Positions 1 to 64,000 of a DNA stretch of 64,000 nucleotides are shown piece after piece. The translations under genes were made by a program, and so were the position numbers. Under the pieces are notes generated by a model. The model was not told where the DNA came from. It did not search any database and saw only the letters and a list, made by a program, of their open reading frames with translations. The DNA comes from Lachnospiraceae bacterium (GTDB lineage Bacteria; Bacillota; Clostridia; Lachnospirales; Lachnospiraceae), in contig JAFZUY010000010.1 of the NCBI GenBank assembly GCA_017618075.1, forward strand, positions 1 to 64,000, read 5' to 3'. The number at the start of each line of letters is the position of its first letter. Positions within the stretch are counted from its first letter, which is position 1.

Positions 1-31
1 CATCCTGAGCCAGGATCAAACTCTCTATAAA
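1..31 (-). rRNA. 16S ribosomal RNA, 5' end only (partial)
   Basis: The reverse complement of this stretch carries the universal 16S 5' primer site AGAGTTTGATCCTGGCTCAG followed by GATG, preceded by TTTATAG as in clostridial 16S genes. The gene therefore runs off the left edge on the minus strand and only its first 30 or so bases are present. The exact mature 5' end is set by analogy and may differ by a few bases. Confidence 0.93.
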
Positions 32-211
32 AATATGTTTGAATTTAATCCGTCCCGAATAAACTGCTTAGCTTATTCTTAACGTTTACTTTAGGTTTCT
101 TTCTCTGAAATTACTCTCCATCTTTTATGATGGTTTTTAGAATTTTCAGGGTTGCATTGCTGTTTATTTGTCAAGGTTCTTTGCACTCTCCCGCTTGGGC
201 AGTGCTTGACT

Positions 212-240
212 ATATTATCATTTCAAAATGGGCTTGTCAA
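212..240 (-). promoter_or_regulatory. rRNA operon promoter
   Basis: On the minus strand a perfect -35 TTGACA (235-240) is separated by 17 bp from the -10 TAATAT (212-217). A- and T-tracts lie directly upstream of the -35. Position, about 180 bp ahead of the 16S gene, and strength fit an rRNA P1-type promoter. Confidence 0.85.
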
Positions 241-326
241 CAACTTTTTTAAGAAAAATTTAAATAATTTTATTTCTTATTATTATGTTTTTTTATGCTA
301 CTAATTTAACGTGTTAAAATCGCACT

Positions 327-352
327 AAAAAAGAACCGCAAGAGCGGTTCTT
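327..352 (-). terminator. Intrinsic terminator of the phenylacetate-CoA ligase gene
   Basis: On the minus strand a perfect 9-bp stem AAGAACCGC / GCGGTTCTT with a 4-nt loop is followed by a T run. It lies about 10 bp past the ligase stop codon. Confidence 0.85.
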
Positions 353-362
353 TTATGAGCAA

Positions 363-1604
363 TTATTCGTTTCTGTAATCGGTTACTCTCTTGGTCTTTT
401 TCTCAGATCTGGGAAGCGTACCGATGGGTACGACCGTTACTCTGGGGGTAACACCGACATATGTCTTGAATACTCCGGTAATTTCTTTTGCCATGTTTTC
501 GAAGCTTACTCTTCCTTCGCCTTCTACGGTAAGAAGGAATACGTCTTTGTTCTTATCATCTTCGTGAGCAAGGGTTACACGGTATTCACTGGTTGCGCCG
601 TCAACCTTTGCAAGCATTTCTTCAACGAGTGCAGGGAACATATTTACGCCGTGAATCTTAAACATGTCGTCGCTTCTGCCTTTTATGATATCAAGTCTCG
701 GATACTTGCATCCGCACTTGCATTCGCCGGGAATGATTCTTGATAAATCGTGTGTACGGAAACGAAGAAGGGGTGCGCCTTCTTTTACGAGCGTTGTGAT
801 AACGATTTCGCCTTCCTCGCCGTCGGGAACGTTTTCGCCTGTCTCGGGATTGATGATTTCGATGTATAAATAATCATCGAAGCAGTGCATAGCTGTTTCG
901 CCGGGGCAGTTGATACCGATGCCGGGACCGTAGATTTCTGTCAGTCCGTAAATATCATAGAGTTCGATGCCCAAACCTTCGCGGATGGTCTGACGCATCT
1001 TATCGCTCCAGCGTTCTGAACCGATTACACCTTTTTTAAGATGAATCTTGTCGCGGATGCCTCTCTTGTTGATTTCTTCTGATAAAAGAAGTGCGTAAGA
1101 TGAGGTTGCGCAAAGAACAGTGGACTCAAGGTCCATCATCATCTGAATCTGCTTTTCGGTATTGCCGGGGCCCATAGGAATAGCCATAGCGCCGAGTCTC
1201 TCACAGCCTGCCTGGAAGCCGACACCTGCGGTCCAGAGTCCGTATGCGGGTGTGATATGGATACGGTCTTTATTGGTGATGCCTGCGAGACGATAGCATC
1301 TCTCAAACATAATTGCCCAGTCTTCAACGTCCTTCTTGGTATAAGGAATGATAACGGGTTTGCCCGTGGTACCTGAGGATGAATGGATTCTAACAACCTC
1401 TTCGTCAGGCACTGCCTGGATTCCGAGAGGGTATGCGTTTCTTAAATCCTGCTTGTCCGTAAAAGGAATCTTGTAGAAATCTTCCACAGAATTGACTTCG
1501 GTAAGTCCCATCTCGCTGTATTTTTTGCCGTAGTAGTTGCCGCTTGCAATGAGTCTTTTAACCTGTTTGTCGATAAGGGATAACTGTTCTTTTGAAGGTG
1601 TCAT
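363..1604 (-). CDS. Phenylacetate-CoA ligase-type AMP-forming enzyme
   Basis: This 413-residue protein is a member of the PaaK family, which activates aryl acetates (phenylacetate, indoleacetate and relatives) with ATP and CoA through an acyl-adenylate. The adenylate-binding loop SSSGTTGKP is at residues 75-83, the YGLTE motif at 219-223, and the RTHD motif at 283-286. A cysteine pattern CKCGC at 295-299 is the metal-binding knuckle common in anaerobe PaaK proteins. The length is close to the usual 430 residues. The start has a clear AAGGAG 6 nt upstream. It lies 84 bp downstream of iorBA on the same strand, a common pairing in which aryl-pyruvates are oxidatively decarboxylated to aryl-acetyl-CoA and the ligase works in the reverse or salvage direction. 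The exact substrate cannot be read from the sequence. Confidence 0.92.
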   Translation of the reverse strand: MTPSKEQLSLIDKQVKRLIASGNYYGKKYSEMGLTEVNSVEDFYKIPFTDKQDLRNAYPLGIQAVPDEEVVRIHSSSGTTGKPVIIPYTKKDVEDWAIMFERCYRLAGITNKDRIHITPAYGLWTAGVGFQAGCERLGAMAIPMGPGNTEKQIQMMMDLESTVLCATSSYALLLSEEINKRGIRDKIHLKKGVIGSERWSDKMRQTIREGLGIELYDIYGLTEIYGPGIGINCPGETAMHCFDDYLYIEIINPETGENVPDGEEGEIVITTLVKEGAPLLRFRTHDLSRIIPGECKCGCKYPRLDIIKGRSDDMFKIHGVNMFPALVEEMLAKVDGATSEYRVTLAHEDDKNKDVFLLTVEGEGRVSFENMAKEITGVFKTYVGVTPRVTVVPIGTLPRSEKKTKRVTDYRNE

Positions 1605-1688
1605 TTTTTACTCCTTATTATAGTTTTTAAATATACTTTTTTATTTATTCTTATATATCTATATTTATATATTAAATATTTTATAGAC

Positions 1689-2282
1689 TTATTTATTGTT
1701 CTTTCCGACTTCGACGCCGTGAAGAAATGCTTTTTTGTTTACTTCCACAAAGTTGGCTTTTACACTTGTCTCAATCGTTGATAAAAGATCCTCCTCGGAA
1801 AAAGGAAGGAAGCCTGCGCCTTTGGCAACACCGAGCACAGCCACATTGAAAAACTTAGATGAGCCGAGTTCTGCGCAAAGTTCATCTGCGTTTAATACTA
1901 CAAGATTGCCGATGGTCTTTTTAAGATATTCGGTCATTTCTTTTCCGTCGTATCCTGTGGGATTTAAAGATTCGGTTACGGGCTTTAAGCATATTTCGTT
2001 TGTAATAACCGCGCCGCCGTCTTTAAGATAGTCTAAGTTTCTGACTGCTTCCGAAGGCTCGAATGCGATGATAAGGTCTGCACACTTTTTAGGAATCAAA
2101 GGTGAGTATGCGTCTTTGCCTATACGAACGTGGCTTGTAACGGGGCCGCCACGCTGAGCCATTCCGATGGTTTCTGCAGAATGAACCGTCTCGCCCTTTT
2201 TCTCGGCTGCTGCCGCAAGAAGTTTGGATGCGAGGACCGTTCCCTGTCCGCCTACGCCGCAAAGTAAGATATTGTAAGACAT
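1689..2282 (-). CDS. iorB: Indolepyruvate:ferredoxin oxidoreductase, beta subunit
   Basis: The 197-residue protein is the small subunit of the thiamine-diphosphate enzyme that converts aryl-pyruvates plus CoA to aryl-acetyl-CoA, CO2 and reduced ferredoxin. It matches the gamma-type pyruvate:ferredoxin oxidoreductase domain: the N-terminal GVGGQGT loop at residues 9-15 and the AQRGGPVTSHVR segment near residues 43-54 are typical. The start codon follows the iorA stop directly (TAG then ATG) and has GGAGGTG upstream, so the two subunits are translationally coupled and made in equal amounts. Confidence 0.92.
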   Translation of the reverse strand: MSYNILLCGVGGQGTVLASKLLAAAAEKKGETVHSAETIGMAQRGGPVTSHVRIGKDAYSPLIPKKCADLIIAFEPSEAVRNLDYLKDGGAVITNEICLKPVTESLNPTGYDGKEMTEYLKKTIGNLVVLNADELCAELGSSKFFNVAVLGVAKGAGFLPFSEEDLLSTIETSVKANFVEVNKKAFLHGVEVGKNNK

Positions 2283-4085
2283 CTAGCGCACCTCCTTTTC
2301 TATGGCACCCATAGGACAAACCTGAGCACAGAGACTGCAGCCGGTGCACATTGATGTATCGATAATAACCTTATTATCTTCTGTCGAGATTGCGGGACAG
2401 CCGATTTCACGGATGCACTTTTTACATCCGATACACTTATCCGTTATTACGCATTTTTCCGTAGGTTTGAAAAGTGCAACGCAGGGTGATTTGAAAATAA
2501 TTGCTTTTACGCCCTTTGCATCCGCACATTCACCGATTGCTTTTTTAGCTTCTTCAAGGTTTAAGGGATTGACGGTTAATACTTTTTCGATGCCCATTCC
2601 TAAAAGAATCTTTTCGATGCTTATTTTATTTACAACATCGCCCATCATATTCATGCCTGTGCCGGGATGGGGCTGATGTCCTGTCATAGCTGTAGTAGAA
2701 TTATCAAGCACACAAAGAATCATGTCCGCTTCGTTGTAAATCGCATTGGCGATTCCGGTCATGCCTGAAGCAAAGAATGTGGAGTCTCCGACAAATGCGA
2801 AATTAACAGTTTCTTCGTCAGTCCAGTGAAGACCCTGAGCCATGGTGATGCCTGCACCCATGCAAAGACATGTGTCTACCATATCAAGAGGCATTGCGTT
2901 GCCGAGTGTATAACATCCGATGTCTCCGGAGAAGTTTGCCTTTCTTCCCTTCATCGCCTGCTTAACCGCATAAAAACTTGCTCTGTGAGGACAGCCTGCG
3001 CAGAGTACGGGCGGACGCATCGGAGGTGTGGGAACTTCTGATGTATTTGCTTTATTCTCTTCGATTGTTTCGCCGAGGAATTTTGCAATTTCCGCTGCAA
3101 CGCCTTCGGCTGTGTTTTCACCTGCCAAAGGTGAATTGCCTGTGTGCTTTCCAAGGACTTTTATCTTAAGCTGCTTCTTGCCGATTAACTGTAAGAGTTC
3201 CTCTTCAAGATAAGGGAAGAGTTCTTCCACTACGAGCACTTCTTCAACGCCTTCCAGCGCTTTTATGAGGAATTTCTCAGGCAGAGGATGAGGTGTTGCA
3301 ACTCTTACTAAAACAACATCTTCTCTGTCCTGAATATATTCTTTTGCATAAGCATAGCCTGCACCGCCTGCAAGAACTGCTTTTTTGTTTACAGCCTTAC
3401 CCTGAACGGTGTTGAATTTATAATCCGAAAAATCATCGCCGATGGCGGGATTTCTCTTCTCAATCATTTCGTGATTCATTCTCGAAAGACGCGGGAAAAT
3501 TACGAAACGTTTTGAGTTCTTTACAAATCCGGGAACTTCCTTGGGTTTTGCGTTCTCATCATATGTAATGCTACCGTACGCATGATCGATTCTTGTGGTC
3601 GGTCTGAAAAGAACGGGAGTTTTATATTTTTCCGAATATTCGAAAGCGTCCTGAATCATTTCATATGCTTCTTCAACGCTTGCGGGATCAAACACGGGAA
3701 TACGGCAGTACTTTGCAAAGAGTCTCGTATCCTGCTCAGTCTGTGATGAAATGGGGCCGGGATCGTCTGCGGATACAACTACGAGTCCGCCTTCAACTCC
3801 GACATATGCAAGTGACATTAATGCGTCGGATGAAACATTAAGTCCCATCATTTTCATGGTTACCAAACATCTTGCTCCTGCATATGAAGCACCTGCTGCC
3901 ACTTCCATGGCTGCCTTTTCATTGATGGACCATTCTACGTGAATAGCCTTATCCTTATTTCTTTTGGCAATCGTATCGACGATTTCCGACGAAGGAGTTC
4001 CGGGATAACCGCACGCAAGGTTAACTCCTGCCGCCATTGCACCAAGCGCTATCGCCTGATTGCCCATGACATATTCTTTCTTCAT
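2283..4085 (-). CDS. iorA: Indolepyruvate:ferredoxin oxidoreductase, alpha subunit
   Basis: This is the large subunit of the aryl-pyruvate oxidoreductase, 600 residues from the chosen start. The N-terminal pyrimidine-binding domain begins MGNQAIALGA, the thiamine-diphosphate domain carries GDIGCYTLG, GDSTFFASG and DNSTTAMTGHQPHPG, and the C-terminal 60 residues form a two-[4Fe-4S] ferredoxin domain (CIGCKKC...CP and CTGCSLCAQVCP). An in-frame upstream extension to 4142 exists, but the start at 4085 has AAAGGAAC at normal spacing and begins at the conserved family N terminus, so 4085 is preferred. It is the first gene of the iorA-iorB-ligase run. Confidence 0.93.
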   Translation of the reverse strand: MKKEYVMGNQAIALGAMAAGVNLACGYPGTPSSEIVDTIAKRNKDKAIHVEWSINEKAAMEVAAGASYAGARCLVTMKMMGLNVSSDALMSLAYVGVEGGLVVVSADDPGPISSQTEQDTRLFAKYCRIPVFDPASVEEAYEMIQDAFEYSEKYKTPVLFRPTTRIDHAYGSITYDENAKPKEVPGFVKNSKRFVIFPRLSRMNHEMIEKRNPAIGDDFSDYKFNTVQGKAVNKKAVLAGGAGYAYAKEYIQDREDVVLVRVATPHPLPEKFLIKALEGVEEVLVVEELFPYLEEELLQLIGKKQLKIKVLGKHTGNSPLAGENTAEGVAAEIAKFLGETIEENKANTSEVPTPPMRPPVLCAGCPHRASFYAVKQAMKGRKANFSGDIGCYTLGNAMPLDMVDTCLCMGAGITMAQGLHWTDEETVNFAFVGDSTFFASGMTGIANAIYNEADMILCVLDNSTTAMTGHQPHPGTGMNMMGDVVNKISIEKILLGMGIEKVLTVNPLNLEEAKKAIGECADAKGVKAIIFKSPCVALFKPTEKCVITDKCIGCKKCIREIGCPAISTEDNKVIIDTSMCTGCSLCAQVCPMGAIEKEVR

Positions 4086-4165
4086 ACTTCGTTCCTTTTT
4101 CCTTTTCCTAACATGAAAAAAGTAGTTCGAACTTTGCATCAATCTGCCAGCCGAAATACTTTTTT

Positions 4166-4174
4166 ATCATAACA
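4166..4174 (-). promoter_or_regulatory. Candidate extended -10 promoter for iorA
   Basis: On the minus strand TGTTATGAT fits the extended -10 pattern (TGn plus TATAAT-like). No good -35 is seen. The predicted start site is about 75 nt ahead of the iorA start codon. Confidence 0.4.
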
Positions 4175-4220
4175 TTATTTTATGGATTATTGTAGAGTTT
4201 TTTTATGATGGAATAATTAA

Positions 4221-4673
4221 TCAAATCAGGTAAATTCCGAAAAATATGAAAATATTTTTTACGATGAAATTTATAGTTAAAATGCCAACCCCGATGTAAA
4301 TGAGAACAAAGGGGCTCAGTCTGGCGAAACATTTTTTGTTGTGACGATACAGAAATGAATTGATCGTATAGAAAAAATATGCCAGGTAAGTATATGGTAC
4401 GAAGGGATGATAAAAGAAACTTTTCAGGATATGAAGATGCACGAGATAGTTGAATGCTCTGGTGCCGCCACAGCCTATGCAGTAAAAACCGGAAACTTTT
4501 CTGAACAAGCATTCACCGCCGGCAGCAAGAATTTTATCTCCGAAGAATATAAAAAGAAGCGTTCCTCCTATCATAAAAGGGAGCAACACAAGGCAGATGC
4601 GATAAAGAAGCAGATGCTCGATATCCATGTCTCTTAAGTTTTTCTTTTTGCAGTACTCGTTTAATTTGGACAT
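4221..4673 (-). CDS. DUF2752 family membrane protein
   Basis: This 150-residue protein has about four hydrophobic segments and the family signature YCIGCGGTRAF near residues 64-74, matching the C-x-G-C-G-x-T-R-A motif of DUF2752. The family has no assigned reaction. The upstream start at 4673 lacks a clear ribosome site; an internal ATG at residue 16 (MDIEHLLLY) behind AAGAGAC is an alternative. It is divergently transcribed from the methyltransferase at 4722 and seems to be a single-gene unit. Confidence 0.75.
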   Translation of the reverse strand: MSKLNEYCKKKNLRDMDIEHLLLYRICLVLLPFMIGGTLLFIFFGDKILAAGGECLFRKVSGFYCIGCGGTRAFNYLVHLHILKSFFYHPFVPYTYLAYFFYTINSFLYRHNKKCFARLSPFVLIYIGVGILTINFIVKNIFIFFGIYLI

Positions 4674-4677
4674 AATA

Positions 4678-4686
4678 TGATATAAT
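4678..4686 (+). promoter_or_regulatory. Extended -10 promoter for the methyltransferase gene
   Basis: TGATATAAT is a perfect extended -10 element (TGnTATAAT). The -35 region is weak, as is usual for this class. It lies 35 bp ahead of the start codon. Confidence 0.6.
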
Positions 4687-4721
4687 ACTCTTTGTGAAAA
4701 TTACTTTAATCGGAGGTTATC

Positions 4722-5600
4722 ATGTGGATTGCCGACAAATGGAAAGATTATGAAGTCATTTCTACGTCCGGTGGAGAAAAACTCGAACGCTGGGGCGACT
4801 ATATTCTCGTTCGACCCGACCCACAGGTAATATGGAATACGCCGAAGTACAATCCCGGCTGGAAGCATTTTAACGGTCATTACCACCGCTCAAGCAAAGG
4901 CGGCGGAGAATGGGAGTTTAAAAATCTTCCCGAGGAATGGAGCATTCATTACGATGAACTCACATTCAATTTAAAGCCTTTTGCTTTTAAGCACACGGGG
5001 CTTTTCCCCGAGCAGGCAGTAAACTGGGACTGGTTTTCGGATATCATAAAAAAGCAGCTGTCCGACAATCCGGACAGAACTTTTAAGGTGCTTAATCTCT
5101 TTGCATATACAGGTGGTGCAACACTCTCTGCGGCAAAAGCCGGTGCAGCGGTTACACATGTCGATGCCTCAAAGGGCATGGTTACATGGGCAAAAGAAAA
5201 CGCCATTTCTTCGGGCCTTGGTGATGCGCCGATAAGATGGCTCGTGGATGACTGTGTCAAATTCGTCGAAAGAGAAATCCGTCGCGGAAACAAATATGAC
5301 GGTATCATCATGGATCCGCCTTCATACGGAAGAGGTCCGAAAGGCGAAATCTGGAAAATCGAAGAAAGCGTTTTTCCTTTTATTGAACTGACCACAGAAC
5401 TTTTAAGCGAAGATTCCGCATTCTTTTTAATCAATTCATATACCACGGGGCTTCAGCCTGCAGTTCTTTCATATATGCTTAATACCTGCATCAAACCCAG
5501 ATTCGACGGAGAAGTTGTCTCAAATGAAATCGGACTTCCCGTATCCGAAAACGGTCTGGTACTTCCCTGCGGAGCCAGCGGCAGATGGGTTAAATCCTAA
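4722..5600 (+). CDS. Class I SAM-dependent methyltransferase, RlmI-like without PUA domain
   Basis: The 292-residue protein has a Rossmann methyltransferase core: motif I VLNLFAYTGGATLSAAKAG near residues 124-142, the acidic ribose-binding VDASKGM, and the catalytic IIMDPPSYGRGPKG motif near residues 193-206. These resemble the RlmI/RlmK group of 23S rRNA methyltransferases, but the N-terminal PUA domain seen in the 38700 gene is missing and replaced by a different 90-residue region. Its RNA or other target is therefore uncertain. GGAGG lies 5 nt before the ATG. Its stop codon overlaps the stop codon of the convergent gene at 5597. Confidence 0.8.
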   Translation: MWIADKWKDYEVISTSGGEKLERWGDYILVRPDPQVIWNTPKYNPGWKHFNGHYHRSSKGGGEWEFKNLPEEWSIHYDELTFNLKPFAFKHTGLFPEQAVNWDWFSDIIKKQLSDNPDRTFKVLNLFAYTGGATLSAAKAGAAVTHVDASKGMVTWAKENAISSGLGDAPIRWLVDDCVKFVEREIRRGNKYDGIIMDPPSYGRGPKGEIWKIEESVFPFIELTTELLSEDSAFFLINSYTTGLQPAVLSYMLNTCIKPRFDGEVVSNEIGLPVSENGLVLPCGASGRWVKS

Positions 5601-7354
5601 TACGCGGAATAAATTGCGATATATTCAATCTTTGCGTTTAAGGAATATCCGTTTTCTTCAAGATATTTTTCAAGATATTCTTCCTTGCGCTCGGATTTGT
5701 TTGGATTGTACCGGTCAGCCAAATAATCCGTGTTTATAAATACAATCGGCTTGTCATCAAGACTGTCGATATCGTCAGCAAATTCATCATAAGAGAATGA
5801 TCCTAAATTGGGCCATGTGTGAGAAATCGCGCATGGCATTTTTAATATATATTCGAGTCCCGGAATATCTCCGTAGAAAATCGCTCTCTTTCCCTCATAT
5901 CCCTTATCTTCCACATATGATGTCAGCGCTTCTATAAGTGCCGCTCTCTCGGGATTGGTATGCATTCCTGCGAGTACTTCGTTGCCTTCAATCCTCGTGT
6001 TGTTTTGTGCAGGGAAACCTGTGTCACGGAAGATAAATACAAATCCGAAAATTATACACTGAACGGTAGCGGTTACGATAAGTAAGAACAATGAAATTCT
6101 GGTCGCAACCATTGTATTTCTGGCTTCAAGATCGAGTAACTCATAAAAGTTTCTTCCCTTGAAAAGTTCATTCCAGATCATAAACAAAACAGCGGGTGCA
6201 ACTATAAATAAATTGTTCATCGAAGGATAAAGCGCATTGTTGCTTCCTAAAGGTGTAATCCAAATTATAACCAGTACCGCAGTCGCAATCAGTTTATGCA
6301 CTGTTTCGTTGCGTTTTCTTAACATTGTCCATACGGACATCATGTTTGCAATCAAAAAGAATATGACCATCCAGAAATGCATTGAAGAATAGTCGTCGTA
6401 TCTGAACGTGAAAACATGATTTCGATAAGCCCAGAAAAGGAAAAGTCCGTATAAAACAAACTGAGCCACAACCGTGATTATTCTCACATAATGTTTCTTC
6501 ATTATCGCGCTTACCGCAAAGCATAAAACGGTTATGCCGACAAGAAGAATAAAACTCTTGTAATAAGTCGTATATCCCGTAATGATGGCCATTATCATGC
6601 CCGTCGGTTTATAGCCCGAATTTTCTCCTGTCATCGAGAAAAGAGAAATGACCATATTCGGTATCGAAGAAAATCCGTATTTAATTCCTATCAGTCCGAC
6701 ATTGGCGGCTATGCCGGCAAAAAATCCGCCGATACAGATTAATGTGTCCGTTAGACCGTACACAAATTTTTTCTTTTTAAGGCTCGCGCTGAACCATACC
6801 ACTACTATAAGCGCGGTTTCGGTAATATTCGGAAATCTTACAAATACATTGAACGCAAGGATAACTCCCGCGAATGCAAGACCCCATCTTTTATCTTTTT
6901 CAAGGGACTCTATAAGAACTATTACCGCAAGGGTAAAAAGAAGATATGTCAGATAATTGTAAAGAATGGTGGTCGGACACCAGAAAAGAGATATCGCCAG
7001 AATCTCACCGACAAATACGAATACTCTCGGCATATATTTTTTCAGGAAAAGATATGAAAAAACGACACCGACAACGGGCACCAGAGTCGTATAAAATTTC
7101 ATTCCTATCCATGTGGCACCGAAAGGAAGCATGGTGAAAAACTTTCCGACCATGTTAGCCCAGAAAGTTGCCACAGTCCAGGTAAGATTCATCTTATCAA
7201 GGTTTTCGTAATTGCCGAGGCTGTATGCGGTATCGGTAAATTCGACACCGAATGCAAGATGAAGAAAAGGAAACAAAACAAGGACCGCAAGGAATATGCA
7301 GTCCAGAATTATAAGCTTTGTTTTTTTATTATTTTTCTTCTCTTTTTTATCCAT
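5597..7354 (-). CDS. Polytopic membrane protein, GT-C glycosyltransferase-like
   Basis: This 585-residue protein has about 11-12 predicted membrane helices and a soluble C-terminal domain of roughly 110 residues. The first outer loop contains FTDTAYSLGNYENL, an acidic loop of the sort used by GT-C enzymes, which transfer sugars from polyprenyl-phosphate carriers on the outer face of the membrane. The start (TAATG) overlaps the stop of the upstream GT2 gene, which probably makes its polyprenyl-phosphate sugar donor. It is the last gene of the polysaccharide locus. The assignment rests on topology and context; no sequence family was recognised with certainty. Confidence 0.65.
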   Translation of the reverse strand: MDKKEKKNNKKTKLIILDCIFLAVLVLFPFLHLAFGVEFTDTAYSLGNYENLDKMNLTWTVATFWANMVGKFFTMLPFGATWIGMKFYTTLVPVVGVVFSYLFLKKYMPRVFVFVGEILAISLFWCPTTILYNYLTYLLFTLAVIVLIESLEKDKRWGLAFAGVILAFNVFVRFPNITETALIVVVWFSASLKKKKFVYGLTDTLICIGGFFAGIAANVGLIGIKYGFSSIPNMVISLFSMTGENSGYKPTGMIMAIITGYTTYYKSFILLVGITVLCFAVSAIMKKHYVRIITVVAQFVLYGLFLFWAYRNHVFTFRYDDYSSMHFWMVIFFLIANMMSVWTMLRKRNETVHKLIATAVLVIIWITPLGSNNALYPSMNNLFIVAPAVLFMIWNELFKGRNFYELLDLEARNTMVATRISLFLLIVTATVQCIIFGFVFIFRDTGFPAQNNTRIEGNEVLAGMHTNPERAALIEALTSYVEDKGYEGKRAIFYGDIPGLEYILKMPCAISHTWPNLGSFSYDEFADDIDSLDDKPIVFINTDYLADRYNPNKSERKEEYLEKYLEENGYSLNAKIEYIAIYSAY

Positions 7355-8283
7355 TAATTATCATTCTTTCCGACTTTTTCACGAATTACATACTGAGGTG
7401 AATTGTTCATACAGATATAGATTCGACCGATGTACTCACCGATTAGTCCGAGCATGAGCATAATCATTCCGCCGATGAAAACAAGTACCGACATGAGCGC
7501 GGAGAAACCTGCCTGTACATCAACGAGAACCAGTTTTTTGATAATCGTGTATATTCCGTAAAGGAAGCCCGAGCATGCACAGAAGCATCCGATGCCTGTT
7601 GCGATTCTTAAGGGCTTGATTGAAAATGCGGTGAAGCCGTTAAACCAGAGTGAGAAAAGTTTCGCAAGTGTGTATCCGCTCTCGCCCACACTTCTTGCTC
7701 TGTGGTTAACTTCAACGTTTGCAACGTTTTTGGTGGCTCTTAAAACAAGGCCTATAACATATGCATATGACTGCTCATAACGAAGCATGTCATCAACGAT
7801 AAATCTCTTGGCTGCGAAGTAACTCGAAACCTTAAGTTCCTTGGGTTTGCCAAGCATGATTCGAGTCATAAGTTCGTTAACTTTACTTCCGAAATTTCTG
7901 AAGCCCGAATGCTGCTTTTTGCCATAGCTTGCATAGCAGACATCATAGCCTTCATCAAGTTTGTCGAGAAGCTTTCCGACTTCGTCTGCGGGTGTCTGTC
8001 CGTCGTCGTCAAGACATACTACCACGTCTCCCGAAGTATGTCTCATACCGGCCATAAGTGCGCAGTGCTGGCCGAAGTTTTTCGCAAGGTCAATTCCGAG
8101 AATATTGTCATTCTCACTTGCGAGTTTTTTTATTACCTCAAATGTTTTGTCGGGCGAGCAGTCGTTAACAAGAATGATTTCAAATTCGTGTCCGATAGTC
8201 GCCATTGTGGTTTTAATCTCATCCACTACATCGGGAAGTGTTTTCTCCGATCTGTAGCAGGGGATCACAAAACTGATTTTCAT
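7354..8283 (-). CDS. GT2 polyprenyl-phosphate glycosyltransferase (GtrB/DPM1-like)
   Basis: The 309-residue protein has an N-terminal GT-A domain (FVIPCYRSEKTL at residues 4-15, then VNDCSPDKT, then CLDDDGQTP) and two C-terminal membrane helices at about residues 230-295. This is the architecture of GtrB/ArnC-type enzymes that load a hexose from a nucleotide sugar onto undecaprenyl phosphate. Downstream it couples (overlap of one base) to a GT-C-like membrane protein, the expected user of the lipid-linked sugar. GGAGAG lies 5 nt before the ATG. The sugar is unknown. Confidence 0.87.
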   Translation of the reverse strand: MKISFVIPCYRSEKTLPDVVDEIKTTMATIGHEFEIILVNDCSPDKTFEVIKKLASENDNILGIDLAKNFGQHCALMAGMRHTSGDVVVCLDDDGQTPADEVGKLLDKLDEGYDVCYASYGKKQHSGFRNFGSKVNELMTRIMLGKPKELKVSSYFAAKRFIVDDMLRYEQSYAYVIGLVLRATKNVANVEVNHRARSVGESGYTLAKLFSLWFNGFTAFSIKPLRIATGIGCFCACSGFLYGIYTIIKKLVLVDVQAGFSALMSVLVFIGGMIMLMLGLIGEYIGRIYICMNNSPQYVIREKVGKNDN

Positions 8284-8306
8284 TTTTCTCTCCGTTAATT
8301 ATTTTT

Positions 8307-9599
8307 TTACTGCATAAAGAATGTTATACCCTGAGTTAATCTTACAAAGAAAAATACTCCGCAGTATGTGTGATATATCAATAACGCCAAAGCAAGTATA
8401 AGGTATACGGCTTTAAAAATATCAAAAGCATTTACTTTGGCAGGTGCCGTATCATCTTTTGATGTGTCCGATAAGTCGGACATATTCTTTTTATTCATCT
8501 TTCCGAGTAACGAATAAATATTTTTAACAAAATACATTATGCTTACAATGAAAAGAATAAAGATGCAAAAATCATATCCCCACGCGAAATTGTCATCGAG
8601 TTCTCTTTCTCCTGTTTCGCGAAGAAGTATATATTCCGCAAATGCCACAAACCACATGGTCCATGCGAGTAAAAAGAAGCGGTGCGTGAGTCCTCTTTTT
8701 TTATCCTTAAAATCAAGGAATGTGTCTTTTAGGACAGGTATGATATTGATTAACAGTATCATTATAGGAAATGCTGCGGAAAGTATCATCGTAAAGTAAG
8801 GCTTTTCCGCACGTAAATAAACACTGTAAAGAGGATCTATAATAATTCCGTTTCCCGTACTCTCGCCGAATAAAACATACTCCTGGAAAAGTATTACCGC
8901 TATCGAAGGAATTACCGTCAGCGCACAGAACAAAAGTCTTTTAAAAGGCACTCCCAGTATCCAATCGATGATGAGGAATAAAAGTGCTACGGGTGCAAAC
9001 ACAAGGATAAAGTTTGTTTTTACCGATGTGGTTACAGCGAGTAAAATCGCAAATGCTATTAACTCTCCCGCACTTATTTTCTCTTTGTATTTTGCGGATA
9101 TTGCAAGGTACAAAACGATGCATATAAGAGCCGTGAATTTCATCACGATATATGTTGAATTGTGCCATATACTACCCGACTGATAACCGATATATCTGTA
9201 CGGCTGTATCGCTCTTATATATGCGGGTGCAACAAAGCCCGACATCGCTGCGAATATTATCGCCGTTTTCGTTTCAATTCTGTTGGTTCTTAAAAGTATA
9301 AATGTCAGTGCTAACGTTCCGGCTTCGCATACACAAAGGAACGTTGCTATCGCAAAATGAAAGCCGAACTCAGGCATAAGCGCAAACAGTCTGTAAATAA
9401 CCGCGAGTATGCTGTATCCCCAGCCGTCAAGCGCCATCTCTATATGTGCGAAAAGATCCGATTCATACTTGCCCGTGACCGGAAAAAGCGTCTGATTGTA
9501 GTGAAGAAGTACAAGTTCAAAACAGTAGAACGTAAATCCGATTATGGCGGCGATTATAAAAAATGCATTTATTATTTTGTTCTTTTTATCGCTTTTCAA
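8307..9599 (-). CDS. Polytopic membrane protein, probable GT-C glycosyltransferase
   Basis: This 430-residue protein has about 10 predicted membrane helices. The first outer loop contains KYESDLFAHIEMALDGWGYS, an acidic loop expected of GT-C transferases. Translation most likely starts at a TTG (9599): there is no ATG before the first helix, and GGAG is 10 nt upstream. The start overlaps the end of the GNAT gene by 14 bp, so the two are probably coupled. It sits inside the polysaccharide locus. Function is inferred from topology and context only. Confidence 0.6.
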   Translation of the reverse strand: MKSDKKNKIINAFFIIAAIIGFTFYCFELVLLHYNQTLFPVTGKYESDLFAHIEMALDGWGYSILAVIYRLFALMPEFGFHFAIATFLCVCEAGTLALTFILLRTNRIETKTAIIFAAMSGFVAPAYIRAIQPYRYIGYQSGSIWHNSTYIVMKFTALICIVLYLAISAKYKEKISAGELIAFAILLAVTTSVKTNFILVFAPVALLFLIIDWILGVPFKRLLFCALTVIPSIAVILFQEYVLFGESTGNGIIIDPLYSVYLRAEKPYFTMILSAAFPIMILLINIIPVLKDTFLDFKDKKRGLTHRFFLLAWTMWFVAFAEYILLRETGERELDDNFAWGYDFCIFILFIVSIMYFVKNIYSLLGKMNKKNMSDLSDTSKDDTAPAKVNAFDIFKAVYLILALALLIYHTYCGVFFFVRLTQGITFFMQ

Positions 9600-10095
9600 A
9601 ATCCTTTTTCTCCAGCTCCATAAAAATCACTTCGCGAATCACACCGTTGTCATTTATCTTTTCGATGCCGTCCGTCATTTTAAAACCGGCTTTTTCGTAG
9701 CTTCGGATTGCACCGGGATTATCTTTGTACACTCGTAAAAAAACTTTATCAAGTTTAAGACCTCTGAAGGCGTAGTCTAAAATTATCTCTGCGGCCTTGG
9801 TTCCGACGCCTTTTCCTCTTGCGCTTTCTTCGCCGATGAATATTCCGAATTCAGCGTCTTTTTTATCATGATTGATATCTCTTAGATATACGCTTCCGAC
9901 ACCCACACCGTCTAAAAGAATGATAAACTGTGTGACCTTACCGGTCTCGACAAAGTTTTTAAGCCATGCTTCATGGCTTTCTTTCGTAAACATTCTGCGG
10001 TCGATAAAACGTGAGTTTACGTATTCGGAATTGCGCCATCTGACGATGTCATCCGTGTCTTTGTATGTAATTGGGCGAATGGTAATTTCTGCCAT
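9586..10095 (-). CDS. GNAT N-acetyltransferase, probably acting on a 4-amino-4,6-dideoxy sugar
   Basis: The 169-residue protein has the GNAT fold of the RimJ/RimL type: R/N-rich N terminus (RPITYKDTDDIVRWRNSEY), the acetyl-CoA pyrophosphate loop ARGKGVGTKA near residues 90-99, and the C-terminal NPGAIRSYEKAGF motif. It starts 2 nt after the stop of the wecE-like aminotransferase. In the enterobacterial pathway WecE makes dTDP-4-amino-4,6-dideoxygalactose and a GNAT enzyme (WecD) acetylates it, so a similar role is inferred here, although the sequence resembles generic RimJ-like enzymes more than WecD. Confidence 0.8.
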   Translation of the reverse strand: MAEITIRPITYKDTDDIVRWRNSEYVNSRFIDRRMFTKESHEAWLKNFVETGKVTQFIILLDGVGVGSVYLRDINHDKKDAEFGIFIGEESARGKGVGTKAAEIILDYAFRGLKLDKVFLRVYKDNPGAIRSYEKAGFKMTDGIEKINDNGVIREVIFMELEKKDFEKR

Positions 10096-10096
10096 A

Positions 10097-11227
10097 TTAT
10101 TTGCTGTAAAATTCCTTTACTTTGCCGATGATGTATTCTGTTTCCTCTTCTTTTAAGCCGTAGTAAAGAGGGAGTCTTACGAGTCTTTCGCTTTCCTTGG
10201 TTGTATATACATCCTCGCCGTTAAATCTGCCGAACATTTTTCCTGCGGGCGCGCCGTGAAGAGGGATATAGTGGAATACCGCAAGTATACCGTTTTCTCC
10301 GAGGAATTTGATAAACGCAGTTCTTTCTTCCAAATCCTTACACTTTAAGTAAAACATATGCGCATTGTGCTTGCAGTCTGTGGGAACAAAAGGTCTCTCT
10401 ATGCGTTCTTTGTTTTCAAGCTCTTCAAATGCATCATAGTACATATTCCATGTGTGCATTCTGTCTGCGGTTATTTCTTCTGCAAGCTCAAGCTGTGCAT
10501 AAAGATATGCTGCATTAAGTTCACTGGGAAGATATGATGAACCTGCATCAACCCATGTATATTTATCTATCTGACCGCGGAAAAATTTCGCTCTGTTGGT
10601 ACCTTTTTCCCTTACAATTTCAGCATGCTCGATGTTTTCCTTGTCACGGATTAAAAGTGCTCCGCCTTCACCCATGGAGAAGTTCTTCGTCTCATGGAAA
10701 GAAAAGCATCCGTACTCTCCGAATGTACCGAGTGCCTTGCCCTTGTACTCGGACATGATTCCCTGTGCGGCATCTTCAATCACCATAAGATTGTGATTCT
10801 TTGCAATCTCCATTATCTTATCCATTTCACAGGAAACGCCTGCATAGTGAACGGGAACGATTGCTTTTGTCTTATCCGTGATGGCATCTTCAATTAAGTT
10901 TTCGTCAATGTTCATCGTATCGGGACGAACATCCACAAACACTGCTTTTGCACCGCGAAGTACGAATGCATCCGCTGTGGAAACGAATGTATAACTCGGC
11001 ATAATTACTTCATCGCCGGGTTTGATATTGCTTAATATTGCAGCCATTTCGGTAGCATGTGTACAGGAGGTGGTAAGAAGTGCTTTTGTAGTGCCTGTTT
11101 TGTTTTCAAGCCACTCGTTACACTTTTTCGTAAACTCTCCGTCACCGCAGATTTTCTGATTCTCTACGGCTTTTTTGATATAATCCATTTCTTTTCCCGT
11201 AAAGGGAGGTACGTTAAATCTGATCAT
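10097..11227 (-). CDS. wecE: dTDP-4-amino-4,6-dideoxygalactose transaminase (WecE/RffA)
   Basis: This 376-residue pyridoxal-phosphate aminotransferase of the DegT/DnrJ/EryC1 fold converts dTDP-4-keto-6-deoxyglucose to dTDP-4-amino-4,6-dideoxy-D-galactose with glutamate as amino donor. Similarity to enterobacterial WecE is strong along the whole length: CGDGEFTKKC near residue 27, PSYTFVSTADAFVLRGA, RPDTMNIDE, EDAAQG, and the catalytic lysine K181 in FHETKN. Length equals the E. coli enzyme. GGAG is 5 nt before the ATG. With the adjoining acetyltransferase it should provide an activated Fuc4NAc-like sugar. The dehydratase and thymidylyltransferase that would make its substrate are not in the window. 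Confidence 0.93.
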   Translation of the reverse strand: MIRFNVPPFTGKEMDYIKKAVENQKICGDGEFTKKCNEWLENKTGTTKALLTTSCTHATEMAAILSNIKPGDEVIMPSYTFVSTADAFVLRGAKAVFVDVRPDTMNIDENLIEDAITDKTKAIVPVHYAGVSCEMDKIMEIAKNHNLMVIEDAAQGIMSEYKGKALGTFGEYGCFSFHETKNFSMGEGGALLIRDKENIEHAEIVREKGTNRAKFFRGQIDKYTWVDAGSSYLPSELNAAYLYAQLELAEEITADRMHTWNMYYDAFEELENKERIERPFVPTDCKHNAHMFYLKCKDLEERTAFIKFLGENGILAVFHYIPLHGAPAGKMFGRFNGEDVYTTKESERLVRLPLYYGLKEEETEYIIGKVKEFYSK

Positions 11228-11264
11228 TTTTTCTCCGCGCAGAATTTAATTCTGCCTTAGATAA

Positions 11265-12332
11265 TTATTTTTCTTTTTTTATGAACAATCCAAAAAGGAG
11301 TCTTCTTACAAAATCAATTAATATTCCGACCACAAAGATTGCAAGGATTGTTCCAATCAAGTGAAGTAAAAACAAAGGTGTGCCGGAAACCGCTTCCACG
11401 TTAAACCACTTAGGCCAGAGATATCTTAAAAGCTTGTGCTCGTGTAAAAGATAAACGCCGAAGGTTCCCTGTGATGCAAAAAGGATAACGCCTGCAAGCC
11501 ACTTCGGAGCCTTTGTCTCATGCTTAAGTGCGAAGAGGAACAGGCATACGCTTGCTAAAAGTATGAAAAGCGAATTGTACGGATAAAAGTTTTTGGCATA
11601 TCCGCCGAGCTTTCCTACATACAAATCTATTAACAATAATCCTTTGCCGAGTACAAACGCACAAATTGCAGATACGAATGAAATCAGCAAATAAACCCAT
11701 CTGTTTAACTTGAAATCTTCGGGATATTTTCTGATGTATGCTGCCACAAGATAGAGGCATGCAAACCAGCAGATATCCATTCCTTCAAGATCCGTAAGGG
11801 GCTGTGTAAAAGGAAGGATTGTATTCCATACCGAGAACACCGCTATCGCTGCAAGTATTATGCCCTTAAGCTGCTTTTTATCCATTGCCTCGATTCCTTT
11901 ATTTAGGAACGGGAAGAACAAATATAGGAGCATATAAACCGTTGCAAACCAGTAGTGGCTGCCGGTCACGGGCATCAGGAGAGGTATTACATCATAAATA
12001 CCGTTTGCGAGGCCAAGATGTCCTTGGGTTACAATCGCAAAGACTGCAGTTATTATCCATGAGTAAAAAAGAATCTGTGCCCAGAGCATGATGACCTTTT
12101 TTACCTTAAACTCTGATTTCGAAAGGAAGTATCCGCTTATGAGCACATAAACATTAACGCTTCCCATGCAGAGCGCTTCGATAATCCAGGCGAGGTTTCT
12201 GTTTAAGCCCATCTTAAGCTCAAACTCTTTTAAGACACCGCCCTTGTCGAGATAATGAAGCGTTATTATCATGAGCATCGCAACGATTCTGAGGACTTCC
12301 ATATTCAGTTGTCTGGACTTTTTTTCACTCAT
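11265..12332 (-). CDS. Acyltransferase 3 family membrane O-acyltransferase
   Basis: The 355-residue integral membrane protein has about 10 helices and the acyltransferase-3 features: N-terminal MEVLRIVAMLMIITLHY with the conserved R and H, then ISGYFLS, and PVTGSHYWFATVYMLLY. Such proteins O-acetylate (or O-succinylate) surface polysaccharides or membrane-linked sugars. The ATG overlaps the stop of the upstream GT2 gene (ATGA). It probably decorates the polymer made by this locus. Confidence 0.88.
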   Translation of the reverse strand: MSEKKSRQLNMEVLRIVAMLMIITLHYLDKGGVLKEFELKMGLNRNLAWIIEALCMGSVNVYVLISGYFLSKSEFKVKKVIMLWAQILFYSWIITAVFAIVTQGHLGLANGIYDVIPLLMPVTGSHYWFATVYMLLYLFFPFLNKGIEAMDKKQLKGIILAAIAVFSVWNTILPFTQPLTDLEGMDICWFACLYLVAAYIRKYPEDFKLNRWVYLLISFVSAICAFVLGKGLLLIDLYVGKLGGYAKNFYPYNSLFILLASVCLFLFALKHETKAPKWLAGVILFASQGTFGVYLLHEHKLLRYLWPKWFNVEAVSGTPLFLLHLIGTILAIFVVGILIDFVRRLLFGLFIKKEK

Positions 12333-13252
12333 TCTTCGTTAGTTGTTTTTGAAACAATGTATCTGGGTCTTCCCTTAACTTCTTCATAAATACGTGCAAG
12401 ATAATGTCCCATAATTCCGAGGCTTATCATAATGCATCCGCCAATGATAAGAAGTAAAAGAATAACTGTCGTAAAACCGTCCGCTGCAATTCCGAGGAAG
12501 TAATTAACCAGTGTCTCGATTCCGAGTACAACGGAGAAAATCATCAAAAGCACACCAAGTACGAATACCGCCTTAAGAGGTGCCGTCGTAAAGGATGTGG
12601 TATTTGAAATCGCATATGCCACAAGTCCCGAGAACGACCATTTGCTCTTGCCTGCTTTTCTCTCGGCAACATCGAAAGTAACGGATGTGCTCTTAAAGCC
12701 TGCCCAGAATGAAAGTGCTCTAAAGAAAGTATTTCTTTCAGGCAGATCAAGCAGTGCCTCAACCACTTTTCTGTCAAGCAGTTTGAAATCACTTGTTTTA
12801 TTCAAATCCATCTTCATTAAGGAACTCATTATTCCGTAAAAGATAGCGCAGAACAGTTTGTAGAAAGGATTCTCCTTGCCTCTTTTAGACTTGATTCCTT
12901 CAACTACTTCGTAGCCTTCTTCCCAGAGCTTATACATCTCAACCAAAGTTGCGGCAGGATGCTGAAGATCGCAGTCAATTACAGCCACGCAGTCGCCTGT
13001 CGCATAATCAAGACCTGCGAAAATAGCTGCTTCCTTGCCGAAGTTTCTCGAAAACTGAATGCCTCCGATTCTTTTATCAGCTTTGGAAAGTTTTTCCACA
13101 ATATCAAAAGTCTGATCCGTCGAGCCGTCGGAAACAAAGAGCAGATCGTATTCAATACCTGCACCCTGCAATGTCTCTCCGATGGTTTTGGCTGTATTCT
13201 CGATATTGTCTTCCTCATTGAATGAAGGAATGATAACGGTAAGTTTTCCCAT
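12329..13252 (-). CDS. GT2 polyprenyl-phosphate glycosyltransferase (GtrB-like)
   Basis: The 307-residue protein has a GT-A domain (VIIPSFNEEDNI at residues 5-16, FVSDGSTDQT, VIDCDLQHPA) and two C-terminal membrane helices at about 225-290, followed by RPRYIVSK. This is the bactoprenol-phosphate sugar synthase layout. It is sandwiched between the O-acyltransferase and the GtrII-like gene at 13258, forming a synthase/transferase pair. Start site has AAGGGAT close to the ATG. Confidence 0.88.
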   Translation of the reverse strand: MGKLTVIIPSFNEEDNIENTAKTIGETLQGAGIEYDLLFVSDGSTDQTFDIVEKLSKADKRIGGIQFSRNFGKEAAIFAGLDYATGDCVAVIDCDLQHPAATLVEMYKLWEEGYEVVEGIKSKRGKENPFYKLFCAIFYGIMSSLMKMDLNKTSDFKLLDRKVVEALLDLPERNTFFRALSFWAGFKSTSVTFDVAERKAGKSKWSFSGLVAYAISNTTSFTTAPLKAVFVLGVLLMIFSVVLGIETLVNYFLGIAADGFTTVILLLLIIGGCIMISLGIMGHYLARIYEEVKGRPRYIVSKTTNEE

Positions 13253-13257
13253 ATCCC

Positions 13258-14790
13258 TTACTCCAGTTTAATAAACATGATTCCGTTTACAATCTTGATG
13301 CTGTTCTTATCCGGGAACGATGACATCGTCGAATATTCTTCGGAATAATACATATCAACTACATAATCGCCCTCAAGAATATTAAGCGTCGCACCTAAAT
13401 AATTCTTGATAAACTCTTCATACTGCTCACCGCGGTAGAATAAGAAACTCCTGTCGGTTCCGCGGATCTTCGATGTTATATCATAGGTCAGTTCTGTCGG
13501 AGGATAACTCTTTTCACTAATCTCTCCGACCAGACAGATAGGCATTCCCTGAACGTAACCTTCGGTCTGTTCAATCCTGTCAAGAAGCCTTACACAGTAT
13601 GCGTAGGATTTCTCATATTGCTGCTGCATATTGAAGTATGCAATATTATCCATTAACAGAAAATTATAACATAATAACGCCACCAGCACCACCGATACGG
13701 TCTTGGGAATGATGAGCTTATCTTTTACGGTCTCAAATGCCGTAATGGTTCGCTCGGATATAATTACGATGGCAACGATGAAGATTTCCCACTGCAGTCT
13801 CATAACAAGATGGTATTCACCGGTTTGTGACATCAAAAGAAGCACGGTATTGGCACCAAAAGGCATCAGTCCTATGCAAAGGAATAGAATCAGCCAGCTG
13901 TACCATTTTTTGTACACCTTGTTTTTGACAAAGAGTACGAAAATTGCAACCATGGACGCCGAGACTATCGTACTCATTATTATCATCGTTAAAAAATTGT
14001 TGACGAAGATTCGTCCGCTGAATGCAAATGCGGCGAAATCGTAATACATATCGTAAATTCTTTCAGGGATTGAAGAAAGACTGATGTGAGTCATTTCGTT
14101 AATGCCCTGATATGTATCAAGTTCCTTGTGCTGAACGAGCAGACAGATTTTTAATATACCGTAGTATAAAGCACTGCCGCCGATGCCCATCATAAGGTAC
14201 TTAAAGCCCTTGTTCCAAAGCGTATAAATATCTTCGTTGTCGATGACCGTAAAAATAATATCGAACAAACATAAAAGAATCGCTACCGAAACATACGCCT
14301 GATAAGTACCGAGGCTTAGTGCAAGGAAGATCATTCCGGCGAAAAATCCGAACTTGTATTTCTTGCTTACGTATGCTGCGATAATTGCAAACAGGAGGCC
14401 CAACATATATCCGTCCACCGTGTACATATACGACATTGTTGCCGCAACGGCGGGGAATGTGACCATAACCGCAGGTACCAAAATCAACGTGGTCTTTTTC
14501 TTAACATCGAAAAACCTTGTGACAAAAACTGCGCTGATTGCTATGAATATAATCGCCAAAAGACCGTTTACAAAATTCAGATCATAAAAGGAGGAGATTC
14601 CGCACGCTACTGTTAAAAACCACCTTCCGCTTGTAACCATGTTCTGGTCAAAGTAAAAGTTGGTCATGGAATCGCCGTTCGGGAACTTGTTTACAATCAT
14701 AAACATATGAGTGATAAGTCCTATCACAATTCCCGACATAAACGGTATTTTGTATTGTTCTTCTTTTAATTTGTTGATTAATTTTTCCAT
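13258..14790 (-). CDS. GtrII-like (Glucos_trans_II) membrane glycosyltransferase
   Basis: The 510-residue protein has about 11 membrane helices and matches the Glucos_trans_II family: the first outer loop holds PNGDSMTNFYFDQNMVTSGRW and a later loop holds SLGTYQAYVS. In phage-type O-antigen glucosylation GtrII takes glucose from undecaprenyl-P-glucose, made by GtrB, and adds it to the polymer outside the cell. Here GtrB-like genes flank it on both sides (12329 and 14790), and its ATG overlaps the upstream stop. A second family member is at 48800, outside the locus. Confidence 0.8.
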   Translation of the reverse strand: MEKLINKLKEEQYKIPFMSGIVIGLITHMFMIVNKFPNGDSMTNFYFDQNMVTSGRWFLTVACGISSFYDLNFVNGLLAIIFIAISAVFVTRFFDVKKKTTLILVPAVMVTFPAVAATMSYMYTVDGYMLGLLFAIIAAYVSKKYKFGFFAGMIFLALSLGTYQAYVSVAILLCLFDIIFTVIDNEDIYTLWNKGFKYLMMGIGGSALYYGILKICLLVQHKELDTYQGINEMTHISLSSIPERIYDMYYDFAAFAFSGRIFVNNFLTMIIMSTIVSASMVAIFVLFVKNKVYKKWYSWLILFLCIGLMPFGANTVLLLMSQTGEYHLVMRLQWEIFIVAIVIISERTITAFETVKDKLIIPKTVSVVLVALLCYNFLLMDNIAYFNMQQQYEKSYAYCVRLLDRIEQTEGYVQGMPICLVGEISEKSYPPTELTYDITSKIRGTDRSFLFYRGEQYEEFIKNYLGATLNILEGDYVVDMYYSEEYSTMSSFPDKNSIKIVNGIMFIKLE

Positions 14791-15728
14791 TATTTTTTCT
14801 CTTTCACAATGTAAATGGGTCTGCCCTTTACTTCAAGATATGTCTTTGAAATATACATTCCGATGATACCCACGCTAAAAAGCTGGAGGCCTGCAAAGAA
14901 TGTAATCATACATGCAAGTGAAGGCCAGCCGCTGACGGGATCACCGAAAATAAGTGCTCTTACGAAAAGGAATATAAGTGCAATAAATGCAAGTACGCAG
15001 AAGATAAGTCCTATAATTGAGGACCATACAAGCGGTGCGGTTGAGAATGCAACAATGCCTTCAATCGAGTACTGGAAGAGTTTGAAGAATGACCATTTTG
15101 TCTTGCCTGCGACTCTTTTACGATTTTCAAAAGGAATCCATTTGGTATTAAATCCGACCCATCCGAAAATACCCTTGCTGAATCTGTTGTACTCTCCTAT
15201 TTCGACGATCGCATCCACCATGACACGCTTCATAAATCTGAAATCTCTGGCGCCGGGAACCATATCCACTTTCGCAATGAAATGCATCAGAAGATAAAAG
15301 ATATTTGCAAACATGCTTCTGATGGGCGGTTCGCCTTTTCTGTTTACACGTCTCGTGGCAACGCAGTCATATCCCTCGTTGATGACGCTCTCGTACATTT
15401 GGGGAATAAGTTCGGGCGGATCCTGCAAATCGGCATCCATGATTACAACATAATCGCCGGTCGATTCCTTAAGGCCTGCATACATTGCAGCTTCCTTGCC
15501 AAAATTCCTCGAAAAAGAAACATAGTGCACTTTTTCGTCTTTTTCGGCGAGGTCTTTTAAGACATCAATCGTTTTGTCTTTGCTGCCGTCGTTTACAAAA
15601 AGATATTCGTAATCAAGCGCAAAGTCTTTAAGTGCTTCACTGGTCGCCTCATAAAACAAAGGGATTGCTTCCTCTTCGTTGTAGCACGGAACGATTATTG
15701 TACATTTTTCTTTTGCTTCGTTACTCAT
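14790..15728 (-). CDS. GT2 polyprenyl-phosphate glycosyltransferase (GtrB-like)
   Basis: The 312-residue protein is the third GtrB-like enzyme of the locus. It has IIVPCYNEEEAIPLF near residues 11-25, FVNDGSKDKT, the DADLQDPPE metal-binding motif, two C-terminal membrane helices at about 235-295, and the typical end RPIYIVKEKK. It is expected to make polyprenyl-phosphate hexose for GT-C enzymes. One-base overlap with the GtrII-like gene suggests these two work as a pair. Confidence 0.88.
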   Translation of the reverse strand: MSNEAKEKCTIIVPCYNEEEAIPLFYEATSEALKDFALDYEYLFVNDGSKDKTIDVLKDLAEKDEKVHYVSFSRNFGKEAAMYAGLKESTGDYVVIMDADLQDPPELIPQMYESVINEGYDCVATRRVNRKGEPPIRSMFANIFYLLMHFIAKVDMVPGARDFRFMKRVMVDAIVEIGEYNRFSKGIFGWVGFNTKWIPFENRKRVAGKTKWSFFKLFQYSIEGIVAFSTAPLVWSSIIGLIFCVLAFIALIFLFVRALIFGDPVSGWPSLACMITFFAGLQLFSVGIIGMYISKTYLEVKGRPIYIVKEKK

Positions 15729-15764
15729 TTTTCTTCTTTCTTTTATGTTTCTGTTACCGTATCT

Positions 15765-16763
15765 TTATTCGATTTCCAGAGAATCGAAATTTTTAACTGT
15801 CTTTAAAAACTTACCCGGAGATTCGATGTGAAGCGATACCAGATCTTTTATATCGTCATCGTATTTCTCGTAGTAATAAGGGTTGGTCTCAAACTCGGGG
15901 AAGCAGTCAAGTATTGCATTCTGAAGCATCTCTAAGAATGATTTTTTGCGCTTGGCACCGGGTGTTACAGCGATGTATGTAAAGAGCGTTTTCATATACA
16001 TATCATCGATAAACGCTGCCTCAACCTCTTCGGGAAACTCCTCAAGAATCTCTCTCTTAAAGCACTCCTCGATAAAGAAAGTCATTACATCCAGTCTTTC
16101 AAAAAGATCGCTTTCTTCTGTGGAAGGTTTGTTGTCCTTGTCAAAGAAATAAAGGCATTCATCGATGTATTCAAATTTCTCCGCTTCCGAAAGTGCAAGT
16201 CTTCCGATTCCGAGTTTTTCAAAAAGAAGTTTTTCAGGGAACCAGAGTCCGTTCTTTTCAAAGATACTTCTCTTAAAAATCTTCGACTCCATCTGCCCCG
16301 GATTGACTATTAAAATCGCCTTCATTTCATCTTCTTCCATATCGGGAAGCTGCTTGAAAATCTCAGCATCGCTCTCGTTATCTTCCGAATCGTTCGCACA
16401 TCCGACTACATCCGCGCCCGTTTCCTCGGCTTTCTTAAGCATGGCCTTTACAAACGAGGGTGCAATCGTATCTCCCGCATTCATAAAAGAAACCCACTCT
16501 GCCTCCGAGCTTCTCAGCGCCAGATTGTACGCTCCGCCTTTACCGCGTCTTTCGGAAGTAAATAAAAGTTTGATAATGTCAGGGTACTTTTCGCTGTATC
16601 CGGAAATCAATTCTTTTACAGGACCTGAAGGAATGTCTGCCGATATAACAATCTCTGTCCCTTCGCGGTAAGCTTCAAGCGTGGAATCTATGGTTTTTTT
16701 AATTTTTCCAACATCTGTGTATGTATCACTTAATGCAATTATGATACTCAATTTAATATCCAT
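15765..16763 (-). CDS. Family 2-like glycosyltransferase
   Basis: This 332-residue soluble protein begins like a GT-A enzyme (LSIIIALSDT, then TSERRGKGGAYNLALRSS, then WVSFMNAGDTIAPSF). The usual D-x-D is replaced by NAGD, as in some GT2 members. The C-terminal half (from about residue 170) is acidic and unrelated to anything recognised. It lies between the ABC transporter and a GtrB-like gene; it probably adds one sugar of the repeat unit on the cytoplasmic side. Confidence 0.7.
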   Translation of the reverse strand: MDIKLSIIIALSDTYTDVGKIKKTIDSTLEAYREGTEIVISADIPSGPVKELISGYSEKYPDIIKLLFTSERRGKGGAYNLALRSSEAEWVSFMNAGDTIAPSFVKAMLKKAEETGADVVGCANDSEDNESDAEIFKQLPDMEEDEMKAILIVNPGQMESKIFKRSIFEKNGLWFPEKLLFEKLGIGRLALSEAEKFEYIDECLYFFDKDNKPSTEESDLFERLDVMTFFIEECFKREILEEFPEEVEAAFIDDMYMKTLFTYIAVTPGAKRKKSFLEMLQNAILDCFPEFETNPYYYEKYDDDIKDLVSLHIESPGKFLKTVKNFDSLEIE

Positions 16764-16769
16764 ATTTCT

Positions 16770-18512
16770 TTATCTCTCGCGATTTGCCTTGCCGTTTTCT
16801 ATGCGGTAAACTGCATCACATTTCTCGATGGTCTGAAGACGATGTGCAATGATGATTAAAGTCTTTCGGCCGTGGAGTGAATTGACGGAATCCATGATAG
16901 CCTGCTCGGTGTCGCCGTCGAGAGCACTGGTGGCTTCGTCGAGGACGAGCACTTCGGGATCTTCGTAGAGAGCACGTGCGATACTGATACGCTGGCGCTG
17001 TCCGCCGGAGAGTCTGATACCGCGCTCACCGATGCCGGTTTCGAGGCCGTTCGGAAGTCCTTTGACGAACTCATCGAGCTGTGCTTCTTTTAAAACTTCC
17101 CATACTCTGTTTTCATCTATTTCGTCTTCGGGTATACCGAATGCAACATTCTTTCGGATTGAATCATCGAGCATGAAAACTGTCTGAGGAATATAGCCTA
17201 TATTCTTAAGCCACTTGCGGTAGTTTTCTTTGCAGAGTGCATCCTTGCCGTCCGCCAATATCTGTCCCGATTCAAGCTTCAAAAGCCCGAGCATTACGTC
17301 CACGATAGTGGATTTGCCCGCACCTGTGGTACCGACGATTCCGACTGCGGAACCGACGGGTATTTCCATACTCGCTTCGTTTAATACATAAACATCGGTA
17401 TTGGGATATTTATATTTGATGTCTTTTATTTCAATCTTTTCTTTTACTTCAAGCTTGTCCTTGGGTCTCTCAAGAGAAGCAACTTCGGAATTCTTGTCGG
17501 ATATTTCGTCCTGAAGATTGTCCGAAACGCCCATGAAGAACGGCTCGAAATATGAAATGTTGTTTAAGCAGTTGTTAATTCTGTTGGCCGAAGGCATCAG
17601 ACGCATAAGCGCCATTATGAAAACGCCCATTGTTTCAAGTACATTCGAAACATTGACGCCCTCGAGGTAAATGGTCAGAAGATAAAATACAATCGCAATG
17701 ATGCAGACAACTTCAATGATAAGTCTCGGAACATTGCTTAAAAGAGTGTATTTCTGAACGGCGTTTACATATCCCCTGCCACACTCGATATAGCAGTCCG
17801 AGAAGTACTTTTCCTTGCCGCCGATTTTTACTTCTTTTATACCCGTAACGGTCTGATTAATCCATTTGAAAAGACCCGCATAAAAGTCCTGATTATCCTT
17901 CCCTGCCTTGTATAAAACCGGCTTTAAGGCAATCTTTATTATCAAAAGAGTAATTCCTAAAAGAACAGCAAAGAATGCAGTCATCAAAGGGCTCTCGCCG
18001 ATACAAAGGGCAATCAGTGTTGCGAATACGATAAGCTCCGATATCAAAAGCATCAGCGACTGAATCAGCGCATACATATTGTTTACATCGGATGTGATGT
18101 TACGCTGAATTACGGCGCTGTCTGCGTTTAAGTAATACTCGTAATCTTTTCTGATGTAGTTCTTCATCATCCTCTCGGATGTTCTGAACTGATTGGTGTA
18201 TATGAATCTGTAAAGTAATTTCTGCTCAACGAAAAGGAATAAATTCTTTATAACAAAGGCAACGATAATGCTTAAAAGAACAGCTATCGAAAATGCTTTT
18301 TCACTCGTAAAAGGCGATGCCTCATAAACAAGCGCAAGATACCATTTCTCCTGAATTGCATTGGGAGTAAAGAGTACCGTAACAACAGGTATAATGAGCG
18401 CTACGGAGCACGCTTCGAATATCGCTCCGATTAGCATCAGAAATACCAGTCCGACTAATGATCTTTTCTGTTTTGCGTCCAGAAGCTTGGAGAGCTTCTT
18501 TAAAATTTTCAT
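16770..18512 (-). CDS. ABC transporter half-molecule, PglK/MsbA-like, probable lipid-linked oligosaccharide flippase
   Basis: The 580-residue protein has an N-terminal six-helix exporter domain (about residues 15-300) and a C-terminal ATPase with Walker A GTTGAGKST, signature LSGGQRQR and Walker B VLVLDEATSALD. PglK-type half transporters flip polyprenyl-linked oligosaccharides outward. No Wzx-type flippase was seen in the locus, so this protein is the best candidate for that step. Its ATG overlaps the stop of the upstream GT2 gene (ATGA). Confidence 0.85.
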   Translation of the reverse strand: MKILKKLSKLLDAKQKRSLVGLVFLMLIGAIFEACSVALIIPVVTVLFTPNAIQEKWYLALVYEASPFTSEKAFSIAVLLSIIVAFVIKNLFLFVEQKLLYRFIYTNQFRTSERMMKNYIRKDYEYYLNADSAVIQRNITSDVNNMYALIQSLMLLISELIVFATLIALCIGESPLMTAFFAVLLGITLLIIKIALKPVLYKAGKDNQDFYAGLFKWINQTVTGIKEVKIGGKEKYFSDCYIECGRGYVNAVQKYTLLSNVPRLIIEVVCIIAIVFYLLTIYLEGVNVSNVLETMGVFIMALMRLMPSANRINNCLNNISYFEPFFMGVSDNLQDEISDKNSEVASLERPKDKLEVKEKIEIKDIKYKYPNTDVYVLNEASMEIPVGSAVGIVGTTGAGKSTIVDVMLGLLKLESGQILADGKDALCKENYRKWLKNIGYIPQTVFMLDDSIRKNVAFGIPEDEIDENRVWEVLKEAQLDEFVKGLPNGLETGIGERGIRLSGGQRQRISIARALYEDPEVLVLDEATSALDGDTEQAIMDSVNSLHGRKTLIIIAHRLQTIEKCDAVYRIENGKANRER

Positions 18513-19504
18513 TTCTCTACGGGTTTTCCTTTCAAAAACATAATCTTGTTATGCACCCACTTGCTTAAATGCGGAACGCGGCTTAATATCTTTAAATTTC
18601 GCCTGTCCTTAGGAGCAAGGTACTGATTAGTTTTAATATCCTTTCGCCAAAGTTTCAGTTCTTTTAAAACCTTCTCTGCTACCGGATTGTTTTTCATCTT
18701 TGACAAAGGTGTGTGAAGCGTGTAATCAAGTCTCTGGTAAAGCTGAAACTTTCTCGCCTCTTCCTTTAGTGCGGGATATTTTTCATCAACTAACGCGGCA
18801 GCCATGTCGGAGTTTTCAATCATGCAATCATAAAAGAGATTCTTGTAAACATTTCTCGTGTTGCTGCCAAAGCGAAGTATGATATTGTATCCCGTTATCT
18901 CGTATGTGTATATGCAGTCAAACTCCTGCAGCATGTATACAAGGAGTTCGAAATCTTCGTTTAGTCTTCCTTCGTTAAAAGCAAATCTTTTCATAAAATC
19001 CGCTTTTATCATCTTGGTGCAAAATGAACTGTCGCCCAAATGTAAAAGAAGTTCTCTGAAATATTCTTCGTTGGTCTCACGAACAATCTCGCCTGAATTT
19101 TTTAATGGGCCGCTTTCAAGCGTACCGTCCTCGTATCTGCAGACTGCCATGCACTGCGCCACAATGCAGTCATCTTTTTCATTGAAAACCTTCATGAGAT
19201 TTTCAACGATATCCGGCTCGTAATAATCGTCCGAATCGCAAAAGCAGATGTATTCGCCCGTGGCTTCTTTTATGCCGACATTTCTTGCAGATGAAGACCC
19301 GCCGTTTTCCTTGTGGAAAACTTTTACTCTCGAATCGTTCTTTGCATATTCCCTGCAAATGTCAAGGGAATCGTCAGTCGAGCCGTCATCCACGAGCACT
19401 ACTTCGAGGTCTTTGTAAGTCTGCGCCAGAATCGCATCCACGCATCTTTTCAAATATGCAGTTGAATTGTATACCGGTACAATGACCGAAACCAGTGAAC
19501 TCAT
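18509..19504 (-). CDS. Family 2 glycosyltransferase
   Basis: The protein is a GT-A transferase with VSVIVPVYNS at the N terminus, LVDDGSTDDS, and FCDSDDYYEPD as the metal site. The ORF opens as far as 19528, but the extra eight residues come from a dispersed repeat; ATG 19504 has AAGGA 6 nt upstream and starts MSSLVSVIVP, so it is preferred (331 residues). No membrane helix is seen. Acceptor and sugar are unknown; it is one of the repeat-unit assembly enzymes. Confidence 0.87.
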   Translation of the reverse strand: MSSLVSVIVPVYNSTAYLKRCVDAILAQTYKDLEVVLVDDGSTDDSLDICREYAKNDSRVKVFHKENGGSSSARNVGIKEATGEYICFCDSDDYYEPDIVENLMKVFNEKDDCIVAQCMAVCRYEDGTLESGPLKNSGEIVRETNEEYFRELLLHLGDSSFCTKMIKADFMKRFAFNEGRLNEDFELLVYMLQEFDCIYTYEITGYNIILRFGSNTRNVYKNLFYDCMIENSDMAAALVDEKYPALKEEARKFQLYQRLDYTLHTPLSKMKNNPVAEKVLKELKLWRKDIKTNQYLAPKDRRNLKILSRVPHLSKWVHNKIMFLKGKPVEK

Positions 19505-19512
19505 ATTTTTCC

Positions 19513-19545
19513 TTGGAGCCAGGCACACTTCGTGAGCCAGGCACC
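19513..19545. repeat. Dispersed GAGYCAGGCAC repeat, copy 1
   Basis: Two direct copies of GAGCCAGGCAC (19517-19527 and 19534-19544) lie in the short space between two glycosyltransferase genes. The whole 33-bp element aligns base for base with 61903-61935 apart from seven substitutions, and its core recurs at 20755-20785. Confidence 0.75.
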
Positions 19546-19548
19546 TTT

Positions 19549-20742
19549 TTATTGTTCAATACCGATGACTTTACGATACATCTTTCTCTCGGGAATTACC
19601 TTTGCTTCGCTAAGCGGACCCTTATCATAAAAGAATGGCTTATCCTCCATTATGGCCTCACTCAGTTTAAGCAGTCGCTCGGCTGCGGTCACATGATTCC
19701 AGCCGTTTTCAAGCGTCTCGTATGCATTCTCTCCGAGTGAGAGTCTCCACTTCTGATCTTTTGAAAGTTCTTCAATCTGAAAAGCCATTTTCGCAAAATC
19801 TCCCGAAGGGAAAATCATACCGTTTACTCTGTGCTTTATAAGTGTGGGAACCGCGCCTGCAGCATGTGATGCTACAACAACACAGCCCTCGTTCATTGCT
19901 TCGTTGCAGACCGCGCCCCAGCCTTCCCTGTAATCGCTGGTGATAAGGAATATATCCGCCGTGGTCATGTGTTTTCTGACTTCTTCGGGTTTCATCATTC
20001 CGAGAAGTTTAACCTCTTCGGTAAGTCCGTTCTTTTCGATGGCGGATTCGATTTCTTTTTCCATCTTGCCTCCGCCGATAACGGAAATCTCAAACGGAAT
20101 ATCTTTTTCTTTTAGGGTTTTTGCAAGCTTAATTACGCTCTCGGGATGCTTCCAGTCGATAAGTCTTCCCGCCCATAGAATTTCGAGTTTCGAATGGCTT
20201 CTTCTCTCGTCTCTTCTCTCTTTTCTCTCATCGTCGGTGTAGGCTTTAAACTCCGGGAAGTAACCCCATTTAAATCTCTTGCCGCGGTATGCTTTGATGA
20301 TGTTAAAATCGTCTGCCACATATGCTCCCGCGCATAAAAGATAAACCTTTTTATCCGAATATCTGGTGTGATCGTGATATTTCTTTTTTAGGCCTCTCGG
20401 GGAAACGCATTTCCACTGACCCTCTTTGTAAAGTCTCTCGGAATATCTGATGACGGGCTTTCCTGCGTGAAGTCTGTCTTCGATGACCGACTCGTCCTCA
20501 CATCCGCCGAATACCACGATATCCGATTCCATGATTAATTTTTTACATTCAAGTCCGTTCTCGTAATACTTTTTAAGATACGGAATGCTGTCAAAATCAT
20601 CGTCCCAGCCAAGCTTTATTCGTTCTTCTTCCATCGGCTCGGTCTGGATAAATGCATAGTTATCGCCGAGCTTCTCATAGAGCACATTGCTAAGCGGTAT
20701 CTGATGATGATTTATATAGTTGGAAACAAATGTCAGTTTCAT
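19549..20742 (-). CDS. GT4-type glycosyltransferase
   Basis: The 397-residue protein has a GT-B fold. The C-terminal donor domain carries LEILWAGRLIDWKHPE, then SVIGGGKMEKEI, KLLGMMKPEEV, and the E-x7-E-like segment REGWGAVCNEAMNEGCVVVAS... of GT4 enzymes. The N-terminal acceptor domain begins LTFVSNYINHHQIPL, a pattern common to capsule transferases. GAGGCAAC precedes the ATG. It is one of two adjacent GT4 genes in the locus. Confidence 0.87.
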   Translation of the reverse strand: MKLTFVSNYINHHQIPLSNVLYEKLGDNYAFIQTEPMEEERIKLGWDDDFDSIPYLKKYYENGLECKKLIMESDIVVFGGCEDESVIEDRLHAGKPVIRYSERLYKEGQWKCVSPRGLKKKYHDHTRYSDKKVYLLCAGAYVADDFNIIKAYRGKRFKWGYFPEFKAYTDDERKERRDERRSHSKLEILWAGRLIDWKHPESVIKLAKTLKEKDIPFEISVIGGGKMEKEIESAIEKNGLTEEVKLLGMMKPEEVRKHMTTADIFLITSDYREGWGAVCNEAMNEGCVVVASHAAGAVPTLIKHRVNGMIFPSGDFAKMAFQIEELSKDQKWRLSLGENAYETLENGWNHVTAAERLLKLSEAIMEDKPFFYDKGPLSEAKVIPERKMYRKVIGIEQ

Positions 20743-20754
20743 GTTGCCTCTTTT

Positions 20755-20785
20755 GTGTGCCAGACACCTTTGGAGTCAGGCACAC
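20755..20785. repeat. Dispersed GAGYCAGGCAC repeat, copy 2, inverted arrangement
   Basis: This copy is an imperfect inverted repeat with 14-bp arms (GTGTGCCAGACACC and GGAGTCAGGCACAC, 12 of 14 paired) around a TTT loop, located between the two GT4 genes. In RNA from either strand it would form a stable hairpin. It shares its core with the copies at 19513 and 61903. Confidence 0.75.
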
Positions 20786-20790
20786 AGAAA

Positions 20791-22062
20791 TTATTTGTTT
20801 GCAATTTCATTATAAATTTCGAGCAGGCGCTTGTAGTTTGTATCAGGATCGTGTGTGATGCGCGCTCTTTTTCCGGCCTTTTCGCACATTTCTTTTTGCG
20901 CTTTGCTTCCGTTTTGTTCGAAGCATTTTTTCACACATTCGATTAATGCTTTTTCGTCAAGCGGAGGATAAATAAATCCCTCTTCTTCACTCATTAAATC
21001 TCTTACCCCGCCAACATCGGATGAAATTACCGGCATCGAAAGAAGCATTGCTTCTCCGAGTGAGTTGGGTGAATTTTCCATCATCGAAGGAGATATAAAT
21101 GCATTGCTCTTTAGGTATCTCTCCTTCATTTTCTCTGCATTAAGCGAGCCTAAGAAAACAACATTGTCGGTTAAGTTTCCGTCTTTTATGAGCTTGTTTA
21201 TATATCTTCCGTACGTTCCGATTAAGATTTTTTTCTTAAGCGAATCTTCGCCTGTAATCTTGTTGCCCGCAACGTAAAGTTTTACGTCCGGGTATTCTTT
21301 TTTTATCTCAGGCAGAGCACGAAGCAGTACATGCAGTCCCTTTATCGGATAATCTCCCTGGCTTGCGAAAAGTGTGTGTTTCTCGCAGGTTTCAAAATTC
21401 CATTTACCCTCATAAAAGTTACTTCTCAAAGTTTCGTTCATGAAGTAATACTTTGCGCTAGGATTGTATTCGGATGTGTATTTTTTATCCCAGGAAGTTC
21501 TGCCTGTGACATTCTTTGCTAACTTGATAGCCTCGATTTCGTGTTCGCCGCGCTTAACGAATTTTGCCTGCTGCTTAACGATATTGTCGCTCTTTATTTT
21601 GTCTCGAAATGTTTCTTTAACATACATTTCTTCAGGCAGTCCGTCGAAATAATGGTCCGCGTATACACTGCAGAGACCCTGAATTCCGATAAGCACTTTC
21701 GATGTATCCGGTGCAGCTTTGCAGACCGCAAGCGTGTGCGGATATTCCGTTCCGAAAATATGAATTACGTCGGGTTTGAAATCTTCAATGATTTCTTTAA
21801 ATCTGTATTCAAGCGATTCGTCGTATTCTTCGGGAACGCTTACATCATCGTCGTAGCCGTAGGCCGTAACTTCGTATTCGCCTTTATATCTTCCGTCTTC
21901 GAAACCTGCGTTAAAGGCTATTCCGAGAGTAAGATCTTCATTCTTTTCGGCGATAAGTTTTTCCGACAAACCGGAAAGCCAGCCCTCTTTGTTGGGCACT
22001 TCGATATTCAGATGTCTAGCTATGACCGGAATGCACTGGTTTATGACCCAAAGTACTCTCAT
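20791..22062 (-). CDS. GT4-type glycosyltransferase
   Basis: The 423-residue GT-B protein starts MRVLWVINQCIPVIAR and has a donor domain with FASQGDYPIKGLHVLLRALP, KLYVAGNKI, VFLGSLNAEKMKERYL and SPSMMENSPNSLGEAMLLS, where the acidic residues match the GT4 E-x7-E site. AAGGAAAAAC precedes the ATG. It likely adds one sugar to the lipid-linked repeat unit. Confidence 0.87.
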   Translation of the reverse strand: MRVLWVINQCIPVIARHLNIEVPNKEGWLSGLSEKLIAEKNEDLTLGIAFNAGFEDGRYKGEYEVTAYGYDDDVSVPEEYDESLEYRFKEIIEDFKPDVIHIFGTEYPHTLAVCKAAPDTSKVLIGIQGLCSVYADHYFDGLPEEMYVKETFRDKIKSDNIVKQQAKFVKRGEHEIEAIKLAKNVTGRTSWDKKYTSEYNPSAKYYFMNETLRSNFYEGKWNFETCEKHTLFASQGDYPIKGLHVLLRALPEIKKEYPDVKLYVAGNKITGEDSLKKKILIGTYGRYINKLIKDGNLTDNVVFLGSLNAEKMKERYLKSNAFISPSMMENSPNSLGEAMLLSMPVISSDVGGVRDLMSEEEGFIYPPLDEKALIECVKKCFEQNGSKAQKEMCEKAGKRARITHDPDTNYKRLLEIYNEIANK

Positions 22063-22070
22063 GTTTTTCC

Positions 22071-22847
22071 TTACGAATAAACTTTCTTTTTAATCGAATT
22101 ATATGCGCCTGCAAAAATGCTCTTCTGCGCTATCCATGTACGAAGAGGCTGAAGTGTCAGAATCATAATTCTTCTGTAATGATTCGCTTTCTTCTCGCCC
22201 ATGTACTTAACCACGATTTCACGGTGCTCTGCTTTATCAAGTTTTTTGTCGGACTCGGAGAATCCGCCGCCCTCGTAGGACGCAACCGTGATTCCTAAAT
22301 ACGCCGGACGAATATTCTTTTCGAAGTAACATCTTAAAAAGAAATCGTAATCCGCACGGATCTTATATTTCGTATCCAGTCCGTCGTTGTCCCAGAGGCT
22401 TCTTGCAAAGAAGCAGGACTGGTGATTAGGCATATGTCTGTAGCAGATTGACTCGGTGATTTCCTTTGGCTGCGAAATGATTTCTTTAGCACTCGCAAAA
22501 AATGCATCTCCGTAGTAAATCATGCTGTCCGGTTTATCGGACATATACGCCGCGGCATTTTTTAAAACGTTTTCATCATAAAACGAATCTCCGCAGTTCA
22601 TGAATATCACATAGTCGCCTGAAGCCTTTGACACCGCAACATTCATTGCATCGTAAATGCCTTTATCTTTTTCGCTGAAAACTTTTATTCTCTCATCCTG
22701 AGGGATTGCTTTAAGACTCCCGTCCGTAGAGCCACCGTCTTTTACGATGATTTCAAAATCCCCGTGAGTCTGCGCGAGAATGTTTTCAAGCGTGTTCTTC
22801 AGTTTGTCGCCGGCATTAAAACATACCGTTATGATAGAAAAGAGCAT
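22071..22847 (-). CDS. Family 2 glycosyltransferase, WcaE-like
   Basis: The 258-residue protein has FSIITVCFNAGDKL at residues 3-16, IVKDGGSTDGS, and the FMNCGDSFYD site in place of D-x-D. This combination, with KDKGIYDAMN between, is typical of the WcaE/colanic-acid group of GT2 enzymes. It lies 9 bp from the GT4 gene downstream and 15 bp from the polymerase gene upstream. Confidence 0.87.
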   Translation of the reverse strand: MLFSIITVCFNAGDKLKNTLENILAQTHGDFEIIVKDGGSTDGSLKAIPQDERIKVFSEKDKGIYDAMNVAVSKASGDYVIFMNCGDSFYDENVLKNAAAYMSDKPDSMIYYGDAFFASAKEIISQPKEITESICYRHMPNHQSCFFARSLWDNDGLDTKYKIRADYDFFLRCYFEKNIRPAYLGITVASYEGGGFSESDKKLDKAEHREIVVKYMGEKKANHYRRIMILTLQPLRTWIAQKSIFAGAYNSIKKKVYS

Positions 22848-22861
22848 TTTGTTTTCTCAAT

Positions 22862-23968
22862 CTAATTTATAATCCAGTTAAAATACGGCAGGAGTCTCGT
22901 GCCGTTAAACTGACTCGAATAAAGGAAATAAACGTAGTACGCAAATCCACCCGAAATAAGCAGAACCTTTAATACAATTCTGACCCATTTCTTCGGAATG
23001 GCATCTATGAGAATCGGAACAAGTACTATCTGGAAAATATTAAAGTAATATCCGATTCTCGATACAACCGGCAGGAATGAACAGCATATGTAAATCACCG
23101 TAGCAAAGATGTTCATGTTGAAATAAAATCTGTTCTTTTCGCTGTCTTTTATGACCTTTTTGTAAAGGATAATCGCAAAAATCAGAACGCCGATGCATCT
23201 TGCAATATTTGTGTAACTGACTTCTCCCGTATCGTAAATCGTGTTCTCGTACTGAGGGTAAATCAGGAAAACCAGTCTTCTGTAAACATTCGGAATGATG
23301 AGGAAACTGGCGGAAAAAACTCCGAGGACCGCAATCATCCAGGGTTTCCATTTAATCAGTCCGAGAGGGTAGGCCACGAGTATGATTAATATCGATATGT
23401 GGAATGTCGATGCTAAAAGTACGAGCAGCGCGAACTTCCAGAATTCTCTTCTGAAAATATATCTGACCGAGTAGAAAGCTACCGCAAATGCCAGATAACT
23501 TCTGATTGAATTAAAGCTCGATGCGTAGTAACCGAGCAGCATAAACATCGCAAACGATATTGCGAAATCTTCGCTTAATTCATCTAATCCTTTTATGAAC
23601 AAAAGAATCGTAACGAATGCAACAATCGCAAAGATAATGATGTACTGCTTTCCGTCGTATCCGAACATGTGCTGGACTATCTTGACCAAGATATTAAATC
23701 CGAATTCGGTAGCTACGGATTTATCCCTGTTCTGTGCGAGAAGATTAAAGATCGAAGTGTAACTCCAGTAATCTCCTCCGACCGCAATTCTGGTGGCCGA
23801 TACCGCAAAGAGCAAAAAGAAAATCATCACGTATATTAACTTGTTGAACGCGCGGCCCTTTGAACGGTTCGGATCTTCGAAAAAAGACTTGTCGTACTTT
23901 TCGACTTTGCTGTCAACAAAGAATCCGAGCGCAATCGTTATTGCCGCAAGCACCAGGTAAACCGCCAT
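22862..23968 (-). CDS. EpsG-family polysaccharide polymerase
   Basis: The 368-residue membrane protein has about 10 helices and the EpsG pattern: an outer loop with AVGGDYWSYTSIFN, a central SFNSIRSYLAFAVAFYSVRYI helix and TFHISILIILVAYP. EpsG proteins act as Wzy-like polymerases that join repeat units. The ATG overlaps the stop of the upstream gene (TGATG). It is the only polymerase candidate in the locus. Confidence 0.85.
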   Translation of the reverse strand: MAVYLVLAAITIALGFFVDSKVEKYDKSFFEDPNRSKGRAFNKLIYVMIFFLLFAVSATRIAVGGDYWSYTSIFNLLAQNRDKSVATEFGFNILVKIVQHMFGYDGKQYIIIFAIVAFVTILLFIKGLDELSEDFAISFAMFMLLGYYASSFNSIRSYLAFAVAFYSVRYIFRREFWKFALLVLLASTFHISILIILVAYPLGLIKWKPWMIAVLGVFSASFLIIPNVYRRLVFLIYPQYENTIYDTGEVSYTNIARCIGVLIFAIILYKKVIKDSEKNRFYFNMNIFATVIYICCSFLPVVSRIGYYFNIFQIVLVPILIDAIPKKWVRIVLKVLLISGGFAYYVYFLYSSQFNGTRLLPYFNWIIN

Positions 23969-24765
23969 CAGACACCCTTTTTCTTTATTTCAAAGCCTTC
24001 CTTAATTCCGGCTTTCATAAGTTTGTTTGCTTTCTTACGGTCAATTTCGCCTTGGAACATTTCTTTTTTGGTTAGGATAAAACGAATTCTCCAAAGCCAT
24101 GCATTTTTGCCGTAAAGGAACGCGAAAAGCACTCCTCTGTCAAAGAAAAACTTTTCGGTATAACCCTCAAACCACGTGGAGGATCTCGGAATTTCACTTC
24201 CGATATGCGTTTCGGTCGCATACATCGAAATACCGCTTTTATACGCATCTCTTAAAAAGAGTGAATCTTCGCCGTTTGAATATTTCGCGCCTCCGCCGAA
24301 CAGTTCGGAAAATCTTATTTTCTTGTCTAAAAGCACATTTCTTCTTACAGCAATGCTGTATGCGGGAAATCTGCCTATATTGAAACGGGAGAGTTTTTTG
24401 AAGCCTTCGTTTACGTAGGTTCTTCTTTCATCGCAGACCGAAACGTTAAACATTATCATTTCCGCTTCGGGATGTCTTTCAAACTCTTCCTCGACTTTTT
24501 TTACGTAATCTTCGTCGTAAACAATATCATCGTCCGAGAAAAGAACGATATCGCCAAACGAATTGTCTATACAGAGATTTCTGTTAACGCCGACGCCTCG
24601 TGTGGGCGATTCGATAATGACGATTTTGCCGTCATCTTTTTCAATCTCTCTTTTACTGTCTTTGTCGCACTGATTGACGATAACGGCATTGCCTTTAACG
24701 CCCATTTTTTCAAGTAATTCCTCAGGATTTACATCCAGTGCGGATACGAGTAAAGTCATACTCAT
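23968..24765 (-). CDS. GT-A type glycosyltransferase
   Basis: The protein has an NRNLCI motif after a Rossmann half, the metal site FSDDDIVYDEDY and a GEDSLFL motif, the features of a GT2-like transferase. Start choice: the ATG at 24780 has no ribosome site while that at 24765 has GGAG at 6 nt, so 24765 (265 residues, MSMTLLVSAL) is used. The C terminus is basic. Position between polymerase and co-polymerase fits a repeat-unit transferase. Confidence 0.78.
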   Translation of the reverse strand: MSMTLLVSALDVNPEELLEKMGVKGNAVIVNQCDKDSKREIEKDDGKIVIIESPTRGVGVNRNLCIDNSFGDIVLFSDDDIVYDEDYVKKVEEEFERHPEAEMIMFNVSVCDERRTYVNEGFKKLSRFNIGRFPAYSIAVRRNVLLDKKIRFSELFGGGAKYSNGEDSLFLRDAYKSGISMYATETHIGSEIPRSSTWFEGYTEKFFFDRGVLFAFLYGKNAWLWRIRFILTKKEMFQGEIDRKKANKLMKAGIKEGFEIKKKGV

Positions 24766-24787
24766 TTTTTTCTCCGACATTTAAGTG

Positions 24788-26092
24788 CTACTTTTCTTCC
24801 TCTGCCTCTACGGTTTCCGGAATATCTTCGGGAATATCTTCGTAAAGATTCTCTGCACCTGCTTCTTCGTTACGTGTATTGTAAATATTCTCTTTCAGTT
24901 TTCTCGTTGAGCTTGAAAAGAATGAGAATACATAACTCTTAATAAGCGATGAATTAACATCATAAAGGATTGCTCCCACAACATTTGCTTCCTGAAGTCT
25001 TAAAAGATCAAGCGCACGTTCTATCATCTTGCCGTTATGATCGCCTGATTTTATAAGCACAATCGTAGCCTCGCATTTAGCTGCGGTTGATGCAATAGTA
25101 GGATCGTTGTTAACCGAGCCCGGTGCAACGATTTCGTATTCGGGTGAAGAGAAGTATGCATCTTCTTTTTTGAGTTTTCCGCTTTCGATGTCGGAAATTT
25201 CTTTGTTGCGCTCTTCTTTTAAGATGCTGTTTATAAGGTTTATTACATAATGCGAATCGTCGGTAAGTGATGTGTCGACAATCGCAATCTTCTTTAAGCC
25301 CTTGGTAATCTTTAAGAAATTAACCTGAAGCCAGAGTCTGTAAAATTCGGTCTTTTTGTTTCCTTTGGGCTTTTCGAATTCGTAATCGTCATCCTTCTTG
25401 ATTGAAAACTTTCTCATCTGGTCGGTGGTAAGTCCGAGTGTAGGAATGCCGTATCGAAGTTCCGTTGTGGAAGGAATGTAAATCGATGTGTCCCATATGA
25501 AGTACAGGAAAAGCCAGATCGCGGATACAATACCGCCGAAGATGGCACCGCTTGCGGACATCGCCCAGGTTCTGTCTTCGAAGCCGACTTTTTCCGCATG
25601 GCTTGCGCTTGATATGATTCGTGCATCTTCTATCTCTTTTAACTCGGGAGCAAAACGGCAGATAGCTGTGGCATATTTATTTGCAAGAAGCTTGGCCTCT
25701 GCCTGGCTCGTCGACTGACCTGTTACAACTACTATTCTGGTATCTGTAAGAAGAGTCGCGGAAACCTTTTGTTTTACTTCTTCCATCTCAAGGCTTCTGC
25801 CGATTTCATCGGCTGCATACTCTGCGATAATATCGTTGTAAACGAGGTCTTCCCAGGTCTGCTTGTTGATGTATATGTTTTCAATCTCAACATTGTCGAT
25901 GTACTGAAGATATACCTTTGCCTCAGCCCTGTATTCGGGTCTGCCCGCGAAAATGTTACGCGCAGCATAATAACCGCCGCCGAAAATAAGGGCGCCTAGG
26001 CATATTCCGTAAATGATAAATCTTATTCTTCTGATTGAGACCAGAACCATTAATCTGAAATCCACGGGTTCCTTGCTATACGGTACTTTCAT
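24788..26092 (-). CDS. Wzz/CpsC-like co-polymerase fused to a degenerate tyrosine-kinase-like domain
   Basis: The 434-residue protein has a Wzz-type N terminus: helix at about 24-46, an extracellular segment, and a second helix at about 178-200 after a region rich in AEAKLLANKYA. The remaining cytoplasmic part resembles a BY-kinase fold (KKIAIVDTSL..., EATIVLIKSGDHNGKMIERALDLLRLQEANVVGAIL), but the P-loop GEGKS-type motif is absent: the position reads VDTSLTDDSHYV. The C-terminal tail is acidic with only one late tyrosine-containing site (NLYEDI). It probably sets chain length; kinase activity is not expected. The ATG sits inside the preceding gene, with GAGGA upstream. Confidence 0.78.
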   Translation of the reverse strand: MKVPYSKEPVDFRLMVLVSIRRIRFIIYGICLGALIFGGGYYAARNIFAGRPEYRAEAKVYLQYIDNVEIENIYINKQTWEDLVYNDIIAEYAADEIGRSLEMEEVKQKVSATLLTDTRIVVVTGQSTSQAEAKLLANKYATAICRFAPELKEIEDARIISSASHAEKVGFEDRTWAMSASGAIFGGIVSAIWLFLYFIWDTSIYIPSTTELRYGIPTLGLTTDQMRKFSIKKDDDYEFEKPKGNKKTEFYRLWLQVNFLKITKGLKKIAIVDTSLTDDSHYVINLINSILKEERNKEISDIESGKLKKEDAYFSSPEYEIVAPGSVNNDPTIASTAAKCEATIVLIKSGDHNGKMIERALDLLRLQEANVVGAILYDVNSSLIKSYVFSFFSSSTRKLKENIYNTRNEEAGAENLYEDIPEDIPETVEAEEEK

Positions 26093-27470
26093 CGTTGTCC
26101 TCCTCGGGTTTCATAGCCGTAACCTGATCTTCGCCCACTCCTTCGGTCGCGTCGGGAGTAAGAAGCACTCTCAATGTTAAAAGCATCAGTTTTATATCCA
26201 TCCAGGTCGAATAACCTTCTATGTAAGCTAAGTCGAGTTTCAGTTTGTCGTACGGTGATGTGTTATATTTGCCGTAAACCTGCGCATAGCCGGCAAGCCC
26301 TGCCTTTACTTTTGTTCTGAAGGTAAACTCGGGGATTTCCTGCATATACTGCTCGATGATTTCCGGTCTCTCGGGACGAGGTCCGATAAAGGACATCTCG
26401 CCCTTTAAAATGTTAAAGAGCTGGGGAAGTTCATCGATACGCACTTTTCTTATAAACTTTCCGATCCATGTAATTCTGTCGTCGTTTTTGGCTGCAAGTC
26501 TGGCCTTTCCGTCGGCTTCGGCATCAACCTTCATGGATCTGAATTTAATAATCTTAAAAGGCTTGTTGTTAAGCGTTACTCTGGTCTGTTTGTAAAAGAC
26601 GGGACCGCCGTCGGTAATCTTAATCAGTATCGCGGTAATTAACATTATCGGCGAAGTAAGAATGATTAAAACTATCGAACAGAAAAGGTCAATCATTCTT
26701 TTGATGCAGCGCTGCTCGAAATTAAGCGGATATTCCCTCGTCAAAAGAATCGGAGTGTCGAAGAAGTGAAGCACGTCGGCACCCTGAATGATAACGTCGG
26801 AAATCTTGGGCATCAGATAAACACGGATAGATCTCGCATAGCAGTATTTCAAAATATTGTTTCTGAAGTTCATCGGAATATCCCAAAGCACTACGCCCTG
26901 ATATCTGTTGAGAATTTCTTTTAGGATTGCTTCCTCACCTTCCGAAACATTCATAATCTTGACTATCTGGAAACGGTCTTTTCTGGTTTTGAATTTCTCG
27001 ATGATTTCATCCACAGGTCTCTCGCCACAGACTAACAGAAGGTCGCGCGGTGCAAATACCGAACGGTAAATAAAGTTCGAAAGATACGACCATCCGAGTG
27101 CAAACAGAAGCTGTATCAGAGTAAGTATAATCATGTATCTCGGATCGATTGCGGTTCCGTTCATAAGGCAGATGATGCCGTATGCAAAAATGTTTGACGC
27201 AAGTATCGAGAATGTGTGCGATAAGAATATTTCAAAGCTTCTTAAATATCCGATTTTCCCCGCACCGTATACAACAAGGAATCCTGCCAGTATAACCGCA
27301 TAGAGTGCGAGTACCAAAGCATCGCCCTTTTGCCAGAATCTGACTTCAACCATTTTCTTGTAAAAGAAAAACCAGATAAAAGCGTATCCGCCGACATCAA
27401 GCAAAAACTCGAATGTTGCCAGCTGTAAAACCAGTATTCGCTTTATGGAATCTTTTTTGCCCATTTTCAT
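26076..27470 (-). CDS. Polyprenyl-phosphate sugar-1-phosphate transferase (initiating, WbaP/CpsE-like)
   Basis: The enzyme starts repeat-unit assembly by moving sugar-1-phosphate from a nucleotide sugar to undecaprenyl phosphate. There are four N-terminal helices, a central nucleotide-binding-like domain (LLLVCGERPVDEI), a fifth hydrophobic segment (DLFCSIVLIILTSPIML) and the catalytic domain with GGPVFYKQTRVTLNNKPF, IIKFRSMKVDAE, RKVRIDELPQLFNILKGEMS, FIGPRPERPE and AGLAGYAQV. The reading frame is open from a TTG at 27497; ATG 27470 (MKMGKK) is taken as start but no strong ribosome site supports any choice. Its 3' end overlaps the co-polymerase gene by 17 bp. Confidence 0.9.
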   Translation of the reverse strand: MKMGKKDSIKRILVLQLATFEFLLDVGGYAFIWFFFYKKMVEVRFWQKGDALVLALYAVILAGFLVVYGAGKIGYLRSFEIFLSHTFSILASNIFAYGIICLMNGTAIDPRYMIILTLIQLLFALGWSYLSNFIYRSVFAPRDLLLVCGERPVDEIIEKFKTRKDRFQIVKIMNVSEGEEAILKEILNRYQGVVLWDIPMNFRNNILKYCYARSIRVYLMPKISDVIIQGADVLHFFDTPILLTREYPLNFEQRCIKRMIDLFCSIVLIILTSPIMLITAILIKITDGGPVFYKQTRVTLNNKPFKIIKFRSMKVDAEADGKARLAAKNDDRITWIGKFIRKVRIDELPQLFNILKGEMSFIGPRPERPEIIEQYMQEIPEFTFRTKVKAGLAGYAQVYGKYNTSPYDKLKLDLAYIEGYSTWMDIKLMLLTLRVLLTPDATEGVGEDQVTAMKPEEDNDESTV

Positions 27471-27509
27471 TCGCCGTATAAACGGCCAGCCTTTCAAAAA
27501 TTTTGTGAA

Positions 27510-28265
27510 TTATATTCTTCGTCCTACCGCTCTTGCTGCCCAGCCTATGAAGCAGACAATGCTTTTCGCAAGACTTAATTTTTCCTGTTTTCTGTAAAGG
27601 AACCAGATACGTCTGATTGCTTCAAACTTGTTTGACGAGAGTGATTTGGACGGTCTTCTGTAGTACACGAGATTTTCGTTCAGTCCGTATGCCACTACTC
27701 CCGTTCTTAAAAGCTTCCACCACAATGCGGTGTCCTCGCTCTTTATATGCGGCATTTCAATCTGCTCCTTGGTAAGAAGGGACATATCGAAAACTACGGT
27801 AGATGTAAAAATCGTCGTGTTTTTAAGTGCCTCGTTGTAAGATATGTTCTCGGGTACTTTTACGATTTTGCCCATAGGCTTTGCATCCTCGTCCGCAAAT
27901 TCATATCCGGTAAAACAGAATGCGGCATTTTTTTCTTTCATGAATGCAATCTGTTTTTCAAGTTTGTCTTTCTGCCACAAATCATCCGCATCAAGAAATG
28001 CAATGTATCTGCCGTCTGCCTCTTTTACGCCTGCGTTTCTCGCACCTGCGGCATCCTCTACATTCGTAAGGTTAAGTACCTTTATTCTCGAATCGGTCAT
28101 CTCTCCAAGAATATCTTTTGTGGAATCGGTCGAATTGTTTTCGCAGAGAATAAGCTCAATGTTGTCGTAGGTTTGCGAAAACACGCTTTCAACCGTGTCT
28201 TTTATGAACTTTTCGGCGTTATGAACAGGTATTACAACACTGACTTTGTCTTCCATCAAATCCAT
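27510..28265 (-). CDS. Family 2 glycosyltransferase
   Basis: The 251-residue protein has VSVVIPVHNAEKF at residues 8-20, CENNSTDST, AGARNAGVKEADG and FLDADDLWQKDK as the metal site. GAGG lies just before the ATG at 28265; an ATG three codons later is also possible. It is the second gene of the locus after the membrane protein at 28276. Confidence 0.88.
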   Translation of the reverse strand: MDLMEDKVSVVIPVHNAEKFIKDTVESVFSQTYDNIELILCENNSTDSTKDILGEMTDSRIKVLNLTNVEDAAGARNAGVKEADGRYIAFLDADDLWQKDKLEKQIAFMKEKNAAFCFTGYEFADEDAKPMGKIVKVPENISYNEALKNTTIFTSTVVFDMSLLTKEQIEMPHIKSEDTALWWKLLRTGVVAYGLNENLVYYRRPSKSLSSNKFEAIRRIWFLYRKQEKLSLAKSIVCFIGWAARAVGRRI

Positions 28266-28275
28266 TTATCCTCGG

Positions 28276-29880
28276 CTACAAATCTTTTTTGCGGTAGCAG
28301 ATGTAACCGCCGTCCTCATAAATAATCTCGTAGAAATATTCCACGTTAAGCGAGTGTTCTATCATCAGGTCGCTGTAGTCATTCTCTATCCAGTCTTCCC
28401 TAAAATGCTTATGTTTCGGGAGGAAAATATATCCCGCGTCACTGCCGTAAAAATCATTGTTTAATACAAAGTTGATTCCGAATCCCTCGGGCATTGCCAG
28501 GATGGCTTTCGGCTCCATCGTGTACATAATGATGGTGTTGTCCCAGGGATTGTCGCTTTCTTTTAGGGTCATTATTTCTTTAAGCCCGTTTTCAAGACTC
28601 TTCCACTCTGACGTAACTTCGCTTGTATAATATCTTTCCGTACCCTGAAAATTTCTAAGGTTGACGGGAAGGAACAAAAGTCCGGTCGCGTTGCAGAGGA
28701 TGATGGTCCATGCTAAGAATTTGTCTTCGGTCATCATCAGAAGGTACGCGCAAAAGATGATTGCTATTTCCGTTCCGCGCATAAATGTGTCGGGAACGAT
28801 GGTGTAAAGCGTTAAGTACATCAGGAAAAAGATGCATATCGAATACACCGATACGGCTGCAATCAGTCTGTCTTTTTCGGATGAGCTTTTCGAGAATATC
28901 GTAAGCAGGGAACTGGCGATTATCAGAAAAGCAATCATCACATGGAAGATGTAAATGCCGTTTGTCCTGATGTAATATCTTAAATCAAGCAATCCTTTTA
29001 AACCGTCACGCATCATTCCTAAAAAGCTTTTTACTGCCGCAAATATATGTCCTTCGCTGACTGCGTTTAAAAGCGCTTCGGTTTTGCCGATGTTGTAGTT
29101 ACTCGATATCAGATGGAGCAGTCCGTAGCTTGCGGTTGCAATAAATCCCATTGCCAAAACCGATATGAGAATTCTTACCCAGAGTTTCTTTTTGGCAAGA
29201 AGCGCAAATACGTAAATCGGAATGCAGAATGCGAAAAATGTATAAACCTGAACCGCATAAATGATTACGAGCGGAGTAACAACGTATTTAAGCCATTTAG
29301 GACACTTGTCAAAGAACATTTTGTATAAAAGTCCCGCGATAAGAATAGCAAGCGCGTATCTGAAAATCTCGGACATGTTGGTGTTTAAGTACAGTATGAA
29401 AACTATGCTTGTAACCTGTACGAGAATAAGCTTTAAGGTGTTTTTCCAATTAGGCTTGGTAAGCACCATAAAAGCAGCGTTCGCAGCCGTGACATAAACC
29501 ATGTTGCAGATATACACGAAGGAATATCCGACAGGGAAAATGATGGCGGGTATAAAATACGGCGCAAGTATTGCGGGGCTCCATGCAGATCCCGTACCGA
29601 GAATTGCATGGTTACCGTCAAATCCCCAGTAACCCTTGGGTGAAAAGTTTCTCGAATATGTTTCAATCAGTTTGATGTATACGGCTTCATCGTTCCACTT
29701 AATGCCGGGAAGTGCAACGTAACCCTGCGATATCCACTTGATGATCATAAAGATAAGCGACAGGATTAACGGAGTAAGCACAAAAAAAATTTTTAAAACA
29801 AGAGCTTTAGTATCAGTTTTGCGTGTCTTTTCCGCATTTTTCATTTTTGAATTATTCTTTTTGCTCTCTTCCCTGCTCAT
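28276..29880 (-). CDS. Polytopic membrane protein, GT-C glycosyltransferase-like; first gene of the polysaccharide locus
   Basis: This 534-residue protein has a Lys/Asn-rich cytoplasmic N terminus, about 11 helices, and a C-terminal soluble domain of about 110 residues. The first outer loop contains KWNDEAVYIKLIETY, an acidic loop in the place where GT-C enzymes have catalytic Asp/Glu. Overall layout matches the 5597 protein at the other end of the locus. Function is inferred from topology and neighbours. Confidence 0.62.
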   Translation of the reverse strand: MSREESKKNNSKMKNAEKTRKTDTKALVLKIFFVLTPLILSLIFMIIKWISQGYVALPGIKWNDEAVYIKLIETYSRNFSPKGYWGFDGNHAILGTGSAWSPAILAPYFIPAIIFPVGYSFVYICNMVYVTAANAAFMVLTKPNWKNTLKLILVQVTSIVFILYLNTNMSEIFRYALAILIAGLLYKMFFDKCPKWLKYVVTPLVIIYAVQVYTFFAFCIPIYVFALLAKKKLWVRILISVLAMGFIATASYGLLHLISSNYNIGKTEALLNAVSEGHIFAAVKSFLGMMRDGLKGLLDLRYYIRTNGIYIFHVMIAFLIIASSLLTIFSKSSSEKDRLIAAVSVYSICIFFLMYLTLYTIVPDTFMRGTEIAIIFCAYLLMMTEDKFLAWTIILCNATGLLFLPVNLRNFQGTERYYTSEVTSEWKSLENGLKEIMTLKESDNPWDNTIIMYTMEPKAILAMPEGFGINFVLNNDFYGSDAGYIFLPKHKHFREDWIENDYSDLMIEHSLNVEYFYEIIYEDGGYICYRKKDL

Positions 29881-29966
29881 CCCAAAAACCGTCTGTAATT
29901 ACTACGGAAAGCGGTATCCGTACATATTAAACCCATCATATCATTCAAATTCTCATAATTAAGTGT

Positions 29967-29975
29967 ATTATAACA
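29967..29975 (-). promoter_or_regulatory. Candidate promoter of the polysaccharide operon
   Basis: On the minus strand TGTTATAAT is a perfect extended -10. The -35 position (TGGTAT) is poor. It would start a transcript about 80 nt ahead of the gene at 29880, and there is no stronger promoter or terminator within the locus that I could see. A second TATAAT lies about 18 bp upstream. Confidence 0.45.
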
Positions 29976-30030
29976 TAATACTAGATTATATACCACAAAA
30001 TTATGTTAATTGTTCTCCTTTTGTCCATCA

Positions 30031-30060
30031 TTGGACATTTGACACGAATGATGATAGAAT
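30031..30060 (+). promoter_or_regulatory. Candidate rfbD promoter
   Basis: TTGGAC (30031-30036) and TAGAAT (30055-30060) are 18 bp apart, and TGA before the -10 makes it an extended -10 element. It faces away from the polysaccharide operon. Confidence 0.4.
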
Positions 30061-30099
30061 TTGCATTGAAAGTTTTAAAAGAAATTCGGAGAAAATATT

Positions 30100-30951
30100 A
30101 TGATAAAACTTCTGATTACCGGCGGAAACGGCCAGCTTGGACGCGCCATAAACAATCTTTACAAAGACAGAGCCGATATCGAGTGCATCAATACCGATGT
30201 CGGAGAACTTGATATCACAAATCTTGATGAGGTTCTTGCATTCGTAGAAAACTGCAAGCCCTACGCAATCATCAACTGTGCGGCTCACACCGCTGTCGAT
30301 CTTTGCGAGGATCAGGAAGAACTTGCATATAAAATCAATGCAATCGGCCCCAGAAACTTAAGTATCGCAGCCGAAAAGAACGGTGCGAAAATCCTGCATA
30401 TAAGCACGGATTACGTGTTCGCAGGCGATGCAACAAAGCCTTACAAAGAGTTTGATATTCCTGCTCCCCAGGGTGTTTACGGAGCCAGCAAGCTAGCAGG
30501 TGAAAACTTCGTAAAAGAGTTTTCCACAAGATACTTTATCATCCGTACCGCATGGCTTTACGGCGACGGCAAAAACTTCGTAAAAACAATGCTTCGTCTC
30601 GCCGAAGACCGCGACGAAATCGGCGTTGTATACGATCAGGTCGGAAGCCCTACAAGCACATTCGAGCTTGCAAAAGCAATGGATTCACTGCTTTTCACCG
30701 AAAACTACGGAACCTTCCACGGAACCTGCGAAGGTATCTGTTCATGGGCCGACTTTGCGGAAGAGATTTTCAAAATCGCAGGAAAGAATGTAAAAGTTAA
30801 CCGTCTTACCAGCGATCAGTATCCTGCAAAAGCAAAAAGACCTGCTTACTCGGTACTTGAAAACTATATGTTTAAAATCACTAACGGATTTATGTTTGCC
30901 GACTGGCATGACGCTTTGATTGAATACATGGATTGGCTTAACAAACAGTAA
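30100..30951 (+). CDS. rfbD: dTDP-4-dehydrorhamnose reductase
   Basis: The 283-residue NAD(P)H-dependent short-chain reductase makes dTDP-L-rhamnose, the last step of the Rml pathway. It has the N-terminal GGNGQLG dinucleotide loop at residues 8-14, CAAHTAVD, the STDYVFAGD segment with catalytic S/T and the YGASKLAGE active-site motif. Length is normal. GGAG lies 8 nt before the ATG. It is transcribed away from the polysaccharide locus as a single gene; rfbA, rfbB and rfbC are not in the window. Confidence 0.93.
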   Translation: MIKLLITGGNGQLGRAINNLYKDRADIECINTDVGELDITNLDEVLAFVENCKPYAIINCAAHTAVDLCEDQEELAYKINAIGPRNLSIAAEKNGAKILHISTDYVFAGDATKPYKEFDIPAPQGVYGASKLAGENFVKEFSTRYFIIRTAWLYGDGKNFVKTMLRLAEDRDEIGVVYDQVGSPTSTFELAKAMDSLLFTENYGTFHGTCEGICSWADFAEEIFKIAGKNVKVNRLTSDQYPAKAKRPAYSVLENYMFKITNGFMFADWHDALIEYMDWLNKQ

Positions 30952-30969
30952 GTTTTATGAGAAAAAATT

Positions 30970-31008
30970 AAGCCGGAGGATTATTAAATTCCTCCGGCTT
31001 TTTTATTT
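30970..31008. terminator. Bidirectional terminator between rfbD and the PAP2-like gene
   Basis: A perfect 11-bp stem (AAGCCGGAGGA / TCCTCCGGCTT) is followed by TTTTATTTT on the plus strand and by a TAATTTTTT run on the minus strand, so it can stop both converging transcripts. Confidence 0.9.
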
Positions 31009-31010
31009 TA

Positions 31011-31478
31011 CTATTTCATGATTACGAGGCAGTAAAGAAATGCAAATCCGATTCCAAGGAGCGCTCCGCAGAATACCTGAAGCGGTGTATGTCCTACGAA
31101 CTCTTTTAACTTCTCGTCATTTGAAAGTTCGGAACCGTTTTTCTGGAACATTTCAATAAACTCGTTTAAGACCTTCGCCTGGTTGCCTGTTTCTCTTCTT
31201 ACACCCGTAGCATCGTACATTACGACTATCGCAAGAAGTCCTGCAACCGCTACCAGATGGGAGCCCGGTCCTTCGTTTAATGCAAGTGCAGTTACCATGG
31301 CGCAAACCGCTGCAGAGTGGCAGCTGGGCATTCCGCCGGGACCTATGAGTCTCTCAGGCACGAATTTTTTAGTCATTGAAAGGTGGATAATGGTTTTTAT
31401 GATCTGGGCAAGTATCCAGCTTAAAGCCGCAGACATTATAACTTCATTGTGAACCAAGTCACTTAAAAACTGTAACAT
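31011..31478 (-). CDS. Divergent PAP2 family (DUF212/YuiD-like) membrane protein
   Basis: The 155-residue protein has about four helices and the family features AQIIKTIIHL, GGMPSCHSAAVCAM and YDATGVRRETGNQAKVLNE. These match the divergent PAP2 phosphatase family, which may act on membrane lipid phosphates. AAGGA lies 8 nt upstream. It follows the lipoprotein gene by 12 bp and probably shares its transcript. Confidence 0.88.
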   Translation of the reverse strand: MLQFLSDLVHNEVIMSAALSWILAQIIKTIIHLSMTKKFVPERLIGPGGMPSCHSAAVCAMVTALALNEGPGSHLVAVAGLLAIVVMYDATGVRRETGNQAKVLNEFIEMFQKNGSELSNDEKLKEFVGHTPLQVFCGALLGIGFAFLYCLVIMK

Positions 31479-31490
31479 CGAAAAATTCCT

Positions 31491-32399
31491 TTATTCTGCA
31501 GACGGCATATTGTAGGACTCTGTATAGGTTGTCCCACCGAGATTGATAACCCCGGATTCATTGTAGATTGCATAGCCTTCCGCATTATTTGTAACGCTTC
31601 CGCCGGTCAGCGTGAGTACGGCAGATCCGCGATTGTTGTAAATCACGGGATGGAAAGAATCACCTATGCCGGTAATGCTTCCCGAAACTATTTCCATGGT
31701 ACCCGAATTAACCACAGTCATTACGTTTGAATGAGTGTGAGAAATATCCGAATCTTTGATGGTAAGAACACTGCTGCCGTTCTCGGAATTCCAGATTGCC
31801 ACAGAATCGGTATCGTTGGTAACGGTTACTCCCTGAAGGGTTAAGTCGCCGTAGTTTACGATACTTTTAGAATATTCACCGTTTACGCTGTTGGTAATTG
31901 TACCTGCACCGTAAATGGTCATTTTACCGTTGTTGATAATGGTATCTTCACCGATTCCGTCAATGGTAAAACCGCCGAGCTCGATATTAATCTCAGCGCC
32001 TTCAGCGGTATTTCCGCCGCCCTTAACATCCTTGGTAAGATAAATTCTTTTGGATCCGCTGCCGATGTAGTTGAACGCATCCTGAAGTGAATCAAACCCG
32101 ATTCCGTCTACCGTAACGGGCTTGTTCTGATATTCGAAATAAACATTAACCGTTTCTTTTCCGGTGGTGTTTGAAGTCTCAAGCGACCATGTTGCAACAT
32201 CCCAGACAATGGATGCTTCCTTGCTGTTGGATTCGATTGAAACGGCTTTATAAAAATTCTTGTCCGGCGCGGAAGCTGCTTCCTGGCCGTCAACGAAATA
32301 TTTAACTTTAGGATCTCCCGTAGTCTCTTTGGTGCAGGCAGCAAGCATCGCAACCGCACTTAAAACCGACATCAGAAGTACTGCTTTAAATTTCTTCAT
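31491..32399 (-). CDS. Lipoprotein with predicted beta-helix repeats
   Basis: From ATG 32399 the protein is 302 residues with a lipoprotein signal peptide (MKKFKAVLLM..., lipobox LAAC). The frame extends 15 codons further upstream, but those residues overlap the leader and are not needed. After a 90-residue N-terminal region the chain is built of short N/G/T/S-rich beta strands (for example IINNGKMTIYGAGTITN, SIVNYGDLTLQGVTVTN, VVNSGTMEIVSGSITG), a pattern of right-handed parallel beta-helices found in surface adhesins and polysaccharide-binding proteins. No catalytic residues were recognised. Confidence 0.75.
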   Translation of the reverse strand: MKKFKAVLLMSVLSAVAMLAACTKETTGDPKVKYFVDGQEAASAPDKNFYKAVSIESNSKEASIVWDVATWSLETSNTTGKETVNVYFEYQNKPVTVDGIGFDSLQDAFNYIGSGSKRIYLTKDVKGGGNTAEGAEINIELGGFTIDGIGEDTIINNGKMTIYGAGTITNSVNGEYSKSIVNYGDLTLQGVTVTNDTDSVAIWNSENGSSVLTIKDSDISHTHSNVMTVVNSGTMEIVSGSITGIGDSFHPVIYNNRGSAVLTLTGGSVTNNAEGYAIYNESGVINLGGTTYTESYNMPSAE

Positions 32400-32455
32400 A
32401 AAACTCTCTTTTTGTGTATTTCCAATGGGTACTCTGTCTTTCACGACAACTCACA

Positions 32456-32484
32456 ATTATACATTTATGAGGTTTTTTTGTCAA
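32456..32484 (-). promoter_or_regulatory. Consensus sigma-A promoter of the lipoprotein gene
   Basis: On the minus strand TTGACA (32479-32484) and TATAAT (32456-32461) are separated by exactly 17 bp, a perfect housekeeping promoter. The start site is about 50 nt before the start codon. Confidence 0.88.
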
Positions 32485-32562
32485 TGTGAACAGGGACAAG
32501 CACGGTTGCGTTGAACTCATAAAATATTCAATTTTCAGGCTTTTTTACGCCTCATAAAACTT

Positions 32563-34344
32563 TTATTTTCGCATTCCTTTCCTGAAATCGTCTCCCGAAT
32601 CATTATCGCCCATATTGAAAGTTCCCATCGACTTGATATCAATGTGTGAAGCATCAATTAAAGCATTAGAATTTCGCTGGCCTTCGTCCGTCGAAGGAAT
32701 CGTTCCGTCAAGCTGGCCTCTGATACTTTCAGCACGAAGTTTGATAGTTTCATAAAGTGTTTCTGCTGCATTTTCGTATTCGTCGTAATCATAAAATGCA
32801 GTCGGGTCTTCTTCAACAAGTGAATCAATCTGGCTTCTGATACGTGAATAAACTTCGTCAAATCGTCCGCCGTTTACGTATTCTTCTACGAGCATATCTA
32901 AATACTCATGGTACTTTGCAAGGTATTCTTCGTTCTCAAGGAGCGCATCGAAAAACTGCGTACCCGAGAAAGGTGTATCGATTGCATCGTTTACTACAGA
33001 TGTTCCGTCAGAACCGCCGCCCATGCTCATTCCGCCTAAGGATAAGTTGTAGTCCCAGGGGAATATGTTTAGTTTTCCGTCATATTCGTACAAATAGTAG
33101 TTATGGGCCATTGAACCCGAAAGGCTGTCCATATTAACCGAGAATGTATGTACCGCCATATATTTAAGCACATTGTCGACATCGAGATACTCTTCTAAAT
33201 CCGTGCCTTCGCTGATGTTTTTAAGTGCGGTTACGACTCTTTTATGATCGGCCTTGCTCGTGCCTGTAACTTCGCCGTCCCAGATGGTTGAATAGCTGTC
33301 GAGATCATCGTCTGTGTAATTTAAATTTGCCCCGCCGTTACCGAAGGAGAAGCCTCCGCCTCCCGGGAAACCGCCGCCACCGCCGGGTGAGGGCTTGGAA
33401 TCTTTATCTTCACTGCTGTCTTCCGAAGGTGCTTCTGCACTGTCTTTATCAGGCATAATTCTAAAGTCGAAGTTTCCGTTATCGGGCATACTACCGAAAT
33501 CAAAACTGCCCATATCAGGCATATTGCTCATGTCGAAATCGCCTCTATCAGGCATATTTTCGGAGTCGAAGTTGAAACCTCCTCCACCCGGGAAGCCGCC
33601 TTTTCCGCCGCCGAAACCACCCATGTCGGGCATATTACTGAAATCAAATCCGCCGCCGAATGACGGAGCGCCTTTGTCATCAGATTTTGACGAATCGCCG
33701 CCACCCATTTCCATGCTGTCGGGTTTGTAGAGTTCGCCGTCCTGCGTTCCGAAGTTACGAAGCATGAAGCTTTCTTCGACTGCTTCGAGCGCCAGATAAA
33801 CTCCCCAGTATTCGCCGTTTACGCTTACCTTGGCGTAATTGTACAAAGATGCGTCGGCGCCAAGATACTGATACATATCGTAAATAATGGCTTCCTTCAT
33901 GTTGGTCGCATCTGCGTAGTTATTGTTTAAAATGAGCTTGTCTAATCCATAGCATGTCTGACCTTTTACGAAATGATCAAACTCTAACTTAAGACTGTAT
34001 CTGTCGGTGTCGGGATCCATTGCAATAGCCGAAAGACTGGTGTTTCCTTTAGGTCTGATAGCAACATTTTTAACTGTGATTCCGTTTATTTCAACATCAC
34101 ACACATAGTACACTTCGGTCATTGCGTTTTTAAGCATTTCGTTCCAGTCATCTTCATCCATAATGATGTTTACACTGATGGGTTCGTCGGTGTCAAAAAG
34201 AGCTGTTTCATACTCCATTCTGACGGTGCTCCCGCCCATTGCTTCGCTTAGAGGATCGGCAAACATAACCGCAAGAAAACACAACGTAACGGCTATGGCC
34301 GTAAGGGCGACTATTATTTTTGATACATGTTTATAAGCAATCAT
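32563..34344 (-). CDS. CotH-family protein kinase-like protein with MPD repeats
   Basis: This 593-residue protein has an N-terminal membrane anchor (about residues 9-28) and the CotH fold: IIMDEDDWNEML, VKNVAIRPKGNTSL, YGLDKLILNNNYADATNMKEAIIYDMYQ, VNGEYWGVYLALE and the metal-binding IFPWDYNLSLGG. CotH proteins are atypical kinases known in spore coats, but extracellular relatives with other roles are common. A Gly/Phe/Asp-rich insertion at about residues 225-350 carries five MPD repeats. It is the last gene of an operon VTC - DUF4956 - CotH, a recurrent arrangement in Firmicutes. AGGAG lies 5 nt before the ATG. Confidence 0.9.
   Translation of the reverse strand: MIAYKHVSKIIVALTAIAVTLCFLAVMFADPLSEAMGGSTVRMEYETALFDTDEPISVNIIMDEDDWNEMLKNAMTEVYYVCDVEINGITVKNVAIRPKGNTSLSAIAMDPDTDRYSLKLEFDHFVKGQTCYGLDKLILNNNYADATNMKEAIIYDMYQYLGADASLYNYAKVSVNGEYWGVYLALEAVEESFMLRNFGTQDGELYKPDSMEMGGGDSSKSDDKGAPSFGGGFDFSNMPDMGGFGGGKGGFPGGGGFNFDSENMPDRGDFDMSNMPDMGSFDFGSMPDNGNFDFRIMPDKDSAEAPSEDSSEDKDSKPSPGGGGGFPGGGGFSFGNGGANLNYTDDDLDSYSTIWDGEVTGTSKADHKRVVTALKNISEGTDLEEYLDVDNVLKYMAVHTFSVNMDSLSGSMAHNYYLYEYDGKLNIFPWDYNLSLGGMSMGGGSDGTSVVNDAIDTPFSGTQFFDALLENEEYLAKYHEYLDMLVEEYVNGGRFDEVYSRIRSQIDSLVEEDPTAFYDYDEYENAAETLYETIKLRAESIRGQLDGTIPSTDEGQRNSNALIDASHIDIKSMGTFNMGDNDSGDDFRKGMRK
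33445..33635 (-). repeat. In-frame 33-nt tandem repeats in the CotH-like gene
   Basis: The triplet encoding Met-Pro-Asp recurs at 33448, 33481, 33514 and 33547 with an exact 33-nt period and once more at 33625 (78 nt away). The encoded units are 11 residues, for example MPDRGDFDMSN and MPDMGSFDFGS, embedded in a glycine-rich linker that also has GGFPGGGGF copies. Confidence 0.85.
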
Positions 34345-34356
34345 AAAAATCTCCTG

Positions 34357-35031
34357 TTATGACATGTATTCTCCGTTAAATGTCACAAGCGTTGCACCTG
34401 ATACACCGCTTATTTCGTTTACTCGGTTCACAAAGCTTACAGCTTCGTTTTTAACTCTGATTTCTGCCGTAAGTTCGATGCCTGAAGCATTGATGGATTT
34501 GGATTTTACAACATATTTGTCAACTGATTTTTCAATGATGTTTAATGCGTTTTCTTCTGCTTTTTCATCTTCGCAGTTTACGATTAAAATGTAAGGAGCG
34601 TTTCTGAATTTCTTGTTTGCAAAAATTACAAGAATGACACCGATGATAACTGAGCCGATAACCGCAAGAGGTATCATTCCGGCGCCGATTACAATACCGA
34701 CTGCAATCGACCAGAATAAGAATACAATTTCCATCGGCTCTTTTATGGCTGCTCTGAAACGAACGATTGATAACGCACCGACCATACCAAGTGAAAGAAC
34801 TACGTTACTTGTAACGGCCATGATTACGAGTGTGGTAACAAGCGAAAGTCCGATAAGCGACATCGCAAATCCTGTGGAATACATGATTCCCGTAAATGTT
34901 TTCTTATAAATGAAAAATATGAAAAGCCCGATTACAAGGGCAAAAAGCATACCGATTAAGGTATCGAGCGCGGAGAATTCTCTCACGCTTTCCAAAAAAC
35001 TTGATTTAAAAATATCACTGAATGACATCAT
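34357..35031 (-). CDS. DUF4956 family membrane protein
   Basis: The 224-residue protein has four helices and the family core SLGMVGALSIVRFRAAIKEPMEI, followed by a C-terminal soluble alpha/beta domain. The frame is open from a TTG that is part of the ribosome site; ATG 35031 with GGAGG 8 nt upstream is chosen. DUF4956 proteins are repeatedly encoded between VTC-like and CotH-like genes, as here; their function is not established. It starts about 50 bp after the VTC-like gene. Confidence 0.85.
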   Translation of the reverse strand: MMSFSDIFKSSFLESVREFSALDTLIGMLFALVIGLFIFFIYKKTFTGIMYSTGFAMSLIGLSLVTTLVIMAVTSNVVLSLGMVGALSIVRFRAAIKEPMEIVFLFWSIAVGIVIGAGMIPLAVIGSVIIGVILVIFANKKFRNAPYILIVNCEDEKAEENALNIIEKSVDKYVVKSKSINASGIELTAEIRVKNEAVSFVNRVNEISGVSGATLVTFNGEYMS

Positions 35032-35080
35032 TGTTTTATCCTCCAAAATGTGTTGTTTTTCTTATCTCTTTTATGATTTA

Positions 35081-35773
35081 TTATCCGAATCTTCTCGAGG
35101 CGCCGTATTTTGAAAATGCCTGCTGTCTGATGCCTCTAACCTGTATCAGATTCTGAATGACTGACGGTAGAAATGCATCGTATTTGACTTCCAGAAACAT
35201 ATCTCCCGGTGTGTCGGTCGCGCTTATATCGTCGACTTCTTTTGTTAAGAATTCCTGATGAAAAAGGCTTGTTCTTATCTTTGAATCAAAGGTTACACGT
35301 ACATTTCCCGCTGCGTAAATGTAAGGCTCTCTTTCATACGAAACGAGGACTTTCGGTTTTAACCTCTGGTAAGTCATCTTTGCATAAAGTTCTCTGACGA
35401 GCTCCTCTTTATGCTCCTTCATCCACCCTAAATCTCCGCTTAAAATTTTTCGGCATTCCTCTTCGGTGATTGCCGCATCGTATTTTAAACAGAGGTTATT
35501 GATTTTCATCTTTTTTTCGAGAGTGATAAAAGAAAAATCGTCGTTGTAGTATCTTATTCTGAATTTCTCTCTCTTTGCGATTCCGTCGATTTTTTCTTTT
35601 AGTGCCTTGTCGTCGCAGTTATCAAAGTAAATGCTTCGAATCCTGTATTTTCCGTCTTTAGACGCATGCGGATCCGTTTTCATAACTGCTTTTAAGCGCT
35701 GCCGCATCGCGACATATTCGGCATATGAAATCTGGTATTTCAGTTCGTGCCGGTAGTGCTTCTTATCTTCCAT
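35081..35773 (-). CDS. VTC-domain (polyphosphate polymerase-like) protein
   Basis: The protein matches the VTC tunnel domain: HELKYQISYAEY at the N terminus, basic strand residues in KYRIRSIYFDN, KFRIRYYN, LEKKMKINNLC, SYEREPYIY, VTFDSKIR and the glutamate in FLEVKYDAFLP. In yeast this domain makes polyphosphate from ATP. The frame opens at 35809, but that ATG overlaps the promoter -10; ATG 35773 (230 residues, MEDKKHYRHE) is taken, and a GTG two codons earlier is an alternative. First gene of the VTC-DUF4956-CotH operon. Confidence 0.88.
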   Translation of the reverse strand: MEDKKHYRHELKYQISYAEYVAMRQRLKAVMKTDPHASKDGKYRIRSIYFDNCDDKALKEKIDGIAKREKFRIRYYNDDFSFITLEKKMKINNLCLKYDAAITEEECRKILSGDLGWMKEHKEELVRELYAKMTYQRLKPKVLVSYEREPYIYAAGNVRVTFDSKIRTSLFHQEFLTKEVDDISATDTPGDMFLEVKYDAFLPSVIQNLIQVRGIRQQAFSKYGASRRFG

Positions 35774-35804
35774 TCTCACGCATTCCTTTCGGTTTGATAC
35801 ACTT

Positions 35805-35836
35805 ATCATAAAAGGTCAACCTGAAATGAACCTGAA
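35805..35836 (-). promoter_or_regulatory. VTC-operon promoter with an 11-bp-period direct repeat
   Basis: On the minus strand TTCAGGTTCA (35827-35836) and TTCAGGTTGA (35816-35825) are direct repeats with an 11-bp period, followed 5 bp later by the -10 TATGAT (35805-35810). No -35 is present apart from the repeats. This is the layout of OmpR/PhoB-type response-regulator sites that replace the -35. A two-component system is encoded immediately upstream. Confidence 0.6.
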
Positions 35837-35852
35837 GTGATTTAAAAATCAT

Positions 35853-35886
35853 AAAAAAAACGCCTGACATCTTTTGATGTCAGACG
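35853..35886 (-). terminator. Intrinsic terminator after the sensor kinase gene
   Basis: On the minus strand an 11-bp stem (CGTCTGACATC / GATGTCAGGCG, one G-T pair) with an AAAA loop is followed by eight T residues. It separates the two-component system from the VTC operon. Confidence 0.9.
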
Positions 35887-35902
35887 CTTATACATTTTTC
35901 TT

Positions 35903-37141
35903 TTAAAAAGAAATTTTTATCGTCATTGTCTCACCGCTTGGACAGCTAGCACTTATTGTGCCGCCGTGTGCGGATACAACTGCTTTTGCAATCGAAAGGC
36001 CTACGCCCGTTCCGCCTGTTTCACGGCTTCTTGATTCGTCCGGTCTGTAAAACCTGTCAAAGAGCCTGTTGGCATCGGGCGGTGTGTCATAATGACAGGT
36101 GTTGAAAACCTCTATGCGGGGTTTGTTTTTCTTTTTGTAGATGGATAGTCTGATGTCACCGTTTTCATCCGAATAACGGATAGCATTGTCAAGAAGTACC
36201 GAAAGCAGTTGTCCGACTGCTGCCCTGTCTCCGTAAAGGTCGATGTTATCTTCTATCTCTGCACTGAACTTTTTGTTCTTGCCTTTAGCCTGCGCTTCGT
36301 ATATTTCAACGATTTCCCAGCCGAGGTTGCTTAAGGAAAACTGCTCTTTGTCGGGAAGGGGCATATCCTCGTCGAGTCTCGAAAGAGTTACAAGTTCACT
36401 GACAAGCTTCGTCATTCTTCCTGTCTGGTTCTTAATATTTTCGGTCCACTCATCCTCGCCGTGCTCCATCGAAATTACATCGAGGCTTGTAGAAATGGAT
36501 GTGAGCGGAGTTTTCAGTTCATGGCTTGCATCGGTTATAAACTGCTTCTGCATTTTTATGTTGTTTGCAATCGGTCGTATGGCTCTGCCTGCGAAAAGTT
36601 CAACTAAAACAAACACAATTGCAAGGCTGACTGCAGATACAACAAGCGTCAGAAGAAGGAGTGATTTCATCGACTGCTTTTCTTTTGAAACATTTAGAAA
36701 AACAATTATTGTGGAATCTTTGCTTTCGGATTTGATAAATCTGAAATCATCGATGTAACCATGGTCAGCATTTTTCTCAATGATTTTCTCGCCGTATTTC
36801 ATCGCATCAAAAGAATTAACCGCAGCGATGTAATCCATACCCATCCATGAAACATTGCCGTATTTATCCAGGCGAAGCACGAAGAAACGTGTCATGTAGT
36901 TTACTTCGAGATCCGGAAGCCCCATAAAAGGCTGCATCGGAGGCATCTCGCCCGGATTATCCGGCATAAACATTTCTTCTCTGTTTAATTCGGTTTCAAG
37001 AATGGCTGTAAGAGTATTGTCCGCATTCCTTGTGGTTATGCAGTAATTCACCACATTAACCGATATGCCTATGAGAGCAATAACCGCAAAGAACGCAAGC
37101 ATCGAAGCAAGTACTACTCTCTGCCTCATTTTTTTGATCAT
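35903..37141 (-). CDS. Sensor histidine kinase
   Basis: This 412-residue kinase has a first helix at about residues 11-33, an extracellular domain of about 125 residues, a second helix at 160-181, the dimerisation domain with phospho-acceptor H207 in DASHELKTPLTS, and the ATPase domain with LLDNAIRYSDENG and GTGVGLSIAKAVV. It overlaps the response-regulator gene by 4 bp and has GGAGGTG before its ATG. It may sense an envelope signal and, through its partner, control the downstream VTC operon; that link is inferred from the adjacent box. Confidence 0.92.
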   Translation of the reverse strand: MIKKMRQRVVLASMLAFFAVIALIGISVNVVNYCITTRNADNTLTAILETELNREEMFMPDNPGEMPPMQPFMGLPDLEVNYMTRFFVLRLDKYGNVSWMGMDYIAAVNSFDAMKYGEKIIEKNADHGYIDDFRFIKSESKDSTIIVFLNVSKEKQSMKSLLLLTLVVSAVSLAIVFVLVELFAGRAIRPIANNIKMQKQFITDASHELKTPLTSISTSLDVISMEHGEDEWTENIKNQTGRMTKLVSELVTLSRLDEDMPLPDKEQFSLSNLGWEIVEIYEAQAKGKNKKFSAEIEDNIDLYGDRAAVGQLLSVLLDNAIRYSDENGDIRLSIYKKKNKPRIEVFNTCHYDTPPDANRLFDRFYRPDESRSRETGGTGVGLSIAKAVVSAHGGTISASCPSGETMTIKISF

Positions 37142-37812
37142 GCGTTCACCTCCAGCGAATAGCCCGCGCCGCGGATAGTTTTAATCTCGACATTTGCATC
37201 GAGGCTGCGGAGTTTTTTACGAACAAATCCGATATGCGTCCAGACAACGTCGATATCCGAATCGGAATCGAGTCCCCATATTTTATCCATTAAATGTTCC
37301 GTTGAAAATACAAAGCCGGGGTGAAGTACGAAGAGCTCCATCAGCTGATATTCTTTGTTTGAAAGGCTGACGCTTTTATCTTTTACCCTCATCTCATATC
37401 TGTTGCCGTCAAGTTCAAGATTGCCTGCTTTTTTAACCGAATCGGTATAGTTTTCGCTTCGTCTTCCGAGTGCTTTTATTCTTGCGATAAGCTCATTGGT
37501 CGCAAAGGGCTTCGGAAGATAATCGTCCGCGCCTGCCTCAAGTCCTGCCACGCGGTCTTCTATTTCTGCCTTTGCGGTAAGCATTAAAACCGGCGTTTTG
37601 ATGCCGTTATTTCGCATCTTTTTAAGCACTTCTATTCCGTTCATTCCGGGCATCATAATATCAAGAACGACTACTTCGTAGCCGCCGTCCGACACATAAT
37701 CCCAGGCATCGTTTCCGTTATGAACAATGTCTACCGAATATTTGGATTTTTCCAAAAGAAGTTTCAGCGCTTTGGCTGTTGCAACTTCGTCTTCAGCAAT
37801 CAAAACTCTCAA
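37138..37812 (-). CDS. OmpR-family response regulator
   Basis: The 224-residue regulator has a receiver domain with acidic pocket E7/D8, phospho-acceptor D51 in VVLDIMMPG, and K101 in LPKPF, then a winged-helix DNA-binding domain ending TIRGAGYSLEV. Translation starts at TTG: no ATG is available and GAGGTGAAT is well placed. It is cotranscribed with the kinase and lies 23 bp after the unknown gene at 37836. Confidence 0.92.
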   Translation of the reverse strand: MRVLIAEDEVATAKALKLLLEKSKYSVDIVHNGNDAWDYVSDGGYEVVVLDIMMPGMNGIEVLKKMRNNGIKTPVLMLTAKAEIEDRVAGLEAGADDYLPKPFATNELIARIKALGRRSENYTDSVKKAGNLELDGNRYEMRVKDKSVSLSNKEYQLMELFVLHPGFVFSTEHLMDKIWGLDSDSDIDVVWTHIGFVRKKLRSLDANVEIKTIRGAGYSLEVNA

Positions 37813-37835
37813 GGTTATTCACCTCTTTTATGAAA

Positions 37836-38609
37836 TCAGATTTTCTCGTATACGTATTCGTAGGTCATGGGCTTTGAAGGATCGTCGTTGAAAAGATTTA
37901 AATTCTTTCCGTCGAGTTTGCCCGTGTAATCAATCTTTCCGAGATATTTTTCGGTGAGTTTGACTTCCCCGTTTTCAACGCTCCAGTCGGGAACTTTGAT
38001 TTCAAGGCCGTTTCTCTTGGAAATACCTGTTCCGTCGTCTTTTAATTCAAGAGAGAATTCCTCTTCATTCTTGGTTTCATCGCAAACCATTTTGGTATAT
38101 AAACCTTTGTAGGTTCCGACTGCCTCAAGCATTTCGGGTGTTAAAACCTTTGCTTCTTTTTTACGAACAGAAGTCGGAGTCTCGCCTATTTTTACAATCT
38201 GATAATTATCAAGAACTATAAGGGTGTTGCCCTCTTCAATCACTTCTCTCCAGGGATTGATTTTTTCACCGAAAACTTCGCCCTCTTCCTTGCTGTCGAT
38301 AAGGATTTTGCCGTCTTCCTCTTTCCAGTTCTTGGCATCGCAGATATAGCAGTATCCGTCTTCAACGACTACTTTTCCTACCGCAACAGCAGCATCAAGT
38401 TCGTCCTTGGGAACCGAATCCGCAGCGGGCCCTTTCATCATCATGTTTAAAATGCCGCCGTCCTTAAATTCAAAAAGCGTGCCAAAAACCATCTTGCTCA
38501 TATCGTCTTCGATGGCAGCCGCTTCTTCTCTCGTTTTCCACACCATTTCCATTTCGTTCATGTCAAAAATCTGTGCGGAACAAACTTCCCATAATCCTGT
38601 TAATTCCAT
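37836..38609 (-). CDS. Conserved-looking protein of unknown function
   Basis: This 257-residue protein has no signal peptide or membrane helix and is acidic. It reads as two similar beta-rich halves: residues 1-140 start with LTGLWEVCSAQIF and residues 165-257 with AVGTYKGLYTKMV, each a short stretch like the first strand of lipocalin-like stress-sensing domains, ending with KIDYTGKLDGKNLNLF. The family was not recognised. GGAGGG precedes the ATG. It is the first gene in a run with the two-component system and may be cotranscribed with it. Confidence 0.7.
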   Translation of the reverse strand: MELTGLWEVCSAQIFDMNEMEMVWKTREEAAAIEDDMSKMVFGTLFEFKDGGILNMMMKGPAADSVPKDELDAAVAVGKVVVEDGYCYICDAKNWKEEDGKILIDSKEEGEVFGEKINPWREVIEEGNTLIVLDNYQIVKIGETPTSVRKKEAKVLTPEMLEAVGTYKGLYTKMVCDETKNEEEFSLELKDDGTGISKRNGLEIKVPDWSVENGEVKLTEKYLGKIDYTGKLDGKNLNLFNDDPSKPMTYEYVYEKI

Positions 38610-38667
38610 AATTGTATCCCTCCATACATAAATTTAATACCCACCTATTATACTATAAAAATGCATA

Positions 38668-38695
38668 TTAAAAAAGTGGCCCCTTAGGACCACTT
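38668..38695 (-). terminator. Intrinsic terminator region downstream of rlmI-like gene
   Basis: On the minus strand AAGTGGTCC pairs with the GG(G)CCACTT arm across a short TAAGG-containing loop and is followed by a run of T residues. It lies just past the stop codon of the gene at 38700. Confidence 0.75.
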
Positions 38696-38699
38696 CTTC

Positions 38700-39956
38700 T
38701 TATTTTTCATCCATCACCTGGAAAATTAAAAACTTCAGATAGTACGATTCGTCGGCTGCCCAGAGGATCGGATGGTCGGGCGCCTGTGTGCGAAATTCTA
38801 TCTGTTTAAGGCGTTTTCTCGCACTCTTTGCCGCCTGTAAAATCGTCTGTTTAAACAGCTCTTCGATCATAAAATGCGAGCAGGAACAGGTTGCGAAAAA
38901 GCCTTTGTCACGCACGAGTTTCATGCCCTTCATGTTGATTTCGCGGTAGCCTTTTATAGCATTTTTCGTAGCTTCTCTCGACTTCGTAAAAGCAGGCGGA
39001 TCGAGTATTACAATATCGAATTTCTCGCCTTCTTTTTCAAGCTTGGGAAGTTCATCGAGAACGTTCGCACATCTGAATTTTGCGCTCTCTGAAAGGCCGT
39101 TTGTTTTTGCATTTTCGGTAGCCTGCGATACGGCAAATTCGGATATGTCAAGGCCCGTAACATCAGTCGCTCCCGCATATGCGCAGTTAAGCGCAAAAGT
39201 ACCCATATGAGTGAAGCAGTCGAGGACTTTAAGCGTTCCTTTTCCGCCTAAATTTTCTTCATTGTTTAATACGCTTTTGCAGAGTCTCTGCATTGCCAGA
39301 CGGTTGTATTTCTGGTCAAGGAAAAAGCCTGTTTTCTGGCCGTTTACAACATCGACGGTATATTTTATGCCGTTCTCGCTGATAGGCACCATCGTGTCAA
39401 ATTCCTCACCGATAAAGCCTTTGTGAAGGTACATGCCTTCCTTTTTTCTGACCGTTGCGTCGGATCTTTCGTATACGCCTTTTATGATGATGCCGTCTTT
39501 TTTAAGAACGTCTTTTAACTCTTCGATTATAACTTCCTTGAAGCAATCGATTCCGTAGGCAAGCGACTGGACTACCAGCACGTCGTTGTATTTATCAACT
39601 GTCAGGCCGGGTAAGAAATCGGCCTCTCCGAATATAATTCTAAGCGAATTAAGACCGTCTTCGGTGTTCTCGTTCATCACGGATTTTCTGAAATTCCATG
39701 CATCTTCGACACGCATTCTGAAGAATTTTCTGTCGATTTCGGTGTCAGCATTTCTTGATAAAAGTCTTACCCTGATTTTGGAATTATCGTTGATAAAACC
39801 TTTGCCGAGAGTGATGCCGTCATTGTCTTTTATGATAACGATGTCACCGTTTTCATACTCGCCCAAAATGCTTTCGATTTCGTTGTCGAAAACCCATGCT
39901 CCGCCGGCTTTTAGGAGTCTTCCCTCATTCTTTTTTAGTGTTATGACTGCGCTCAT
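38700..39956 (-). CDS. rlmI: 23S rRNA (cytosine-C5)-methyltransferase, RlmI-like
   Basis: The 418-residue protein has an N-terminal PUA domain (residues about 3-70, with GGAWVFDNEI), a central EEHD-like domain with LPGLTVDKYND, and the methyltransferase core VLDCFTHMGTFALNCAYAGA, VTGLDISEFAV, IVILDPPAFTKS and the catalytic-cysteine-containing ATCSCSHFM. This is the order in RlmI, which methylates C1962 in E. coli 23S rRNA. The exact target here is assumed from family. AAGGA precedes the ATG. Confidence 0.88.
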   Translation of the reverse strand: MSAVITLKKNEGRLLKAGGAWVFDNEIESILGEYENGDIVIIKDNDGITLGKGFINDNSKIRVRLLSRNADTEIDRKFFRMRVEDAWNFRKSVMNENTEDGLNSLRIIFGEADFLPGLTVDKYNDVLVVQSLAYGIDCFKEVIIEELKDVLKKDGIIIKGVYERSDATVRKKEGMYLHKGFIGEEFDTMVPISENGIKYTVDVVNGQKTGFFLDQKYNRLAMQRLCKSVLNNEENLGGKGTLKVLDCFTHMGTFALNCAYAGATDVTGLDISEFAVSQATENAKTNGLSESAKFRCANVLDELPKLEKEGEKFDIVILDPPAFTKSREATKNAIKGYREINMKGMKLVRDKGFFATCSCSHFMIEELFKQTILQAAKSARKRLKQIEFRTQAPDHPILWAADESYYLKFLIFQVMDEK

Positions 39957-39968
39957 TTGCTTTCCTTC

Positions 39969-40271
39969 TTAGACTTCGTAGTCAAAGCAGCTTCTGATTT
40001 TTGTGAAAGGTCTTACCTTTTCCGTTGCAACTTTTACGTGCTCGGGATGAACAGAATAACCCTTTAATGCATCTTCGTTTTCGAATGTCGAATCAAGCAT
40101 TAAATCGGTGTTTGAAGAATCAAGACCGCTTATTTCAACCTTGATTTCAACGATTCCGGGAACCTTTCCCTTTAAGCCTTCGAGGCCTTCTTTTATGCCT
40201 TTTTTTATGTTCTCTTTTTCCTCTGCGGAATATTCATCTTTAAGTGTCCAGACAATTACGTGTTTTACCAT
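39969..40271 (-). CDS. Dabb-family stress-responsive alpha/beta-barrel protein
   Basis: The 100-residue protein is a typical small Dabb protein: VKHVIVWTLKDE at the N terminus, VPGIVEIKVEIS, DLMLDSTFENEDALKGYSVHPEH and a final IRSCFDYEV. These form dimeric ferredoxin-like barrels. The function in bacteria is not settled. AAGGAAAAG precedes the ATG; it lies 12 bp upstream of the rlmI-like gene and is probably cotranscribed. Confidence 0.87.
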   Translation of the reverse strand: MVKHVIVWTLKDEYSAEEKENIKKGIKEGLEGLKGKVPGIVEIKVEISGLDSSNTDLMLDSTFENEDALKGYSVHPEHVKVATEKVRPFTKIRSCFDYEV

Positions 40272-40307
40272 TTTTCTTTTCCTTTCATGAAATTATACTT
40301 AAACAAA

Positions 40308-40991
40308 TTATTTCCAAATTACTATATCAAAATCACCTCTGTCGGGAACGGACATTATTCTGAGAAACACTCCTTTATCATACGAATAAAGGGTTGTTCT
40401 CTTTCCCGGTCTTTCTACTGCAACAAACGTCTTCCCATACGTAAAGAAAACATCATATGAAAGGAATGTTGTATGTGCATCATTACCGGCAAGCCAATTG
40501 TCATCGGTTCTGACATAAGCCCGGTTAAAATCATAAAAGTGCTCTGCTATCTCAAGCATTATTCTCTCTTCGTCGGCTGATATATCGTAATCATCCGGCC
40601 CGGGATTTTTAACCGTAATTACATATTTCGGATCATATGTATGTGCTATTGTGCGAGTACCTTCGAACTGAGGTTTTTCGTCTTTGGAATATGTAGCCTG
40701 TACGAAGAAATTCTTTCCGACCTCTCCATCGGTTGGTCCGATTTCGTCCACATCCTGATCAACAACACTCTGTGCGAAAAATTTTGGTATCATTACATGG
40801 AATGGCCCCGCAACAGCGAAATACTCTTCATGACCCACGAACAGGTTATCAAGACCATAATATGTGTTTCTGACGATTCTGTCGGAAAAAATCCATACAC
40901 TTATGTAAAAAAGCAGTAATCCTATTACGATTATTCCTATAACGCTAACTACCGTCACCGCTTTTTTTACTGATTTTCCCTCTTTACTCAT
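40308..40991 (-). CDS. Membrane-anchored protein of unknown function
   Basis: From ATG 40991 (AAAGGTG upstream) the protein has 227 residues: a short basic N terminus, one membrane helix at about residues 12-34, and an outward-facing domain with no family recognised. Features are GHEEYFAVAGPFHVMIPKFF near residue 52 and an acidic region before ISADEERIMLEI. The frame extends upstream only to a TTG without a ribosome site. It is a single-gene unit preceded by an inverted repeat (41005-41034) and divergent from the response regulator at 41194. Confidence 0.7.
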   Translation of the reverse strand: MSKEGKSVKKAVTVVSVIGIIVIGLLLFYISVWIFSDRIVRNTYYGLDNLFVGHEEYFAVAGPFHVMIPKFFAQSVVDQDVDEIGPTDGEVGKNFFVQATYSKDEKPQFEGTRTIAHTYDPKYVITVKNPGPDDYDISADEERIMLEIAEHFYDFNRAYVRTDDNWLAGNDAHTTFLSYDVFFTYGKTFVAVERPGKRTTLYSYDKGVFLRIMSVPDRGDFDIVIWK

Positions 40992-41004
40992 GTTTTCACC
41001 TTTT

Positions 41005-41034
41005 AACAAGTAATCTTTTTATTTGTTACTTGTT
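41005..41034. repeat. Perfect 9-bp inverted repeat in the leader of the 40308 gene
   Basis: AACAAGTAA (41005-41013) and TTACTTGTT (41026-41034) are exact inverted copies separated by 12 bp. They start 13 bp ahead of the gene's start codon, between the two divergent genes. This may be an operator or a leader hairpin. Confidence 0.65.
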
Positions 41035-41113
41035 ATAATTCTACACCGTTAGCGTATTTTATCAAGATATCCAAAATATTATTGTGTTGAATGCTTTTCC
41101 AACCCTTTTATCA

Positions 41114-41122
41114 TGTTATAAT
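41114..41122 (+). promoter_or_regulatory. Extended -10 promoter upstream of the second two-component system
   Basis: TGTTATAAT is a perfect extended -10 element, about 70 bp ahead of the response-regulator gene. No clear -35 is seen. Confidence 0.55.
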
Positions 41123-41133
41123 CATTTTACGCT

Positions 41134-41154
41134 AAGGATACACAAAGGATACAT
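41134..41154 (+). promoter_or_regulatory. Direct repeat with 11-bp period in the response-regulator leader
   Basis: AAGGATACAC (41134) and AAGGATACAT (41145) are direct repeats spaced by 11 bp. A -10-like TATCAT lies 8 bp downstream at 41163. The spacing is that of OmpR-type sites, so autoregulation by the 41194 regulator is possible. Confidence 0.45.
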
Positions 41155-41193
41155 CCGCTTTGTATCATAAAGTCATGAAATGAGGTCCGAGCT

Positions 41194-41871
41194 ATGAATT
41201 ACAAAATGCTTTGTGTTGAAGACGACGCACAGATTCGCGAAATAATCGAAGACTATTTTACCTCGAGGCAAGACAATACCTTTGAGTTTTTTGCGGCTGA
41301 AAACGGACTTGTTGCAGAGGAAATGATATCGGAGAACGAATACGATCTGATTCTTTTAGACGTTATGCTTCCCTATCTGGACGGCTTTTCTTTATGCAGA
41401 ATGATTCGTAAAAAAAGTGATGTTCCGGTAATTTTCCTGACGGCCAGAACTCTCGAAGAAGACGTTCTTGCAGGGTTTGAAACCGGATGTGACGATTACA
41501 TTTTAAAACCTTTTTCGCTCGCTACTTTATACGCAAAATGCATTGCACTTTTAAACAGGGCCAAGGGAACGGTAGTTAACGATTCCGTTACCGTCGGAGC
41601 AATTACAATCAACTTCAATTCCATGGAAGTTATCGCCGACGGAAAGGCTGTTGAACTGGCGCCCAAAGAGTTCGAACTTCTTTCGTATCTTGCAAAACAC
41701 AAAGACTGGGTAATAAGCAGAAATACACTGCTTAACACCATCTGGGGCTACGAGTACGAATGCGGCGACAGAGTTGTCGACAACCACATCAAAAAACTTC
41801 GTAAATCTCTCGGAAGCGCAGGATCTCAGATTAAGACCATCATTTCAAAAGGATACAAACTGACCGATTAA
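41194..41871 (+). CDS. OmpR-family response regulator
   Basis: The 225-residue regulator has a receiver domain with E9/D10/D11, phospho-acceptor D56 in LILLDVMLP and K105 in ILKPF, then a winged helix with LAPKEFELLSYLA, RVVDNHIKKLRKSL and a final ISKGYKLTD. GAGGTCC precedes the ATG. It is followed 15 bp later by its kinase. Confidence 0.93.
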   Translation: MNYKMLCVEDDAQIREIIEDYFTSRQDNTFEFFAAENGLVAEEMISENEYDLILLDVMLPYLDGFSLCRMIRKKSDVPVIFLTARTLEEDVLAGFETGCDDYILKPFSLATLYAKCIALLNRAKGTVVNDSVTVGAITINFNSMEVIADGKAVELAPKEFELLSYLAKHKDWVISRNTLLNTIWGYEYECGDRVVDNHIKKLRKSLGSAGSQIKTIISKGYKLTD

Positions 41872-41886
41872 AGCGGAGGAAGTATT

Positions 41887-43590
41887 ATGGCTAAAAACAA
41901 ACGAAAAAACTTTATCAAAGTTTTTATTCCTAAATTTTTAATATCGATACCGATTGTTATTATCGTTTTCATAATTACGGTTACTTTTATGAATATGCGT
42001 TCGGAATCGGAACTTGAAAGAAATAATGAAATTTATTCCGAAAGCCGGATAAAAAATATCGAAGAATATTTAAGCGAAAATTCATTCGTGGAAAAGCAGG
42101 ACTTGATTGGATTAAATTTACGTCTTTATCAAAGCTCTTCTGCTTTTGCATGGCCGGGATATAAATCAATCGCATATGTCGAAGACGCGAACGGGGAAGT
42201 TGTTCTGGACAGCGAAAAAGCAATACAGATACTGATTATCGACAGGGATTTAGGTATAACAAACCGCCTTACTGATGTTTATACATGCGACCTTGATTAC
42301 CTTAATTCATACCCCGAATTTGCGGATCTTTTAAGACGTGACGAGGCTTTTACCAGCGATACGGTGCTTGAATTTCTTTTACCCAGAAAAATAGTCGACT
42401 CTCATCCTATAATTCTTACCGGATATGCCGATCCCGACACACACAAATTTTATGTCGGAAAATGCATATTCCCGTACTATGAAACAAAGATGTTTTTAGG
42501 ATATGAATCGGAAGAACAGTTATATGAAAATTATATTAAAAAAGTGGAGATCGATTTAACACCTGCGGATGTTTCGGGATATTTGGAATATAACGCCGTT
42601 TCGGATTCTGCTTCGATTCCTGATGAAAACAGCACAACCAGATATTTTGACGGAAAATTAATCAGCAGCTTCACTCTTATTTGCGGCGGAAAAGAAAGCG
42701 TAAAAGACGTTACTTCCAAAGTCACATACCTTGACCATATGTCGCATATCAGCAAGCAGGTAAAAGACTCAAACGGCGACACATATACGGTTCACTTCAT
42801 GTTAAGTGACAATTTCACTAAAGCATACATGTCAGCTATGATTCTAATCGCTTTAATTTATTTATTTATTGACGCCGGAATATGTCTTTTGATTTCAAAG
42901 ATTTCCTACGAAAAGCTTAAAGGCTTTTACAGAAACGAGGACTATAGGAAAGCACTGATGAGTTCGATGGCTCATGACCTTAAGACTCCGCTTACCGTAA
43001 TGTCGGGATATGCTGAGAACCTGAAAGAAAATGTCCAGACCGAAAAACGCGATCATTATGCAGACGCCATACTTGAAAATACCACTTACATGAACGGCAT
43101 AATAACCGATGTTTTAGGCCTCGCAAAACTTGAGGAAGAGACTGCAAAAAGTAAGACCGAGAAGCTTGATTTCTGCGAAATTACAAAGGCTCAGGCTGAG
43201 AGAATCAAACCTCTTTTGGACGAGAAAAATATCACGTTAACTGTCGATGGTTCATTTAATCGCAAGGCCGACAGAGCCTCGCTTGAAAGGGTTATGGATA
43301 ATCTTTTATCAAACGCCGCTAAGTACACCAAAGAGGGCGGAAAAGTAAATGTTTACGCCAAAGACAAACCTTTCAGCAAGCATGTTTTCGTAATAGAAAA
43401 CACACCCATAGATGCCATTGATGTTAAGCCTTCAAAACTCTGGGAACCCTTCGTAAAAGGCGATCAAAGCAGAAGCGATAAGAACGGAACCGGACTTGGT
43501 TTGTCAATTGTAAAAAACATATTAGATAACTTAGGATTTAAGTCTAAGATAAAGATTAAAGACGGTTGGTTTAAAGTCATAATCAGATAA
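41887..43590 (+). CDS. Sensor histidine kinase with large extracellular domain
   Basis: This 567-residue kinase has a basic N terminus, a first helix at about 17-36, a sensor domain of some 275 residues (37-313), a second helix at 314-338, phospho-acceptor H363 in SSMAHDLKTPLTVM, and the ATPase domain with NLLSNAAKYTKEGG and GTGLGLSIVKNIL. The sensor domain is large and no known sensor family was recognised. GGAGG precedes the ATG. Targets are unknown; no transporter genes adjoin. Confidence 0.92.
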   Translation: MAKNKRKNFIKVFIPKFLISIPIVIIVFIITVTFMNMRSESELERNNEIYSESRIKNIEEYLSENSFVEKQDLIGLNLRLYQSSSAFAWPGYKSIAYVEDANGEVVLDSEKAIQILIIDRDLGITNRLTDVYTCDLDYLNSYPEFADLLRRDEAFTSDTVLEFLLPRKIVDSHPIILTGYADPDTHKFYVGKCIFPYYETKMFLGYESEEQLYENYIKKVEIDLTPADVSGYLEYNAVSDSASIPDENSTTRYFDGKLISSFTLICGGKESVKDVTSKVTYLDHMSHISKQVKDSNGDTYTVHFMLSDNFTKAYMSAMILIALIYLFIDAGICLLISKISYEKLKGFYRNEDYRKALMSSMAHDLKTPLTVMSGYAENLKENVQTEKRDHYADAILENTTYMNGIITDVLGLAKLEEETAKSKTEKLDFCEITKAQAERIKPLLDEKNITLTVDGSFNRKADRASLERVMDNLLSNAAKYTKEGGKVNVYAKDKPFSKHVFVIENTPIDAIDVKPSKLWEPFVKGDQSRSDKNGTGLGLSIVKNILDNLGFKSKIKIKDGWFKVIIR

Positions 43591-43596
43591 AATAAG

Positions 43597-43628
43597 GCGC
43601 CTGCTACAATTCGTAACAGGCGCTTCTT
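43597..43628. terminator. Bidirectional terminator between the kinase gene and the 43629 gene
   Basis: GCGCCTG (43597-43603) pairs with CAGGCGC (43617-43623), with an inner TAC/GTA pair and a small loop. TTCTTTT follows on the plus strand and TTATTTT on the minus strand. Confidence 0.8.
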
Positions 43629-44036
43629 TTATGGTTTCAAAATGCTCTCTTCGCACTCAACTATGTTGAACTCAAGAAATTCTGGGATGGCAATTTTTTT
43701 AACTTCAGCCTTAAAATCCTTATTTAATAATTTTTCATAAAGTTGGATATCCGGAGGATAGACAGTTTTTTCAAGTTTATATTTTCTGATTTCATTATAT
43801 TCTTCGCATTGCGGAAGATCATTTCGTCTGCTTAAATAATCCAACATACCCAGAAGATAAATGGATTCCTTCTCCATATGATTTTTCCAATAATAATCTA
43901 TCTTATTTTTTACCAAAAGGTCTATTATATAATCTAACTCACCCAACCTTTTTACAAGGTGACACTGCTCTCCTCTGAACAAAGCAAAAGAATAATCCTT
44001 ATTATATTTTTTTAAAGAAAGCTTGTCATACAACAT
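43629..44036 (-). CDS. Small protein of unknown function, paralogue of the 44026 gene
   Basis: The 135-residue acidic protein is clearly homologous to its upstream neighbour: matching blocks include LGELDYIIDLLV, YLLGMLDYLSR, DLPQCEEYNEIRKYKLEK and AIPEFLEFNIVE. No membrane helix or known domain is seen. It starts within the upstream gene (11-bp overlap) with GAGGTGAG before the ATG, so both are coupled. The family was not recognised and the function is unknown. Confidence 0.75.
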   Translation of the reverse strand: MLYDKLSLKKYNKDYSFALFRGEQCHLVKRLGELDYIIDLLVKNKIDYYWKNHMEKESIYLLGMLDYLSRRNDLPQCEEYNEIRKYKLEKTVYPPDIQLYEKLLNKDFKAEVKKIAIPEFLEFNIVECEESILKP

Positions 44037-44421
44037 TTCTCACCTCGCTTTCAATAATATTATATTTCTTAAATTCAGGAATAGCCTCATCCTCAGCTTT
44101 TTTCCTAGGCTCGTCTGATTTCAGTACTTCGCATGTAAGAAGAACACCCAACGGATAAACTGGATTCTTTAATTTCTTTGAACGAATATCATCGTATTTT
44201 GAACAAAGAGGAATATCATTTTCCTTGGAGAGATAATCAATCATAGCAAGAAGATAAAAAGCTTCGGGATACCAACGTTTTTTGTACAAAAAGCTTATCT
44301 TGTCCGTCTCCAAAACTTCTATCAAAAAATCAATATCCCCCATATCCTTTAAATAGTGACAAATATTGCTTTTAAATATTTCAAATTCGCTTCGATAATC
44401 ATTTCTTTCAAAATCCAGCAT
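44026..44421 (-). CDS. Small protein of unknown function, paralogue of the 43629 gene
   Basis: From ATG 44421 the protein has 131 residues (an ATG three codons earlier abuts the ribosome site AAGGGA and is less likely). Blocks shared with the downstream copy are MGDIDFLIEVLE, YLLAMIDYLSKENDIPLC, YDDIRSKKLKNPVYP and AIPEFKKYNIIE. The two genes are a tandem duplication transcribed from a good promoter at 44445-44473. Function is unknown. Confidence 0.75.
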   Translation of the reverse strand: MLDFERNDYRSEFEIFKSNICHYLKDMGDIDFLIEVLETDKISFLYKKRWYPEAFYLLAMIDYLSKENDIPLCSKYDDIRSKKLKNPVYPLGVLLTCEVLKSDEPRKKAEDEAIPEFKKYNIIESEVRNVV

Positions 44422-44444
44422 ATTATTCATTCCCTTCTTGCTTA

Positions 44445-44473
44445 AATATATCGGTATACCAAAGTGTTTTCAA
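44445..44473 (-). promoter_or_regulatory. Promoter of the tandem paralogue pair
   Basis: On the minus strand TTGAAA (44468-44473) and TATATT (44445-44450) are separated by 17 bp. The start site would be about 17 nt ahead of the gene. Confidence 0.7.
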
Positions 44474-44506
44474 GAGCTTTTCGTGCTATTATTTTATTTT
44501 CTTTAT

Positions 44507-44535
44507 TTGAATTCTCTGTATTTTTCGGATATCAT
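44507..44535 (+). promoter_or_regulatory. Promoter of the HAD phosphatase gene
   Basis: TTGAAT (44507-44512) and TATCAT (44530-44535) are separated by 17 bp. The transcript would have a 100-nt leader that includes the repeat at 44591-44627. Confidence 0.6.
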
Positions 44536-44590
44536 GTTATGGTTGGGGTTTAGAGATGTGTCCCCAGGTGGTCAAAAAAGCCAAAATAGA

Positions 44591-44627
44591 ACCGTCCCTA
44601 GTTGGCCGCACACGTCCCTAGTTGGCT
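44591..44627. repeat. Two direct copies of CGTCCCTAGTTGGC in an mRNA leader
   Basis: The 14-bp sequence CGTCCCTAGTTGGC occurs at 44593-44606 and 44613-44626, a 20-bp period. The element sits between the promoter and the start codon of the HAD gene and resembles the dispersed GTCCC-type repeats often seen between Firmicutes genes. Confidence 0.75.
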
Positions 44628-44642
44628 CTTGAAAGGAAGAAG

Positions 44643-45287
44643 ATGGAAAGCAAAGCATTTATTTTTGATCTTGACGGAACATTAATTGATACAGAAAAAC
44701 TATACAGAAAATACTGGCCGATGGCACTTAAAGACTACGGATACGAGCTGTCCGATGAGCGTGCGTTAATGCTTCGTTCTCTTGGAAGACCATTCGCACC
44801 AAGGCAGTTTAAAGACTGGTACGGGGAAGATTTTGATTACAATCTGGTTCGTCAGAGAAGAAAAGAATATGTCGAAGGACATATTGAAAAATACGGTATC
44901 ACTCTTCGCCCCGGCGTAAAAGAAATCCTCACGCTCCTAAAAGAAAAAAACATAACCGTAGCTATCGCAACGGCTACAGATTTGGAGCGCACAACCAAAT
45001 ATCTTGAAATGACAGGAATCTCCGAATTTTTCACGGATATTATATGCGCTACCATGGTAAAATGCGGAAAGCCCGCGCCCGACATTTATAAATATGCATG
45101 CGAAAAATTAAATAAAAAACCGTCCGAATGCTTCGCTGTGGAAGACGCTCCGAACGGTGTAAAAAGTGCATATGATGCAGGTCTTAAAGTTATCTTTATT
45201 CCGGATCAGGCTCCGGCGGATGATTCAATAAAGCCCATGATTTATGCCGAGTTTGAAAGTGTTTTGGGATTACAACAACTTCTTTGA
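44643..45287 (+). CDS. HAD-superfamily phosphatase, beta-phosphoglucomutase-like
   Basis: The 214-residue protein has the HAD catalytic motif FDLDGTLIDTE (nucleophile D9, acid D11), motif II in AIATATD, a lysine in KCGKPAPDIY and motif IV AVEDAPNGVKSA. A helical cap domain sits between motifs I and II, as in the beta-phosphoglucomutase/phosphatase group. The frame opens earlier at a TTG in the repeat; ATG 44643 has AAGGAAG upstream. Its last 18 bp overlap the convergent gene at 45270. Substrate unknown. Confidence 0.87.
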   Translation: MESKAFIFDLDGTLIDTEKLYRKYWPMALKDYGYELSDERALMLRSLGRPFAPRQFKDWYGEDFDYNLVRQRRKEYVEGHIEKYGITLRPGVKEILTLLKEKNITVAIATATDLERTTKYLEMTGISEFFTDIICATMVKCGKPAPDIYKYACEKLNKKPSECFAVEDAPNGVKSAYDAGLKVIFIPDQAPADDSIKPMIYAEFESVLGLQQLL

Positions 45288-46091
45288 TGCTCTTTTGCTT
45301 TCGATTCCGAATGCAATTACCTGTACCAGCCATAGAACGCAGACACTTAAAAGCGGTAAAATGGTTATTTCCAAAACCATTCCCAAAAACATAAGAGCCG
45401 CTATCATTATAAGACAGGTTTTGCTTACTATGATAAATGCCTTGTAGCTTGCTATTCCGGCCTGATTTCTTTCTGCTTCATCGAAGCTTTCATACCATTT
45501 CTTGTTGAAACCAAAATCGTACAGACTTCCCTTTTTCTCTGGATTCATTATCTTTTCAAAATCCACGAGTTTCTTTTGCATATAAAAGAACACAAAATTG
45601 AAAATCAACATAAATATAATGGAACATCCAAAAGCAATATCATACAGCTTATCTATGATTCCCATTCCGGGCTCTATTACGCTTAAATTTCCTCGGATAT
45701 TATACACGGCGCAGCCGTATAAAAAGAAGGTTATGATAATTGCACAGCTCACTGCAGTGAGAAGAGAAGCAAGTTTATCTTCAATGTAATCCCAGTTATC
45801 GTCACGCTCTTCTTCCTTCGCCCAAAGTTTCTTAAGCATAGAAAATCGAATTATAAAATAGAGCGAAAAAATCGTTCCGTTAAGAATTAAAAGCATGGTA
45901 AAAAAGATACTTATAATCTGCGTATTCTCTCTACAAAGACTCAATATATAATCCATTTTTTCCTGCATGGCGCCTATAAAAAAGCCAAAGAAACCACCGA
46001 AGACACAAAGGCCGGCCAGAACTATAAAGAAAATCGGCGCTTTCACAGAATCTTCTTTTTTTATCTCTTCAATTTTCTTTTCTTCATTCAT
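45270..46091 (-). CDS. DUF3169-like membrane protein
   Basis: From ATG 46091 the protein has 273 residues and about six helices, with NPEKKGSLYDFGFNKKWYESFDEAERNQ in the middle, the DUF3169 signature region. It overlaps the end of the XRE regulator gene by 8 bp with AAGGA upstream, the usual regulator/membrane-protein pairing of this family. The open frame extends to 46148 but the additional residues lie in the regulator gene. Confidence 0.8.
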   Translation of the reverse strand: MNEEKKIEEIKKEDSVKAPIFFIVLAGLCVFGGFFGFFIGAMQEKMDYILSLCRENTQIISIFFTMLLILNGTIFSLYFIIRFSMLKKLWAKEEERDDNWDYIEDKLASLLTAVSCAIIITFFLYGCAVYNIRGNLSVIEPGMGIIDKLYDIAFGCSIIFMLIFNFVFFYMQKKLVDFEKIMNPEKKGSLYDFGFNKKWYESFDEAERNQAGIASYKAFIIVSKTCLIMIAALMFLGMVLEITILPLLSVCVLWLVQVIAFGIESKRASKKLL

Positions 46092-46308
46092 TGCTTTCAT
46101 CCTTTCCGTCATCTTTGTACTCAAAGATGTCTTCCACTTTAACGCCAAAAACCCCGGCCAGTTTTAAGGCCAAGGTTACTGACGGAGAATAGTCTCCTCT
46201 TTCTATTAAACTGATCGTCTGCCTGGATACGTGTACCATAGCGCCCAGTTCCTGCTGATTGACACCTATCCTGGCCCGATATTCTTTCAGATGATTATCA
46301 AGAGACAT
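46084..46308 (-). CDS. XRE-family helix-turn-helix regulator
   Basis: The 74-residue protein is almost wholly a lambda-repressor-like domain: KEYRARIGVNQQELGAMVHV, SRQTISLIERGDYSPS and LALKLAGVFGVKVEDIFEY. Such small regulators typically control their own promoter and the partner membrane protein, here the DUF3169-like gene it overlaps. AGGAGGG precedes the ATG. Confidence 0.92.
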   Translation of the reverse strand: MSLDNHLKEYRARIGVNQQELGAMVHVSRQTISLIERGDYSPSVTLALKLAGVFGVKVEDIFEYKDDGKDESNE

Positions 46309-46359
46309 AAGCCCTCCTTTTAATCAAAATCTGTTTTAATTGTCTTTAAATTACTATTA

Positions 46360-47421
46360 CTATCCTTTCAGCGCAGGTATTATCATCATCAGATAATTGG
46401 CTACAAAGAGTGCAACTGTTCCGATGATGAAAAGAATCATTCCGATATTGCCCCATGCATACTTCATACCCTTTTCAACCTGAGCTTCCGTGGGCTGAAC
46501 TTTAATTTTCTTTTTAGCAAGAACTATAATCCAAACTACGATTCCGACGATTGCAAGGAAAATAAGGAAAATAAACCATAAGGTTAATAATATATACGGA
46601 ATCGATGCCATCATAGCTTCGGTCATCTCTGCCTGAAGCGCTGTATCGTTGGGATTGGCCAATACCTGTTTGCTGAGTTCCGAATATCTTGTAACTGCTT
46701 CATAATCTGCCATTCCCAAAAGAGTCGTGGTGACTACGCTGGTAGCAAGGTTTAATAACATATGATAAATGATTGTGATCCAAACTTTTCCTGTGCGGAT
46801 ATAAACATAAGCAAATATTCCGCCAATTAATGTAGCAAAGAAGAACTGTGAGAAGTTGCCGTGGAAAAGGCCGAACATCAATCCGGAAGTGATAATTGCT
46901 ACCCATTCACCGTACTTAACTACTCTGTCTATAAGAAACTTTCTGAAAACAAGTTCCTCAACGATTGGTGCAAGAACACCGACAGTTAAGATTCTCCAGA
47001 ACGCATTTGAGCCGTTCATCAGATTTGCAAGTGCATTGGTATCGGTTACTTTTACTCCAAACGGAAGTGTGAATGCGAAGTTTACCGCTGTACCTACAAC
47101 TGCTCCGACGCCTACGGCACCAATCATCAGAAACAAAACTACTATGAATTTTCCGAAGCCGAATTTGTTTTTCTCGGGAGCTTTCTTATCCATTTTGAAT
47201 ACAAGCATAATCAAAATGATAAGAACAGGGAATCCTACGAAATACTCGGGAATAATAATATTCAAAAACGAAAAAATACTTGAATTCGTAAAACTTTCCG
47301 GAAGCACGTTCGCAAGAACAATATTGTTAAAAAGCTGAACTATGACCGCTGCCACCAAGAACATTATTGCCGAAAAAGCATATCTCGAATACGACTTCTT
47401 CATTAAACTGCTGTTTTCCAT
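46360..47421 (-). CDS. CPBP-family intramembrane metalloprotease
   Basis: The 353-residue protein has about eight helices and the Abi/CPBP motifs: APIVEELVFRKFLID (glutamate pair and arginine), GLMFGLFHGNFSQFF (histidine) and IIYHMLLNLATSVV. These residues form the metal site of Rce1-like proteases, which in bacteria are linked with bacteriocin processing or self-immunity. GAGGTG lies 7 nt before the ATG. It stands alone between an XRE gene and a divergent DUF2975/YozG pair, and has a strong promoter with operator-like repeats. Confidence 0.9.
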   Translation of the reverse strand: MENSSLMKKSYSRYAFSAIMFLVAAVIVQLFNNIVLANVLPESFTNSSIFSFLNIIIPEYFVGFPVLIILIMLVFKMDKKAPEKNKFGFGKFIVVLFLMIGAVGVGAVVGTAVNFAFTLPFGVKVTDTNALANLMNGSNAFWRILTVGVLAPIVEELVFRKFLIDRVVKYGEWVAIITSGLMFGLFHGNFSQFFFATLIGGIFAYVYIRTGKVWITIIYHMLLNLATSVVTTTLLGMADYEAVTRYSELSKQVLANPNDTALQAEMTEAMMASIPYILLTLWFIFLIFLAIVGIVVWIIVLAKKKIKVQPTEAQVEKGMKYAWGNIGMILFIIGTVALFVANYLMMIIPALKG

Positions 47422-47521
47422 TTCATATCACCTCATAAAACTTAAATTAAGAAATACATCATAAAAGATTTTTAAAATCTCATAAAAGATGCAATTTTGT
47501 CTGACAACAAATTTTGTCGTT

Positions 47522-47541
47522 TTGACAACTTTCCTTGTCAA
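47522..47541. promoter_or_regulatory. Operator-like inverted repeat at the CPBP start site
   Basis: TTGACAA (47522-47528) and TTGTCAA (47535-47541) are perfect inverted copies with a 6-bp spacer, placed at the predicted transcription start. Further GACAA/TTGTC copies lie on both sides. This is where a repressor would be expected to act. Confidence 0.55.
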
Positions 47542-47545
47542 AAAC

Positions 47546-47574
47546 AGTATATCGATGACAAATAAAGTTGTCAA
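47546..47574 (-). promoter_or_regulatory. Promoter of the CPBP protease gene
   Basis: On the minus strand TTGACA (47569-47574) and TATACT (47546-47551) are 17 bp apart. A/T tracts upstream of the -35 and the 17-bp block around it (47568-47584) are identical to the rRNA promoter block at 234-250. Confidence 0.8.
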
Positions 47575-47618
47575 CAACTTTTTTTGAAAAATTTTTTTGA
47601 AAATTTTAAAACGGCCGG

Positions 47619-47639
47619 AACGCCCTAAAACAGGGCGTT
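47619..47639. other. Hairpin AACGCCCT / AGGGCGTT
   Basis: A perfect 8-bp inverted repeat with a 5-nt loop. Neither side has a convincing T run directly after the stem, so a terminator role is doubtful. Confidence 0.4.
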
Positions 47640-47707
47640 TGCGTGTCTTTTATGATTTTGAAATTATCATTTTCATTAAATTTTTATCGTTTATCGTTAA
47701 ATTTTTG

Positions 47708-47736
47708 TTGACAAAGATAAATTTGGGTGTTATTCT
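47708..47736 (+). promoter_or_regulatory. Promoter of the DUF2975/YozG-like operon
   Basis: TTGACA (47708-47713) and TATTCT (47731-47736) are exactly 17 bp apart. The leader is about 135 nt and contains two palindromes. Confidence 0.75.
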
Positions 47737-47762
47737 TGACTCGTAAACAGGAAAACCGCCGA

Positions 47763-47780
47763 TGAATTTCCGGAAATTCA
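47763..47780. promoter_or_regulatory. 18-bp perfect palindrome, candidate operator
   Basis: TGAATTTCCGGAAATTCA reads the same on both strands without a spacer. It lies about 20 bp after the predicted start site, a common place for repressor binding. The XRE-type regulator of the same operon is a candidate ligand. Confidence 0.55.
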
Positions 47781-47849
47781 GAAGCAGTTTTACGATACAA
47801 AAATCACGTGATAAAAAAACAAAACAGGTGTTTGAAAATTATATGAATC

Positions 47850-47861
47850 GGGTTTAAACCC
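47850..47861. promoter_or_regulatory. 12-bp perfect palindrome beside the ribosome site
   Basis: GGGTTTAAACCC ends one base before the AAAAGGAG ribosome site of the DUF2975 gene. It could be an operator half or an mRNA structure affecting initiation. Confidence 0.45.
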
Positions 47862-47876
47862 AAAAGGAGAATAAAA

Positions 47877-48470
47877 ATGAGTACAGAAAATGCAAAATTA
47901 GTAGCAGTAAAGAAAAGCTGTAAAGGCGTAAAAATAGTATCACTGATACTTTTCATAGCAACCGTAGTAGCAACCGTTCTTTGTCTGACATGTGCAATTA
48001 TAATGACCGCAGGCTCATCCAAAATTGATGCAGCGATGAAACAGGCAGAAGCAAACGGATATAATGTCCAGGGCGAGATTTTTTATAACGGAATTAAAGT
48101 CGGAAACATCGATCTTCCCGACCCTTCAAACTGGCACTCCGATGTACCTGCAGTTCAGGAAAAATTCGATGAGGGTTCCGTAAGTTTTGTAACCGGATTG
48201 TATCTTTTCATAATGACCGGTGTTCTGGTTTGGACGGATGTTGTACTGTTCCTCTTCTTCAGCGTATTCTCAATCATTGTTAAAGAAGAAACACCTTTCA
48301 GTGATAAAGTTATCAGAAGAATGTTAATCTCTCTTATTCTTGTCACTATTTTCTTAGGTGGCACCGTAGGCTGGGGCTTTGCAATCCTTGGCGGATTTGC
48401 AACCTGGGCTATCATTACCATCATGCAGTACGGAAAAGAGCTTCAGATTCAGTCTGACGAAACATTATAG
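47877..48470 (+). CDS. DUF2975-like membrane protein
   Basis: The 197-residue protein has four helices (about residues 18-44, 100-130, 140-165 and 167-185), with an outward segment after the first. The pattern, including ETPFSDKVIRRM, matches DUF2975. Members are typically encoded with a YozG-like regulator, as here. Function is unknown. AAAAGGAG lies upstream of the ATG. Confidence 0.78.
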   Translation: MSTENAKLVAVKKSCKGVKIVSLILFIATVVATVLCLTCAIIMTAGSSKIDAAMKQAEANGYNVQGEIFYNGIKVGNIDLPDPSNWHSDVPAVQEKFDEGSVSFVTGLYLFIMTGVLVWTDVVLFLFFSVFSIIVKEETPFSDKVIRRMLISLILVTIFLGGTVGWGFAILGGFATWAIITIMQYGKELQIQSDETL

Positions 48471-48481
48471 GGAGGTGCACT

Positions 48482-48694
48482 ATGGGAAGAATTATTTTAA
48501 GACTCGACCGTGTAATGGCCGACAGAAAAATGTCACTAAATGAACTCGCCGAAAAAGTAGGCGTATCCAATGTTAACCTTTCCAAAATGAAAACAGGCAA
48601 AATAAGTGCGATCCGCTTCTCCACTTTGGAAGCCATCTGCGAAGCACTCGAGTGCCAGCCGGGCGATATCCTCGAGTACAGCAACGAAGAATGA
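48482..48694 (+). CDS. YozG-like XRE helix-turn-helix regulator
   Basis: The 70-residue protein is a minimal Cro/CI-type domain: RLDRVMADRKMSLNELAEKVGVS, NVNLSKMKTGKISAIRFSTL and EAICEALECQPGDILEY. This is the YozG-type partner of DUF2975 membrane proteins. GGAGGTG precedes the ATG. It probably regulates its own operon. Confidence 0.92.
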   Translation: MGRIILRLDRVMADRKMSLNELAEKVGVSNVNLSKMKTGKISAIRFSTLEAICEALECQPGDILEYSNEE

Positions 48695-48756
48695 TTAAAG
48701 CGTTTGTTTTTCTATTGACAGTATTAATCTCTTATTTAATCATTTTGGAAATGTAG
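48691..48756 (+). CDS. Possible 21-residue hydrophobic peptide
   Basis: An ATG overlapping the stop of the YozG-like gene (ATGA) opens a frame for MIKAFVFLLTVLISYLIILEM, a single membrane-spanning peptide. The ribosome site is weak (ACGAAGA), but translational coupling through the overlap could serve. It ends just before the operon terminator. It may be chance; no homologue is known to me. Confidence 0.35.
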   Translation: MIKAFVFLLTVLISYLIILEM

Positions 48757-48766
48757 CTATAGATAA

Positions 48767-48797
48767 AGGACGGGGTTTTATCTCCCCGTCCTCTTTT
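48767..48797. terminator. Terminator of the DUF2975/YozG operon
   Basis: AGGACGGGG (48767-48775) and CCCCGTCCT (48784-48792) form a perfect 9-bp stem followed by CTTTT. On the minus strand it also lies just past the 48800 gene and is followed by TTTAT, so it may serve both. Confidence 0.85.
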
Positions 48798-48799
48798 AA

Positions 48800-50434
48800 T
48801 TAATATATATCGGGTGCTTCTTCCCAAATCTTAATTACGGCTTTATCGCCTATCATTTTAACCGATCCGTTGGCCGGCCAGCACGGCATTTCGGCGTATT
48901 CTTCGCTTCGAACAGCCTCTTCGTATTCAGCCGCCGTAAAATACCTTGCTTCAACTCCCATTAAGTCCTTGAAGAAATGATATCTGCAGACAATCATTCC
49001 GTTGGCATCTAACCAGAAAATCGGTCCGCCCTCCTGAGCTGCATATCTGAATATCATCGGATATCTGTCTTTTACGGGAGTATTTGAAAATGCTCCGCCC
49101 ATTACTATAGGCGTTTCGTCCGGAACATATTCATCCAGATCGTATATTTCCTCGAGCATTAAAAGTGCCTGCTGTTCGGCATAATCATAACTGTACTTAT
49201 ACATAAATGTCGTGCAGTTGGCGGTAATAGCATACGCACAAAGAAGAAGACCTATTGCCGCAACGCTTATGTATGCAAGAAGATTGTTGAAAAGTTTGTT
49301 TCCTATATACGAATGATAAAAGAGAAGCAATGCAAATATCAGAACATACTGATATCTCATTATGTTTCTGATTCCGTTGGTCGGAAGAAGGATTAAAATA
49401 AAGTTCATCGACAACGGCAAAATTATCGTTGCAATAAGGAATGGAATTGCATGTGCTATTTTTTTGTCTTTTATTTTAAGAACAAAAATAACTATCGACA
49501 GAATTGCTATTATCGCAAAAATGACTGCATAAAGAAGGTTCTGTGATAATACATCATTCTTAAAGAACATAAAGAACCATCTGGTTGAGTACTCGATTGA
49601 AAACTTAAGATTGGAACGGATAATGTTAAAAGAAAACTCGTTGACTCTGTTTTCGGTACCCGTATGGTAAATCTTCATCATGAGCTTTGAAACCGGCAGA
49701 TCCAGTGCTGCTGCCAGAATTCCCGACAAAGCACAGAGTCCGAGATTTGAAAATGCTTTCGAAAGTTTTTCTTCTTTTACGATGTCGTATATAAACATGA
49801 TTACCGCAAGAGCGGCAACGGCGCTGATATAGGACTGATAGGAGCCCATCATCATAAGAAAACAGATAACGGATATTAAAAACGCGTAGATTTTTCTTGT
49901 TCGTAAAAGAGCCACACCCACAACCGTCATTAAAAATGCGAACGAATATGCAAGCGCCATGTAAAGGTATGAGAAATGATGCGATACAACGGGAAATCCG
50001 ACCATAACCGCCGTTAACAATACCACGTAAAGTACTTTTTCAATCTTCATCATACGGCAGATTATTAATGCACAGATTCCTATCATAAGACAGTAAAGAC
50101 TTACGGTAAGCGCAGGGATTACGATACATTTACCTGCGAAGCTGTTGATGTATCTTATCATCCATCTGGCCTGTGATGTCGCATAATCGGCATTTCTGTA
50201 ATACCTTAAGCCTTCGCACAAAGTGTCGGGACAGCCGAGGCCGTAAAGCATCTCATAAAAATAACATATAACCATAGTAATTATCATGGTTATAATTCCT
50301 GCCAGCATTTCTTTTTCGTGGCCGGCTGCGATTTTATCCTTCAGATATTTTAACAAATCCTCGGGAGATTTAATCTTTTTAAATACACTTTCTTTGCTGT
50401 TTGTTCCTGCTTCGCTTTGATTGTTCTTGCTCAT
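48800..50434 (-). CDS. GtrII-like (Glucos_trans_II) membrane glycosyltransferase
   Basis: The 544-residue protein has about 11 helices and the same landmarks as the 13258 protein: an outer loop with TLCEGLRYYRNADYATSQARW near residues 72-92 and a later MMGSYQSYIS loop. It should transfer a sugar from a polyprenyl-phosphate carrier on the outside of the cell. It is a stray member, far from the polysaccharide locus. GAGGAACA precedes the ATG. The soluble C-terminal domain of about 120 residues has no recognised motif. Confidence 0.75.
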   Translation of the reverse strand: MSKNNQSEAGTNSKESVFKKIKSPEDLLKYLKDKIAAGHEKEMLAGIITMIITMVICYFYEMLYGLGCPDTLCEGLRYYRNADYATSQARWMIRYINSFAGKCIVIPALTVSLYCLMIGICALIICRMMKIEKVLYVVLLTAVMVGFPVVSHHFSYLYMALAYSFAFLMTVVGVALLRTRKIYAFLISVICFLMMMGSYQSYISAVAALAVIMFIYDIVKEEKLSKAFSNLGLCALSGILAAALDLPVSKLMMKIYHTGTENRVNEFSFNIIRSNLKFSIEYSTRWFFMFFKNDVLSQNLLYAVIFAIIAILSIVIFVLKIKDKKIAHAIPFLIATIILPLSMNFILILLPTNGIRNIMRYQYVLIFALLLFYHSYIGNKLFNNLLAYISVAAIGLLLCAYAITANCTTFMYKYSYDYAEQQALLMLEEIYDLDEYVPDETPIVMGGAFSNTPVKDRYPMIFRYAAQEGGPIFWLDANGMIVCRYHFFKDLMGVEARYFTAAEYEEAVRSEEYAEMPCWPANGSVKMIGDKAVIKIWEEAPDIY

Positions 50435-50452
50435 TGTTCCTCTTCTTGCCTT

Positions 50453-52066
50453 TTATTTTCTTCTTTTATGAATTGTAATGATTAAAAAGATACCCATGCC
50501 GAATGCGCCGACAAATCCCGCGAATCCGAGTGCCGGAATGCCAAGGACCTGAGGCTGCATGTTGGTGGTGCAGATCATGGCCGAGCTAATGATTACAGAA
50601 GCCATGATGATGCAAAGAATCATGTCTCCGACCAATATTTCCACTCTCCTCATAAGCGAGTCAAATCCGACGGGTTCGATGTTTATCTTCGTCTGGCCCT
50701 TGATAACCGACTTCATCATATCTGCCGAGAGCGACGGAATCGTGAGAGATTTTTTAGCCGAATCATATACCGCTTTGGCGTCGCCTATCATCTCCTGCTT
50801 TAAGTCAAATTCATTGAGCAGATCCTGCATGACTTTGCCGGAGAAAAGTTCTGCCATATTTACGTCTACATTAAGGCTTGTGACCACACCCTCAATTGTA
50901 ACAAGTGCACGGACAAGCATTGAAAAACCTCTCGGAAGCGAAATGCCGTGAGCGGCCGCAAGTTCGACCACATCGTTTAAAAGCTCGCCCATATTGAGGT
51001 CCTCAAGACTCATGGAGCAGTAACGGTCCATCATATCGTCGATGTCGTTAAAGAGTTCCGGATGGTTGATTTCCTTCTGCGGTTTTCCTAAGGAAAGAAC
51101 CGCATTTTTCATCAGATTGACATCCTTTTGAACTACCGCTGTGATGGCGGTTTTAAGGATGTTCTGCTCTTTTTTGCCAAATCGGCCGACCATGCCCCAG
51201 TCAAGCCATACAATCTTGCCGTTTAAAATCTCAAGATTTCCCTGATGGGGATCTGCATGGAACAGTCCGTCGTCGAGTACCTGTTTTAAAAAGTTATTTA
51301 CAAGCTTGGTTGCAACTTCCTTGCGGTCATACCCTTCGCTGTCGAGTTTCTCTATATTGCCGATAGAAAAGCCGTCGATATAGCTCATAGTAAGGACACG
51401 CTGTGTGGTGTAATCCTCTTCGATTACAGGACATGTTACATAATTGATGCCTTCCATATTGCGGGCAAATTCCAGCGTGGTTTCAGCCTCAATACGGAAA
51501 TCCAGTTCGTTAATTGAAACCTCTTTTAACTCCTCGACCAGCATGTTAAAGTCTATGGTCTGGTTTATCGGAGAGATCTTGGCCATCTTGGCAGCCTTGG
51601 TTAAAAGCGCAAAATCCTTCATCATCATATCAGCCACGTAAGGGCGCTGAACTTTGATGACAACTCTTCTTCCGTCAGGAAGGACGGCTGCATGAACCTG
51701 CGCTATGGATGCGCTGCCTAAAGGTTTTTCGTCTATGGATTTAAAGAGTTCGTTAATCGGTTTGCCGAGTTCGCTCTCTATTTCTTTTTTAATAATTTCT
51801 ATATCAAGCGGTTTTACATACGCACGTAAAAGTTCAAGTTCCTTGCAGTATTCCTTGGGAAGAAAGTCTCCTCTTGAACTCATTATCTGACCGATTTTTA
51901 TAAAAGTCGGACCGAGGTCCTCTAAGATATGTCTTAAGTTCTCGGGTGTCAGACCGTTTTTTACGATATTGTGTTTTCTAATAACACTTAAAATTTCTTC
52001 GAGACGCTTGGTCTCATCAAACATTTCGCGGGGGATGCTTCGTAACTTCATTTCAGTTCTGGTCAT
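50453..52066 (-). CDS. ABC1/UbiB atypical kinase family protein
   Basis: From ATG 52066 (GGAGG 8 nt upstream; the GTG three codons earlier lies in the ribosome site) the protein has 537 residues. It has the family KxGQ motif in FIKIGQIMSSR, the alanine-rich loop GSASIAQVHAA, the lysine in VVIKVQRP, the catalytic-loop-like FHADPHQGNLEI and WLDWGMVGRF metal site, and two C-terminal helices at about 480-535. In proteobacteria the family supports ubiquinone synthesis; its role in quinone-poor anaerobes is not established. It overlaps the phasin-like gene by 14 bp. Confidence 0.92.
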   Translation of the reverse strand: MTRTEMKLRSIPREMFDETKRLEEILSVIRKHNIVKNGLTPENLRHILEDLGPTFIKIGQIMSSRGDFLPKEYCKELELLRAYVKPLDIEIIKKEIESELGKPINELFKSIDEKPLGSASIAQVHAAVLPDGRRVVIKVQRPYVADMMMKDFALLTKAAKMAKISPINQTIDFNMLVEELKEVSINELDFRIEAETTLEFARNMEGINYVTCPVIEEDYTTQRVLTMSYIDGFSIGNIEKLDSEGYDRKEVATKLVNNFLKQVLDDGLFHADPHQGNLEILNGKIVWLDWGMVGRFGKKEQNILKTAITAVVQKDVNLMKNAVLSLGKPQKEINHPELFNDIDDMMDRYCSMSLEDLNMGELLNDVVELAAAHGISLPRGFSMLVRALVTIEGVVTSLNVDVNMAELFSGKVMQDLLNEFDLKQEMIGDAKAVYDSAKKSLTIPSLSADMMKSVIKGQTKINIEPVGFDSLMRRVEILVGDMILCIIMASVIISSAMICTTNMQPQVLGIPALGFAGFVGAFGMGIFLIITIHKRRK

Positions 52067-52463
52067 CTTCTGCACCTCCTTCCGCTGTATGAATACTTAT
52101 GGCCTTTCTGCCGTCGTCTTCTTTTATGGCTTCTACGGATACTTCTTTGGTTCCGTAAACGGGAGTCTTTGACAGTTCGAGATTTCTTTCTATTACTTTT
52201 CCGTCTTCGTCCTTAACTTCATTAAAATAAAGGCTCTTTCCGTCTCCGAGATCAAGCGAATTGTCTTCTCTCTTTCGCTCTTCTCTTTTACGCATGATTT
52301 CTTCGCGATTGCCGTTATAAAGGAGCTCTTCGTTGTCAACATTTCCCAAGCCCAGCACTTCGCTTCCGCGGCGAAGCAGGTCTTTTATTTCTTCGTTTTG
52401 TTCATCTATGGTTCCTAGTCCGGCAAGAATAATTTTTTTGGTCACATCAGTTACCATACTCAT
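52053..52463 (-). CDS. Phasin-like protein of unknown function
   Basis: The 136-residue protein (start ATG 52463 with AAGGTGA upstream; the frame extends to a TTG at 52499) begins with VTKKIILAGLGTIDEQNEEIKDLLRRG, a helix like that of phasin/PhaF-type proteins, followed by a charged, Lys/Glu-rich region and a beta-rich C terminus. Genes of this kind are frequently found before ABC1-kinase genes in Clostridia. It overlaps that gene by 14 bp. The function is inferred only loosely. Confidence 0.65.
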   Translation of the reverse strand: MSMVTDVTKKIILAGLGTIDEQNEEIKDLLRRGSEVLGLGNVDNEELLYNGNREEIMRKREERKREDNSLDLGDGKSLYFNEVKDEDGKVIERNLELSKTPVYGTKEVSVEAIKEDDGRKAISIHTAEGGAEDDQN

Positions 52464-52563
52464 GATTAAATCACCTTCTTTTTTCCGTCCTTTAATCAAA
52501 AACTCATATTAAATATATTATACTTCTTCCCACAAAAAATAAAAGCCAGGATACTCAATATCC

Positions 52564-52591
52564 TTGACTTCACAAATGATTGGTTTATAAT
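52564..52591 (+). promoter_or_regulatory. Antitoxin RNA promoter
   Basis: TTGACT (52564-52569) and TATAAT (52586-52591) are 16 bp apart. It points toward the toxin gene from its 3' side. Confidence 0.8.
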
Positions 52592-52597
52592 AATTAT

Positions 52598-52678
52598 AGG
52601 TGCTACCGATAGACGGTTGCCCTTGAGTTATTTAAAATGAATTAAAATAATCGCCGGCTAGGGCGGTTATTTTTTTGT
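52598..52678 (+). ncRNA. Predicted antitoxin RNA of a type I toxin-antitoxin locus
   Basis: A transcript from the 52564 promoter would begin near GGTGCTACCGATAGACGG and end at the terminator at 52646-52678, about 80 nt, with no ORF. Its 3' end overlaps and is complementary to the last codons and terminator of the toxin mRNA. Its first 25 nt are nearly the same as the first part of the toxin mRNA (an inverted repeat in the DNA). Boundaries are predicted from the promoter and terminator only. Confidence 0.75.
52646..52678. terminator. Shared bidirectional terminator of toxin mRNA and antitoxin RNA
   Basis: A 10-bp stem (AATAATCGCC / GGCGGTTATT, one G-T pair) with a 6-nt loop is followed by T residues on both strands. 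The toxin stop codon lies inside the stem. Confidence 0.85.
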
Positions 52679-52759
52679 GTCATGACTTATCAAATAAATG
52701 ACAGTCACCAATGCAACAATAAATATTCCAATTTGGATTAAATCCGAATATGAAACCAT
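52667..52759 (-). CDS. Holin-like type I toxin peptide
   Basis: A 30-residue peptide, MVSYSDLIQIGIFIVALVTV followed by IYLISHDTKK, matches the putative holin-like toxin family (TxpA/BsrG-like type I toxins): short, one membrane helix, basic C terminus. An ATG two codons upstream (52765) touches the ribosome site; the second ATG with GGAGG 8 nt upstream and the usual family N terminus is preferred. Such peptides disrupt the membrane when expressed without the antitoxin RNA. It lies between the phasin-like gene and a lipoprotein gene, with its own promoter at 52843-52871 and the antitoxin RNA opposite. Confidence 0.88.
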   Translation of the reverse strand: MVSYSDLIQIGIFIVALVTVIYLISHDTKK

Positions 52760-52766
52760 TGGCATC

Positions 52767-52810
52767 CCCTCCTTTCAAAAAGATTGGAGGGCCACACCCT
52801 CCGAAGAGGG
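52767..52810 (-). promoter_or_regulatory. Toxin mRNA leader with four alternating complementary segments
   Basis: On the minus strand, segments are CCCTC (52806-52810), GGAGGG (52797-52802), CCCTCC (52786-52791) and GGAGGG (52767-52772, the ribosome site). Segments 1-2 can form a stem closed by a TTCG tetraloop and 3-4 a hairpin that hides the ribosome site; alternatively segments 2-3 pair and leave it free. This is a switch-like arrangement that may control toxin translation. Confidence 0.6.
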
Positions 52811-52842
52811 CAACCGCCTACCGTTATTGGTAGCACTTTCTC

Positions 52843-52871
52843 ATTCTACCAAATATCTTTTTTATTGTAAA
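52843..52871 (-). promoter_or_regulatory. Toxin promoter
   Basis: On the minus strand TTTACA (52866-52871) and TAGAAT (52843-52848) are 17 bp apart; the start site falls at about 52836, where the GTGCTACC sequence begins. Confidence 0.8.
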
Positions 52872-52920
52872 TAATTAACAATAAATAAATATTTTTATTG
52901 TTATTTTATACAAACATTTT

Positions 52921-54441
52921 TTATTCTTCCTCATAATTCATGGATTCGAGGAATACTCCGAAGGACTTCGCCATATTTTCGATTGTAACATCGTCAAACC
53001 ATAAAAGATTGACGGTTTTATCGGCATCATCTCTAACATGATTCATTAATATTGAGTAATCAACAGATTTTATCTCATTCTCATTATCATCGAAGTAAGT
53101 GGCTTTCCTGCCGTCTTCGTCTTCGATTAATTCCTGTGCACTGACTTTTTCAAATACTACGGAATTTATCTGGATTGAAATGTAATAATTTTGAATAAAA
53201 TAAGTGTCTTCACTGTAATTTGTTTTACCCTCTGCCAGATACCTGTATATATCCTGATATTTGTTATAAGAATAGAAGCAAAGTAGTTCATTCATATCGT
53301 ACAAAGCCGGCTGTATGGATGTATTATTTGTTTTCACCCTTTGTATGCTTCTGTCTTCTGTGGTTTCATAAATATATAAGAAACAGGTGTCATCTTTATC
53401 GCGCCCCGAAACTATCACTTCGGGACAGCCGTTCATATCAAGATCGGTAATAGCATATTTATATATAAGTTCGGCCTTTTCTTCGTTCTCAGTCTCATCT
53501 GTTTCTTCATTTTCAGCTGTATCTGAATCTTCCGGCTCAATTTCGTCTGCTTCAACACAAATCTCGTCAATTTCCCACTCATCCGCATTTTCAAAAAGAA
53601 CATTTATAGGCTGAACATATTCAATATCTACACTCCCCCAGACTTTCTCATCCATAAGATAATAAGTTCTCGATTCACACTCAAACGATTTATAGTCCTC
53701 GGAAAATGCTGCTTCAAAGGAGTAGTATGCTCCCCATCCACCATCCGGCGCTTCATACATTTCTATTCTGTTTTCATCTTCCGACAGCCACTTAAAAGAG
53801 ATGCCGGGACATTCGGTAAATTCGTTCCTCTTTCCATCATAAAAGAGTAAATAACTGCCTGTGTACTCCTCATCGGATATGTTAAAGTAAGAACCGTCTT
53901 CGCTGATCCATTTGCCCTTTATTGTCGCAAGAATATTGTCACTTACTTCCCGGGCGATTTTGATGTTCTCCTGTATCTTGTATTCATTTATTGCCTGATT
54001 TCTCTGCTCTTCGAGTGTATAGTATTTTTCCTTATCTCCCGAATAATCAACCCATCCGAGATCGTCAGCCCAGTAGCGCCAGATTGTTGCGTACTCTTTG
54101 GAGTCGAGATATCTGAATTCTACATCAAGCCAATTGCTTGTTGCACTAACGGAAGTAATTGCCGAAGGATCATCATAATAAATTATCAGGGTTTTGTTTT
54201 TTACTTCCTCTTCATAATCCCGTACATTTTCTACACCAAACCAAAAATTATCAAGATTGTATTCACCTTTAAAAGTGATTTCCACCCTGTCATCATAATA
54301 TTCGGTTTTGGTTATATACAAATTATCACAATGTTTGATGTCTTTTATGTTGTAAGTATATGTATTTAGTTTTTTTCCGCAGCCTGCAATAAAAAGAACA
54401 TTTAAAAGCACTGCAAATATCAATAATAGTTTGTTCTTCAT
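52921..54441 (-). CDS. Lipoprotein of unknown function
   Basis: From ATG 54441 (AGGGAGGG upstream) the protein has 506 residues with a lipoprotein signal (MKNKLLLIFAVLLNVLF..., lipobox IAGC). It is acidic, with a low-complexity D/E/T stretch near residue 310 (EPEDSDTAENEETDETE). Two sub-regions resemble domains in other Lachnospiraceae lipoproteins: a beta-rich N-terminal half with GKWISEDGSYFNIS and a C-terminal part with KYAITDLDMNGCPEVIVSG, like the calcium-binding DxDxNG loop in repeats of cell-surface proteins. Function unknown. Confidence 0.75.
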   Translation of the reverse strand: MKNKLLLIFAVLLNVLFIAGCGKKLNTYTYNIKDIKHCDNLYITKTEYYDDRVEITFKGEYNLDNFWFGVENVRDYEEEVKNKTLIIYYDDPSAITSVSATSNWLDVEFRYLDSKEYATIWRYWADDLGWVDYSGDKEKYYTLEEQRNQAINEYKIQENIKIAREVSDNILATIKGKWISEDGSYFNISDEEYTGSYLLFYDGKRNEFTECPGISFKWLSEDENRIEMYEAPDGGWGAYYSFEAAFSEDYKSFECESRTYYLMDEKVWGSVDIEYVQPINVLFENADEWEIDEICVEADEIEPEDSDTAENEETDETENEEKAELIYKYAITDLDMNGCPEVIVSGRDKDDTCFLYIYETTEDRSIQRVKTNNTSIQPALYDMNELLCFYSYNKYQDIYRYLAEGKTNYSEDTYFIQNYYISIQINSVVFEKVSAQELIEDEDGRKATYFDDNENEIKSVDYSILMNHVRDDADKTVNLLWFDDVTIENMAKSFGVFLESMNYEEE

Positions 54442-54609
54442 GGTCTGCCCTCCCTGCGCCATCTGCTTTATGTAACAGATACGATTGAGCAATCTTAATT
54501 TATTGACTTTTTTTATTTTTTACCATAAATAATATTTTCTATATTCGTATGTATGATAGAAAACCCCATACTATATTTATTTTACATCGTTTAACGGAGG
54601 GAATAAAGA

Positions 54610-55557
54610 ATGAAAAAGAGCTCTATTAAATCACTGGTTTATGGCCTGACGGTAGCTATTGCGGCTGCAGGAATGTTAATCGGATGTGCAAATTCTGCTT
54701 CCGCACCAGTTGAATTGGAATCCATAGATACGCTACTTGAAGCCGACCCGATCATAAAAGAAACTGAAGATGAAGTTTTAGCTGATGACACTTCTAATGA
54801 AAACGAACCGGAAAAGGAATATAAAGAAGTTAACGGAACCGGCTATGTCGGCGATTATAAATATATTCTTGAAGGAGCGGAGGAAAACGGTCCCGACTAC
54901 GACCGCGGATGGTTTCTTGAAACCGCTGACGGCACCAATGAATGCATAATCGTAATCTGCTCCGGCAAAAAAAGCACGGGCGGATATTCAATAAAAATCG
55001 TCGATATGGATTATGAAGAAAACGATGATCTTGTAACAATCACCGTAAATGAAGCATCCCCCGAAGGAGCAACAGTAACCGACGCTTTTACATGGCCCAC
55101 CTGCTATATTTACTTTAGTGCACGTCCTAAGAATGTTAAGGTTGTAAACACTGACGGAGATGAATTGACTTATCAGGGCGGATACCAGGAAGAATTCGTT
55201 GACGGCAAAGACCATATCGCGGTTTTCATCGCAGGCGCAGGAGAAATCTCACAGAAGACCTATGTCTATAAAACCGATGACGGCAGATACCGCTATGTAA
55301 ATGTTACCGCCGTCACCGAAAGCTGGGGAAGCACAAAATGGAAAGAAACACTCAAGGGTTCAGGCGTTGTGGATACAAAAGAAGAAATCGTCGAAGTAGC
55401 AAAAATGCATAATTCCTGCGGAACCGTAATGTATACAGGTGAATTTACACCCATAGATCTTTCGGAATTGGAATCAGGCGGTACGATAGAAGTTCCTCTT
55501 GTCGATATCTATTCCCTATATCATACTGCCGAAGATTTTTTAAACAGTGATTACTAA
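54610..55557 (+). CDS. Lipoprotein with PrcB-like C-terminal domain
   Basis: The 315-residue protein has a lipoprotein signal (lipobox LIGC at about residue 26), a 35-residue acidic linker, and a domain with ECIIVICSGKKSTGGYSIKI, then ITVNEASPEGATVTDAF and WPTCYIYFSA, which matches the PrcB_C pattern known from a spirochaete protease complex. A second half from about residue 190 is unrelated and has no recognised domain. ACGGAGGG precedes the ATG. It is divergent from the lipoprotein at 52921. Confidence 0.75.
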   Translation: MKKSSIKSLVYGLTVAIAAAGMLIGCANSASAPVELESIDTLLEADPIIKETEDEVLADDTSNENEPEKEYKEVNGTGYVGDYKYILEGAEENGPDYDRGWFLETADGTNECIIVICSGKKSTGGYSIKIVDMDYEENDDLVTITVNEASPEGATVTDAFTWPTCYIYFSARPKNVKVVNTDGDELTYQGGYQEEFVDGKDHIAVFIAGAGEISQKTYVYKTDDGRYRYVNVTAVTESWGSTKWKETLKGSGVVDTKEEIVEVAKMHNSCGTVMYTGEFTPIDLSELESGGTIEVPLVDIYSLYHTAEDFLNSDY

Positions 55558-55562
55558 AAAAT

Positions 55563-55595
55563 AAACCCGGAGTTTTATCTCCGGGTTTTGTGTTT
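55563..55595. terminator. Bidirectional terminator after the PrcB-like and araD genes
   Basis: AAACCCGGAG (55563-55572) and CTCCGGGTTT (55579-55588) form a perfect 10-bp stem. TTTTGTGTTT follows on the plus strand; the minus-strand side is followed by ATTTTTT. Confidence 0.9.
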
Positions 55596-55598
55596 GTT

Positions 55599-56294
55599 TT
55601 ATTTCTGTCCGTAATATGCGTTTGCGCCGTGCTTTCTGAAATAATGCTTATCCTGCAATTCCTGAGGAGCGCTTATTACTTCATGATTAATCTGCTCGGT
55701 AAAAAGTGCCATCTTGGCAACTTCTTCAAGTACTACTGCATTGTGAACCGCATTGTATGCGTCCTTGCCCCATGCAAAAGGTCCGTGATTCTTGCAGAGA
55801 ACCGCAGGCACTGCCTCGGGATCGATGTTCATTCTTTTGAATTCATCAACGATAAGAATTCCCGTATTAAGCTCATATGCTTCATCAATTTCTTCCTTGG
55901 TAAGATTTCTTACGCAGGGAATACTGCCGTAAAAGTAATCCGCATGAGTAGTTCCGTAGCAGGGAATATCTCTTCCTGCCTGCGCAAAGCTTGTAGCATA
56001 TGTAGAATGTGTATGTACCACTCCGCCAATTTCAGGAAATCCCTTGTAGAGTTCAAGATGTGTGGGTGTATCTGATGAAGGATTAAGTCTTCCTTCAACT
56101 ACGTTGCCATCGAGGTCAACAACAACCATATCCTCAGGTTTCATGACCTCGTAATCTACGCCACTAGGTTTGATAACGAACAAGCCCTTTTCTCTATCAA
56201 TAGCGCTTACATTACCCCAGGTAAAAGTAACTAAGCCATGTTTTGGAAGTAACATGTTCGCCTCATATACTTTTTGTTTCAATTCTTCAAGCAT
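55599..56294 (-). CDS. araD: L-ribulose-5-phosphate 4-epimerase
   Basis: The 231-residue class II aldolase-fold epimerase interconverts L-ribulose-5-P and D-xylulose-5-P. It has the metal ligands H94 and H96 in [16 protein letters not shown], a third histidine in [10 protein letters not shown], and [12 protein letters not shown] near residue 72. Length equals that of E. coli AraD. GGGAAATAG precedes the ATG. It follows the FGGY kinase gene by 38 bp; together they bring a ribulose-type sugar into the pentose phosphate pathway. Confidence 0.93.
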
Positions 56295-56332
56295 AATATC
56301 TATTTCCCTTCATTTTATGATTCGCTTAAGTA

Positions 56333-57919
56333 TTACAGTACGTCAACTGCTGCCTTTTCGATTGCAAGACCTGCTTTGTATTTTTCGATGTATGCATCAA
56401 AGCCTGCAACATCACCTGCATCGGGCATGCATTTTTCGCATTTTGCATTTTTGAAGATAACGTCTGATAAGAATTCGCTTAAGGATTTGCCGTTCTTCTT
56501 ATCCATGTATGCAGCAAGGAGTGCGATACCCCATGCGCCGCCTTCGGATGCTGTTTCCATTACGGATACGGGTGCGTTGATGGCTGCAGCTGCAATCTTA
56601 GTGCCTACACCTTTGGTCTTGAAGTATCCGCCGTGACCCCACATTTCGTCTACCTTTACGCCTTCTTCCTTGAGCATTAAGTCAAGGCCGACTTTAAGGG
56701 TAGCCATTGCAGAGTAAAGATTTGATCTCATAAGGTTCGCAAGAGAGAAGTTGTCTTCTGCTGTTCTTGCAAGAACGAGAGCACCTTTTTCGAAACCTGT
56801 AACAGGTTCTCCTGAAAGGTAGTTGTATAAAAGAACTCCGCCGCAGTCCTTATCGCCGTCAAGCGATACGGAATAAAGCTTTGTGAAAAGTTCGTTCATG
56901 TCTACGGTCATTCCGAAGAGTTCCTGGAACTCTTTGAAAATCTTAACCCAGTTGTTAATCTCGGAAGTACAGTTGTTGCAGTGAACCATTCCTACAAGTG
57001 CTCCGTCGGGTGTTGTAACAAGGTCGATTTCGGGATAAACCTTGGATAAATCTTTTTCGAGAACAACCATTGCAAATACGGATGTACCTGCGGAAATATT
57101 ACCTGTTCTTACCTTTACGGAGTTGGTTGCAACCATACCTGTTCCTGCATCGCCTTCGGGAGGACAGAGAGGAATACCTGCTAAAAGATTGCCACTTTCA
57201 TCAAGGAGTGCAGCACCTTCCGGAGTCAAAATACCTGCGTTTTCGCCTGCGGATAAAACTTCGGGAAGAAGATCCTTAAGGCCTTTTGCAAGTGCGGTTT
57301 CTTTTGCAAGAACATCAAACTTTTCAATCATCTTTTCATCGTAATTGCCTGTGCTCATATCGATGGGGAACATACCTGAAGCATCGCCCACACCGAGTAC
57401 TTTCTTTCCTGTCAGTTTCCAGTGAACAAAGCCTGCAAGAGTAGTGAAGAAGTCAATATCTTTTACGTGTTCTTCTTTGTTTAACATTGCCTGATAAAGA
57501 TGGGAAATGCTCCATCTCTGGGGAATGTTGTAATTAAATTCTTTGGTAAGGATTTCTGCAGCTTCGCCCGTGATTGTGTTTCTCCATGTTCTGAAAGGAA
57601 CGAGGAGTTTGTCGTTTGAATCAAATGCAAGATATCCGTGCATCATGGCTGAAATACCGATGCCTGCAAATGATGTTACTGCGATGCCGTATTTTTCTTT
57701 TATGTCTTTTACGAGATCTGAATAGCAGGCCTTTAATCCTGCGAAAATTTCTTCTTCCGAATAGGTCCAGATACCGTCTTTTAAGCTGTTTTCCCAGCCG
57801 AATCCGCCGATAGCGAGTACTTCGCCTGCCTCATCACATGCTACAGCCTTGATTCTCGTTGAACCGAATTCGATTCCGAGATAAGCCTTCCCTGCTTCAA
57901 TTAATTCTTTTGCTCCCAT
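56333..57919 (-). CDS. FGGY-family carbohydrate kinase, probable ribulokinase
   Basis: This 528-residue kinase has the FGGY N-terminal phosphate loop LGIEFGSTRIKAVACD at about residues 13-28, a glycine-rich GTGMVATNSV/TGNISAGTSVFAM region and the C-terminal GHGGYFKTKGVGTKIAAAA. It is longer than xylulokinase and, being next to araD, most probably phosphorylates L-ribulose, but its sequence is not clearly AraB. GGAGG precedes the ATG. Substrate identity is inferred from the neighbour. Confidence 0.85.
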   Translation of the reverse strand: MGAKELIEAGKAYLGIEFGSTRIKAVACDEAGEVLAIGGFGWENSLKDGIWTYSEEEIFAGLKACYSDLVKDIKEKYGIAVTSFAGIGISAMMHGYLAFDSNDKLLVPFRTWRNTITGEAAEILTKEFNYNIPQRWSISHLYQAMLNKEEHVKDIDFFTTLAGFVHWKLTGKKVLGVGDASGMFPIDMSTGNYDEKMIEKFDVLAKETALAKGLKDLLPEVLSAGENAGILTPEGAALLDESGNLLAGIPLCPPEGDAGTGMVATNSVKVRTGNISAGTSVFAMVVLEKDLSKVYPEIDLVTTPDGALVGMVHCNNCTSEINNWVKIFKEFQELFGMTVDMNELFTKLYSVSLDGDKDCGGVLLYNYLSGEPVTGFEKGALVLARTAEDNFSLANLMRSNLYSAMATLKVGLDLMLKEEGVKVDEMWGHGGYFKTKGVGTKIAAAAINAPVSVMETASEGGAWGIALLAAYMDKKNGKSLSEFLSDVIFKNAKCEKCMPDAGDVAGFDAYIEKYKAGLAIEKAAVDVL

Positions 57920-57943
57920 AGTTAACCTCCGTTTATGTGAAAT

Positions 57944-59011
57944 TTAATATACTATCATGTCTCTGCCGTTCTGTTTTCCGAGATACAGTTTCTCGTCGGC
58001 ATCTTTTATGTTGTCTTCAAAAGATTTCGAATAATCGTATTCCGTCAGGCCGTAAGTCATTTTTATCTTAACTTCCTCTTTGCCGTGATTAAGGGTTAAG
58101 TCTTTTACGGCGTCTCTTATGTGTGAGAGTTTGATATATGCATCATCTCCGTTTAAGTCTGCGAAAACGATTAAGAATTCCTCACCGCCCCATCTTGCTA
58201 CGAAGCCGTACTCTTCGGTTTCTTTCTTTAAAACTTCGGAAATCGCCACAAGTACGGTATCGCCGAAATCGTGTCCGTAGGAGTCGTTGATCTTTTTAAA
58301 AAAATCTATGTCTCCGATGCAGATGCTCATCACGCGTCTCTGCAATACTATGTCGTTGACTATTTCCATTGTGCTTCTTCTATTATAAAGACCTGTGAGC
58401 GCATCAACCGAAGCCTGTTTTCTTAGCTGATTGTTGTAGGAAATCAGCTTGTCTTCCATGTGCTGACTCTCTTTGGAAAACGAAAAAGAAATGATTGAAA
58501 CCATTATCACAAAAGCAAGGGCGTTTACAACCTGAATGCTCTTGTCGACATGTTCAATGGATATTTTTCCCTGATTGCCCTTAAAAAAGATAAGGAAAAC
58601 GATAAACATTGCAAAGAGACAGAAATCGAGCAGAACCTTTTTTCTGTTGTAGCCCGCCTCGCCGAACGAATACATAATTACCAAGAGAATTAAGAAAAAC
58701 TGGAAACCGCCTTCCCAGCCGAACAATACGACTGCGGCCGTTATCCAGAGCGCTTTCTGGAATACAAAAATTGTAAGTATGATAAGCTTTCTCGCATTGT
58801 AGGAAATGTAAAAAGTAATACCGTCGACAACAAGCATTACGCCCCAGAATACGGATCCCGGAGACGATTTTATAAAACACGCATCCAGCACAAGATTAAA
58901 GAGCGAAACGCACATAAAGATAAGCACCATCTGTCTGATGATTACTGTCATACGCTTGCTCTCGTTTTTGTGTTTTGTGTCTTTGTTGATTAAATCAAAT
59001 AACTTACCCAT
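57944..59011 (-). CDS. Membrane diguanylate cyclase (GGDEF)
   Basis: The protein has six predicted N-terminal helices (about residues 28-200) and a C-terminal GGDEF domain with DALTGLYNRRS, GDIDFFKKINDSYGHDFGD and the active-site GGEEF, with a final DEKLYLGKQNGRD. It should make cyclic di-GMP. No I-site RxxD is evident before GGEEF. ATG 59011 (355 residues) is used, although a TTG five codons upstream is also open; neither has a good ribosome site. It follows trkH by about 25 bp. Confidence 0.88.
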   Translation of the reverse strand: MGKLFDLINKDTKHKNESKRMTVIIRQMVLIFMCVSLFNLVLDACFIKSSPGSVFWGVMLVVDGITFYISYNARKLIILTIFVFQKALWITAAVVLFGWEGGFQFFLILLVIMYSFGEAGYNRKKVLLDFCLFAMFIVFLIFFKGNQGKISIEHVDKSIQVVNALAFVIMVSIISFSFSKESQHMEDKLISYNNQLRKQASVDALTGLYNRRSTMEIVNDIVLQRRVMSICIGDIDFFKKINDSYGHDFGDTVLVAISEVLKKETEEYGFVARWGGEEFLIVFADLNGDDAYIKLSHIRDAVKDLTLNHGKEEVKIKMTYGLTEYDYSKSFEDNIKDADEKLYLGKQNGRDMIVY

Positions 59012-59035
59012 ACAGCTTTTTGCCAAAATTTATAA

Positions 59036-60475
59036 TTAATGCTTTTTCCACATCATAGGAACAAAGAGAAGAAGAATCGGATAAAGTTCGAGTCTTCCCG
59101 CAAGCATGTCAAAAATGAAAACTATCTTCGAAAGATAATTAAATCCGGCATAATTTCCCGTGGCACCAACCACTTCAAATCCGGGGCCGACATTGTTTAT
59201 TGTCGCAAGTACGGCGGTAAAGTTTGTTACCATGTCGTATTTGTCTATGGATACGATAAATACCGATCCGAAATAAATAAGTGCGAAAAGAAACGCATAA
59301 ACGCAGACGCTCTTAACAACCGCCTTATCCACGGTTCTGTCGTCCATACCGACCGCTTTTACGCTGCGGGGATGAATGAACGAATTGATTTCCTGTCTTA
59401 CGGCTTTAATAAGTATAAGGATTCTTGAAAACTTAAGTCCGCCGCCCGTTGAGCCTGCGCAGGCACCCGTTATCATCAAAAGAACCAGAATTGTCTTTGA
59501 AAGCGACGGCCATAAATTAAAGTCGCAGGTTGCAAAACCGGTCGTGGTGATAATCGAAGCTACCTGGAAAGCCGCATCCGTAAGGGCTATGCCAAACGAA
59601 TCATAAGTCTTGAAGATATTTAACGTAATGATTAATACCGCTCCGACAATTACCAGTAAATATGTTCTTACTTCCTCAATCTTAAAGATGTTCTTGAATT
59701 TTCGTGCAAGGATAAGGAAGTATACATTAAAGTTGATTCCGTAAAGAATCATAAATATTGTGACGTCCCATTTTATGAGCGTTGAGAAGTTTGCAATGCT
59801 TGAATTGTAAATACCGAATCCGCCGGTACCGGCTGTTGCGCATGACGTGCAGACTGCTTCAAAGAAGCTCATTCCCATTATCCAGAGGGATATTATCTGT
59901 ACGATGGTAAGGAAAATATAAATAACATAAAGAATCTGCGATGAGTCCTTCATTTTGGGAACCAGTTTCCCTACTACGGGTCCCGGGCTTTCCGCACGAA
60001 GAAGGTGCATGTTTACGCCGCCGACCATGGGCATAACCGCTAAAAGAAATACAAAGATTCCCATACCGCCGATCCAGTGGGAGAAGCTTCTCCAGAAAAG
60101 AGTCGCATGAGTTATTGCCTCAACATCGGTTAAAATTGTGGCACCGGTTGTGGTAAAGCCCGAACTCATTTCAAATACGGCATCGATGTAATTGGGTATT
60201 TCTCTTGAAAGAAAAGGAGGCAGTGCTCCGGTCATACTGATTAAAAGCCATGCAAGACCTACGCTTGCAAAGCCTTCTTTGGCAAAAAACTGTGTGTTTT
60301 TAGGTTTCTTAAAAGATACAAGAAGTCCTGCGAGCATACCAACTAAAGCGACAACAAAATAAGTCCACCAGTTGTTTTCCCGGTAGATAAGTGCCACTAT
60401 TCCCGGAAGAATCATGAATGCCGATTCAATGGCCAAAACTCTTCCGAGCGTATACAGGATTATAGCTATATTCAT
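59036..60475 (-). CDS. trkH: TrkH-type potassium uptake channel subunit
   Basis: The 479-residue membrane protein has the four membrane-pore-membrane repeats of the Trk/Ktr/HKT family, with selectivity-filter segments SSGFTTTGATI, CATAGTGGFGIYN, ASIITTTGFATCD and ATINNVGPGFEVVG. It pairs with the TrkA regulator encoded just upstream to import K+. A short hairpin lies between the two genes. GGAAGC precedes the ATG. Confidence 0.93.
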   Translation of the reverse strand: MNIAIILYTLGRVLAIESAFMILPGIVALIYRENNWWTYFVVALVGMLAGLLVSFKKPKNTQFFAKEGFASVGLAWLLISMTGALPPFLSREIPNYIDAVFEMSSGFTTTGATILTDVEAITHATLFWRSFSHWIGGMGIFVFLLAVMPMVGGVNMHLLRAESPGPVVGKLVPKMKDSSQILYVIYIFLTIVQIISLWIMGMSFFEAVCTSCATAGTGGFGIYNSSIANFSTLIKWDVTIFMILYGINFNVYFLILARKFKNIFKIEEVRTYLLVIVGAVLIITLNIFKTYDSFGIALTDAAFQVASIITTTGFATCDFNLWPSLSKTILVLLMITGACAGSTGGGLKFSRILILIKAVRQEINSFIHPRSVKAVGMDDRTVDKAVVKSVCVYAFLFALIYFGSVFIVSIDKYDMVTNFTAVLATINNVGPGFEVVGATGNYAGFNYLSKIVFIFDMLAGRLELYPILLLFVPMMWKKH

Positions 60476-60484
60476 AACACTGCT

Positions 60485-60501
60485 TCCGGATTTAATCCGG
60501 A
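60485..60501. other. Short palindrome between trkA and trkH
   Basis: TCCGGATTTAATCCGGA has perfect 8-bp arms around one base. It could be an mRNA hairpin that sets the relative level of the two proteins; no T run follows. Confidence 0.5.
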
Positions 60502-60519
60502 CTCTCCCTTTATGAATGA

Positions 60520-61875
60520 TTATTCGAGAATGTCTTTGATATCGCTTAGGCCGCTCTTGGTGGTAACAACGATAACTGTGTCGCCCTCTTCGATGGTATT
60601 CTGGCCTTTGGGAATGATAATCGTTCCCCTGCGGTTGATACAGCCGATAAGGATATCTCTCTTTAAATTCAACTGCATAAGAGGAATTCCGATAACGGGT
60701 GATCCTTTTTGGATCTTAAATTCGAGTGCTTCCACTCTGCCGCCGTTTAATTTGATAAGAGTCTCCACGTTGCTTCCGATGGAGTTCTGCATTGCCCTTA
60801 CATAGGATACTATGTAGTCTGCAGCAATCTTATCGGGATAAATCAGACTTCCTACGTTGAATGTATTTATGATGTCATCGAAAGAAATTCTGTCGATTTT
60901 GGTTACGATTTTGCCTGAGGTACGTGTCTTTGCAAAAAGCGAAAGGATAATGTTGGTTTCGTCGATACCTGTCAAGGAAACAAACGAATCGCAGCCGTTA
61001 ATGCCTTCCTCGATTAAGATTTCCTGGTTCGTTGCATCACCGTTTATGATGGTGGCTCTCGGAAGGTTCTCGCTTAATTCTTCGCACTTGTCTCTGTTCT
61101 GCTCGACGATTTTTACCTTGATGCCCATCTTTAAAAGAATCTCTGCGAGGTAATACGTCATCGTACCGCCACCGATAATCATCGTGTCTTTTACCTGATG
61201 TGTATCGTATCCGATCTTGGTAAAGAATTCTCTTGAATTAACCGCCGATGCAACGATGGTAATTTTATCATTAGCCCGTAAAATAAATGCACCGTTCGGG
61301 ATAAAGATATCGTCGCCTCGCTCAACCGTGCAGATAAGGATGTCGGAAAGAACTCTCTTTGCAACATCAATAAGTGTCTTATTTACAAAAGGCGAATCCT
61401 CGGTAATAACAAGGTTTAAAAGTTCTACTCTGCCCTTCGCAAAAGTATCGATTTTGTCTGCCGAAGGGAATCTTAAAAGTCTCGAAATTTCGACTGCTGC
61501 CGCATACTCGGGATTGATAATCATCGAAAGGCCTAGCTCGTCTTTTATGTACTGAATTTCCTTGCTGTACAAGGGATCGCGGACTCTTGCTATTGTATTG
61601 CAGTTACCTGCTTTCTTCGCGAAAAGGCAGCAGAGTAAGTTTATTTCGTCGGAACCCGTTACCGCAATTAAAAGATTTGTTCTGTCTACTCCGGCTTCTT
61701 TTTGAACCGAATATGAAGCACCGTTTCCGACCAAGCCCATTACGTCGTAATTGTTGGTGATGTCGTTTATTACTTCCGCATTTTTGTCAATTACGGTAAT
61801 ATCATGTTTTTCTATAACAAGCTGCTTGATAATCGATAAACCGATTTTGCCACAGCCGACTATAATGATTCTCAT
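60520..61875 (-). CDS. trkA: Trk system potassium transporter regulatory subunit TrkA
   Basis: This 451-residue cytosolic protein is a tandem of two RCK (TrkA_N plus TrkA_C) units. The first begins MRIIIVGCGKIGLSIIKQL with D36-type acidic residue in VIDKN, the second starts near residue 228 with MIIGGGTMTYYLAEIL and ends with TNIILSLFAKTRTSGK. RCK domains bind NAD(H) and nucleotides such as ATP to gate TrkH. GGATTTTAAG precedes the ATG. Confidence 0.93.
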   Translation of the reverse strand: MRIIIVGCGKIGLSIIKQLVIEKHDITVIDKNAEVINDITNNYDVMGLVGNGASYSVQKEAGVDRTNLLIAVTGSDEINLLCCLFAKKAGNCNTIARVRDPLYSKEIQYIKDELGLSMIINPEYAAAVEISRLLRFPSADKIDTFAKGRVELLNLVITEDSPFVNKTLIDVAKRVLSDILICTVERGDDIFIPNGAFILRANDKITIVASAVNSREFFTKIGYDTHQVKDTMIIGGGTMTYYLAEILLKMGIKVKIVEQNRDKCEELSENLPRATIINGDATNQEILIEEGINGCDSFVSLTGIDETNIILSLFAKTRTSGKIVTKIDRISFDDIINTFNVGSLIYPDKIAADYIVSYVRAMQNSIGSNVETLIKLNGGRVEALEFKIQKGSPVIGIPLMQLNLKRDILIGCINRRGTIIIPKGQNTIEEGDTVIVVTTKSGLSDIKDILE

Positions 61876-61902
61876 CTTAAAATCCTGATTTCTCTTTTAT
61901 GT

Positions 61903-61935
61903 TTGGAGCCGGACACGCTTCGCGAGTCAGGCAGC
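61903..61935. repeat. Dispersed GAGYCAGGCAC repeat, copy 3
   Basis: TTGGAGCCGGACACGCTTCG and the following CGAGTCAGGCAGC align with the copy at 19513-19545. It sits between trkA and the lipid-kinase gene. Confidence 0.75.
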
Positions 61936-61941
61936 GTCATT

Positions 61942-62781
61942 CTACTTTCTTGCTGTGTATTCCGTTACGCCTCTTACGGTTTCACCGTCAATCTGAAGCG
62001 CTGTGGGTCTGTCAAATTTAACTGTAATTTCCTTGCCCTCTCTTACAGCAACAAGCTTTTTGTTGTTAACATGCTCGCCCTTAAAGATTGCGGGGAAGCC
62101 CATGAGTGTACCGATTCGGCCTTTATCCTTAAATACCATGCAGGTTAATTTATCGCCGAGTCTGTCCTGTTCGGGAGCAGCCTTCATTCCGCCGCCGTAG
62201 TATCTGCCGTTCATGGCGGAAGCAATCCATGCTCTTTTATATTCAACGGTTTCTCCGTCTACGGTAATCCATGCATGAGGACATTTGAATTTGAAAAGCA
62301 CGATTTTGATTGAAAGCGAAGTATAGTTGATGTCCTTCTTGCCTGCGGCTTTCATATCATCTGCCATTTCACAGCATACACCGTCAACGCCGAATCCGAT
62401 ACCGTTTAAAAATCTGTAGTTGTTTCCGTTGATGGTTACAACAGGAAGATTTGTTAAATACTTCTTAATCGAAGGCATCTCGGAATCGTCGTAATTCTCT
62501 TTGATGTCTCTGTAAAAATCGTTACCCGTTCCTGCGGGGAATAAAATTATATCGCAGGGAATCTCCAAATCCGCGGTGTAGTTGGCAAATTTATTGAGTG
62601 TGCCGTCTCCTCCGCAAAGTATTATACAATCGTCAGCCGTAAGTTTTTGCACGAATTCTTTGGGGTCAAGACCGACTACATTTACGGCCTCATAATCGCC
62701 GCTTATTTTACCCTTTACAACCTCAAGGGTTTCACCGCCTCTGCCATTATTTGACAATTCGTTGTATAAAACGTACTGCAT
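61942..62781 (-). CDS. Diacylglycerol/lipid kinase family protein
   Basis: From ATG 62781 (GGAGGG 6 nt upstream; the frame extends to 62829) the protein has 279 residues. It has the DagK catalytic motifs IILCGGDGTLNKFAN and PAGTGNDFYRDIK and the glycine-rich FLNGIGFGVDG. Related enzymes phosphorylate diacylglycerol, sphingolipids or undecaprenol-like lipids; the acceptor cannot be read from sequence. It is probably the first gene of a run with trkA and trkH. Confidence 0.88.
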   Translation of the reverse strand: MQYVLYNELSNNGRGGETLEVVKGKISGDYEAVNVVGLDPKEFVQKLTADDCIILCGGDGTLNKFANYTADLEIPCDIILFPAGTGNDFYRDIKENYDDSEMPSIKKYLTNLPVVTINGNNYRFLNGIGFGVDGVCCEMADDMKAAGKKDINYTSLSIKIVLFKFKCPHAWITVDGETVEYKRAWIASAMNGRYYGGGMKAAPEQDRLGDKLTCMVFKDKGRIGTLMGFPAIFKGEHVNNKKLVAVREGKEITVKFDRPTALQIDGETVRGVTEYTARK

Positions 62782-62829
62782 AAAATTCCCTCCGTTTTTA
62801 TAATTTTTTGTTACGTTTAAAAACTGCAA

Positions 62830-62857
62830 TAAGGTAACCCTGAAAAAGGTTACCTTA
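62830..62857 (-). terminator. Terminator downstream of the Gly-rich zinc-ribbon gene
   Basis: TAAGGTAACC and GGTTACCTTA form a perfect 10-bp stem with an 8-nt loop. On the minus strand TTGCAGTTTTT follows. Confidence 0.7.
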
Positions 62858-62867
62858 CACAGAATGT

Positions 62868-63593
62868 TTATTGTTTATCGTTTGATTCTTTGGATTTATT
62901 ATCAGACTTTTCGTCATCGTCGTCGTCATAATATGCGAGCGAGCTTCCGCAGAACTGGCAGAATTTTCCGCCGTTGTTTACACCGAGGCAGTAAGGACAG
63001 TTCGCATAATATTTTTTCTCCTGCTTTACATCTCGTCTGATTTCTTCCTGTTGTGTTTTAAGCTTTTCGAGTTCAAGCTGATACTCTGCCTGCTGTCTTG
63101 CGTACTCTGCCTGCTGTTCAGCCAGTTGCTGCTGTAAAGCTGCCTGTGCCTGAGCCTGTTTTTCCTGCAGTTTAAGCTGAGAACTTTCCTGAATTTTATT
63201 AACGATTGCAGCTGACGCAACGCCTACTCCCGCACTGACTGCGCTTCCAACGAGCGAGCTTACCATACCGCCGCCACCGCCGTATTTTACCTTGGGTTTA
63301 TTGATATTTATATTAATGGGTGAAGATGCGATGCCTCCCATAGGAGCTGCGGGTCTGTTAAAACTCGGTGCGGAAAAACCGCCGCCCATACCGCCTGCAC
63401 CTCCGGCCATACCGCCGAAACCGCCTGCTCCGCCAAAACCGCCTAAACCGCTTGTACCTCTGAAACCGGTCGATGTTCTGGGTGCGCTTGATACGCCTGA
63501 TCTGAAGCCGCCTGATGCGCCTCTGAATGCACCGCCGCCTCCCATGTTAGGTCTGCCACCGCGTGAATGTCCTTTGCCGATCCCTATAGCCAT
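62868..63593 (-). CDS. Gly-rich coiled-coil zinc-ribbon protein of unknown function
   Basis: The 241-residue protein has three parts: an N-terminal 90 residues of G/A/F-rich low-complexity repeats (GGFGGAGGFGGMAGGAGGMG), a central coiled coil at about 135-190 rich in Gln/Ala (QAQAALQQQLAEQQAEYARQ), and a C-terminal zinc ribbon CPYC...CQFC followed by an acidic tail. No enzyme domain is seen. AAGGAGG precedes the ATG, and a good promoter lies at 63668-63696. Function unknown; the plus-strand proline-rich frame opposite is an artefact of the glycine repeats. Confidence 0.8.
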   Translation of the reverse strand: MAIGIGKGHSRGGRPNMGGGGAFRGASGGFRSGVSSAPRTSTGFRGTSGLGGFGGAGGFGGMAGGAGGMGGGFSAPSFNRPAAPMGGIASSPINININKPKVKYGGGGGMVSSLVGSAVSAGVGVASAAIVNKIQESSQLKLQEKQAQAQAALQQQLAEQQAEYARQQAEYQLELEKLKTQQEEIRRDVKQEKKYYANCPYCLGVNNGGKFCQFCGSSLAYYDDDDDEKSDNKSKESNDKQ

Positions 63594-63667
63594 TGCCTTT
63601 CCTCCTTAACAATTGATTCAGACTGATATCTGTTATCGATTGTCTTTAAATGTCAAACACACCATAA

Positions 63668-63696
63668 ATTGTAACATAATTACGTCTTTTTTTAAA
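63668..63696 (-). promoter_or_regulatory. Promoter of the Gly-rich zinc-ribbon gene
   Basis: On the minus strand TTTAAA (63691-63696) and TACAAT (63668-63673) are 17 bp apart, with TG one base before the -10 (extended -10). Confidence 0.6.
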
Positions 63697-63739
63697 CAGG
63701 ATTTTCTTGTTGAAAGTACCGTCAAAATCTTGCTAATTG

Positions 63740-64000
63740 CTATCTTTTGATGCCAAGTTCTTCAAGATATGCGGCCTGCTTTTCTTCCATCACTTTGGCC
63801 TCATCTTCTTTCATGTGATCATATCCTAAAAGATGCAGCATGCTGTGTGCGATTAAAAAAGCATATTCTCTTTTTATGGAATGTCCGTACTCTTCTGCCT
63901 GCGATATGATTCTGTCTTTGTTTAAACAAATCTCCCCTAAAATCGTAAGCTCCGTCTCGGGATTAACGGACATTTCAAGATCTTCGACATTAAGATTTTC
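63740..64000 (-). CDS. ybeY: Endoribonuclease YbeY, C-terminal part (partial at right edge)
   Basis: The last 86 residues of the protein lie in the window; the frame continues past the right edge. The zinc-binding signature HSMLHLLGYDH near the C terminus (H-x3-H-x5-H) is that of YbeY, which matures 16S rRNA 3' ends and takes part in ribosome quality control. The end EEKQAAYLEELGIKR is also typical. It belongs to a separate upstream transcript. Confidence 0.92.
   Translation of the reverse strand, partial: ENLNVEDLEMSVNPETELTILGEICLNKDRIISQAEEYGHSIKREYAFLIAHSMLHLLGYDHMKEDEAKVMEEKQAAYLEELGIKR

What the first reader, a model, noticed from the sequence alone, without database searches (positions are those of the whole stretch)
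52564..52871. Complete holin-like type I toxin-antitoxin locus with mirror-image 5' ends
A 30-residue membrane toxin on the minus strand and a predicted antitoxin RNA on the plus strand converge on one shared bidirectional terminator. Each has a near-consensus promoter. The first 25 nt or so of both RNAs are nearly identical (GTGCTACC ... ACGGTTGCCCT), so the DNA carries an inverted repeat at 52600-52624 and 52806-52836. That suggests an inverted duplication or a role for the common 5' sequence, such as RNA-RNA kissing.
Basis: partly seen in the sequence, partly recalled or inferred. Interest (0 to 1): 0.7.

Follow-up and report, generated by a model that had tools for sequence, protein, structure and literature searches.

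The report
Toxin–antitoxin locus with twin RNA heads
A short membrane-peptide gene and a small RNA that probably silences it start with nearly the same RNA sequence, and this twin start recurs in many gut and rumen bacteria, which points to a shared off-switch in a common but apparently undescribed form of RNA-controlled toxin.

Summary
Toxin ORF 52667-52759(-) hits Pfam Hol_Tox. The predicted antitoxin (AT) RNA starts near 52600(+), the toxin RNA near 52836(-); both begin GTGCTACC and share CGGTTGCCCT. In the window alone the repeat is no better than chance; comparison makes it convincing. A script found 142 convergent AT/toxin pairs. In 109 non-redundant pairs the first four RNA bases are identical in 76 (permuted mean 34, maximum 45 of 5000); in 48 stricter pairs in 39 (permuted 17, maximum 26 of 10000), in ten versions. 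Identity rises sharply at the inferred start sites. An AT covariance model hits 47 of 120 genomes of the family, own genome included; Rfam has no match.

The toxin RNA's head is complementary to, and co-varies with, its own ribosome-binding site (0 of 10000 permutations as good), so it is best read as a cis anti-Shine-Dalgarno element of which the AT carries a copy. Trans action of that copy is not shown: support is weak once the toxin head is controlled for, and co-folding rarely predicts it. Layout resembles par/Fst and SprA/SprA-AS. A recent inverted duplication is rejected; kissing is neither shown nor excluded. New variant of type I toxin-antitoxin; no expression or toxicity data were available.

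The parts
52564..52591 (+). predicted antitoxin promoter (TTGACT-16-TATAAT)
   Evidence: consensus scan 11/12; similar elements seen by eye upstream of many relatives' AT heads; not an experimental start site
52600..52677 (+). predicted antitoxin RNA, about 78 nt: head hairpin, spacer, terminator
   Evidence: covariance model R1 hits 52600-52674 with 69 bits, E 1.4e-13 (the window's own sequence, as L001, is in the model); 5' end inferred
52600..52624 (+). antitoxin head GTGCTACCGATAGACGGTTGCCCTT: left arm of the inverted repeat; hairpin ACCG/CGGT
   Evidence: near-invariant in 37 aligned AT RNAs, 22 of which were fetched by an exact head pattern; fold
52644..52673 (.). terminator hairpin shared by both RNAs; T-run strong in the antitoxin direction, weaker in the toxin direction
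52667..52759 (-). Hol_Tox peptide, 30 aa (32 aa if started at 52765)
   Evidence: Pfam PF16935, 28.7 bits for the 32-aa form and 29 bits for the 30-aa form
52760..52775 (-). toxin ribosome-binding site GAAAGGAGGGGATGCC
   Evidence: sequence; pairs with the toxin head at -17.8 and with the AT head at -12.5 kcal/mol by RNAduplex (row L001)
52786..52802 (-). leader hairpin GGAGGG/CCCTCC (competes for the head or the Shine-Dalgarno sequence)
52806..52836 (-). toxin RNA head GTGCTACCAATAACGGTAGGCGGTTGCCCTC: right arm of the inverted repeat; hairpin CTACC/GGTAG, then anti-Shine-Dalgarno segment
   Evidence: the five hairpin pairs are standard in 102-107 of 107 leaders, but vary only by G-U, so no compensatory change; co-varies with the RBS
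52843..52871 (-). predicted toxin promoter (TTTACA-17-TAGAAT)
   Evidence: consensus scan 10/12 with TG before the second hexamer

Best explanation
A chromosomal type I toxin-antitoxin locus with par/Fst-like layout in a Lachnospiraceae bacterium. The toxin RNA starts with a small hairpin followed by an anti-Shine-Dalgarno (anti-SD) segment (GGCGGUUGCCCUC) that folds onto the toxin's own ribosome-binding site (or onto a competing leader segment), so fresh toxin mRNA is poorly translated. The antitoxin RNA, made convergently, starts with the same head and ends in the shared terminator. It is proposed to contact the toxin mRNA through the complementary terminator/3' overlap (specific to each locus) and to use its copy of the head to hold the toxin's translation start region, or the toxin head, in the closed state. 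The mirror-image 5' ends exist because both RNAs carry a head made for the same toxin mRNA. Shown by sequence statistics: the paired heads change together, and the toxin head co-varies with its RBS. Inferred: transcription, toxicity, repression, and the trans action of the AT head.
For: Pfam hit. First four head bases identical in 76 of 109 pairs (permuted mean 34.1, maximum 45 of 5000) and 39 of 48 strict pairs (permuted 17.3, maximum 26 of 10000) in ten versions. Further set: 40 of the 57 model hits in genomes not used before were fetched; in 21 of 40 a toxin head was found by pattern and 11 of 21 share the first four bases (permuted 4.4, maximum 10; the first, cruder register gave 8 of 21, permuted 3.7, maximum 8). 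Distal five bases identical in 62 of 109 (permuted 25.4, maximum 36) and 27 of 46 (permuted 11.6, maximum 20). Toxin head versus RBS over 107 loci: -13.93 native, -12.79 permuted, 0 of 10000 as good; reversed target -9.11; downstream coding control no signal. It holds in the strict set (0 of 10000, 46 loci) and within groups of equal AT distal segment (0 of 10000). AT head versus RBS: 41 of 10000, 183 of 10000 (strict). Same-genus loci L039, L040 and L042 lost the toxin promoter, leader and start, with similarity ending at three different places, and kept the AT. Papers on par (PMC7472228) and SprA2 (PMC6393315) report that convergent antitoxins act at the toxin translation start (passages read).
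Against: No expression, 5'-end or toxicity data. With the toxin distal segment held fixed, AT-RBS complementarity is only suggestive (632 of 10000). Co-folding predicts AT-SD pairing above 0.3 in 2 of 108 loci, against 48 of 108 for the toxin's own head; with the toxin head blocked, true and permuted AT do alike (29 of 108 versus 25 and 29). In single-RNA folding the head-SD probability is only modestly above that with heads permuted (0.37 versus 0.29-0.34; head-segment 2 0.21 versus 0.14-0.17). AT head versus leader segment 2: no co-variation (8356 of 10000). AT first 34 nt versus whole leader: not locus-specific. The identity of the first four bases is not explained by RBS pairing. In 19 of 40 further loci no toxin head was found, though six of those have a small toxin-like ORF by eye. 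A small excess of identity also lies upstream of the start (324 of 872 versus 288, sd 10.7; 135 of 384 versus 119, sd 7.6; 74 of 168 versus 53.7, sd 5.6). Permutations do not remove shared ancestry.
Confidence: 0.5

Rival explanations
1. Mutual head-to-head pairing: the two identical, nearly self-complementary heads (hairpin ACC/GGT plus GGUURGCC) open and pair with each other (kissing or strand exchange), starting an AT-toxin RNA duplex; identity is kept because each head must fit the other.
For: AT-toxin head pairing is better in native than permuted pairs (0 of 10000) and far better than reversed controls (-11.15 versus -6.17). GGUURGCC is self-complementary if G-U pairs are allowed (read from the sequences).
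Against: The native excess follows automatically from identity plus self-complementarity. The hairpin loops are not complementary to each other (by eye). AT first 34 nt versus the whole leader is not locus-specific. Co-folding gives little AT-toxin head pairing (0.13 and 0.05).
Confidence: 0.2
2. DNA-level or evolutionary cause: a common operator at both start sites, or gene conversion between the inverted arms, keeps the ends alike with no RNA-RNA function.
For: Inverted repeats are prone to homogenisation (recalled knowledge). The first four bases have no identified pairing partner. Identity is weakly above chance just upstream of the start.
Against: The middle of the heads stays different while both flanks agree, which long conversion tracts would erase. 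Toxin loop length varies (listing), against a fixed operator. The toxin head co-varies with the RBS in the RNA sense. Identity rises sharply at the inferred start.
Confidence: 0.15
3. Both heads bind one trans-acting partner (RNA-binding protein, RNase or sRNA) that controls both RNAs.
For: Head sequence is more conserved than the toxin (with the ascertainment caveat). In several genomes different loci share almost the same heads (G013, G020).
Against: In G004 one locus has GCAT/GCAT and two have GTGC/GTGT, which suits coupling within a locus. The other genomes with several loci are mixed: G336 has one matching locus of four, G754 one of four. The test is thin.
Confidence: 0.1
4. End closure through read-through: toxin (or AT) transcripts that pass the weaker toxin-side terminator end in the complement of their own head, so 5' and 3' ends pair, as tac/fbi do in hok mRNA (recalled), to lock or stabilise the RNA.
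For: The toxin-direction terminator is weaker (53 versus 98 of 109 with a good T-run). It would demand identity of the two heads within each locus.
Against: No evidence of read-through. The central part of the heads is consistently unlike, so the closed stem would be interrupted. AT heads persist where the toxin leader is lost.
Confidence: 0.05

Closest known systems
par (fst/RNA I-RNA II) of plasmid pAD1 and the Fst family
   Same: Convergent promoters, small membrane peptide, shared terminator, a 5' upstream helix and cis sequestration of the SD in the toxin RNA (par as described in PMC7472228, passages read).
   Different: par RNAs pair through direct repeats DRa/DRb, which make the two RNAs complementary; here the heads form an inverted repeat, so the RNAs are alike. 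DRa/DRb are described there as poorly conserved; these heads are highly conserved. RNA II of pAD1 is about 40 nt, the AT here about 78 nt (inferred). Toxin hits Hol_Tox here.
SprA1/SprA1AS and SprA2/SprA2AS of Staphylococcus aureus
   Same: 3' overlap on opposite strands; the antitoxin's non-overlapping 5' end acts on the toxin RBS (PMC6393315, passages read).
   Different: No shared, mirrored 5' sequence is mentioned in the passages read; different toxins.
BsrG (Rfam RF01412), Bacillus type I toxin mRNA
   Same: Lowest E-value of 15 sub-threshold Rfam matches around the locus: toxin strand, 52546-52828 minus, 23.7 bits, E 0.0011.
   Different: Far under the gathering score of 55; not a member by that test.
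C. difficile type I loci (CD2517.1-RCd8 and others)
   Same: Convergent, overlapping small-peptide and antisense-RNA genes in Clostridia (PMC6563280 and PMC7699646, passages read).
   Different: The review describes long overlap and suggests an RNA-degradation mechanism. In its main text 'inverted repeat', 'direct repeat', 'Hol-Tox' and 'Lachnospir' do not occur; in PMC7699646 'inverted repeat', 'direct repeat' and 'PF16935' do not occur.

Membership tests
Type I toxin-antitoxin | small hydrophobic toxin peptide | tested here: met
   30 aa, Hol_Tox hit; toxicity not testable
Type I toxin-antitoxin | RNA antitoxin that base-pairs with toxin mRNA and represses it | not testable with these tools
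   antisense overlap at the terminator follows from the DNA; no expression or repression data
par/Fst family | convergent promoters and shared terminator | tested here: met
   by consensus only (T-run weak in the toxin direction)
par/Fst family | SD sequestered by an intramolecular structure of the toxin RNA | tested here: met
   predicted fold of window leader; toxin head-RBS co-variation; folding probability only modestly above permuted heads
par/Fst family | direct repeats DRa/DRb that give AT-RBS complementarity | tested here: inconclusive
   AT head-RBS weakly better than permuted (41 of 10000), not clearly after stratification (632 of 10000); almost none in co-folding
par/Fst family | toxin homologous to Fst | tested here: not met
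   only Pfam hit of the window toxin at E 1 or better is Hol_Tox; NCBIfam hits PepG1 and ComI far below cut-off
Hol_Tox (PF16935) | score over the curated cut-off | tested here: met
   28.7 versus 23.3 bits; only 13 of 44 toxins of related loci match it at E 0.1 or better
Any Rfam family | match at gathering score | tested here: not met
   0 matches in the 64-kb window; 15 sub-threshold matches around the locus, BsrG lowest in E-value
Recent inverted duplication or mobile element with terminal repeats | arms identical throughout, confined to few genomes | tested here: not met
   heads differ consistently in the middle; widespread

The most novel reading that the evidence does not exclude
A large, undescribed class of type I systems in which the antitoxin is a trans-acting copy of the toxin mRNA's own 5' off-switch: the two RNAs evolve in concert as mirror-image heads, and the RNA control cassette is more conserved than the toxin it controls.
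Probability: 0.27. Interest if true: 0.7.

Novelty: new variant of a known kind. Interest (0 to 1): 0.5.

Why it matters
The antitoxin RNA model hits 47 of 120 genomes of the family (one per genus, own genome included), so this looks like a common control element of gut and rumen bacteria with no Rfam match, and 31 of 44 of its toxins escape Pfam's Hol_Tox at E 0.1. If the heads work as proposed, it would be a type I system in which the antitoxin carries the same sequence as the toxin leader, alongside its complementary 3' end, and the conserved head makes such loci easy to find. Loci that lost the toxin but kept the antitoxin offer natural tests of what the antitoxin is for.

Tried and rejected
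Phage and plasmid collections by DNA: only short hits (2 and 8 records, at most 11% of the query). One gapped pattern in viral contigs: none; other patterns gave 88 and 18 stretches, many of the 88 probably chance. PADLOC: no family for the toxin. RNAduplex of the AT's first 34 nt against whole leaders: not locus-specific. RNAalifold on whole leaders found only the first hairpin. Search for a partner of the first four head bases: no RBS signal, only weak signals with the head's own distal part and with upstream DNA. AT versus leader segment 2: no signal. Co-folding as a test of AT action at the SD: negative. In the 46 of 107 loci whose distal segments differ, the AT fits the RBS better in 27 and the toxin head in 19: undecided. 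Class-level search for the exact toxin-head pattern: 7 of 291 genomes; phylum-level exact AT pattern: 2 of 299, own genome included in both; exact patterns underestimate.

Ascertainment: loci L097-L214 were fetched by an exact pattern that fixes the third and fourth AT base and most of the head, so variation of the AT head is understated there; the permutations keep that set, but the high head conservation is partly selection. Dropped rows: 7 of 142 pairs without an ORF (at least one, L147 863, plainly spurious); redundancy filters 135 to 109 and 109 to 48; 2 of 109 and 2 of 48 lacking anchor motifs in duplex tests, 1 of 109 in folding tests; 44 of 48 toxins aligned (L029, L227, L249, L295 left out as doubtful ORF choices). 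Other ORF choices of the script are doubtful too (L299, L308).

A claim that this is not in print is limited to searches of open-licence PMC papers. Passages only were read of PMC6563280, PMC7699646, PMC7472228, PMC6393315, PMC4147584 (par, no 'inverted repeat'), PMC10903887 (phage holin-like toxin only in general terms) and PMC9045289 (a mapped start site for an unannotated holin-like toxin gene in Clostridium acetobutylicum).

Full report
What is there. The window locus has a 30-aa membrane peptide at 52667-52759(-) that hits Pfam Hol_Tox over the cut-off. A sigma-70-like promoter at 52871-52843(-) lies before its RNA, and an opposing promoter at 52564-52591(+) lies before a predicted 78-nt RNA that ends in the hairpin 52644-52673. 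The two RNAs would begin GTGCTACCGATAGACGGTTGCCCT (AT) and GTGCTACCAATAACGGTAGGCGGTTGCCCTC (toxin). The repeat falls into two blocks out of register by about six bases. Exact inverted repeats of 10-12 nt are about as frequent in resampled sequence, so comparison with relatives is needed.

Same genome and relatives. The genome holds a second locus (G000 C47; L002/L096) with both heads and another small hydrophobic peptide. That peptide was not among the three matches when the own genome was searched with PF16935. Of 99 genomes searched, own included, 52 have a DNA match at E 0.1, a loose limit that admits about ten by chance. Of those 80 titles 41 say Lachnospiraceae; others name genera such as Butyrivibrio, Roseburia and Pseudobutyrivibrio, and a few Anaerovibrio, Selenomonadaceae, Megasphaera, Mogibacterium, Ruminococcus and Oscillospiraceae. 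A covariance model from 37 AT RNAs hits 47 of 120 genomes of the family at E 1e-4 or better, own genome included, and two places in the own genome at that level. Rfam has no match at gathering score.

The two heads evolve together. A script paired AT and toxin heads in convergent orientation in 142 places among 325 loci held; 135 have a small ORF. In 109 non-redundant pairs the first four RNA bases are identical in 76 (permuted mean 34.1, maximum 45 of 5000). Position by position, identity is close to that expected from composition upstream and jumps at the inferred start (0.97, 0.86, 0.89, 0.88 for the first four, expected 0.85, 0.51, 0.69, 0.74). A weak excess remains upstream (324 of 872 against 288; strict set 135 of 384 against 119). 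In the strict set of 48 the first four are identical in 39 (permuted 17.3, maximum 26 of 10000), in ten versions (GTGC, GAGC, GAGT, AGGC, TGGC, GTGT, GCAT, GCAG, ATGC, GTAC). The five bases after CGGT also agree (27 of 46; permuted 11.6, maximum 20), while the middle of the heads differs consistently.

A further set. Of 57 model hits in genomes not used before, 40 were fetched. In 21 a toxin head was found, and 11 of 21 share the first four bases (permuted 4.4, maximum 10); the first, cruder register gave 8 of 21. In 19 of 40 no toxin head was found; six of these have a small toxin-like ORF by eye (L336, L349, L352, L357, L370, L374; L357 also has a loose head match). So the paired heads are frequent, not universal. 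Upstream identity here is 74 of 168 against 53.7.

What the toxin head does. RNAfold pairs the distal part of the toxin head with the Shine-Dalgarno region (mean probability 0.37; heads permuted 0.29-0.34) or with the next leader segment (0.21; permuted 0.14-0.17), a modest excess. The duplex test is clearer: toxin head and RBS are more complementary in true than in permuted pairs (-13.93 versus -12.79, 0 of 10000; coding control none; reversed target -9.11; 107 loci). This holds in the strict set and within groups of equal AT distal segment (0 of 10000 each). The head also fits the next leader segment (0 of 10000), so two alternative structures are likely. In the window, head and RBS pair at -17.8 kcal/mol. 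I regard the cis anti-SD role as well supported by sequence, with the caution that permutation does not remove shared ancestry.

What the antitoxin head does. The same sequence in the AT could act at the RBS in trans, as reported for par and SprA2 (PMC7472228 and PMC6393315, passages read). Support is modest: AT head-RBS is matched by 41 of 10000 permutations and 183 of 10000 (strict), but by 632 of 10000 once the toxin segment is fixed. Co-folding predicts AT-SD pairing above 0.3 in 2 of 108 loci, and with the toxin head blocked true AT do no better than permuted (29 versus 25 and 29 of 108). The first four bases have no identified partner. The AT head may act on the toxin head itself, or only after contact through the complementary 3' ends. 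This step is inference.

Within one genome. In G004 one locus has GCAT/GCAT and two have GTGC/GTGT, which suits coupling within a locus. G336 (one matching locus of four) and G754 (one of four) are mixed, and G013 and G020 carry nearly the same heads throughout. A shared trans partner is therefore not excluded.

Toxin loss. In three same-genus genomes the AT aligns from its promoter through the terminator, but similarity to the window ends at 52725 (L039), 52717 (L040) and 52705 (L042), so the toxin promoter, leader and start are missing. L039 and L042 rejoin the window's downstream flank (by eye); L040 has another flank and one changed head base. Different end points that all spare the AT fit a costly toxin and a harmless antitoxin.

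Toxins. The 44 toxins aligned have a mean column identity of 28% and 13 of 44 match Hol_Tox at E 0.1 or better, while 14 columns are invariant in 37 AT RNAs. The RNA part looks more conserved than the peptide, but 22 of the 37 were fetched by an exact head pattern, so part of that is selection.

Verdict. A real and widespread type I-like locus with par-like layout. The mirror-image 5' ends are genuine and tend to change in concert. The cis role of the toxin head is well supported; the trans role of the antitoxin head remains to be shown. No expression or toxicity was tested.

Noticed in passing
L039, L040, L042 (G004, G008, G020); compare window 52705-52725: Same-genus loci keep the antitoxin but lack the toxin promoter, leader and start, with similarity ending at three different places.
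   Followed up: partly
L002 1300-1590 / L096 (own genome, contig C47): Second locus with both heads and another small hydrophobic peptide, which the Hol_Tox search of the own genome did not list.
   Followed up: partly
L104, L108, L110, L155, L162, L168 and, in variant form, L152, L159, L163, L164: AT head directly preceded by a recurring hairpin-like sequence (CATCTG...CAGATG or variants) instead of an obvious -10 box, so the AT RNA may start further upstream in these lineages. Seen by eye in an output that was cut, so the list is partial.
   Followed up: no
L101 near the AT head; L059 near 163: Mini-loci in which AT and toxin heads, or a toxin head and a terminator, stand together without a toxin gene.
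   Followed up: no
window 52786-52802 (-): A terminator-like hairpin with T-run lies inside the toxin leader (GGAGGGTGTGGCCCTCC AATCTTTTTG); whether relatives keep the T-run was not counted.
   Followed up: no
L112, opposite strand downstream of the AT: A toxin head in which the first hairpin appears replaced by two longer inserted stems before CTGGCGGTTCGC.
   Followed up: no
viral contigs L233, L236, L240, L249, L277, L299, L306, L308, L318-L320, L323-L325: Paired loci of this kind were also found by script on contigs classed as viral, so some are probably carried by prophages.
   Followed up: no
window 50453-52075 (-), 52053-52499 (-), 52921-54492 (-), 54610-55557 (+): Neighbours: an ABC1-kinase-like protein, two proteins with no Pfam hit over cut-off, and a PrcB_C-domain protein; none of these four hit a phage or mobile-element family in Pfam.
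   Followed up: no
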